Below are positions 1 to 35,768 of a stretch of 35,768 bases of DNA, in pieces. Position numbers and translations under genes: made by a program. The notes under the pieces were generated by a model, which saw only the letters and a program-made list of their open reading frames with translations, had not been told where the DNA came from and ran no database searches. How positions within the stretch are numbered: the stretch's first letter is position 1; every line of letters begins with the position of its first letter. Origin of the DNA: Crocinitomicaceae bacterium (GTDB lineage Bacteria > Bacteroidota > Bacteroidia > Flavobacteriales_D > Crocinitomicaceae); assembly GCA_022425625.1 (NCBI GenBank), contig JAKMFD010000001.1:1-35768 (forward strand). Direction: 5' to 3'.

Positions 1-32
1 TAATTATAATCATTGTTCTTGAATGAAGTAGT

Positions 33-479
33 TTATTTACTTAGCTCTTCACGAACGATTGACGATATCAACTTTCCATCTGCTTTACCCGCAAGCTTTT
101 TGGTAAGCATCCCCATACACTTGCCCATATCTTGAGGGCCTGATGCGCCGACAACTTTAATCACCTCAACTACTTCTGCCCTCACCTCATCTTCGGAGAA
201 CATTTTTGGTAAGAAGGTCTCTATAATTTCAGCTTGCTCAAACTCTTCTTTGGCGAGATCGTCCCTCCCCTGCTCTAAATATAAGGCATAGGTTTCCTTT
301 CTCTGCTTATGAAGCTTCATGCAAATTTTTAAGACAACGGCATCTGTTATTTCTTGACCACTAGCAGAAGTAGCCTCAACCATTATTTTTGATTTAATAT
401 CACGTAAAGTGGAAAGACGCACTTTGTCCTTGGAACGCATTGCGGCTTTAATGGCTTGATTAATTTGTTCAGAAAGCAT
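33..479 (-). CDS. GatB/YqeY-domain protein (YqeY-like)
   Basis: This small, soluble, helix-rich protein of about 148 residues matches the YqeY family in length and pattern. Visible family features are an N-terminal stretch with LSTLRDIKSKI, a central KQRKETYALYLEQGR helix and a C-terminal MGKCMGMLTKKLAGKADG segment. The family shares its fold with the tail domain of GatB and the tRNA-binding part of the Asp/Glu-tRNA amidotransferase, so a tRNA-related role is inferred, not shown. It is the last gene of the dcw operon. The ftsZ stop and this start form TAAGTGATG. The ORF track starts at the GTG (482), but the ATG three bases on (479) seems the better start. The tight junction implies reinitiation after ftsZ. 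Family call is firm; function is not. Confidence 0.88.
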   Translation of the reverse strand: MLSEQINQAIKAAMRSKDKVRLSTLRDIKSKIMVEATSASGQEITDAVVLKICMKLHKQRKETYALYLEQGRDDLAKEEFEQAEIIETFLPKMFSEDEVRAEVVEVIKVVGASGPQDMGKCMGMLTKKLAGKADGKLISSIVREELSK

Positions 480-482
480 CAC

Positions 483-2108
483 TTAATCGACGTTATCATG
501 TAGAAAGCTATTGTCGCTAAGATCAGATCCTCCGTCTTCGTCTTCAGAAAGTCCAAACCTGCTCGGTTTAGATTCACTTGGCTTGCTGTTGTCTAAAAAT
601 AGAGATCTTCTTTTAAAGGCTGGCTCTTTTTCGTAATCGGTAATACCTTCAGCATTCTTAAGTCTAGACGTGTGCTCTTGAATTTTACTAACGCGGTCTT
701 GCGTCATTTTTTGATGGTCTTCAGCAGTAGGCTTCACCTCTTCTTCTATATCATCATCCAACTGGTGCTTAACCACCCCGGTTTCTGCAAACAAGTCAGG
801 CTGGACATCATTTTCGTTCAAATTCTCTGGTACTATTGTTTCACTAATTTCCCAAGCAATAGGACCTTCATTATTTTGTTCAGTATTGTCGCTTTCCTCC
901 TCATTTAGATCATGGACCACCTTTACCTCACTTGCATCTTCTTCCTCTGCAGCTAAAGAGTCAGCTCCAAGAGAAATTGGTTCTATCGTTTTTACAAACG
1001 GCTCATCCTCTGCCACTTGTTCCTCATCGTTATTTTTCGAGGCCGTCACAGGATTCTCTAAAGGCTGCTTAATCTCTTTGGTAGCAGCGTCCTCTAAGGT
1101 CGTAATAATACGCTCGGCCGGTTTACCTAAAGGCACTATTAAATCTTCTGAGGTCGCAAATCCAGTCGCTATAATTGTAACTGACAGCTTATCGCCTAGC
1201 GCTTCATCTTCACCCACGCCAAATATCACATCAGCAGTGGAACCTGCTTCCTCTTGAACATAATCCGTAATCTCTCCCATCTCGTCCATGGTTATTTCAT
1301 TGGACTTACTGTAGCTTATGTTTAATAAGATATAATTCGCTCCATTTATATCATTATCATTAAGAAGTGGTGATGCTAAAGCAGCTGTCACGGCCTCCAT
1401 AGCTCGATCATCACCCTCCGCTTGAGCAGAGCCCATAATGGCATGTCCGCTATCGCGAAGTACGGTATTCACATCATTGAAATCTGTATTTATGAGGCCT
1501 GTCCTGGAAATCAATTCCGCAATTCCTTTGGCAGCTACTGTCAAAATATCATCGGCATGAGCAAATGCAGCAGTTAAGGCCATATTCTTTCCAAAATCTC
1601 TCAGCCTCTCATTACTAATAATCAAAAGACTGTCTACATTTTGACGCATTCGTTCAAGACCGGCCTCTGCTTGAATTCTTCTTTTCTTTCCTTCAAAATT
1701 AAAGGGTACAGTTACAATACCTACAGTTAAAATACCTAGATCTTTTGCAATCTGAGCGATAACCGGACCCGCACCTGTTCCTGTTCCACCACCCATTCCA
1801 GCAGTAACAAAAAGCATTTTAGTGTTTTGACTTAACAACTCACGGATGTCTTCTAAATTTTCTAGAGCGGCATTCTCACCCACTTCGGGCTTCATTCCGG
1901 CACCTCGGCCTTCCGTTAGCTCTGTGCCTAATTGAATCTTATAAGGGACAGGAGAAATATCCAATGCTTGACGATCTGTGTTACAGATGATAAAATCAAC
2001 ACCTTGAATCCCCTGATTGAACATATGATTCACAGCATTGCTACCACCTCCACCAACACCAATTACTTTGATGTCTGAACTGTTTTCTTTTGGTATATCA
2101 AATTCCAT
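483..2108 (-). CDS. ftsZ: Cell division protein FtsZ
   Basis: This is the tubulin-like GTPase that polymerises into the Z-ring and recruits the divisome. The nucleotide-binding tubulin signature GGGTGTG lies at residues 106-112, and the T7 synergy loop NTDFNDV, which completes the GTPase site of the next subunit, at 207-213. The globular core ends near residue 320. At 541 residues the protein is much longer than the roughly 380 of E. coli, because of a long acidic linker rich in Glu and Asp (about 335-500). A basic EPAFKRRSLFLD block and an acidic end (NSFLHDNVD) follow, and I take these as the conserved tail used for partner binding. It sits 27 bases after ftsA and directly before yqeY. No frameshift or missing catalytic residue is seen. 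Confidence 0.98.
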   Translation of the reverse strand: MEFDIPKENSSDIKVIGVGGGGSNAVNHMFNQGIQGVDFIICNTDRQALDISPVPYKIQLGTELTEGRGAGMKPEVGENAALENLEDIRELLSQNTKMLFVTAGMGGGTGTGAGPVIAQIAKDLGILTVGIVTVPFNFEGKKRRIQAEAGLERMRQNVDSLLIISNERLRDFGKNMALTAAFAHADDILTVAAKGIAELISRTGLINTDFNDVNTVLRDSGHAIMGSAQAEGDDRAMEAVTAALASPLLNDNDINGANYILLNISYSKSNEITMDEMGEITDYVQEEAGSTADVIFGVGEDEALGDKLSVTIIATGFATSEDLIVPLGKPAERIITTLEDAATKEIKQPLENPVTASKNNDEEQVAEDEPFVKTIEPISLGADSLAAEEEDASEVKVVHDLNEEESDNTEQNNEGPIAWEISETIVPENLNENDVQPDLFAETGVVKHQLDDDIEEEVKPTAEDHQKMTQDRVSKIQEHTSRLKNAEGITDYEKEPAFKRRSLFLDNSKPSESKPSRFGLSEDEDGGSDLSDNSFLHDNVD

Positions 2109-2135
2109 ATCTCTAGTTTTAACGTTATGTTCTTA

Positions 2136-3428
2136 TTAATCTTCAAAAATTCCAGTTACGCCTCTAAGTACTTTTTCAAAGAACTTTCCTTTCTTTTCAG
2201 GCTCTTCTTTTTGTTCCTCAATCGGCTTTGAATTTTTCTCAAAACCCTTCAGCACAAGACCAATTCCAGTTGAGTATATTGGGCTTGTCAATCCTTCATC
2301 ATTTGTATTAGCTAAATGCTCATTTGGGTATCCAATCCTTGCATCCATTCCTGTTAAGTATTCAACAAGTTGGGTTAGATGTTTGAGTTTTGAACCGCCA
2401 CCCGTAACAACAATACCCCCTATAATCTCTTTGGCATAACCAGAGTTTTGAATCTCATTATTAACCTTCTCTATAATTTCCACCATCCTAGCTTCAATAA
2501 TACTGGCAAGGTTTCGTACTGTAATTTCTTTGGATTTTTGTCCGCGTAACCCTGGAATACATACGACCTCCTTATCACTGCTTTCTGAGGCAAGAGCACT
2601 ACCAAACTTAACCTTTAAACGTTCAGCGTGGCGTTCTAGAATTCTACAACCTGTTTTTATATCTTGAGTGACGATATTTCCTCCAAAAGGAATCACAGCT
2701 GTATGTCTAATGATTCCGTCATGAAAAATAGCAACATCAGTTGTGCCACCTCCTATATCGACAAGAACAATACCTGCCTCCTTTTCCTCATCACTAAGTA
2801 CGGCATCTGCAGAAGCTATTGGTTCTAAAATGACCTCGCTAATCTCGAGCCCAGCCTTCTGAACACAATTGTAAATATTTTTCACATTGCTCACCTGACC
2901 CGTGATAATATGAAAGTTAGCTTCAAGTCTAACTCCTGCCATACCCACAGGTTCTTTTATACCTTGCTCACCATCTACAGTGTATTCTTGGGGTATCACC
3001 GTAATAATTTCCTCCCCTGGATTCATTACGAGCTCATACATATTATTGACAAAGGTTGTAATGTCAGCTTGTGAAATTTCTTCCTCACGATTTTTACGAG
3101 TATAGCTATCACTCGTTTGCATACTCTTAATATGTTGTCCGGCTATTCCAACAACTACATTACTTAGCTTAAGATTTCCCTCTTTACAATTTTGCTCTGT
3201 ATTTTCAATCGCGGACTGAATAGATTGAATCGTTCTATGAATATTAAATACAACGCCTTTTTTCACCCCTAAGGATTCACTCTTCCCTTGTGAGATGATT
3301 TCAATCTTACCATGCTCATTTTTCACACCAACAAAACAGGCAATTTTAGTTGTGCCAATATCTAAACCGACAACAACGGATTTCTTACCTGGCTCAGCTG
3401 AATTTCCTGCAAACGACTTGTCCTTCAT
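2136..3428 (-). CDS. ftsA: Cell division protein FtsA
   Basis: FtsA is the actin-like ATPase that anchors FtsZ to the inner membrane and links it to later divisome proteins. The phosphate-1 motif (GLDIGTTKIA) is near residues 21-30 and the phosphate-2 motif (VLVDIGGGTTDVAIF) near 222-236. The C-terminus, GKFFEKVLRGVTGIFED, reads as the amphipathic membrane-targeting helix typical of FtsA, preceded by a charged Glu/Lys linker. The length of 430 residues is normal. The start codon lies 35 bases inside the 3' end of ftsQ; no other ATG occurs before the phosphate-1 motif, so this start is retained. The overlap suggests translational coupling with ftsQ, and ftsZ follows after 27 bases. Confidence 0.97.
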   Translation of the reverse strand: MKDKSFAGNSAEPGKKSVVVGLDIGTTKIACFVGVKNEHGKIEIISQGKSESLGVKKGVVFNIHRTIQSIQSAIENTEQNCKEGNLKLSNVVVGIAGQHIKSMQTSDSYTRKNREEEISQADITTFVNNMYELVMNPGEEIITVIPQEYTVDGEQGIKEPVGMAGVRLEANFHIITGQVSNVKNIYNCVQKAGLEISEVILEPIASADAVLSDEEKEAGIVLVDIGGGTTDVAIFHDGIIRHTAVIPFGGNIVTQDIKTGCRILERHAERLKVKFGSALASESSDKEVVCIPGLRGQKSKEITVRNLASIIEARMVEIIEKVNNEIQNSGYAKEIIGGIVVTGGGSKLKHLTQLVEYLTGMDARIGYPNEHLANTNDEGLTSPIYSTGIGLVLKGFEKNSKPIEEQKEEPEKKGKFFEKVLRGVTGIFED

Positions 3429-4191
3429 ATTTTAAACTTATTTCAGTGTACTTATTCCAACCCTCAAATGGCATTGCCTCTTTATAGAAGACCTTTAGCC
3501 TATTAAATTTATCTCTAACCTCCTCGCTCGTCTCCGCAGATCCAAAAACTATTTTTTGCCTACCCAAAACAGGAATAAGAATGAAATCATTATTTTCATC
3601 GAAATACACCTGGCCTATTAAAGATTGCAGTAAGGGGTCCTTACAAACATAATTTGAAATGCGATAGATATCATCTAAAAGCCTAATACTTTTCAAGGAG
3701 TCGTTGTTGATAATTGAATTGACATTTTCAGTCTGTATTCGATCCGGAATATTACCAGAAAAAATCAATGATCTTGCGGTATGAATTGAAGAACGTCTCA
3801 TTTTATTTCCATCAGCATCTAAATAGAAAGACGCATGCCCTTCTGGGAAAACTCTAGCAATAGGTTTAATGAGTTCTAGATCAATGTTCCAAGAACCGTT
3901 AAGCTGCTTGTAAACATCTGCATGCTTAATTTCTTGCATGGTATCAAGAATGGACTCTACTTTTGAGATGTCTAACCCTGAAACTAAGCCCTGAGGATTA
4001 AATATTTGTTGTGTTTGCAGGCGATTGATAATCTCTTTCTTGGTTAAGAAGGTGTCCTTTCCTTGTACAGAAATATCAATTACAGGCATGCTTAATTTGG
4101 CATTGGCTTCTTTATCTCGCTCCCAAATTAAAACAGCAGTAACTCCTGAAAAAAGCGCACACCACAGTAAAATCTTCAACCATTTATTCAT
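3394..4191 (-). CDS. ftsQ: Cell division protein FtsQ/DivIB
   Basis: FtsQ is a bitopic membrane protein that links FtsL and partners to the early divisome. The sequence shows a short cytoplasmic start, one transmembrane helix (about residues 5-22, LKILLWCALFSGVTAVLIW) and a periplasmic region. That region starts with a POTRA-like segment (TFLTKKEIINRLQ onward), followed by the beta domain. Sequence identity in this family is low in Bacteroidota, so the call rests on size (265 residues), topology and its place between murC and ftsA. It overlaps murC by four bases (ATGA) and ftsA by 35 bases. Nothing looks truncated. Confidence 0.9.
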   Translation of the reverse strand: MNKWLKILLWCALFSGVTAVLIWERDKEANAKLSMPVIDISVQGKDTFLTKKEIINRLQTQQIFNPQGLVSGLDISKVESILDTMQEIKHADVYKQLNGSWNIDLELIKPIARVFPEGHASFYLDADGNKMRRSSIHTARSLIFSGNIPDRIQTENVNSIINNDSLKSIRLLDDIYRISNYVCKDPLLQSLIGQVYFDENNDFILIPVLGRQKIVFGSAETSEEVRDKFNRLKVFYKEAMPFEGWNKYTEISLKYEGQVVCRKFS

Positions 4192-5579
4192 GATACTGCA
4201 TCTACATTTTGAATTAATATATCCTTCAATGGCGCCACCATTCGATCTATATCTCCCGCACCTATTGTAACAACAATCCCACTATTTTTCTTTTGCATTA
4301 ACTCCAAAATCCTTGATGAATTAAGCACTTGCTTTTTCTTTAAACGAACCATAGACAAAAGCCATTCACTGGAAATCCCGAGTATTTCTTCCTCTCTTGC
4401 CGGGTAAATCGGCAGTAAAATCAGCTCATCAAACCGAGACAATTGTTCTGAAAACTCGGAGCCAAAATCTCGAGTTCTCGTATATAAATGAGGTTGAAAA
4501 ATAGCCGTAATCTCTTGCTCAGGAAACATCATCTGCAAGGAATCAATAAGAAACCGAAGTTCTTCAGGATGATGTGCATAATCGTCGATATAAATCAAAT
4601 TATCCGACTTAAATTGAATATCGAATCGCCTGCGCACCCCTTTAAAAGAATTTAACCCCCCCTGAATCTCTTGAATTGGAAGACCTATTTTATCTAACAA
4701 AGCAATGCAAGCAAGTGCATTCAGGACATTATGTAACCCTGGGATTTGAAGTGTGAACTTCGTGTGGTTTATTGATTTAGAATTTACGATAAACTGCATT
4801 ACACCATCAATATATTTGATGTGAGAAGCCTTATAGTCCGCCGTATCAGAATCAATCGCATAAGTAACTGAGTCGCAAAGAGAAGGCAAGTTAATCCCTT
4901 CATGAACAACGCAGCACCCATTAGGGTCAATCTTCATGGCATACTGACGGAATCCATCGGTGAAATTTTTAGCATCACCATATATATCGAGATGGTCAGG
5001 ATCCATAGCGGTTACAATACTCGCAAATGGAGAAAGGTGTAGAAAAGATCGGTCAAACTCATCTGCCTCGACCACAACCCAATCTGTTGATTTGTTTACA
5101 ATTAAATTTGAATTTTTGTTCGATGAAATACCTCCCAAAAATGCATTACATTTCCATGGACTATGATCTAATATATGAGAAAGCATGGCACTCGTTGTTG
5201 TTTTTCCATGAGTTCCAGCTACGCATAAACCTTTCATGAATCTGGTTATCAACCCAAGAGCTTCTGCCCTTTTATAAACCACAAATCCATTCTCTCTGAA
5301 ATAAGTGAGTTCCTTGTGAGATGATGATACCGCGGGTGTATATATAACCAATGTCTCCTCGGGAGAAGAAACAATTTTTCGAACATCAGAACCTTTGTCC
5401 TCAAAATGTATCTTACAGCCTTCTTTTATCAAATCATCAGTAATAGTTGAAGGTGTGCGATCATAACCAAAAACAGCTTTGTCATTCGACTTGAAATATC
5501 TCGCCAATGCGGACATTCCAATACCTCCGATACCTATGAGGTAAAAGCTTTTAAAATCAGTTATTTTATTCCTCGTCAT
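4188..5579 (-). CDS. murC: UDP-N-acetylmuramate--L-alanine ligase MurC
   Basis: MurC is the cytoplasmic ATP-dependent ligase that adds L-alanine to UDP-MurNAc, the first peptide step of peptidoglycan precursor synthesis. The N-terminal Rossmann motif GIGGIGMS is at residues 16-23, the ATP-binding AGTHGKTTT loop at 121-129, the central-domain MDPDHLDIYG further on, and the C-terminal DDYAHHPEE motif typical of MurC is clear. The length of 463 residues matches the family. The start overlaps the end of murG by 14 bases, and the stop overlaps ftsQ by four, so coupling is likely. Confidence 0.97.
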   Translation of the reverse strand: MTRNKITDFKSFYLIGIGGIGMSALARYFKSNDKAVFGYDRTPSTITDDLIKEGCKIHFEDKGSDVRKIVSSPEETLVIYTPAVSSSHKELTYFRENGFVVYKRAEALGLITRFMKGLCVAGTHGKTTTSAMLSHILDHSPWKCNAFLGGISSNKNSNLIVNKSTDWVVVEADEFDRSFLHLSPFASIVTAMDPDHLDIYGDAKNFTDGFRQYAMKIDPNGCCVVHEGINLPSLCDSVTYAIDSDTADYKASHIKYIDGVMQFIVNSKSINHTKFTLQIPGLHNVLNALACIALLDKIGLPIQEIQGGLNSFKGVRRRFDIQFKSDNLIYIDDYAHHPEELRFLIDSLQMMFPEQEITAIFQPHLYTRTRDFGSEFSEQLSRFDELILLPIYPAREEEILGISSEWLLSMVRLKKKQVLNSSRILELMQKKNSGIVVTIGAGDIDRMVAPLKDILIQNVDAVS

Positions 5580-6696
5580 TATTTATAATTGTTTCGCAAG
5601 CATCAATGATTTCTTTTGTTGCATTTGGCTTTGCCAATTTTTTGATGTTTTCAGACAACTTATTTACTTGTTCCTTATCATTTAAGAGATCAAAAATTGT
5701 TTGAACCAAACTTTTAACCGCATCACGATCTTTCACCATTAAAGCAGCCTCGTTAGCTACCAATGCCATGGCATTTTTAGTCTGATGATCTTCAGCAACA
5801 TTGGGAGACGGGACCAATATGGTAGCCTTACCAATCAAGCATAATTCAGAAACAGATAAAGCTCCAGCCCTAGAAATAACAACATCTGCAGCTGTATAAG
5901 CAGCATCCATTCTTGAAATAAAAGGCAAGAGTTTGATGTGTTTCGGTAAGTCTAAATTCGCATTTAAAAGTGCTTGATAGTAGCCCTTTCCGCACTGCCA
6001 AATCACCTGAATATTACTTTTTGAGATGGCCTCTATGGAACCAGAAAGAGCCTCGTTTAAAGTTCTTGCACCCAAGCTTCCACCGATCACAAGAATGGTC
6101 TGACGAGAAGCTTCAAGATCAAATACTTTTAGCGCTTCCACACGTGTTAAACTTGAAGGGCTTAATTCTTCCCGCACAGGGTTACCTGTTAATCGAATTT
6201 TACTTAAAGAAAAGAACTGTTCCAAACCCGAATAAGCCGTACAGATTAATTTTGCCTTTTTTGATAATAATATATTGGTCTTTCCGGGGAAAGAATTTTG
6301 TTCTTGAATTACCGTTGGTATACCAAGTAATTGCGCCATTTTCAATGTTGGACCACTGGCATACCCCCCTACACCAACAACCAACTCCGGATCATTTTTT
6401 TTCAATACGCTTCGCGCTTTCAATAAACTTTTAAGAAGCTTAAACGGAAGCAAAAAATTTGAAAAACTCAGTTTTCTTTGAAAACCTACAATGGGTAAAC
6501 CTGTTATTTCATATCCAGCCTGAGGCACTCTTTCCATTTCCATCTTTCCTTGCGCTCCCACAAACAAAATAGATACTTGAGGATTCCTTTTTTTAATCTC
6601 ATTTGCTATGGCAATAGCAGGAAAAATATGTCCCCCTGTGCCACCACCTGAAATCACAACCCTATTAATCTGTTTTCTCATCTTCATTATAATCAA
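5566..6696 (-). CDS. murG: Lipid II synthase MurG (GlcNAc transferase)
   Basis: MurG is the membrane-associated glycosyltransferase (GT28) that transfers GlcNAc from UDP-GlcNAc to lipid I, giving lipid II. The N-terminal glycine-rich GGGTGGHIFPA motif is at residues 17-27. The C-terminal donor-binding region with SRAGALSVSEL and PSPNVAEDHQ is complete. Hydrophobic patches in the N-domain (KLSFSNFLLPFKLLKSL) fit membrane association. The ORF begins MIIMKMRKQ, so the true start could be Met1, Met4 or Met6; all lie inside the 3' end of ftsW. With ftsW placed immediately before it, the operon couples lipid II synthesis with its polymerisation. Confidence 0.97.
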   Translation of the reverse strand: MIIMKMRKQINRVVISGGGTGGHIFPAIAIANEIKKRNPQVSILFVGAQGKMEMERVPQAGYEITGLPIVGFQRKLSFSNFLLPFKLLKSLLKARSVLKKNDPELVVGVGGYASGPTLKMAQLLGIPTVIQEQNSFPGKTNILLSKKAKLICTAYSGLEQFFSLSKIRLTGNPVREELSPSSLTRVEALKVFDLEASRQTILVIGGSLGARTLNEALSGSIEAISKSNIQVIWQCGKGYYQALLNANLDLPKHIKLLPFISRMDAAYTAADVVISRAGALSVSELCLIGKATILVPSPNVAEDHQTKNAMALVANEAALMVKDRDAVKSLVQTIFDLLNDKEQVNKLSENIKKLAKPNATKEIIDACETIINNDEE

Positions 6697-7852
6697 AGGA
6701 TGTCGCTGTTGCCGTTAGCTTATTGTTATTTCTTGCAATTGATTGGACAATCCCTATGGATACACAAGCCATAATCAAGGCCGATCCTCCCATGGCTAAA
6801 AAAGGCATATTTTGACCAGTAACCGGAACAAAACCTACACAGACCAACATATTAATTGAGGCCTGCATCAATAGATGAATACCAATACCCAAACATAAAT
6901 AAGATTCAAAAAGAACCTCAGTTTTAAAAGCAATTCTGAAGATTCTGAGGAGTAAAATGATATAGGTGAAAGCCAATACAAAACCTGAAAGCAAACCAAA
7001 TTCTTCAATAAAACTCGCAAAGTAAAAATCTGCATAGGCCTCAGGGATATAACTTTTCAAACGACCATCACCAACCCCTTGACCAATTAAAGAGCCATTA
7101 AAAATAGCGAGCTTCGCATTATTGGCTTGAGCATTTTCAATTTTTGAAGCACCTGGATCTTGCTTTTGTTCCCAAAGCCTTACAATTCTGGCTTTCCAAG
7201 TTTGATATCTAGAGAGCTGTGTATCAGGAAAAGCCTCCTGAACAGATATAAACATGAGCATCGATGCAAAAATCGAAAGCATAATTAAAAACAATTTTCG
7301 CCAAGGAAATCGTGCAATGAAAAGTAGCATGAATGAAATTGAAAAAAGCATTAATGCTGTTGAAAGGTTGTCCTTAAGAATCAAAAGGCAAATAATAAAA
7401 ATAGGGGCGATTACTGGGATCACCCCTCCTTTCCAATCATCTAAAAGCTTTTCTTTTTTGACCAATAGTTTGGACAAATACATCAGCAAAGCTAGCTTGG
7501 CAAAATCCGAGGATTGAAAAGTCAAACCAAAAACTCTAATCCAACGTTCCGCACCATTAACTTTAACGCCAAAGAATATGGTAAATACAAGCAATGCAAT
7601 TGCTAAATAATATACAAATTGACTGATTTGATTAAAATATTTCGTTTGAATTCTATGCACAGTAAACATACACGCAAAACCCAATAATACATAAACCAAA
7701 TGCTTACCTAAATAATAAGATGGAGAGCCTCCTTCAATGCGAACAAGTATAGGCACAAAACTATACACGGTAAGCAGAGAAAAAGACATAAGCAATATTA
7801 CAATCATCCATATTTGGGCATCGCCCTTGAGATATTTCAGATAATACCTCAT
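6665..7852 (-). CDS. ftsW: SEDS peptidoglycan polymerase FtsW
   Basis: FtsW is the septal SEDS-family glycosyltransferase that polymerises lipid II together with the class B PBP encoded upstream. The 395-residue protein shows roughly ten hydrophobic segments. It carries the family motifs QSSDFAKLALLM (about 113-124, replacing the usual QPSE form) and PVTGQNMPFLAMGGSA near the C-terminus. The large extracytoplasmic loop between TM7 and TM8 is present (SRYQTWKARIVRLWEQ region). RodA is the alternative, but dcw placement and the paired ftsI favour FtsW. The gene starts within a four-base overlap with the small gene upstream and overlaps murG by 32 bases. Confidence 0.95.
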   Translation of the reverse strand: MRYYLKYLKGDAQIWMIVILLMSFSLLTVYSFVPILVRIEGGSPSYYLGKHLVYVLLGFACMFTVHRIQTKYFNQISQFVYYLAIALLVFTIFFGVKVNGAERWIRVFGLTFQSSDFAKLALLMYLSKLLVKKEKLLDDWKGGVIPVIAPIFIICLLILKDNLSTALMLFSISFMLLFIARFPWRKLFLIMLSIFASMLMFISVQEAFPDTQLSRYQTWKARIVRLWEQKQDPGASKIENAQANNAKLAIFNGSLIGQGVGDGRLKSYIPEAYADFYFASFIEEFGLLSGFVLAFTYIILLLRIFRIAFKTEVLFESYLCLGIGIHLLMQASINMLVCVGFVPVTGQNMPFLAMGGSALIMACVSIGIVQSIARNNNKLTATATSFDYNEDEKTD

Positions 7853-8307
7853 TTTTGAATTTGAGCTTTTAAAACGTGAGATTTAAACGATTTGATACTA
7901 AATTCAGCATCTGAATCTGAGGCCGTAAACAATAAAATCCCCGGCTTAAAAACAAGTTTATTCACATAATCAATAGCCTCATGAATGGAATTGACAGATA
8001 TAATTTTTTCAGAACAATTATCTTTTCTGTCTGGACCATATAACACACAGTTTTTAATTTTCAATCCTAAATTTGAAGAACGGTCAAAAAAAGATTTTAT
8101 CTCATTTTGATTTCCAATCCATAATATTTCAAATGGAAAATTCTCTATGGTATTATTCAAAAGCGTCAAGTCTGGATTATGCCATAAAAAGGCATCCATA
8201 CCCAAGTATTTCCCCAATGGCTTCATCAATAGATGCCCATCTATCATGGAGGAATCTTGAATACGAGAAGTATTCTTTTTCTTGTTATGTGACTCGAACT
8301 TTTTCAA
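7849..8307 (-). CDS. Unrecognised small protein; resembles a catalytically dead MurD C-terminal domain
   Basis: I do not recognise this 152-residue gene as a named family. Read against MurD from the adjacent gene, residues about 40-149 follow MurD's last third. FEILWIG matches PTIWIVGG, NCVLYG matches AIICLG, SIHEAIDYVNKL matches SAVEAVAYAYRL, and ILLFTASDSDAEF matches VLLSPACASFDLF, with about the same spacings. The catalytic signatures are lost: NDSKATN, GGVDKG and SPACASFD become unrelated residues. The first 35 residues are basic and polar with no MurD counterpart. The frame is open, starts four bases after the murD stop and overlaps ftsW by four bases, so it looks like a translated gene and not debris. 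Inference: a degenerate partial murD duplicate kept as a small binding or regulatory protein. It could instead be an unrelated Rossmann-like protein. The alignment is by eye only. Confidence 0.72.
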   Translation of the reverse strand: MKKFESHNKKKNTSRIQDSSMIDGHLLMKPLGKYLGMDAFLWHNPDLTLLNNTIENFPFEILWIGNQNEIKSFFDRSSNLGLKIKNCVLYGPDRKDNCSEKIISVNSIHEAIDYVNKLVFKPGILLFTASDSDAEFSIKSFKSHVLKAQIQK

Positions 8308-8311
8308 TAGT

Positions 8312-9655
8312 TTATAACATTCTTACAGCTTGCTTAAATTGATTACCTCTATCTTCATAGCTGTCAAATAAATCAAAGCTGGCACATGCCGGAGAGAGTA
8401 ATACAGACTCATCTTTACGAGCCAATCTATAAGCGTAAGCCACTGCCTCCACTGCACTTCTTGCCTCCACTAATGTCTCAACCTTATCGCAAAATGCTTC
8501 CTTGATTTTATCATTGTTTTCCCCCAGGCAAATAATCGCTTTTACCTTCTCATCTACCAAAGGAAGTAACTCGTTATAATCGTTGCCCTTATCAACACCG
8601 CCAACAATCCAAATGGTCGGTTTTTCCATACTCTCAAGCGCAAACCAAGTAGAATTAATATTGGTGGCTTTTGAATCATTTATAAACTCAATACCATTGA
8701 CTTTGGCAACGAATTCTAAACGGTGTTCTACATTTACAAAATCCTCTAGACTTTGACGCACGATATCCTTGCGAATTTCTACTATTCTAGCAGCAATCCC
8801 TGCTGCTAATGAATTTTGGGTATTGTGCTTACCCTTTAAAGCTAAATCATGAATGGACATAGATAATTGTTCTTTTATATTGATTATTAATTGATCCGAA
8901 ATTGAATACCCACCAATGTTTTGTGGGTTTTTAAGAGAAAAGCCTGCCAGTCGCATGGGCAATTCCATTTGTGACATTTTTTCATCGATAATTTGGTCAT
9001 CCGCATTGTAGATAAACCAGTCTGAGGCACTTTGATTTTTAGTAATACGCATTTTAGAGTCTGCATATAGACTCAAATTGTTCTCATATCGATCAAGATG
9101 ATCTGGTGTAATATTTAACAGAATAGAGATGTCAGCTCTAAAGTCTTGTATATCGTCAAGCTGAAAGGAGCTCAGTTCAATAATGAAATACGCAGGTTCT
9201 ATTGACGCTACCTGGCGGGCAAAACTTTTACCAACATTCCCTGCAAAAGAGACCTCGATGCCCGCATTTTTAAAAATATGGTAAACCAGCATCGTAGTCG
9301 TTGTTTTCCCATTACTACCTGTGATACAAATCTTCTTAGCCTTGGTGAATTTTGCAGCAAACTCAATCTCCGAAATGACATTAACGCTATTCACATTACA
9401 ACTTTGAATAACAGCGGCTGTATTTGGAATGCCAGGAGATTTAATCACAAGATTTGCCTTAAGTATGCGATCGAGATCATGTCCGGACTCTTCATATTCA
9501 ACATTTAGCTGCTGCAACTCAGATTTGTAGTTTTCTTTGAGCAAGCCCGCATCTGAAACAAAGACATTTGCTCCCATTTTATTTGCAAGGATTGCTGCGC
9601 CAACGCCGCTTTCGCCACCTCCAATTATTGCGATATTTTGACCTTCGAAATGCAT
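8312..9655 (-). CDS. murD: UDP-N-acetylmuramoylalanine--D-glutamate ligase MurD
   Basis: MurD adds D-glutamate to UDP-MurNAc-L-Ala in the cytoplasm, using ATP. Counting from the start chosen here (447 residues), the Rossmann region IIGGGESGVGAA is at 10-21, the ATP loop GSNGKTTT at 113-120, NDSKATN at 326-332, GGVDKG at 352-357 and SPACASFD at 421-428; all are intact. The ORF track begins 57 bases earlier, but that extension ([13 protein letters not shown]) lies wholly inside mraY and has no family match. The ATG at 9655 forms a TAATG overlap with the mraY stop, follows an AAAGGTG ribosome-binding-like stretch and begins exactly where MurD homology begins. The next gene is the small MurD-C-like protein. 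Confidence 0.96.
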   Translation of the reverse strand: MHFEGQNIAIIGGGESGVGAAILANKMGANVFVSDAGLLKENYKSELQQLNVEYEESGHDLDRILKANLVIKSPGIPNTAAVIQSCNVNSVNVISEIEFAAKFTKAKKICITGSNGKTTTTMLVYHIFKNAGIEVSFAGNVGKSFARQVASIEPAYFIIELSSFQLDDIQDFRADISILLNITPDHLDRYENNLSLYADSKMRITKNQSASDWFIYNADDQIIDEKMSQMELPMRLAGFSLKNPQNIGGYSISDQLIINIKEQLSMSIHDLALKGKHNTQNSLAAGIAARIVEIRKDIVRQSLEDFVNVEHRLEFVAKVNGIEFINDSKATNINSTWFALESMEKPTIWIVGGVDKGNDYNELLPLVDEKVKAIICLGENNDKIKEAFCDKVETLVEARSAVEAVAYAYRLARKDESVLLSPACASFDLFDSYEDRGNQFKQAVRML

Positions 9656-10896
9656 TAACGCACCTTTAATGTTACAATGGTTACAACTGCAAGAAGTACG
9701 GCAAGAATCCAAAAACGAGCAACAATTTTCGCTTCATGCAAACCACTTTTCTGATAATGGTGATGTAGAGGTGCCATCTTAAAGATGCGCCGACCTTCAC
9801 CGTATTTTCGTCTTGAGTATTTGAAATATCCCACCTGAAGCATGACAGAAAGGTTCTCTATCAGAAATACACCACACAATACAGGAATGAGAAGCTCTTT
9901 TCGGATTGAAATGGCAAAAACAGCGATAATACCACCTATTGCCAAACTTCCCGTATCACCCATAAACACCTGAGCTGGATAAGAGTTATACCATAAAAAC
10001 CCAATGCAAGCTCCGACAAAAGCACTAATGAAAATAACGAGCTCCTCTGCGAAAGGGATGTACATAACATTAAGGTAATCTGAGAAACGAACGTGTGAGC
10101 TTACATAGGCTAAAACCGCAAGTGCTATCCCTACAATAGCAGAGGTTCCCGTGGCCAATCCGTCCAAACCATCGGTCATATTTGCCCCATTTGAAACAGC
10201 TATTACAATAAAAATAACAATGGGAATGAAAATCAACCAACCATAAGAAGAATCACCACCAAGCAACCACTTATAATTAAACTCATTGTCCTTAACAAAT
10301 GGGATCGTGGTTGTCATTTCATCGGTTTCAACCCACTTAAATGATTGACGTTCTGAATTTATATGCTGATGTGTTACTAGCTTTTCATTTTCCTTTAATT
10401 GATAATCATCCGAAACACGTTTATGAACAACAACATCATCCGAAAAATATAATACTGAGCCAACAATGAGACCGACACCAATTTGACCAACTACTTTAAA
10501 TCTACCTTTTAAACCTTCCTTATTCTTTTTAAAAACTTTAATGTAATCATCAATAAAACCAATCATACCAAGCCAAACTGTAGCGAGTATCATCGTGATT
10601 ACATAAACATTCTCTAATCGCGCCAATAGTAATGTTGGTATTAAAATAGCGCCTAAGATGATAAGCCCTCCCATGGTAGGTGTCCCAGTTTTCTCAATTT
10701 GTCCGGCAAGACCTAAATCACGTACAGTTTCTCCTATCTGTTGTCGTTGTAAACGTGCTATAATTCGCTTTCCAAAAACAATAGAAATAATTAATGAAAA
10801 AATGAGTGCCAAGGCAGAGCGAAAAGAGATATAGCTGAAAAGACCAGCTCCTGGCATATTATATTTATCGAGAAATTCAAAAAGATAGTACAGCAT
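9655..10896 (-). CDS. mraY: Phospho-MurNAc-pentapeptide transferase MraY
   Basis: MraY is the integral membrane enzyme that transfers phospho-MurNAc-pentapeptide to undecaprenyl phosphate, giving lipid I. Visible motifs are GTPTMGG (71-77), the FIDDYIKV aspartate pair (116-117), [10 protein letters not shown] (239-248), FMGDTGSL and the [15 protein letters not shown] histidine motif. At 413 residues it exceeds the roughly 360 of E. coli because of a hydrophilic insertion at about 151-217 ([20 protein letters not shown] and following), between membrane helices. The start shares one base with the murE stop (TAATG) and the stop shares one base with the murD start, so three consecutive genes are tightly coupled. 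Confidence 0.97.
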
Positions 10897-12359
10897 TAGT
10901 TGTTCTTTTGGTTTGTATATTCACTTGCAATTTTATAATCGTCGAAGTCGTGTCTGACTCCCTTTATTTCTTGATACTTTTCGTGACCCTTCCCAGCAAT
11001 TAGAATGACATCTTGTTCACGCGCCAGTTTAACTGCAAGCTTGATTGCTTCTCTGCGATTTAGCATTGTGAGCACGACATCTAATTGCTCACTTGTCAAC
11101 CCCGCTTGCATATCCTTGAGGATCTGTTGAGGGTCTTCACTTCTAGGATTATCAGAGGTTAATATCAGTTCATCACTCTTAGCACTTGCTATTGAAGCCA
11201 TTATCGGTCGCTTGTCTTTATCTCTATCACCTCCACAACCCACAATCGTAATAAGCCTAGAATTATCACTTTTGATAGCCGTAATCGTTTCCAATACATT
11301 CTTTAGTGCATCAGGTGTGTGCGCATAATCCACTATTGTTGTGGGTCCATTTTGAGCCTTTAAATATTGAAACCTCCCTTCAACAGATTGAAGATTGCTC
11401 AAAACACCTAAGGTTTCTATTTTATCTTCATCAAGAAGCATAGCAACAGCGTAAACCGCCAAGAGGTTATAAGCGTTAAATCGACCTATAAGCCTTGAAT
11501 AGAATTCTGCTCCATCAAGATTGAGAATGAGACCTGAAAGCGCATTCTCCATTACCTTTGCTTTAAAATCTGCTGGCGTTTTCAATGCATAATGATGTCT
11601 TTTAGCATTTGTATTCTGGAGCATGATTAACCCATTTTTATCATCTGTATTGACTAAGGCAAATGAAGCAGACGGCAACCCATCAAAAAACTGCTTTTTT
11701 GCTTTTATGTATGCAGAAAAGGTCTTGTGATAATCTAAATGGTCATGTGAGATATTGGTAAAAACACCACCCTCAAAATGAAGTCCATAAATTCGGTTTT
11801 GATCTATAGCGTGTGAGCTTACTTCCATAAAGCAATGCGTGCATCCTTCATTTACCATATCACGTAAAAGCGCATTCAATGCTACTGAATTTGGTGTTGT
11901 GTGAGTTGCAGGGATTGCATCTTTACCTATTTTATTAACAACCGTCGAGAGCAACCCTGTCTTGTAACCCAGACCAGAAAACAAGTCATACATTAAAGTG
12001 GCACAAGTCGTTTTACCATTTGTACCTGTAATCCCAACAAGCTTTAACTCGCGGGACGGATTACCATAAAATTTTGAGGCTATTAATGCCAATGCTTCAC
12101 TCGAGTTGAGAACTTGAATCAAGGAGATGTCTTTGGGTTGAAAATCAACCTTACGATCAACAATAAAATTCCGACATCCATTTTTATATGCAGCTTCAAG
12201 ATAGTCATGACCATTTTGAGAAAATCCTTCAATTGCAATGAATAAAGAATCTTTATTTGTTTCGCGTGAATCAAATTGAATAGTATGGATTACTCCTGAT
12301 GCATCACCAAGAATTACCTGATGCTTTAAAGAATCCAATAAATAATTCAATGCTTTCAT
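10896..12359 (-). CDS. murE: UDP-MurNAc-L-Ala-D-Glu--meso-diaminopimelate ligase MurE
   Basis: MurE adds the third residue of the stem peptide in the cytoplasm. The ATP loop GTNGKTT is at 112-118, the SHDHLDYH motif near 204-211, the KAKKQFF segment with the lysine expected to be carbamylated near 219-225, and YAHTPD at 345-350. DNPR at 403-406 is the signature that distinguishes meso-diaminopimelate-adding enzymes from lysine-adding ones, so the wall is expected to be the DAP type. The 487-residue length is usual. It overlaps ftsI by four bases (ATGA) and mraY by one base. Confidence 0.97.
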
Positions 12360-14476
12360 ATATTCTTCAATGTCAATTTGATTAACCTTCCGTTTTCGAG
12401 ATCAGTCCCTTCAGGTATGGATTGATATACAACCTTTCCAAATCCTTTTATCTCTACGATAAGTCCCATTTTCTCTAGAAGATAAATCGCATCTTTTGCC
12501 GTCATACCTGACACGCTTGGCACGCTGTTTTTTTTAATCTCTCTAGGAATTAAATTGATCTCTTTCAGCGGGCGCACGGCACCAATCCACTCACCTCCAC
12601 CCTCAACGTTATGCTCATAACCTAAATTTGCGAGGACATTCGATGCGTCAGCTTTATTACCGGCTTTTATTCTTGGTAAACTATTCGATTTAACAGATGC
12701 CTCATTTACAGCTTCATGATATTTTAAATTGGAGGCGAAAACTTTGTTGGCTACAGCCGCGAAAACAGTCCCAGAAACTTTTGCTCCATAGATGTACTTT
12801 TTAGGCTTGTAGATTACCACAATACACGAGTAGAGTGGTTTATCAGCTGGAAAAAATCCACAAAAAGATGCCTGATATTCCGACTCCGACCTGCCTAAGA
12901 ATTCACGAGACTGAGAGAGTAGTTTTACTGTACCTGTTTTACCGGCAATTTTAAACTCAACGGTTTTTAGATCCTTACCTGTGCCATCCTCCATAACACC
13001 TACGAGACAGCTTTTCACCTTTTTTATGGTTTGCATAGAGCAAATCTTTTCATCAAGGACAATTGGGTCGAACGATCGAATGATCTTTCCCGAGCTTCTC
13101 ACTTCTTTTACAAACTGAGGCCGCATCATTCTTCCATTGTTGGCCACTGAATTATACAAATTCAATGTTTGTAAGGGGGTTTGTTCTAATTCATAACCAA
13201 TCGACATATAAGGGATAGATATCCCAGACCAAATTTTAGAGCCAGGTCTTGAAACTTTCGGGTTTGGTTCTCCTGAAAGCGAAATTCCTAAAGGCTTGGT
13301 TAAGCCAAATTTTTCAAGTTTAGCAATGAATTGATCAGGATCTGACTTATAGGCCTCATGTATGGTGGGAGCTATAACATTTGATGAAAGTTCGAAAGCA
13401 CGTTTTAGAGAAATTTTACCATATCCATTTCCGTAATTAGAATCAAACAATGATTTTTTTGATCCCTTGAAGCGATACTCTCCTGTTGCATTAACCTCAG
13501 TATCCAAGGTCAATTTACCATCCTCCAATGCCGCCATTAATGCTGCGAGCTTAAAAGTTGATCCGGGAGGGGAATTGCGCCCAATGGCATAATTAAAAGA
13601 TTCAGAATAAGAGCTATCAGCTTTTCTTCTTAAATTCGAAATTGCCCTAACATATCCCGTTGCAACCTCCATTACAATAACACATCCTTCCGGTGCGTCC
13701 ATCGTTATCAATTGTTTTTCAAGTTCGGAATGTGCAACCTCTTGAATATCCGAATCTATCGTTGTAACGATATCTGAGCCAGCAACGGATTCTTGAACAA
13801 TCACTCCTGTATTTCTCCAACCATTTGCCAGCTTCTGCTGAATCTGTTGACCTGAAACACCTGCAAGATAATCTTGGTAGGCCCCCTCAATACCAACAGC
13901 TACCTCTTTCTCTCCATCTTTTCTATAGTATCCAAGTGTTCTTTTAGCAAGCTGACCTTTAGGGTTTTTGCGCACAGACGTCTCTTTACCGTCTATAATA
14001 CCTCCTTTAAAGGTTCCTTCTTTAAATATCGGAAGAGCCCTCAGAGACTTTCGCTGTTCATTCGTTACCTGTTTTTGAATTAGAACGTAGCGCTTACCAT
14101 TTTTACGAGCATGCTTGAGCTCCGCTGAAATCTCAGCTGCGCTTTTATGATAAAATAAATCACTAATACCAACGGCTAAAGAATCGATTTTCGATTCAAA
14201 AAGAGCTTCACTAACCACAACGGGATCCATATAAACATCATAGTAAGAAACGGTGGTAACCAATGGATTTAGATCTTTATCTAAGACATCTCCTGGCGTA
14301 GGCTTATCTAACACTATTCGTTCTGGAATTTTTCGATCACCTGGCATTAATCCAGGCTCAAGCTCAGTAAACTGAATTGAAATAACCGTGTATATAATCG
14401 TAATCATAACAGCGACAAATCCAAAGAAAATTAGATAAGCCCTGTTTTTCAAAACCTTCTTCTCTTTATCTATCAT
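12356..14476 (-). CDS. ftsI: Class B penicillin-binding protein FtsI (PBP3) with C-terminal PASTA domain
   Basis: This is the septal D,D-transpeptidase that cross-links peptidoglycan made by FtsW. It has one N-terminal membrane helix (about 13-35), a pedestal/dimerisation region (about 55-225) and a transpeptidase domain. The catalytic motifs are intact: STFK at 306-309 with the acylated serine, SSN at 364-366 and KTG at 513-515. The end (about 650-706; SVPSVSGMTAKDAIYLLEKMG) is a PASTA domain, a fold that binds wall fragments or partners. The 706-residue length fits a class B PBP plus PASTA. It overlaps ftsL by 11 bases and murE by four. A SpoVD-type name would also be used by some annotators. 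Confidence 0.95.
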   Translation of the reverse strand: MIDKEKKVLKNRAYLIFFGFVAVMITIIYTVISIQFTELEPGLMPGDRKIPERIVLDKPTPGDVLDKDLNPLVTTVSYYDVYMDPVVVSEALFESKIDSLAVGISDLFYHKSAAEISAELKHARKNGKRYVLIQKQVTNEQRKSLRALPIFKEGTFKGGIIDGKETSVRKNPKGQLAKRTLGYYRKDGEKEVAVGIEGAYQDYLAGVSGQQIQQKLANGWRNTGVIVQESVAGSDIVTTIDSDIQEVAHSELEKQLITMDAPEGCVIVMEVATGYVRAISNLRRKADSSYSESFNYAIGRNSPPGSTFKLAALMAALEDGKLTLDTEVNATGEYRFKGSKKSLFDSNYGNGYGKISLKRAFELSSNVIAPTIHEAYKSDPDQFIAKLEKFGLTKPLGISLSGEPNPKVSRPGSKIWSGISIPYMSIGYELEQTPLQTLNLYNSVANNGRMMRPQFVKEVRSSGKIIRSFDPIVLDEKICSMQTIKKVKSCLVGVMEDGTGKDLKTVEFKIAGKTGTVKLLSQSREFLGRSESEYQASFCGFFPADKPLYSCIVVIYKPKKYIYGAKVSGTVFAAVANKVFASNLKYHEAVNEASVKSNSLPRIKAGNKADASNVLANLGYEHNVEGGGEWIGAVRPLKEINLIPREIKKNSVPSVSGMTAKDAIYLLEKMGLIVEIKGFGKVVYQSIPEGTDLENGRLIKLTLKNI

Positions 14477-14840
14477 CGTGGGAAGGTTTAATTCGTATTA
14501 CTTTTGTTGCGTTCAAGGACTCCTTTAAGTCTCTTTCCTTGAGTTTTTCTATAAGGTCCTGCCTCCTAGTTTTAAACTCAAAAGAAGATTTAACTTCAAG
14601 AAATTCTGCTGCATTTTGATTGACCTCAAGCTCCGTTTTTTTAATGTCATCATTAATCTGTTTTACATAATATCCTTTAGAAACAAATAAAATCAGCAAC
14701 AAGAGCGTGAAGAAAATAAAGGGAAGGTTGTTGAGTACAAAAGATTTTGTTAAAAATTCTCCATTAAGAATTTGCGTCAAAGCATTAGCTTTTCTCCTTG
14801 ATTTTTGACCTGACTGAGAAGTGTTTGTCTTTTTAGCCAT
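14466..14840 (-). CDS. FtsL-like divisome membrane protein
   Basis: This 124-residue bitopic protein lies exactly where ftsL is found in dcw clusters, between rsmH and ftsI. It has a basic cytoplasmic N-terminus (about 37 residues, many Lys and Arg), one transmembrane helix (about 38-56, NLPFIFFTLLLLILFVS) and an external helical region (57-100) with the heptad character of a coiled coil. FtsL in other bacteria forms a coiled-coil complex with FtsB and FtsQ that activates FtsWI. Primary sequence is poorly conserved in this family, so the assignment rests on topology, size and location. It overlaps rsmH by eight bases and ftsI by 11. No ftsB candidate is visible in the cluster. Confidence 0.82.
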   Translation of the reverse strand: MAKKTNTSQSGQKSRRKANALTQILNGEFLTKSFVLNNLPFIFFTLLLLILFVSKGYYVKQINDDIKKTELEVNQNAAEFLEVKSSFEFKTRRQDLIEKLKERDLKESLNATKVIRIKPSHDDR

Positions 14841-15750
14841 TTCGCTCTCCTATTCTTAATTTCGCGCTTCGGGCACGAGAATTCATTTTAACTTCATCTT
14901 CATCGGGCGCCACAGGCTTCCTTGTTACCTCTGTAAAAGGTTTAATTGGATTGCCATAGAAATCCTTTTCAAGCGCACCTTCAAGGTTTCCTTTTTTAAG
15001 AAAATTCTTTACAAGCCTGTCTTCTAGTGAGTGGTACGAGAGCACTACTAACCTACCTCCAGGTGCAATTACTTTTTCACACTGTAAAAGCAAATCTTCA
15101 AGCACCTTAATCTCCTGATTCACCTCTATACGAACTGCTTGAAATACTTGCGCGTAATATCTATTCTCTTTGAATTTCGGGGCGAAATCAGACAAAAACT
15201 TAATGAAATCTTGAGTCGTGTTGAGACGACTGGACTGACGAAACTTAACAAGCTCGTAGGCCAATCTTTTGGCATTCCTGATTTCACCATACTTTCGGAA
15301 AACTGATAACAATTCTTCTTCAGTTGATTCATGAAGTACATCTGCAGCATTTCTGGATGCAGAACCATTCATACGCATATCAAGAGCCCCTTCCTTCCTG
15401 ATAGAAAAACCTCTTGTGCCTTCATCAAATTGATGTGAGGAAACACCCAAATCTGCCAAAATGCCATCAACTTGAGTCACACCCTTTAATTTTAACTGAT
15501 TTGAAAGAAAAGAGAAATTTGATTGTATAAAATGAAAATTCGGTGCTTCCCAGACATTCCTTAAGGCATCTTTGTCTTGATCCAAAGCATACAATTTTCC
15601 CTTTGCAGACAGCTGACTATGAATTAATCGAGAATGACCACCACCACCAAAAGTAACATCAACATAAACTCCATCCGGATTGATATTCAATCCATTGATG
15701 CAAGCATCACGCAAAACAGGTATGTGGTATAAATTATTCTTTTGGCTCAT
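14833..15750 (-). CDS. rsmH: 16S rRNA (cytosine-1402-N4)-methyltransferase RsmH
   Basis: RsmH (formerly MraW) uses S-adenosylmethionine to methylate N4 of C1402 in 16S rRNA at the P site. The N-terminus HIPVLRDACINGL, the SAM-binding VDVTFGGGGHSRLI, the ADLGVSSHQFDEGTRGFS segment and the C-terminal VLSYHSLEDRLVKNFL motif are all typical. The 305-residue length is normal. It is the second gene of the dcw operon: its start lies 17 bases inside mraZ and its stop overlaps the FtsL-like gene by eight bases. The mraZ-rsmH pairing is widely conserved. Confidence 0.97.
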   Translation of the reverse strand: MSQKNNLYHIPVLRDACINGLNINPDGVYVDVTFGGGGHSRLIHSQLSAKGKLYALDQDKDALRNVWEAPNFHFIQSNFSFLSNQLKLKGVTQVDGILADLGVSSHQFDEGTRGFSIRKEGALDMRMNGSASRNAADVLHESTEEELLSVFRKYGEIRNAKRLAYELVKFRQSSRLNTTQDFIKFLSDFAPKFKENRYYAQVFQAVRIEVNQEIKVLEDLLLQCEKVIAPGGRLVVLSYHSLEDRLVKNFLKKGNLEGALEKDFYGNPIKPFTEVTRKPVAPDEDEVKMNSRARSAKLRIGERNG

Positions 15751-16195
15751 CCAAGTCTCCCATTACTTCATTTGCTAAATCGGCAAAGTCCGTTATGTTT
15801 TCTTCGATCATACTGAAGTACTTGGATTTATCCCATATTTCTACACGGTCATTATATGCTATAAGCATAACCTCTTGCCCTAAACCAATTCTTTCGGCGT
15901 GAGCCGTCGGTATTAAAACACGACCTGCGTTATCAAGTGCAATTTGTTTTGCGCCTTGGTGAAACAAACGATAAAACATTCGATTCTTCGGTTTAAACAA
16001 GTTCATCTGAGACAATCGCTCACTCATCTTTTCCCAATCCATTATTGGATATAAAGTGAGACAATCTTCAAAACCCTTGTTTAACATAAAATCACGCTGG
16101 GCAGTCGGAGCCAACTGCTTCCTAAGACCTGCAGGGAATAGAAACCTACCCTTGCTATCTAACTTAACCTCAAATTCTCCTACTAATCCAGCCAT
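15734..16195 (-). CDS. mraZ: Transcriptional regulator MraZ
   Basis: MraZ is a ring-forming DNA-binding protein built of two SpoVT/AbrB-like half-domains; it controls dcw transcription by binding direct repeats upstream of its own gene. The two copies of the motif are plain: LDSKGRFLFPAGLRKQL (12-28) and LDNAGRVLIPTAHAERIGL (87-105). The length of 153 residues is usual. It is the first gene of the operon, preceded by a good Bacteroidota-type promoter and by GTGG-containing repeats that are candidate operators (16229-16242 and 16347-16360). Autoregulation is inferred from those sites and from work on MraZ in other bacteria. Confidence 0.97.
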   Translation of the reverse strand: MAGLVGEFEVKLDSKGRFLFPAGLRKQLAPTAQRDFMLNKGFEDCLTLYPIMDWEKMSERLSQMNLFKPKNRMFYRLFHQGAKQIALDNAGRVLIPTAHAERIGLGQEVMLIAYNDRVEIWDKSKYFSMIEENITDFADLANEVMGDLDEPKE

Positions 16196-16228
16196 AACGA
16201 AACTATGAGTAAAAATAATGGAATTTTA

Positions 16229-16242
16229 CCACTTTTTACCAC
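16229..16242 (-). promoter_or_regulatory. Candidate MraZ operator, copy in the mraZ leader
   Basis: On the minus strand this reads GTGGTAAAAAGTGG, two GTGG cores spaced ten bases apart, within GGTGGTAAAAAGTGGTAAAA. The ten-base period and AAAGTGG core resemble the AAAGTG(T/G)N3 repeats reported for Mollicutes MraZ and the TGGG direct repeats of E. coli. It falls about 50-60 bases downstream of the predicted mraZ start site, inside the leader. An exact copy in reverse orientation lies at 16347-16360. Binding is inferred, not shown. Confidence 0.6.
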
Positions 16243-16292
16243 CTAAAATCAAATTGTTGATAACTTATAACGTTAGTTTATTTTTTTTGTTT

Positions 16293-16324
16293 CAAAAATA
16301 CAGCGTTATGATAGAAAGAACAAA
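16293..16324 (-). promoter_or_regulatory. Promoter of mraZ / dcw operon (Bacteroidota type)
   Basis: On the minus strand TTTG (16324-16321) is followed after 20 bases by TATTTTTG (16300-16293), an exact match to the Bacteroidota -33 (TTG) and -7 (TAnnTTTG) elements. Transcription would start near 16288, leaving a leader of about 92 bases before the mraZ ATG. A 12-base palindrome, ATTTACGTAAAT (16326-16337), lies right beside the -33 element on its upstream side. The promoter lies between the two inverted candidate MraZ operators. Confidence 0.72.
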
Positions 16325-16325
16325 C

Positions 16326-16337
16326 ATTTACGTAAAT
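16326..16337. promoter_or_regulatory. 12-base perfect palindrome beside the mraZ -33 element
   Basis: ATTTACGTAAAT is a perfect inverted repeat without spacer, one base from the TTTG -33 element of the dcw promoter. It could be a binding site for a dimeric regulator. It could also be chance in an AT-rich stretch. No known regulator is assigned. Confidence 0.35.
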
Positions 16338-16346
16338 ATTACATAA

Positions 16347-16360
16347 GTGGTAAAAAGTGG
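16347..16360 (+). promoter_or_regulatory. Candidate MraZ operator, copy upstream of the EamA gene
   Basis: GTGGTAAAAAGTGG on the plus strand, within AAGTGGTAAAAAGTGGATAA, is an exact 14-base copy of the minus-strand site at 16229-16242. It is about 60-70 bases upstream of the predicted mraZ start site and about 45 bases upstream of the -7 box of the divergent EamA gene. MraZ might therefore act on both genes or bridge the two sites. Confidence 0.55.
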
Positions 16361-16404
16361 ATAACTATTTTAAACTGATGATTTTATTAGCATAAGTATT
16401 TCTT

Positions 16405-16412
16405 TAATTTTG
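16405..16412 (+). promoter_or_regulatory. -7 box of the EamA transporter gene
   Basis: TAATTTTG is an exact TAnnTTTG box. It ends four bases before the GTG start codon, so transcription would begin at or next to the start codon. A clear TTG at the -33 position is not seen, so the promoter may be weak or activator-dependent. Confidence 0.5.
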
Positions 16413-16416
16413 CACG

Positions 16417-17313
16417 GTGAAAATTTCATTAAAGTATTGGATGCTATTGCTTTTGCTCTCCGTTATCTGGGGTAGCTCTTTTATTCTGATGAAAACAGCA
16501 ATGTACGACTCCGAGGGCCACTCAATATTCACATCCAATCAAGTTGCTACATTGCGTATTCTTATCGCAAGCATTGCCCTTTTGCCTTTTAGCATCTATG
16601 CAATTCGAAAAATTAATCTTAAACGAGACTTGGGGCACTTCATCATAGTCGCTTTGTGTGGGAATTTATTTCCGGCTTTTCTATTCACTTATGCGGAAAC
16701 TGGCATCTCGTCAGGCCTCGCAGGAATGTTAAACAGCACGACGCCTATTTTTACAATAATTATTGCACTTGTTATTTTCAGGGACAAAATGAGTAAGCGC
16801 CAATTTTCAGGAGCCTTCATAGGCTCTATTGGTATTGGAATTCTAGTCTATTTCGGGAAAAAAAATTCTTTAGATGGAGAATGGATCCATATCATTAGTG
16901 TTATTTGCGCGACCCTATGTTACGCTATTAGCCTAAGCGTTATTCGCTATAAATTAGGACATTACAAATCTTTAGATATTGCTTCGATTGCATTTCTTCT
17001 GCTTTTAATACCCTCTATTTTTTTGTTTTTAACAGCGCACACTCTAGAGGCTTTTGAAAACACTCAAGAAGTGAAAAATGGCTTCATGGCAATTCTTGTT
17101 TTATCTTTAGTGGGAACCGCTCTAGCCTTGTTTATATTCAATACTATTATCAAAAACACTTCAGCTTTGTTTGCAAGCTCAGTAACCTACTTTATCCCTA
17201 TTGTTGCAGTTATTATTGGAATATTTTTCAATGAACATATTAATTTGGCTCAAATAACAGGCATGGCCGTTGCCTTAAGTGGGGTTTTTATTGCCAATTC
17301 CAAAATGCAATAA
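16417..17313 (+). CDS. EamA/DMT-superfamily transporter
   Basis: This 298-residue inner-membrane protein has two EamA repeats, each with about five hydrophobic helices. The first begins with the family's LSVIWGSSFILMKTA signature; the second half (about 150 onward) ends with VAVIIGIFFNEHINLAQITGMAVALSGVFI. The family exports metabolites or amino acids, but substrate cannot be read from sequence. The start is GTG, giving MKISLKYWMLLLLL, which fits family N-termini. An ATG eight codons later would cut into the first helix. The gene is divergent from mraZ across 221 bases carrying candidate MraZ sites. A promoter for rplU lies just after its stop, so it is probably monocistronic. Confidence 0.9.
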   Translation: MKISLKYWMLLLLLSVIWGSSFILMKTAMYDSEGHSIFTSNQVATLRILIASIALLPFSIYAIRKINLKRDLGHFIIVALCGNLFPAFLFTYAETGISSGLAGMLNSTTPIFTIIIALVIFRDKMSKRQFSGAFIGSIGIGILVYFGKKNSLDGEWIHIISVICATLCYAISLSVIRYKLGHYKSLDIASIAFLLLLIPSIFLFLTAHTLEAFENTQEVKNGFMAILVLSLVGTALALFIFNTIIKNTSALFASSVTYFIPIVAVIIGIFFNEHINLAQITGMAVALSGVFIANSKMQ

Positions 17314-17341
17314 AGAACCTTGTGATTTCATGTGAAATATT

Positions 17342-17371
17342 TTGATGCATTAGAAGAAAATAGTATCTTTG
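17342..17371 (+). promoter_or_regulatory. Promoter of rplU-rpmA (Bacteroidota type)
   Basis: TTG (17342-17344) and TATCTTTG (17364-17371) are separated by 19 bases, an exact fit to the -33/-7 consensus. Transcription would start near 17376, about 34 bases before the ATG at 17410. This also shows that the ORF-track start at 17332 cannot be the real start of bL21. Confidence 0.72.
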
Positions 17372-17409
17372 TCGTCCAATTTTGGATAACTTATAATGTA
17401 ATCATTGTT

Positions 17410-17760
17410 ATGTACGCAATAGTAGAGATAGCAGGGCAGCAATTTAAAGTGCAAAAAGACCAAAAGGTTTACGTTCATCGTTTAGAAGAAAAAGAAGGCT
17501 CAAAAATTGAGTTTGATAATGTTCTTCTAATTGAAGATAAAGGAACGGTAACCGTTGGCGCCCCGGCTGTAGAAGGTGCAAAAATCACCGCAAAAGTAGA
17601 AAACCACGTGAAAGGAGACAAAGTTATTGTTTTCAAAAAGAAGCGCAGAAAAGGCTACAAAAAGAAAAATGGTCACAGACAATCATTTACAGAATTGTCA
17701 ATTACAGGAATTAAAATTAAGAAGCCAGCGGCAGCGAAAGCTAAAGAGGCTCAAAAATAA
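17410..17760 (+). CDS. rplU: 50S ribosomal protein bL21
   Basis: bL21 is a structural protein of the large subunit that binds 23S rRNA. The product begins [18 protein letters not shown], the universal L21 start, and includes the basic [17 protein letters not shown] rRNA-binding segment. The ORF track starts 26 codons earlier, but that extension ([13 protein letters not shown]) covers the promoter and has no counterpart in L21. From the ATG at 17410 the protein is 116 residues, with a short Ala/Lys-rich end ([13 protein letters not shown]). rpmA follows after six bases, the usual pair. Confidence 0.96.
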
Positions 17761-17766
17761 AAGAAC

Positions 17767-18039
17767 ATGGCACATAAGAAAGGAGTCGGTAGTTCGAAAA
17801 ACGGACGTGAATCACAAAGTAAAAGACTAGGTGTTAAAATTTTTGGTGGACAAGCTGCAATTGCAGGTAACATAATCGTTCGACAAAGAGGTACACAACA
17901 CCACCCGGGAAACAATGTAGGAATTGGTAAAGATCACACGCTTTATGCGTTGGAAGACGGATTGGTTGAGTTCAAAAAGAAAAAGAACAACAGATCATTT
18001 GTTTCAATAGTTCCATTGGAAACTGGCGCAGAAGCTTAA
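17767..18039 (+). CDS. rpmA: 50S ribosomal protein bL27
   Basis: bL27 lies near the peptidyl transferase centre, with its N-terminus reaching the tRNA acceptor ends. The product starts [16 protein letters not shown], the mature-type N-terminus without the cleaved extension found in Firmicutes. It includes the conserved [23 protein letters not shown] core. The length is 90 residues. It is the second gene of the rplU operon and is followed directly by a strong intrinsic terminator. Confidence 0.98.
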
Positions 18040-18060
18040 AAAAACTATACAATAATTAGA

Positions 18061-18087
18061 AAGGCCGACATCTGTCGGCCTTTTTTT
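18061..18087 (+). terminator. Intrinsic terminator of rplU-rpmA
   Basis: AAGGCCGAC and GTCGGCCTT form a nine-base perfect stem with an ATCT loop, followed by a run of seven T. It lies 21 bases after the rpmA stop. The stem also begins with A residues, but only the plus strand has a gene needing termination here. Confidence 0.92.
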
Positions 18088-18100
18088 GTTTTCTAGAAAC

Positions 18101-18108
18101 TATATTTG
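18101..18108 (+). promoter_or_regulatory. -7 box of lnt
   Basis: TATATTTG is an exact TAnnTTTG box, three bases before the first ATG of lnt (18112). No TTG at the right -33 spacing is seen; the nearest TTG is in the T-run of the rpmA terminator and is too close. A leaderless or nearly leaderless transcript is predicted. Confidence 0.5.
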
Positions 18109-18111
18109 CAA

Positions 18112-19749
18112 ATGATGTTGAATAAAAAAGAGCGGTATATCAGTTCATTATCGGGCGGGGCAATGATGTTTCTTGCTTTCCCTTTCACGGGAAGCCTTAC
18201 ACCTCTCATCTTTATTGGTCTCGTACCATTACTCATCATTGAAGACTCTATAATAAAATCTAAATCGGCTTCTAGCAATTTATTCATACACACATTTTTA
18301 TGTTTTCTAATTTTCAATATTGGAACATCTTGGTGGCTTGTAAATGCCAGCTTAGGTGGAGCGATTTTTGCATTTATATTCAATTCTCTAGTAATGTCTA
18401 TTTGCTTTCATGCATTTCATATAACAAGAAAATACGTTGGCAGTAAAGAAGGTTATCTTTCTCTACCATTCTACTGGCTAGGATTTGAATATCTTCACAA
18501 TCATTGGGAATTTGCACATCCTTGGCTTAGTTTAGGGAACACTTTTTCAATCCGGACAAGTTGGGTGCAATGGTATGAATACACTGGGGTTTCGGGCGGC
18601 ACTTTATGGGTGATTATTGCCAATGTCGTTTGCTTCTTGGCGTTTAGATCCTGGAGAAGCAAACAAAATACCCGTGGAACTTCCATGTCCTTAGGGTTTG
18701 TAATTCTTACCCCACTTTTCCTTTCTTTTTACACAGGAATTCAACATAAATCTAGAGTCGAAAAAGATAAAAATAAACAAACCATAAAGACGGTCATTGT
18801 TCAACCAAACATTGATCCTTACAACGAAAAATTCGACTATTCAACCTTTCAGAATCAAAATGCGAGCATACTAAAACTCGCCTCCCAAAAGGTAAGCTCC
18901 GAAACCGAGCTCATTGTCGCACCTGAAACTGCAATTAGCGCAAGCTTTGATGAATCTAAATTTAAATCATTATCTGTTTATCCCATGTACAGAGATAGTG
19001 TATTGTCATGGAAAACGAATCTATTAATAGGCGCCTCAACTCTAAGTATTTTTGATAAAAAGCAATCCAAAAGCTCGAGAGCCTTAAAAGATGGACGTTT
19101 TATAGAATATTATAACTCAAGCCTACTGCTCAGACCCGATACAGCAACTACTTTCATACATAAATCAAAACTTGTTGCTGGGGTAGAACAAATTCCATAT
19201 TCTAAATACATCTCTTTCTTCGAAAAACTTGCAGTCGACAATGGCGGTATAATTGGCTCGTTAGGTAAGGAAAAAAAGGTAAAAATCATGCAAACTACAT
19301 TTGGGAAAATTGCACCAATAGTTTGCTATGAGTCTGTCTTTAGTGAATTTGTTGGGGAACAATCAAGACTCGGAGCCCAATTGCTTTGCGTAATAACAAA
19401 CGATGGTTGGTGGAAAGATACACCGGGCTACAAACAACACTTTAGCTTTGCTAGATTGCGAGCAATTGAAAATAGAAAGTGGCTTGTTCGATCTGCAAAC
19501 ACAGGAAAAAGCGGTGTGATTTCTTCTAATGGATCAATTGTTTCAGAAACTAAATGGTGGGAGCCAGATGTGATTTCTGTAGCTGTACCGTTAATGAACA
19601 CTCTAACTACATTCGCTCAATATGGAGACATTCTGGGAAGGAGTTCTTCTTTTCTCAGCGTCTTCATATTTATCTTTGCCCTTTCAAAAAAAATAAGACC
19701 AAACAACGAACGATCTAAAAAATCAAATACAAAGGAACGCGATTCTTAA
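18112..19749 (+). CDS. lnt: Apolipoprotein N-acyltransferase Lnt
   Basis: Lnt is the inner-membrane enzyme that N-acylates the lipid-modified cysteine of lipoproteins, the last maturation step. The N-terminal half (to about residue 210) has several membrane helices; the second half is a periplasmic nitrilase-type domain, and one more helix lies at the end. The catalytic triad is visible as E272 (VAPETAI), K353 (IHKSKLVAG) and C405 (PIVCYES), and NDGWW follows. The track begins at a TTG (18106), but that codon overlaps the -7 box, so ATG 18112 or 18115 is chosen. The 545-residue length is normal. The sulfotransferase gene begins 22 bases after its stop and is probably co-transcribed. Confidence 0.94.
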   Translation: MMLNKKERYISSLSGGAMMFLAFPFTGSLTPLIFIGLVPLLIIEDSIIKSKSASSNLFIHTFLCFLIFNIGTSWWLVNASLGGAIFAFIFNSLVMSICFHAFHITRKYVGSKEGYLSLPFYWLGFEYLHNHWEFAHPWLSLGNTFSIRTSWVQWYEYTGVSGGTLWVIIANVVCFLAFRSWRSKQNTRGTSMSLGFVILTPLFLSFYTGIQHKSRVEKDKNKQTIKTVIVQPNIDPYNEKFDYSTFQNQNASILKLASQKVSSETELIVAPETAISASFDESKFKSLSVYPMYRDSVLSWKTNLLIGASTLSIFDKKQSKSSRALKDGRFIEYYNSSLLLRPDTATTFIHKSKLVAGVEQIPYSKYISFFEKLAVDNGGIIGSLGKEKKVKIMQTTFGKIAPIVCYESVFSEFVGEQSRLGAQLLCVITNDGWWKDTPGYKQHFSFARLRAIENRKWLVRSANTGKSGVISSNGSIVSETKWWEPDVISVAVPLMNTLTTFAQYGDILGRSSSFLSVFIFIFALSKKIRPNNERSKKSNTKERDS

Positions 19750-19771
19750 GATTCGAATTCATTTAAATCAC

Positions 19772-20872
19772 ATGTCGAATAAAGCAATAAAAGAACATCA
19801 GTTATACATATCAAGCCTAGGTGTTTTATGGAAACTTTGGAGAGCAAATAGAAAAAGCATCACATCAATTAGGATGTCCCTGAAAATTCTTCTTTTCACA
19901 ATACTTAGTGCACCTTTTAGAATGCTTCAAAAGCTACGTTACGATAAAAAAATAGAAAAGATAGAATTCAAAAACACACCTCCTGTATTCGTAATTGGGC
20001 ATTGGAGAAGTGGAACAACACATCTTCATTATTTACTTACCCAGGACCCAAGGTTTTCGCATCTTGAAGCCTTTCAAGCCTTTTTTTTTAGGATTGCATT
20101 GGTTTCAAAAAAAACTATGAAACCTCTTCTTAATAGGCTTATGCCTAAAACTAGGCCTCAAGACAACGTCTCAATCAATGCAACTGCACCTACTGAAGAA
20201 GAACATCCGTTGACTAACTTAACACATAGAAGTGCCATGCACTCCTTTTTCTTTCCAAGAAATCAAAGCTACTTTAGGAAATATCATTTGTTTGAGACGA
20301 CTTCATTGTCTATTAATAAATGGAAACATACATATAACCGAATGTTACAAGAGATAGCATTTTACAACGGACCTGATAAAACATTACTCCTTAAAAATCC
20401 GCATAACACCGGAAGAATCAAAGTACTTATGGAACTCTATCCGGATGCAAAGTTTATATTCATTCACAGAAATCCATATGAGGTCTATCAATCCACAACA
20501 CACTTGTATAGCACTACTATAAAATCTCAATTTCTTCAAGAATTCTCAGCTCAAAACATCTCAGATACGGTGATCAAAACCTATGAATTGGTTATGAAAA
20601 AGTATCTCAAGATAAAATCTGAGCTGCCAAAAAATAAAATCAGTGAAATCTCATTTGACGAATTGTCCCAGAACCCTGTAGAAGCGTTGAAACGCGTGTA
20701 TTCAGATTTAAACATCCCAGACTTCGATAACGCATTGCCTTATTTCAAGAGCTATTTAGAGAAACAAAAAGGTTATAAAAAAAACAATTTCAAGCCACTG
20801 ACAGAGGATGTCAAAAGAAAGCTAATTGACAATTGGGGCTTTGCATTTGATACATGGAATTATCCTGTCTGA
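19772..20872 (+). CDS. Sulfotransferase family protein
   Basis: This is a 366-residue protein of the PAPS-dependent sulfotransferase fold. The 5'-phosphosulfate loop is GHWRSGTTHLHYLL (76-89) and the 3'-phosphate motif is FIHRNPYEVYQST (about 230-242), with KNPHNTGR (208-215) between them. The N-terminal region contains a hydrophobic, basic stretch (about 35-57) that may touch the membrane; no clear signal peptide is seen. The acceptor is unknown and could be a lipid, glycan or peptide. It follows lnt by 22 bases, hinting at an envelope substrate, but that is only context. accA after it has its own -7 box, so the unit probably ends here, although I see no terminator. Confidence 0.85.
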   Translation: MSNKAIKEHQLYISSLGVLWKLWRANRKSITSIRMSLKILLFTILSAPFRMLQKLRYDKKIEKIEFKNTPPVFVIGHWRSGTTHLHYLLTQDPRFSHLEAFQAFFFRIALVSKKTMKPLLNRLMPKTRPQDNVSINATAPTEEEHPLTNLTHRSAMHSFFFPRNQSYFRKYHLFETTSLSINKWKHTYNRMLQEIAFYNGPDKTLLLKNPHNTGRIKVLMELYPDAKFIFIHRNPYEVYQSTTHLYSTTIKSQFLQEFSAQNISDTVIKTYELVMKKYLKIKSELPKNKISEISFDELSQNPVEALKRVYSDLNIPDFDNALPYFKSYLEKQKGYKKNNFKPLTEDVKRKLIDNWGFAFDTWNYPV

Positions 20873-20910
20873 GAATGTCACTAAATAATCTTTTAACTCA
20901 AACTTTTTGA

Positions 20911-20918
20911 TACCTTTG
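20911..20918 (+). promoter_or_regulatory. -7 box of accA-recG
   Basis: TACCTTTG is an exact TAnnTTTG box, placing the start of transcription near 20923, about 19 bases before the accA ATG. The -33 position shows only CTTTT, not TTG, so the match is partial. Confidence 0.5.
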
Positions 20919-20941
20919 TTTTGATAAAAATTCACTGACTC

Positions 20942-21898
20942 ATGAGTATTTACTTAGATTTTGAAGAACCAATCAAAGCGATTGAAGAGCAAATTGAAAA
21001 GACAAAAGAAATTGGAGACACCTCTGATCTCGATATGACAGATAAAATTCAAGAGCTCGAGCAAAAACTTAAAAAGAAAACCAAAGAAATCTTTACAAAT
21101 TTAACCCCTTGGCAAAGAGTTCAACTTTCCAGACATCCTGAAAGACCGTATACTTTAGCATATGTCAATGCTATTACTGAAGGTAAATTTATAGAGCTTC
21201 ACGGTGACAGAAATGTCAAAGATGACAAAGCTATGGTCGGCGGACTTGGCTTAGTGGATGGAAAATCAGTGATGTTTATTGGGCAACAAAAAGGAGTAAA
21301 CACCAAAATGAGACAATATCGAAATTTTGGGATGCCTAACCCAGAGGGATATAGGAAAGCACTTCGTCTCATGAAGCTCGCTGAGAAGTTCAACAAACCT
21401 ATCGTAACCTTTATTGATACACCTGGAGCCTTTCCTGGTCTAGAAGCAGAAGAGAGAGGGCAAGGTGAAGCCATTGCTCGTAATATTTATGAAATGATGC
21501 GTTTAAAAGTTCCTGTTATCTGTATTATTATCGGTGAAGGAGCATCAGGAGGTGCATTAGGAATTGGTGTTGGTGATAAAGTTGTTATGCTGGAAAACAC
21601 ATGGTATTCGGTAATATCTCCTGAATCATGTTCATCCATATTATGGCGTTCATGGGAATTCAAAGAAAAGGCAGCGGATGCATTAAAGCTTACCTCTAAG
21701 GACATGACGAAGAATAAGTTGGTCGATGATGTAATAAAAGAACCTATAGATGGAGCGCATCGTTCAGAACATCTTATTTTTGAACGTGTTAAAAAATATA
21801 TTAAAAAAGCTGTTCAAGAGCTAGAAACAATTGACCCTGAAGAACGAATTAACCAAAGAGTTGAAAAGTTCAATAAAATGGGTGTCTGGAAACATTAA
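20942..21898 (+). CDS. accA: Acetyl-CoA carboxylase carboxyltransferase subunit alpha
   Basis: AccA with AccD transfers the carboxyl group from carboxybiotin to acetyl-CoA, giving malonyl-CoA for fatty acid synthesis in the cytosol. The product has the usual N-terminal coiled helices with [14 protein letters not shown] and the [15 protein letters not shown] segment. It also has the crotonase-fold core with [21 protein letters not shown] and [15 protein letters not shown]. The length of 318 residues is standard. Its own -7 box lies 24 bases upstream. recG starts 16 bases after the stop, so the two are probably co-transcribed despite unrelated roles. Confidence 0.97.
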
Positions 21899-21914
21899 AA
21901 TATAAAACTTCCTG

Positions 21915-24011
21915 ATGAACGATTTGGCTGCGACTCCTATTGAATATTTAAAGGGTGTTGGTCCTCAAAAAGCCATTTTACTTAAGAAGGAGCTAGGTAT
22001 TCAAACCTATGGTGATTTATTGTTTCACTTCCCTTACAGATACGTAGACAGGACCTCGTTCACAAAAATAAAAGAGCTTCAATATACAGATAACCACGTT
22101 CTATTAAGAGGGAAAATTGATCAAATTAGGGAGACAGGAAAAGGCCGATACAAAAAACTATCTGCTCGTTTTGGAGATGAATCAGGATATATTGAATTGG
22201 TTTGGTTTCAAGGCGGTAAGTGGATCAAAGATAGCCTCAAGGTAAATGAAATTTATCACATATTTGGGAAAGCGAAAGTCTATGCTCAAAAATGGTCAAT
22301 GCCTCATCCTGAAATGACTTTGGCTTCAAGTCAAAACATTAGAAATGGTTTTTTTCCGATCTACTCAAGCACCGAGAAATTAAGTTCGAAAGGACTGCAT
22401 TCAAAAGGACTTGAAAAGCTAGTAGCATTGATTATCCCACAGATTGGACCAGCATTCCCTGAGACCCTTTCAAATCATATTTGCGAGGAAAATAGACTTA
22501 TTTCTAAAAAAGAAGCACTCATTAAAATTCATCAACCTGCAAAGCATACGGATATTCAAGATGCCAGAATACGTTTAAAATTTGAAGAACTATTTTATCT
22601 TCAGCTCGAACTATTGATTAGAAAAAAACTAAGCGCTTCTCGATACAAAGGATTTGTCTTTAATGAAATAGGAACACTATTCACAACATTCTATGATGAG
22701 CATCTTCCTTTTGAATTAACAGGAGCTCAAAAACGTGTAATTAAAGAAATTAGAAAGGATTTCTTAAGTGGCATGCACATGAATCGACTGCTACAGGGAG
22801 ACGTTGGTAGTGGCAAAACCTTAGTAGCTCTAATGTCTATGCTTATTGCTGTTGGCAATAACTACCAAAGTGCAATTATGGCACCCACGGAGATTTTAGC
22901 CAATCAGCATTTAGAAACATTGAAAGAATTTACTGCTGGTTTACCTATTAAAATAGAGCTATTGACAGGCTCGACTAAAAAGGCGAAACGAACGGAAATT
23001 CATAAGGGCCTGTTAGATGGATCCTTACATATATTAGTGGGAACACATGCCCTTCTTGAGGACACCGTTCAATTTCAGAATATTGGATTGGTTGTAATAG
23101 ATGAACAACATCGTTTTGGCGTGGCACAACGCTCAAAAATGTGGAGGAAGAATAAACAACCTCCGCACATCTTAATAATGACGGCAACACCAATCCCAAG
23201 AACTTTAGCTATGACTTTTTACGGAGATCTTGAAGTATCTGTTATTGACGAGCTTCCGCCGGGTAGAAAAGAAATTAAAACATACCACAGGTATGAAAAA
23301 AATCGACTTCAGGTTTTCGAATTTATCAGAAGAGAAATAGAAAAAGGACGTCAAATCTACATGGTATTTCCACTTATTCAAGAGTCAGAAAAACTTGACT
23401 TTCATAATCTAATGGATGGATACGAAGCGGTTACGAGAGCATTTCCTCTTCCTCAATTCAAGGTAAGTATTGTTCATGGTCAAATGAAGAGTGATGAGAA
23501 GGAATTTGAAATGCAACGATTTATCAAAGGCGAAACTCAAATTATGGTTGCTACAACTGTAATTGAGGTCGGCGTGAATGTTCCGAATGCAACGATGATG
23601 ATTATAGAAAGTGCTGAGCGCTTTGGCTTATCTCAGCTTCACCAGCTTAGAGGTCGTGTTGGCCGTGGTGGCGAACAATCTTTCTGTATTTTAATGACGA
23701 AAATTGAACTCTCCAAAGAATCTAAAAAAAGAATGCAAACGATGGTCAATTCCAACGACGGATTTGATATAGCCGAGGTTGACCTTCAATTACGAGGCCC
23801 AGGTGATTTAATGGGAACGCAACAGAGCGGTGAGCTCGACCTAAAGATATCAGATCTAAGGAAAGATGGAGCAATTGTAACCATGGCACGTGAGGCTGCA
23901 CGACAGCTTATAAATGACGATCCAAACTTTACAAAAAATGAGAACGCTCGAATACTGAAAACAATTGAAGTTATTTTAACTAGTAAACCCGATTGGGGGA
24001 AAATAGCATAA
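21915..24011 (+). CDS. recG: ATP-dependent DNA helicase RecG
   Basis: RecG is a superfamily 2 helicase that reverses stalled forks and processes branched DNA. The N-terminal wedge/OB domain covers about residues 1-240 (PIEYLKGVGPQKA at the start). Walker A GDVGSGKT is at 295-302, the DEQH box at 396-399, then MTATPIPRTLAMTFYGDL. The C-terminal helicase lobe includes VATTVIEVGVNVPNA and HQLRGRVGRGGEQSFC. The 698-residue length is usual. It ends at a bidirectional terminator facing rpoC and probably shares the accA transcript. Confidence 0.97.
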   Translation: MNDLAATPIEYLKGVGPQKAILLKKELGIQTYGDLLFHFPYRYVDRTSFTKIKELQYTDNHVLLRGKIDQIRETGKGRYKKLSARFGDESGYIELVWFQGGKWIKDSLKVNEIYHIFGKAKVYAQKWSMPHPEMTLASSQNIRNGFFPIYSSTEKLSSKGLHSKGLEKLVALIIPQIGPAFPETLSNHICEENRLISKKEALIKIHQPAKHTDIQDARIRLKFEELFYLQLELLIRKKLSASRYKGFVFNEIGTLFTTFYDEHLPFELTGAQKRVIKEIRKDFLSGMHMNRLLQGDVGSGKTLVALMSMLIAVGNNYQSAIMAPTEILANQHLETLKEFTAGLPIKIELLTGSTKKAKRTEIHKGLLDGSLHILVGTHALLEDTVQFQNIGLVVIDEQHRFGVAQRSKMWRKNKQPPHILIMTATPIPRTLAMTFYGDLEVSVIDELPPGRKEIKTYHRYEKNRLQVFEFIRREIEKGRQIYMVFPLIQESEKLDFHNLMDGYEAVTRAFPLPQFKVSIVHGQMKSDEKEFEMQRFIKGETQIMVATTVIEVGVNVPNATMMIIESAERFGLSQLHQLRGRVGRGGEQSFCILMTKIELSKESKKRMQTMVNSNDGFDIAEVDLQLRGPGDLMGTQQSGELDLKISDLRKDGAIVTMAREAARQLINDDPNFTKNENARILKTIEVILTSKPDWGKIA

Positions 24012-24040
24012 AAAAAGGGAGACAATTGCCTCCCTTTTTT
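24011..24040. terminator. Bidirectional terminator between recG and rpoC
   Basis: AAAAAAGGGAG and CTCCCTTTTTT form an 11-base perfect stem with an eight-base loop (ACAATTGC). Both strands end in a T-run, so it can stop recG transcription from the left and rpoC transcription from the right. It begins at the last base of the recG stop codon and lies 15 bases from the rpoC stop. Confidence 0.92.
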
Positions 24041-24054
24041 TGATAAGTATTCAT

Positions 24055-27000
24055 TTATTCTGTTTCAGCTTCTTCCTTTAAAGATTCTAAAGCCTCGGCA
24101 GAACCAACAAGCATTTTTTGGAACTTACGAACACCTGTTCCCGCTGGAATTAGATGTCCTACGATAACGTTCTCTTTCAAACCAAGTAAATGATCTTCTT
24201 TTCCTGATATCGCAGCCTCATTCAATACCTTCGTTGTTTCCTGGAAGGAAGCAGCCGATATAAACGATTGCGTCTGAAGCGATGCTCTTGTTATACCTTG
24301 TAATAACGGTTTAGAAGTAGCAGCTTTAGCTTCTCGAGCTTCAACAAGTGTCTTGTCTTCTCTCTTAAGCTTCGCATTTTCATCACGCAACCTTCTTACA
24401 GATACAAGCTGTCCTTTTTTCAATTCAACGGAATCTCCTACCTCCTGAACGAACATCATTCCGAATAAAGCATCATTTTCTTCCATGATATCTGCTTTAT
24501 GAACGGATTGACCTTCTAGGAACTTCGTATCTCCTGAATCAATAATTTCTGCTTTAAGCATCATCTGACGTACGATAACTTCGAAGTGCTTGTCGTTGAT
24601 CTTAACACCCTGTAATCGATATACCTCTTGAATCTCATTAACAATGTACTCTTGTACTTTTGTAGGACCTTCAATGTTCAGTATATCTCTAGGTGTAATA
24701 GCACCATCTGACAATGGCTGACCAGCACGAACGTAATCATTTTTTTGAACCAAGATGTGCTTAGAAAGAGGCACAAGATATTTATGAACAGCACCTACCT
24801 TAGGCGTGATAATAATTTCACGATTACCTCTTTTAATATTTCCATAATCCGCAGTTCCGTCAATTGCAGAAACAACCGCCGGGTTTGATGGATTTCTTGC
24901 TTCAAACAGCTCTGTGACTCTAGGAAGACCACCAGTAATATCACCTGTCTTACCTGCCATTCTAGGTATCTTAACCAAGATATGACCAGCCTCAAGTTTA
25001 TCACCTTCACTCACAGAAATATGAGAATTCACTGGAATAGAGTACTCTCGTAAAATCTCTTTCGTTTTTGTGTCAATGATATTAATTGCTGGGGTTTTCT
25101 TTTTATCTTTTGTTTCAGTAATTACTTTCTCTTTAAATCCTGTCTGCTCATCAACTTCTTCTCGATAAGTAATACCTTCCTCGATATTATCGAAAACAAC
25201 AGTTCCTTTCACTTCAGAAATAATAAGAGCATTGTAAGGATCCCATTTACATATTACGTCACCTTTTTTGATCTTCGATTTACTCTTCACTAACAATTGA
25301 GATCCATATGGAATGTTGGTATTCATAATGACGATTCCCGTTTTCTCATCTGTGATTTTAAGTTCAGCAGATCGGCCAACAACGATTACCTTAGTTTCAC
25401 CATCATCGCCTTTTTTCTCGATTGTTCTTAGTTCATCAATTTCTAATAAACCGTTTCCTTTTGCTTTGATGTCTGAAACATCAGCAATGTTCGAGGCAGT
25501 ACCCCCAACGTGGAATGTTCTCAGCGTCAGCTGAGTCCCAGGCTCACCAATTGACTGTGCAGCTACAACACCAACAGAATCACCTCTTTGTGCCAATCTA
25601 TGATTGGAAAGATTTCTTCCATAACATTTAGAGCATACACCTCTTCTCATTTCACAAGTCAATACCGAACGGATTTCAACTTCCTCAATATCCGCCTCTT
25701 GAATTTTCTCTGCAATATCCTCAGAAATCAAATCTCCTGCAGAAACGATAAGTTCATCAGACTCTGGAACATATATATCATGTACAGACGTTCTTCCAAG
25801 AATCCTATCATATAAAGGTTCAACTATTTCATCATTTTTCTTTAACGCAGTAGCAACGATTCCTCGAAGCGTACCACAATCCTCAGAATTGATAACAACA
25901 TCTTGAGCAACATCAACAAGTCTTCTTGTCAAGTAACCCGCATCTGCTGTTTTCAGTGCAGTATCCGCAAGTCCCTTACGAGCACCGTGAGTTGAGATAA
26001 AATATTCAAGAATTGAAAGACCTTCTTTAAAGTTTGAAAGAATCGGGTTTTCAATAATCTCTTGAACTGACGCTCCCGATTTTTGTGGTTTCGCCATCAA
26101 TCCACGCATTCCCGAAAGCTGACGAATTTGTTCTTTAGAACCCCTTGCTCCGGAATCAAACATCATATAGATAGAGTTAAAACCTTGTCTATCTGTTTTT
26201 AGTTGATCCATTAATGTATGCGTCAATCTTGAGTTTGTATGTGTCCAAACATCAATAATTTGATTATAGCGCTCGTTATTTGTGATCAGACCCATGTTGT
26301 AATTCATCATGACCTCCTTCACTTGCGTTTCCGCCTTGTCAACAAGCTCTACTTTTTCCTTTGGAATAATAATATCATCTAAATTGAAAGACAAACCTCC
26401 TTTAAACGCCATTGTATATCCCAATTCTTTAATATCATCTAAGAACTGTGCTGTTCTTGATGTGCCTGAAATCTTTAAGACGCCACCAATGATATCTCTC
26501 AGTGCTTTCTTTGTTAAGACTTCATTGATAAAACCTGCCTCTTGAGGCACATGCTCATTAAATATAACACGACCACAAGTTGTTTCAATCAATTGCAATT
26601 CGGACTCACCTAAATCGTTTAAATCCTGAGTTTTCACCTTAATTTTGGCATGTAAATCTAATTTACCTTCATTGTATGCAATGATTACTTCCGCAGGTGA
26701 ATAGAAAATTCCATCCTCTCCCTTAACCACATCATCCTTTAAAGATTTTTTCTCTTTGGTAATGTAATAAAGACCAAGGACCATATCCTGAGAAGGTACA
26801 GCAATAGGTGCACCATTCGCAGGGTTAAGGATATTATGAGATGCTAACATTAGCATCTGAGCTTCAAGAATTGCGGCATTCCCTAAAGGAAGGTGAACCG
26901 CCATCTGGTCACCATCAAAATCGGCGTTAAATGCCGTTGTAACCAATGGGTGTAAGCGAATCGCCTTACCTTCAATTAATTTAGGTTGAAAAGCCTGTAT

Positions 27001-28353
27001 TCCCAATCTGTGAAGCGTTGGAGCCCTGTTTAAAAGTACAGGGTGACCTTTAAGTATATTTTCAAGAATATCCCAAACAACTGGTTCTTTCTTATCTACT
27101 ATTTTCTTAGCTGACTTCACGGTTTTTACAATACCTCTCTCAATCATTTTACGAATGATAAATGGTTTGTAAAGCTCGGCAGCCATACCTTTAGGAAGAC
27201 CACATTCGTGTAGCTTTAAGTTTGGACCGACAACGATTACAGATCGTGCAGAATAATCAACACGCTTTCCAAGAAGGTTTTGACGGAATCGACCCTGCTT
27301 TCCTTTCAAGGAATCAGAAAGAGACTTTAACGCTCTATTCGATTCTGTTTTCACAGCACTAGACTTACGAGAGTTGTCAAATAATGAATCAACAGACTCT
27401 TGAAGCATTCGCTTTTCATTTCTCAAGATAACCTCAGGAGCTTTAATCTCAATCAATCTCTTAAGACGATTGTTTCTAATAATAACTCTTCTGTATAGGT
27501 CATTTAAATCTGAAGTTGCAAACCTTCCCCCATCAAGTGGAACTAATGGTCTTAATTCAGGTGGAATTACCGGAACAACTTTAACAATCATCCATTCAGG
27601 ACGATTCTCAACGCGTGTTTGTGAATCCTTCATCGCTTCAACAACTTGCAATCTTTTTAAAGCTTCGTTCTTTCTCTGAACAGAAGTTTCATTTTCAGCA
27701 AGGTCACGAAGCTGGTAAGACATTTCCTCTAAATTCAGTGACTGAAGAAGGTCGTGAATAGCTTCAGCGCCCATCTTTGCAATAAATTTATTAGGATCCG
27801 TATCATCTAGGTATTGGTTCTCTTTCGGAAGTGCATCCAAAATATCCAAATACTCTTCTTCCGTTAAAAAGTCCATTTTGTTCAGCTCAACCTCTGGAAG
27901 CTCATTTGCAGAACCACTTTGGATGACAACATAACGCTCGTAATAGATAATCTGATCTAATTTCTTTGTTGGCAGACCTAATAAGTATCCAATCTTATTT
28001 GGTAATGATCTAAAATACCAGATATGAGCCACAGGAACTACCAGAGCAATATGCCCCATACGTTCTCTACGAACCTTTTTTTCTGTTACTTCAACCCCAC
28101 AACGGTCACAAACAATTCCTTTGTATCGGATTCTTTTGTACTTACCACAGTGACATTCGAAGTCTTTTACAGGACCGAAGATTCTTTCACAAAACAAACC
28201 ATCTCTCTCAGGTTTATAAGTTCTGTAATTGATTGTCTCCGGTTTCAAAACTTCACCACTTGAATTCTCTAGAATGATTTCTGGAGAAGAAAGTGAAATC
28301 GTTATTTTATTAAAACTACTTTGTTTTCTTGGTGTTTCTTTTTTGAAAGCCAT
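24055..28353 (-). CDS. rpoC: DNA-directed RNA polymerase subunit beta'
   Basis: This is the largest catalytic subunit of RNA polymerase. The N-terminal zinc motif ([20 protein letters not shown]) is intact. The Mg-binding NADFDGD motif is at 476-482, the bridge-helix/trigger-loop region follows ([34 protein letters not shown]), and the second zinc cluster is [14 protein letters not shown]. At 1432 residues it is close to the E. coli length, with a lineage insertion carrying a Lys/Glu-rich segment between about 950 and 1110. It lies 31 bases after rpoB and is the last gene of the ribosomal/RNA polymerase cluster, ending at the shared terminator. Confidence 0.98.
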
Positions 28354-28384
28354 TTTTTATACTAATTCGTTAGTTACTAGTTTC

Positions 28385-31300
28385 TTAATCCATTGTTACA
28401 TTCAGACACAAACCTCGAAGCTCGTGAAGCAATACATTAAATGATTCAGGTATTCCTGGTTCACCAATATTATCACCTTTCACAATACTTTCGTATGCTT
28501 TTGCCCGACCATTAACATCATCGGATTTCACTGTTAAAATTTCTTGAAGGATATTTGACGCACCGAATGCCTCTAATGCCCAAACTTCCATCTCTCCAAA
28601 ACGCTGACCTCCAAATTGAGCTTTACCACCCAATGGTTGTTGTGTAATTAAAGAATATGGTCCTATTGACCTCGCGTGCATCTTGTCGTCTACCATGTGA
28701 GATAGTTTCAACATATATATCACTCCAACTGTTGCTGGCTGATGAAAACGTTCTCCCGTACCACCGTCAAATAAATAGGTTTTACCTGATTGAGGTACAC
28801 CGGCTTTATCTGTCCATTCATTAATTTCATCCGGAGTAGCTCCATCAAAAATTGGTGTTGAGAACTTCATGCCTAATTTCTCTCCTGCCCAACCAAGAAC
28901 TGTTTCATAAATTTGACCCAAGTTCATACGAGAAGGTACACCGAGTGGATTAAGTACTATGTCAACTGGCGTTCCGTCTTCTAGGAATGGCATATCTTCT
29001 TGACGAACAATATTTGCGACAATTCCTTTGTTACCATGACGCCCTGCCATTTTATCTCCAACCTTAAGCTTTCGTTTTTTAGCAACAAAAACCTTCGCTA
29101 GCTTAATGATTCCTGCTGGCAACTCGTCACCAACGGAAATATGGAATTTTCTTCTTTTATAGTTACCCAATATATCATTAGCCTTGATGTTATAATTATG
29201 AATTACACGGCTTATTAATTGGTTTACTTTTTCATCAGAAGTCCATTTCAGCGGATTCACGATTGTATAATCAAGAGAGGTTAAAGCTTTCATAGAAAAC
29301 TTAGCCCCTTTTTTGATAAGCTCCTCCTTGAAGTTATTGAATACACCTGTAGATTTTTTATCACCGATAATCTTAATTAGCTTTTCGGCAAGTTTTTCTT
29401 TCAATGCAACAACATCCTTTTGGTATTCTTTGTCAATCGACTCCAATAGTGGTTTGTCTTGACTCTTCGATTTTCTATCTTTTACAGCTCTGGAGAATAA
29501 CTTTTTGTCAATAACCACGCCTCTCAATGAAGGTCCGGCTTTTAAAGAAGCATCCTTCACATCTCCCGCCTTGTCACCAAATATGGCACGCAAAAGCTTT
29601 TCTTCTGGAGATGGGTCAGTTTCACCTTTCGGTGTGATTTTTCCAATTAAGATATCTCCTTCCTTGATCTCTGCACCGACACGGATACATCCATTTTCAT
29701 CAAGGTCTTTTGTTGCTTCCTCACTGACATTAGGTATATCAGCTGTAAGCTCCTCCATACCTCTTTTGGTATCTCGAACCTCTAAAGAGTATTCATCAAT
29801 ATGGATAGAAGTGAAGACGTCATCTCTAACAACTCTCTCAGAGATAACAATGGCATCCTCAAAGTTATAACCCTTCCATGGCATGAAAGCCACTTTTAAG
29901 TTTTGACCAAGAGCAAGTTCACCTTTTTGCGTAGCATATCCCTCACAAAGAACTTGACCTTTCACAACCTTATCACCTTTAACAACGATCGGCTTAAGAT
30001 TAATACAAGTACTTTGGTTGGTTTTCATAAATTTAATTAAAGAATATCTCGTGACTTCGCTTTCAAAACTCACAAGCTTATCTTCAGAATTCCAATCGTA
30101 TCTGATTACAATTTCATTCGCATCAACATATTCTACAATTCCAGGACCTTCTGCATTTATAAGAACTCTCGAATCTTCAGCAACTAATTGCTCAATTCCA
30201 GTACCTACAATTGGTGAATTCGGTCTCAATAACGGAACAGCTTGACGCTGCATGTTTGAACCCATTAATGCCCTGTTCGCATCATCATGCTCCAAAAATG
30301 GAATAGAAGATGCAGCAATAGACGCAATTTGGTTTGCACCTACATCCATCAAGTGGAGTTTACTTGGTTCAACAACTGGGAAGTCTCCTTCAAATCTAGC
30401 CTTAACTACATCTGATAAGAAATTTCCTTTGTCATCAACCTTCGCATTTGCTTGTGCAATTATTTTTGCATCCTCTTCCTCTGCAGCAACATAAACTGGT
30501 TCTTTATCATATTGAACTTTACCTTTCTGAACTGAACGGTATGGCGTTTCAATAAAACCAAGCTTATTTACTTTTGCAAAAACACATAAAGAAGAAATCA
30601 AACCAATATTTGGCCCCTCCGGTGTTTCGATTGTACAAAGTCGACCGTAGTGTGTATAGTGAACATCACGAACCTCAAAACCGGCTCTTTCGCGAGATAA
30701 ACCTCCTGGTCCTAATGCAGACAATCTTCTCTTATGAGTCACCTCCGATAATGGATTTGTTTGATCCATAAACTGAGACAACTGATTCGTTCCAAAGAAA
30801 GAATTGATAACTGAAGATAGTGTCTTCGCATTAATCAAGTCAATCGGAGTAAAGACTTCATTATCTCTAACATTCATTCTTTCTCTAATCGTTCTTGCCA
30901 TTCTTGCAAGACCAACACCAAACTGAGAATATAATTGTTCACCAACAGTTCTAACCCTACGGTTTGATAAGTGGTCAATATCATCTACATCTGCTTTTGA
31001 ATTAATGAGCTCAATCAGATATTTGATGATTTTAATCATATCATCTTTTGTAAGAACTCTTGATTGCTCTTCTTGATCTATACCCAATTTCTTATTCAAT
31101 CGGAAGCGACCAACTTCACCAAGATCGTAACGCGTATCTGAAAAGAACAATTTCTCAAAAACACCTTTCGCCGTTTCATAATCGGGCGGATCTGCATTTC
31201 TTAATTGTCTGTAGATGTGTTCTACGGCTTCTTTTTGAGAGTTAGAAATATCTTTCTGTAAGGTATTGTATATAATGGTATAATCAGCCGTATTTACGTT

Positions 31301-32194
31301 CTCTTTGTGTAAGGTAACTGACTTGGCACCAGAATCCATAATTGCTTCTAAATGCTCTTCGCCTATGACAAGTTCACGATCAAAAATAACCTCATTTCTT
31401 TCAATAGAAACAACCTCTCCAGTATCCTCATCGACGAAATCTTCAATCCACGTTTTTAAAACACGTGCAGCGAGTTTTCTACCAACAAGTTTCTTGAGAC
31501 CTGTTTTGTTCACCTTAACTTCATCTGCCAAACCAAAAATATCTAATACATCACGGTCTGTTTCATAGCCTATCGCTCTGAATAATGTAGTTACAGGTAG
31601 CTTTTTCTTTCTGTCAATGTAAGCATACATGACATTATTGATATCCGTTGCAAATTCAATCCAAGAACCCTTGAAAGGTATAATTCTTGCTGAATAAAGC
31701 TTTGTTCCATTGGCATGTCTTGATTGTCCAAAGAAAACTCCTGGTGACCTATGCAATTGCGATACAATTACTCGTTCCGCTCCATTGACAACAAAAGAAC
31801 CTTTTGGTGTCATGTAAGGGATGGTCCCAAGATAAACATCTTGTACGATTGTTTCAAAATCTTCATGTTCAGGATCTGTACAATATAACTTAAGCTTCGC
31901 CTTCAGTGGAACACTGTAGGTCAAACCTCTTTCAATACATTCTGAAATAGAATATCGTGGAGGATCAATGAAGTAATCCAAAAATTCTAAAACGAATTGA
32001 TTTCTTGTATCGGTTATAGGAAAGTTTTCCGCGAAAACTTTAAAAAGTCCTTCACTTTCTCGATTTTCAGGTGTCGTTTCCAACTGGAAAAACTCCCTAA
32101 ATGATTTCAATTGGATCTCTAAGAAATCCGGATAATCAAATTGATTTTTGCCTGATGCAAAATTAATTCTGGTTGAATTATTTGATGTTGCCAA
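28385..32194 (-). CDS. rpoB: DNA-directed RNA polymerase subunit beta
   Basis: RpoB forms the second half of the RNA polymerase active site and the rifampicin pocket. The pocket region reads [29 protein letters not shown], the wild-type-like pattern with the usual Asp, His and Arg residues, so target-based rifampicin resistance is not suggested. Other conserved blocks include [25 protein letters not shown] and [15 protein letters not shown] near the end. The length of 1269 residues is normal for the phylum. A 109-base gap with a hairpin separates it from rplL, and rpoC follows after 31 bases. Confidence 0.98.
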
Positions 32195-32247
32195 GGATGA
32201 ATGTTTTTAGTTAATGTTTTAGTATCCAAAAATTGAATACCACTTAA

Positions 32248-32288
32248 AACAAGACAAGGCCCCGCAATAATGCGGTGCCTATCTTGTT
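32248..32288 (-). promoter_or_regulatory. Hairpin between rplL and rpoB; possible attenuator
   Basis: On the minus strand a long interrupted stem forms: AACAAGA with TCTTGTT, GGC with GCC, and CCGCA with TGCGG around a TTAT loop, followed by TTTTAAG. The T-run is short, so partial termination or RNA processing is more likely than a full stop. E. coli has an attenuator and an RNase III site in the same gap. The function here is inferred from position. Confidence 0.55.
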
Positions 32289-32303
32289 AATAATTTGAGT
32301 TAA

Positions 32304-32681
32304 TTACTTAATCTCAACTTCAGCTCCAGCTTCTTCTAAAGACTTCTTAAGTCCTTCAGCTTCATCTTTTGCTACACCTTCTTTTAATGTTGTAGGTGCG
32401 TTGTCTACTAAGTCTTTAGACTCTTTAAGACCTTTTCCAGTAAGTTCTTTTACAAGTTTAACTACTGCTAATTTGCTAGGTCCACCAGCTTTCAATACTA
32501 CGTCGAATTCTGTTTTCTCTTCAGCAGCGTCTCCACCAGCTCCGCCAGCAGGTCCCGCAACTGCTACAGCAGCTGCTGCAGGTTCGATTCCATATTCGTC
32601 TTTCATGATCGTTGCTAACTCACTAACTTCTTTTACCGTTAGGTTTACTAGCGTTTCTGCAATTTGCTTTAAATCAGCCAT
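32304..32681 (-). CDS. rplL: 50S ribosomal protein bL12 (L7/L12)
   Basis: bL12 forms the ribosomal stalk that recruits translation GTPases. The N-terminal dimerisation part (to about residue 35), the Ala/Gly-rich flexible hinge (about 34-55) and the C-terminal factor-binding domain ([22 protein letters not shown] onward) are all present. The length is 125 residues. It follows rplJ, whose product anchors its dimers, after a 29-base gap, and precedes rpoB. Confidence 0.98.
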
Positions 32682-32710
32682 TTTATTTTGTTTTTAAAAA
32701 GGTTTAATAA

Positions 32711-33232
32711 TTATGCTCTTTCTTCGAGCGTTTTTAACATGCCAGCGATAGATCCGCCAGCGCTTTGTAATCCAGACAATACATTTTGTGCCGGGCTTTG
32801 TAACAAACTAATGATATCACCAAGGAGCTCCTCTTTACTTTTGAGGGTCTCTAATGATTTCAACTGCTCATCGCCAATGAAAATAGCTTCATCAATATAA
32901 GCGCCTTTCAAAATTGGTTTTGGATTCTTTTTACGGAAGTCCGTTATCAATTTAGCAGGTGCACTTGAAGATTCGGACAACATAATAGAAGTAGCTCCTT
33001 TAAGAACATCTCTCAATGTTCCAAAGTCTTTTCCTTCTACACGGTCCATTGCTTTTTCCAACAATGCATTTTTTACAACTCTCATACTAACATTAGCCTG
33101 AAAACATTTTCTTCTCAATGCATTCACGGCTTCAACCGTAAGCTCTGCTGTGTCTGTAAGATAGAATACATTTGAAGCTGTCAAATCAGCAGTCAAATCA
33201 TCTATATACTTTACTTTTTCTTCTCTAGTCAT
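32711..33232 (-). CDS. rplJ: 50S ribosomal protein uL10
   Basis: uL10 forms the base of the ribosomal stalk; it binds 23S rRNA with uL11 and holds bL12 dimers on its C-terminal helix. The N-terminal MTREEKVKYIDDLTADL, the central NALRRKCFQANVSMRVVKNALL and the C-terminal helix (LLGDIISLLQSPAQNVLSGL) match the family. The length is 173 residues. The rplA stop is only 11 bases upstream, so no space exists for the long L10 leader found in some other bacteria. Autogenous control, if any, must use another site. Confidence 0.97.
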   Translation of the reverse strand: MTREEKVKYIDDLTADLTASNVFYLTDTAELTVEAVNALRRKCFQANVSMRVVKNALLEKAMDRVEGKDFGTLRDVLKGATSIMLSESSSAPAKLITDFRKKNPKPILKGAYIDEAIFIGDEQLKSLETLKSKEELLGDIISLLQSPAQNVLSGLQSAGGSIAGMLKTLEERA

Positions 33233-33243
33233 TTTCTTAAGTA

Positions 33244-33939
33244 TTATGCGTTAAGAGACTTTGCGTCTATGAGAATTCCAGGACTCATTGTAGAGGTCAT
33301 ATAAACACTCTTTATGTATGTCCCTTTCGCAGACGATGGTTTCATCTTAATCAACGTTTGCAGCAATTCATTTGCATTGTCGAAGATTTTATCTCCTTCA
33401 AAACTCACTTTAGCTACTGACGAGTGAACGATTCCATATTTATCAACTTTAAAGTCAATTTTTCCAGCCTTTACTTCAGTGACAGCTTTTCCTACTTCCA
33501 TAGTAACTGTTCCTGTTTTAGGGTTTGGCATCAAACCTCTTGGACCTAAAATACGTCCTAGAGCTCCAACTTTACCCATAACAGAAGGCATTGTAACGAT
33601 AACGTCAACATCAGTCCAACCAGACTTGATTTTGGCGATATAATCATCTAAACCATAGTAATCCGCACCAGCATCTTTTGCTTCTTGCTCCTTATCAGGA
33701 GTACAAAGCACCAATACTTTTACATCTTTACCAGTTCCATGTGGAAGCGCAACTGTACCTCTCACCATTTGATTTGCTTTTCTTGGATCAACACCTAGAC
33801 GAACACAAACATCTACTGATGCATCAAATTTAGTTGTAGAAATATCTTTTACTAAATTACATGCTTCAGTCAATGAATAGGCTTTTGTTAGGTCGTGCTT
33901 TCCAAAAACCGCTTTTCTATTTTTAGTCATTTTTTTCAT
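33244..33939 (-). CDS. rplA: 50S ribosomal protein uL1
   Basis: uL1 forms the L1 stalk that guides deacylated tRNA out of the ribosome, and in many bacteria represses its own operon. The core [40 protein letters not shown] and [17 protein letters not shown] segments are typical. The length is 231 residues. The ORF starts [10 protein letters not shown]; both Met1 and Met4 are possible, but Met1 lines up with the MAKLTK start of E. coli L1 and is kept. It lies eight bases after rplK. Confidence 0.97.
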
Positions 33940-33947
33940 AACCTCAA

Positions 33948-34394
33948 TTATTTGGAATTTGGAGCTGTTCCGCCCTTTACATTAACACCCATACTTCGTG
34001 CCGTACCTGCAACCATCATCATTGCCGAATCAACTGTAAAACAGTTTAGATCAGGAAGCTTGTCCTCAGCTATCACACGAATTTGGTCCCATGAAATGGC
34101 ACCTACCTTCACACGATTCGGCTCAGACGAACCCTTCTTAATCTTGATTTGTTCCATGATTTGCACAGCTGCCGGAGGCGTTTTTAAAACAAAGTCAAAC
34201 GACTTGTCACTATATACTGTGATTACAACCGGTACTACTTTCCCTGGCTTATCTTGGGTTCTTGCATTAAATTGTTTGCAAAACTCCATGATGTTAACTC
34301 CTTTCGCACCAAGAGCTGGTCCGACTGGAGGGGCTGGGTTAGCTGCACCACCTCTGATCTGTAATTTGATCAATCCTGCTACTTCTTTAGCCAT
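33948..34394 (-). CDS. rplK: 50S ribosomal protein uL11
   Basis: uL11 binds the GTPase-associated centre of 23S rRNA. The product shows the proline-rich N-domain ([26 protein letters not shown]) that contacts factors and thiostrepton, and the C-terminal RNA-binding domain ending [11 protein letters not shown]. The length is 148 residues. The 84-base gap from nusG is the longest in the nusG-rplL block. It is where an L1-binding autoregulatory leader might sit, but I could not identify a convincing structure or a -7 box there. Confidence 0.98.
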
Positions 34395-34478
34395 ATATAT
34401 TAAATTGTGTAGTCAAACATGAACCTTAAACGATGGGAAGCTTTAATCATCTAGTTCACTCCTACGGGTTAATACAAA

Positions 34479-35033
34479 TTAACTCTCCTTCTCGACTTGC
34501 ATATAGCTAAGCTCAAGAAGATTTTTACGTCCGAAAATTTTAACCATCACTTTCAACTTTTTCTTGTCTTCATTGATGTCGTCAATAACACCACTAAAGT
34601 TGTTGAAAGGACCATCTATAACTTTAACAGACTCACCCACCACAAATGGAATTTTCAATTCCTCCTCTGTTTCAGCCAGTTCATCAACCTTTCCTAAGAT
34701 TCGATTAACTTCTGACATTCTCATAGGCACTGGTTCTCCACCTTTCTCTGTGCCTAAAAATCCAATTACGTTTGGAATGCTTCTAATAACGTGTTTAACT
34801 TCTCCTACCAACGCAGCTTCAATTAAAACATAACCAGGCAAATAAGCACGTTCTTTATTTACTTTTTTACCATTTCGAATCTGAAATATTTTCTCAGTCG
34901 GAATAAGAACCTGATCGATATTGTCATCTAAACTTTTCATTCTTGACATCTCTATCTCCAAGTAGTGCTTTACACTCTTTTCTTTCCCACTAATCGCACG
35001 TACAACGTACCATTTTTTTGCAATTTCACTCAT
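34479..35033 (-). CDS. nusG: Transcription termination/antitermination protein NusG
   Basis: NusG binds RNA polymerase and couples it to the ribosome or Rho. The N-terminal NGN domain begins KKWYVVRAISGKEKSVKHYLE, and the C-terminal KOW domain is at about residues 128-184 (PFVVGESVKVIDGPFNNFSGVIDDI). The length is 184 residues. It lies nine bases after secE, the near-universal pairing, and upstream of the ribosomal protein genes it helps transcribe. No second NusG-like paralogue is seen in the window. Confidence 0.97.
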   Translation of the reverse strand: MSEIAKKWYVVRAISGKEKSVKHYLEIEMSRMKSLDDNIDQVLIPTEKIFQIRNGKKVNKERAYLPGYVLIEAALVGEVKHVIRSIPNVIGFLGTEKGGEPVPMRMSEVNRILGKVDELAETEEELKIPFVVGESVKVIDGPFNNFSGVIDDINEDKKKLKVMVKIFGRKNLLELSYMQVEKES

Positions 35034-35042
35034 AGCCCGTCT

Positions 35043-35255
35043 TTAGAAAAAATTGTAAATGTATCCTAGGACACCATTCCACCAAAAATTTGGATCGTTA
35101 CCAAAAACCTTATCCATTAAAAAAATGAAGAGTGAAAGCATTATAGAAGCAACAACTACTAGAATGGTATTATTCTGAAGCTCTTGCCACGTTGGCCACG
35201 TAACATTGTGTACCAACTCGCTGTATGTTTCCTGTATGTAACTAACCAATTTCAT
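35043..35255 (-). CDS. secE: Preprotein translocase subunit SecE
   Basis: SecE stabilises the SecYEG channel in the inner membrane. This short form of 70 residues has an amphipathic cytoplasmic helix (YIQETYSELVHNVTWPTWQEL) with the conserved W-P-T-W motif, and a single membrane helix (about 29-47, TILVVVASIMLSLFIFLMD). That is the minimal type found in most bacteria. It lies 23 bases after tRNA-Trp and nine bases before nusG. Confidence 0.96.
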   Translation of the reverse strand: MKLVSYIQETYSELVHNVTWPTWQELQNNTILVVVASIMLSLFIFLMDKVFGNDPNFWWNGVLGYIYNFF

Positions 35256-35278
35256 TTTTCAAATTTCTATTAATTCAG

Positions 35279-35351
35279 CACGGGCGGTAGGATTCGAACC
35301 CACGACCAATGGTTTTGGAGACCACTACTCTACCAACTGAGCTACACCCGT
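35279..35351 (-). tRNA. tRNA-Trp (anticodon CCA)
   Basis: The 73-base minus-strand sequence folds into a full cloverleaf. The acceptor stem ACGGGTG pairs with CGCCCGT, with a G discriminator base. The D-arm begins GCTCAGTTGG, the anticodon loop CTCCAAA gives CCA (plus-strand 35316-35318), and the T-arm is GTGGGTTCGAATCCTAC. The 3' CCA is not encoded. It lies between tuf and secE, a common position in this phylum, so it is probably processed from the longer transcript. Confidence 0.97.
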
Positions 35352-35353
35352 TT

Positions 35354-35377
35354 AAAAAGGGGAACAAAAAGCTCCCC
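35354..35377 (-). terminator. Hairpin after tuf, before tRNA-Trp
   Basis: On the minus strand GGGGAGC and GTTCCCC form a seven-base stem (one G-T pair) around five T, followed by TTTTT. It lies 26 bases after the tuf stop and two bases before the tRNA. It can act as a terminator that lowers readthrough from tuf into the tRNA-secE-nusG unit, or as a processing signal. Confidence 0.6.
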
Positions 35378-35403
35378 CTATTTTAAACTTATTTTCGTAA
35401 ACC

Positions 35404-35768
35404 TTACGAAACAATCTCAGTAACCTGACCAGCACCTACAGTTCTACCACCCTCACGGATTGCAAAACGAAGTCCTTTATCCATAGCTACAGGAACAATC
35501 AATTTAACATCGATTGATACATTGTCTCCAGGCATTACCATTTCACGACCATCAGTTAAGAAGATTTCTCCTGTAACATCTGTTGTTCTGAAATAGAATT
35601 GTGGTCTATATTTGTTATGGAAAGGAGTGTGACGTCCACCCTCTTCTTTCTTCAATACATATATCTCTGCCTTGAATTCATGATGTGGTTTTGTAGAACC
35701 TGGCTTACAAATAACCATACCTCTTTTGATTTGAGCTTTTTCAATACCTCTCAAAAGGATACCAACGT
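35404..35768 (-). CDS. tuf: Elongation factor Tu, C-terminal part (cut by window edge)
   Basis: EF-Tu carries aminoacyl-tRNA to the ribosome. The visible C-terminal 120 or so residues cover the end of domain 2 and domain 3: [42 protein letters not shown], then [16 protein letters not shown] and the end [15 protein letters not shown]. The ORF track begins at a TTG (35754) because the window stops; the frame stays open to the last base, so the gene continues outside. There is no sign that it is a fragment in the genome. Confidence 0.97.

Follow-up and report, generated by a model that had tools for sequence, protein, structure and literature searches.

Opposed and helically phased arrays of putative MraZ boxes may close a DNA loop at the head of the dcw cluster in Flavobacteriales and in lineages of other orders

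Introduction

Why should a bacterial mraZ gene carry upstream of it two copies of one 14-mer that face in opposite directions? The question is raised by a stretch of 35,768 nucleotides from a Crocinitomicaceae bacterium (hereafter the window, meaning the whole stretch analysed), in which mraZ is separated from a divergent transporter gene by a region carrying both copies. MraZ heads the division and wall (dcw) cluster in very many bacteria, and the reason for its rings and its mode of control are poorly understood. It represses its own operon where it has been studied (PMC8475190, PMC7761207) and forms ring oligomers, an octameric toroid being cited in PMC7761207; oligomers are also known from structures (1n0e and others). 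In the MraZ operators described so far, the boxes are direct repeats gathered in a single cluster close to the mraZ promoter (PMC7761207, PMC8475190). In Burkholderia cenocepacia, boxes of 7 nt plus 3 nt follow one another at 10-bp steps (PMC7761207, PMC8475190), and MraZ did not bind the intergenic DNA between -386 and -136, which is its upstream half (PMC7761207). A widely conserved, phase-locked second operator would give a reason for the multivalency of MraZ.

Sequences and methods

The mraZ gene was located in relatives and its upstream DNA was read, giving 135 regions from 64 genera in which the zone from -300 to -90 was scored for a distal array. The nearest named relatives are metagenome-assembled genomes (MAGs) of Crocinitomicaceae/Flavobacteriales. 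A further sample of the class held about one genome per family, 67 of them with a readable mraZ upstream region. Genome-wide counts are pattern searches of the 2.30-Mb assembly. The distance D separates the last proximal core from the inner core of the distal array. Its periodicity was assessed against a smoothed null by a circular test to which each cluster of each family contributed a single value. Values of D above 160 bp (165, 172, 176 and some of 198-241) were excluded from the main test as possibly due to chance.

Results and Discussion

The 14-mer pair and its locus

The features of the locus are as follows (coordinates in the window, strand, description).

15734-16195, minus: mraZ, 153 aa, heading the dcw cluster (Pfam PF02381, 99.9 bits, in two stretches)
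16209-16217, minus: probable core-promoter -7 element TATTTTTAC, between mraZ and the proximal array
16229-16242, minus: proximal array of putative MraZ boxes, GTGGTAAAAAGTGG (exact match; boxes 16239-16242 and 16229-16232)
16249-16252, minus: TTGA, a degenerate third box that keeps the 10-bp step (consensus NTGN, offset -20 relative to the last box)
16255-16263, minus: TTWTNMACA element, TTATCAACA, in fixed register with the proximal array
16289-16293, minus: GAAAC, a G[AT]AAC element between the arrays, fixed relative to the proximal array
16293-16324, minus: possible second promoter TTTG-N20-TATTTTTG in the inter-array stretch, from sequence; its -7 element would be 16293-16300
16347-16360, plus: distal, opposed array of putative MraZ boxes, GTGGTAAAAAGTGG (boxes 16347-16350 and 16357-16360)
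16405-16412, plus: probable -7 element TAATTTTG of the EamA gene
16417-17313, plus: divergent EamA-family transporter gene (Pfam PF00892, 121.8 bits; from the ORF list)

The preliminary description of this DNA had reported two exact, opposed copies of the 14-mer separated by 104 bp, each with two GTGG cores at a 10-base step. Coordinates and strands agree with that report, and the cores and their step are correct in both arrays. A pattern search of the 2,298,874-bp genome, a count that the same description had proposed, returned exactly two copies of GTGGTAAAAAGTGG, which are these opposed copies upstream of mraZ. Relaxed to GTGGN6GTGG, the motif has 21 occurrences genome-wide as compared to 26 in the reversed-letter control, and hence the loose motif by itself is not special at this scale. 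It is position, orientation and conservation that lift the 14-mer pair far above chance.

The product of mraZ matches the MraZ structure 1n0e by phmmer (E 9.6e-17) and carries two DXXXR motifs, DSKGR and DNAGR. Its gene starts 34 bp from the nearer 14-mer copy, the two arrays together spanning 34-165 bp upstream of the ATG. Downstream of mraZ lie rsmH (the MraW methylase), an FtsL-like gene and then a large ORF that resembles, by eye, a penicillin-binding protein.

Conservation of the distal array

Conservation of the pair upstream of mraZ in relatives, the second check proposed earlier, is borne out. Among the 135 genomes, 108 (from 44 of the 64 genera) carry CCACN6CCAC as a distal opposed pair, whereas other CCAC-CCAC spacings in the same zone occur nearly always in 0-4 genomes, N16, which corresponds to three-box arrays, reaching 12. 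Across the same 135 regions, a same-direction pair at N6 is found in one genome and the reversed letters in none. Every genome of the family of the window with full upstream sequence has the distal pair, and both arrays are present in 75 of 76 named relatives; the cultivable Taishania pollutisoli (L327) is one of those with the pair. The distal array usually consists of two boxes on the opposite strand, about 85-150 bp upstream.

The six-base spacer of the distal pair varies among relatives (e.g. atattc, aaattc, attttA), the cores and their orientation remaining constant. Divergence of the spacer with retention of the cores argues that the motif is under selection; on these sequence comparisons, the distal array is selected and is not a product of chance. 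The same architecture was also recovered in other orders of the class, as evident from a class-wide pattern scan and from the sample of about one genome per family. The exact distal pair is absent from 53 of the 67 genomes in this family-wise sample, so that a loop would not be essential to MraZ control in general.

The proximal array and the mraZ promoter

The proximal array is kept in nearly all of 136 upstream regions and comprises 2-4 GTGG boxes at 10-bp steps; the third box, degenerate in the window, is complete in many other families. In 118 of 132 genomes, a TAnnTT element follows the last proximal GTGG at 15 or 16 bp. We take this element, like TATTTTTAC in the window, to be a -7 box of the Bacteroidetes type (consensus TAnnTTTG). 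Owing to this fixed offset, the proximal array appears to overlap the mraZ core promoter (its spacer and -33 position), i.e. it looks like an occluding operator.

The mraZ promoter had earlier been placed between the two 14-mers. A TTTG-N20-TATTTTTG site is indeed present there and is probably the promoter that was meant, but similar sites occur in just 14 of 129 genomes, and the conserved -7-like element lies elsewhere, at 16209-16217. As the main mraZ promoter, the inter-array site is therefore doubtful.

Helical phase of the array spacing

The distance D is 118 bp in the window. Over the genera, its values cluster near 85, 95-96, 107, 119, 130, 140-141 and 151 bp, with nothing seen between the groups. 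For the first set of genomes the best period was 11.2-11.3 bp (R 0.79, p<0.001 against the smoothed null), and adding back those of the excluded D values that lie below 200 bp gave R 0.75. On the complete data (31 clusters from 23 families) R reaches 0.80, a value unchanged when the family of the window is omitted; 30 of the 31 family clusters fall within 2.5 bp of a peak. A period of 10.0 bp yields R 0.34 as compared to 0.80 at 11.25 bp.

The gaps between the peaks of D had been spotted before counting, and only a test on nine further values is out of sample. When the phase was fixed on the first set and then applied to genomes read afterwards, all nine D values from new genera (109, 95, 83, 85, 106, 140, 107, 106 and 85) matched the predicted peaks to within 2 bp (V 0.81, p=1e-4), two of the families concerned (f22 and f39) having been met in the earlier pattern scan, outside the fit. 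The number of turns has changed at least 13 times on an MraZ tree. One clade of the genus of the window, with about 15 genomes, has D of 122-124, which is 4-5 bp off peak, and one named relative has D of 110.

On this evolutionary evidence, the operator spacing depends on helical phase. That integral numbers of DNA turns separate the distal array from the proximal one suggests a small loop formed by MraZ; the looping put forward in the preliminary description thereby gains strong, though indirect, support, the phase preference extending over the families sampled and being reproduced out of sample.

Proposed operator and loop

Both arrays contain at least two GTG-core boxes at steps of about 10 bp, lie upstream of mraZ and are associated with it across relatives, the boxes being the same in the two arrays by sequence. 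Their reading as MraZ boxes, already made in the preliminary description, gains support from their position, from the 10-bp step and GTG core of described operators, and from their conservation with mraZ. It is fairly likely that the two sites are halves of one bipartite operator, with the distal array as an auxiliary site that would loop to the one at the promoter. What is observed is that the arrays are present, opposed, regular in their box spacing, conserved, tied to mraZ and helically phased; from this we infer that MraZ binds and bridges them and that repression results.

MraZ bound to the proximal array would exclude RNA polymerase, since this array overlaps the core promoter. The distal array would serve as an auxiliary operator, one multivalent MraZ oligomer gripping both arrays. 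Such a bridging oligomer would close a small DNA loop and raise the occupancy of the proximal array, and the loop would tighten the autorepression of mraZ and of the division and wall genes downstream. The evidence also leans, somewhat less firmly, towards the wider statement that dcw control in Flavobacteriales and in lineages of other orders involves a DNA loop closed by ring-shaped MraZ on opposed arrays.

Other explanations of the distal array

That the distal array is an independent MraZ operator of the divergent gene (EamA here), making no contact with the proximal array, is quite unlikely. A divergent gene is present in 73 of 75 genomes, and a TAnnTTTG element is found beyond the distal array in 29 of 38 genomes of the genus as compared to 3.3 in shuffled sequence; in the window, the EamA gene probably starts at a later ATG near 16441. 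However, the divergent neighbour is EamA in most of the genus and elsewhere, judging from the sequences, a gene resembling those of alpha/beta-hydrolases, EngB or acyltransferases, and in two genomes (L033 and L329) the upstream gene is co-directional with mraZ, with no divergent ORF in the gap and the distal pair present. Moreover, the distal array lies at a loosely kept distance of 15-84 bp from the divergent -7 element, whereas its distance to the proximal array is quantised. The distal site is not confined to genomes with a particular divergent gene, and the neighbour swaps, the co-directional cases and the loose distance together establish that the distal array goes with mraZ and not with the neighbour gene. 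The joint control of mraZ and EamA suggested earlier is not supported, for the same reasons, and is rejected as a general function because the pair stays when the neighbour changes its identity or a divergent gene is missing.

An activating or architectural role of distal MraZ upstream of the promoter, through contact with RNA polymerase and with a loop that forms without tighter repression, is unlikely. Because the proximal array keeps a rigid distance to the -7 element, the phasing would look alike for contact with RNA polymerase or with proximal MraZ; yet the literature presents MraZ as repressing its own operon (PMC8475190, PMC7761207), and the arrays are alike in box type and step, as one bridging oligomer would need. 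Binding of a regulator other than MraZ to the distal array, for which the shortness of the GTGG boxes and the nearby TTWTNMACA and G[AT]AAC elements could speak, is very unlikely in view of the core and 10-bp step shared by the arrays, the identity of the 14-mers in the window and the persistence of the motif with mraZ through changes of neighbour. Nucleation of MraZ at one array and its spreading as a filament to the other is highly improbable: it would accord with the 10-bp box steps and with arrays of the same kind, but the boxes of the distal array lie on the other strand, the DNA between the arrays holds no ladder of boxes, and spreading at 10-bp steps is rejected for the poor fit of the 10.0-bp period (R 0.34 vs 0.80). 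That the pair arose by chance, or by inverted duplication of 14 bp in the recent past, has a negligible probability. The copies in the window are identical, a point in favour of duplication, whereas in relatives the distal spacer differs with cores and orientation constant, and chance is at variance with 108 of 135 genomes against 0-4 for most other spacings; both are refuted by conservation in the family and by the controls on the 135 regions.

Relation to known systems

The proposed bipartite MraZ operator resembles the MraZ operators of E. coli, B. cenocepacia and Mollicutes in its GTG-core boxes, their 10-bp steps and their location at the mraZ promoter. It differs from these single clusters in the second array, opposed, helically phased and conserved, and this putative second array is what is new here relative to described MraZ operators. 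Among the freely accessible papers searched, none was found to report MraZ looping, a second opposed array or Bacteroidetes MraZ operators.

In the loops of LacI, AraC and GalR, the auxiliary operator lies tens to about 150 bp from the main one, and the effect of spacing follows the helical repeat. The arrangement described here is similar in having a main operator at the promoter and an auxiliary operator, and dissimilar in protein fold (an AbrB-like MraZ ring) and in multi-box arrays in place of single operators, the loop here being a predicted one. In vivo fits of the lac loop gave 10.95-11.60 bp per turn as compared to about 10.5 for free DNA (PMC1762422).

If the loop is real, it would represent a looping mode for an AbrB-fold regulator and could make division-gene expression sensitive to DNA supercoiling. 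Natural spacings of such elements could then report the in vivo helical repeat of DNA, and the spacing approach may be of help in recognising further regulatory loops from genome sequence alone.

Accompanying elements

Two further elements keep a fixed position relative to the proximal array. TTWTNMACA is present in 151 of 154 genomes, its distance to the last proximal box being 30-32 or 41-42 bp in 148 of them. Its variants (TTATCAACA, TTTTCAACA, TTATCCACA and others) resemble a DnaA box and keep a 10-bp register with the proximal array; no clusters of TTWTNMACA were found around dnaA in the genome of the window and four others. G[AT]AAC occurs in 81 of 129 genomes as compared to 10 in shuffles, 74 of these at 60-62 bp from the last proximal box. 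On the distal side, the off-phase clade (L013, L015, L016, L019-L029, L180 and L184) has distal boxes of the form CCCACNNNNNCCCAC. A TGTTGAAAA-like element, which recalls the TTWTNMACA of the proximal side, lies about 14 bp outside the distal array in 28 of 130 genomes (L015, L019-L029 and others).
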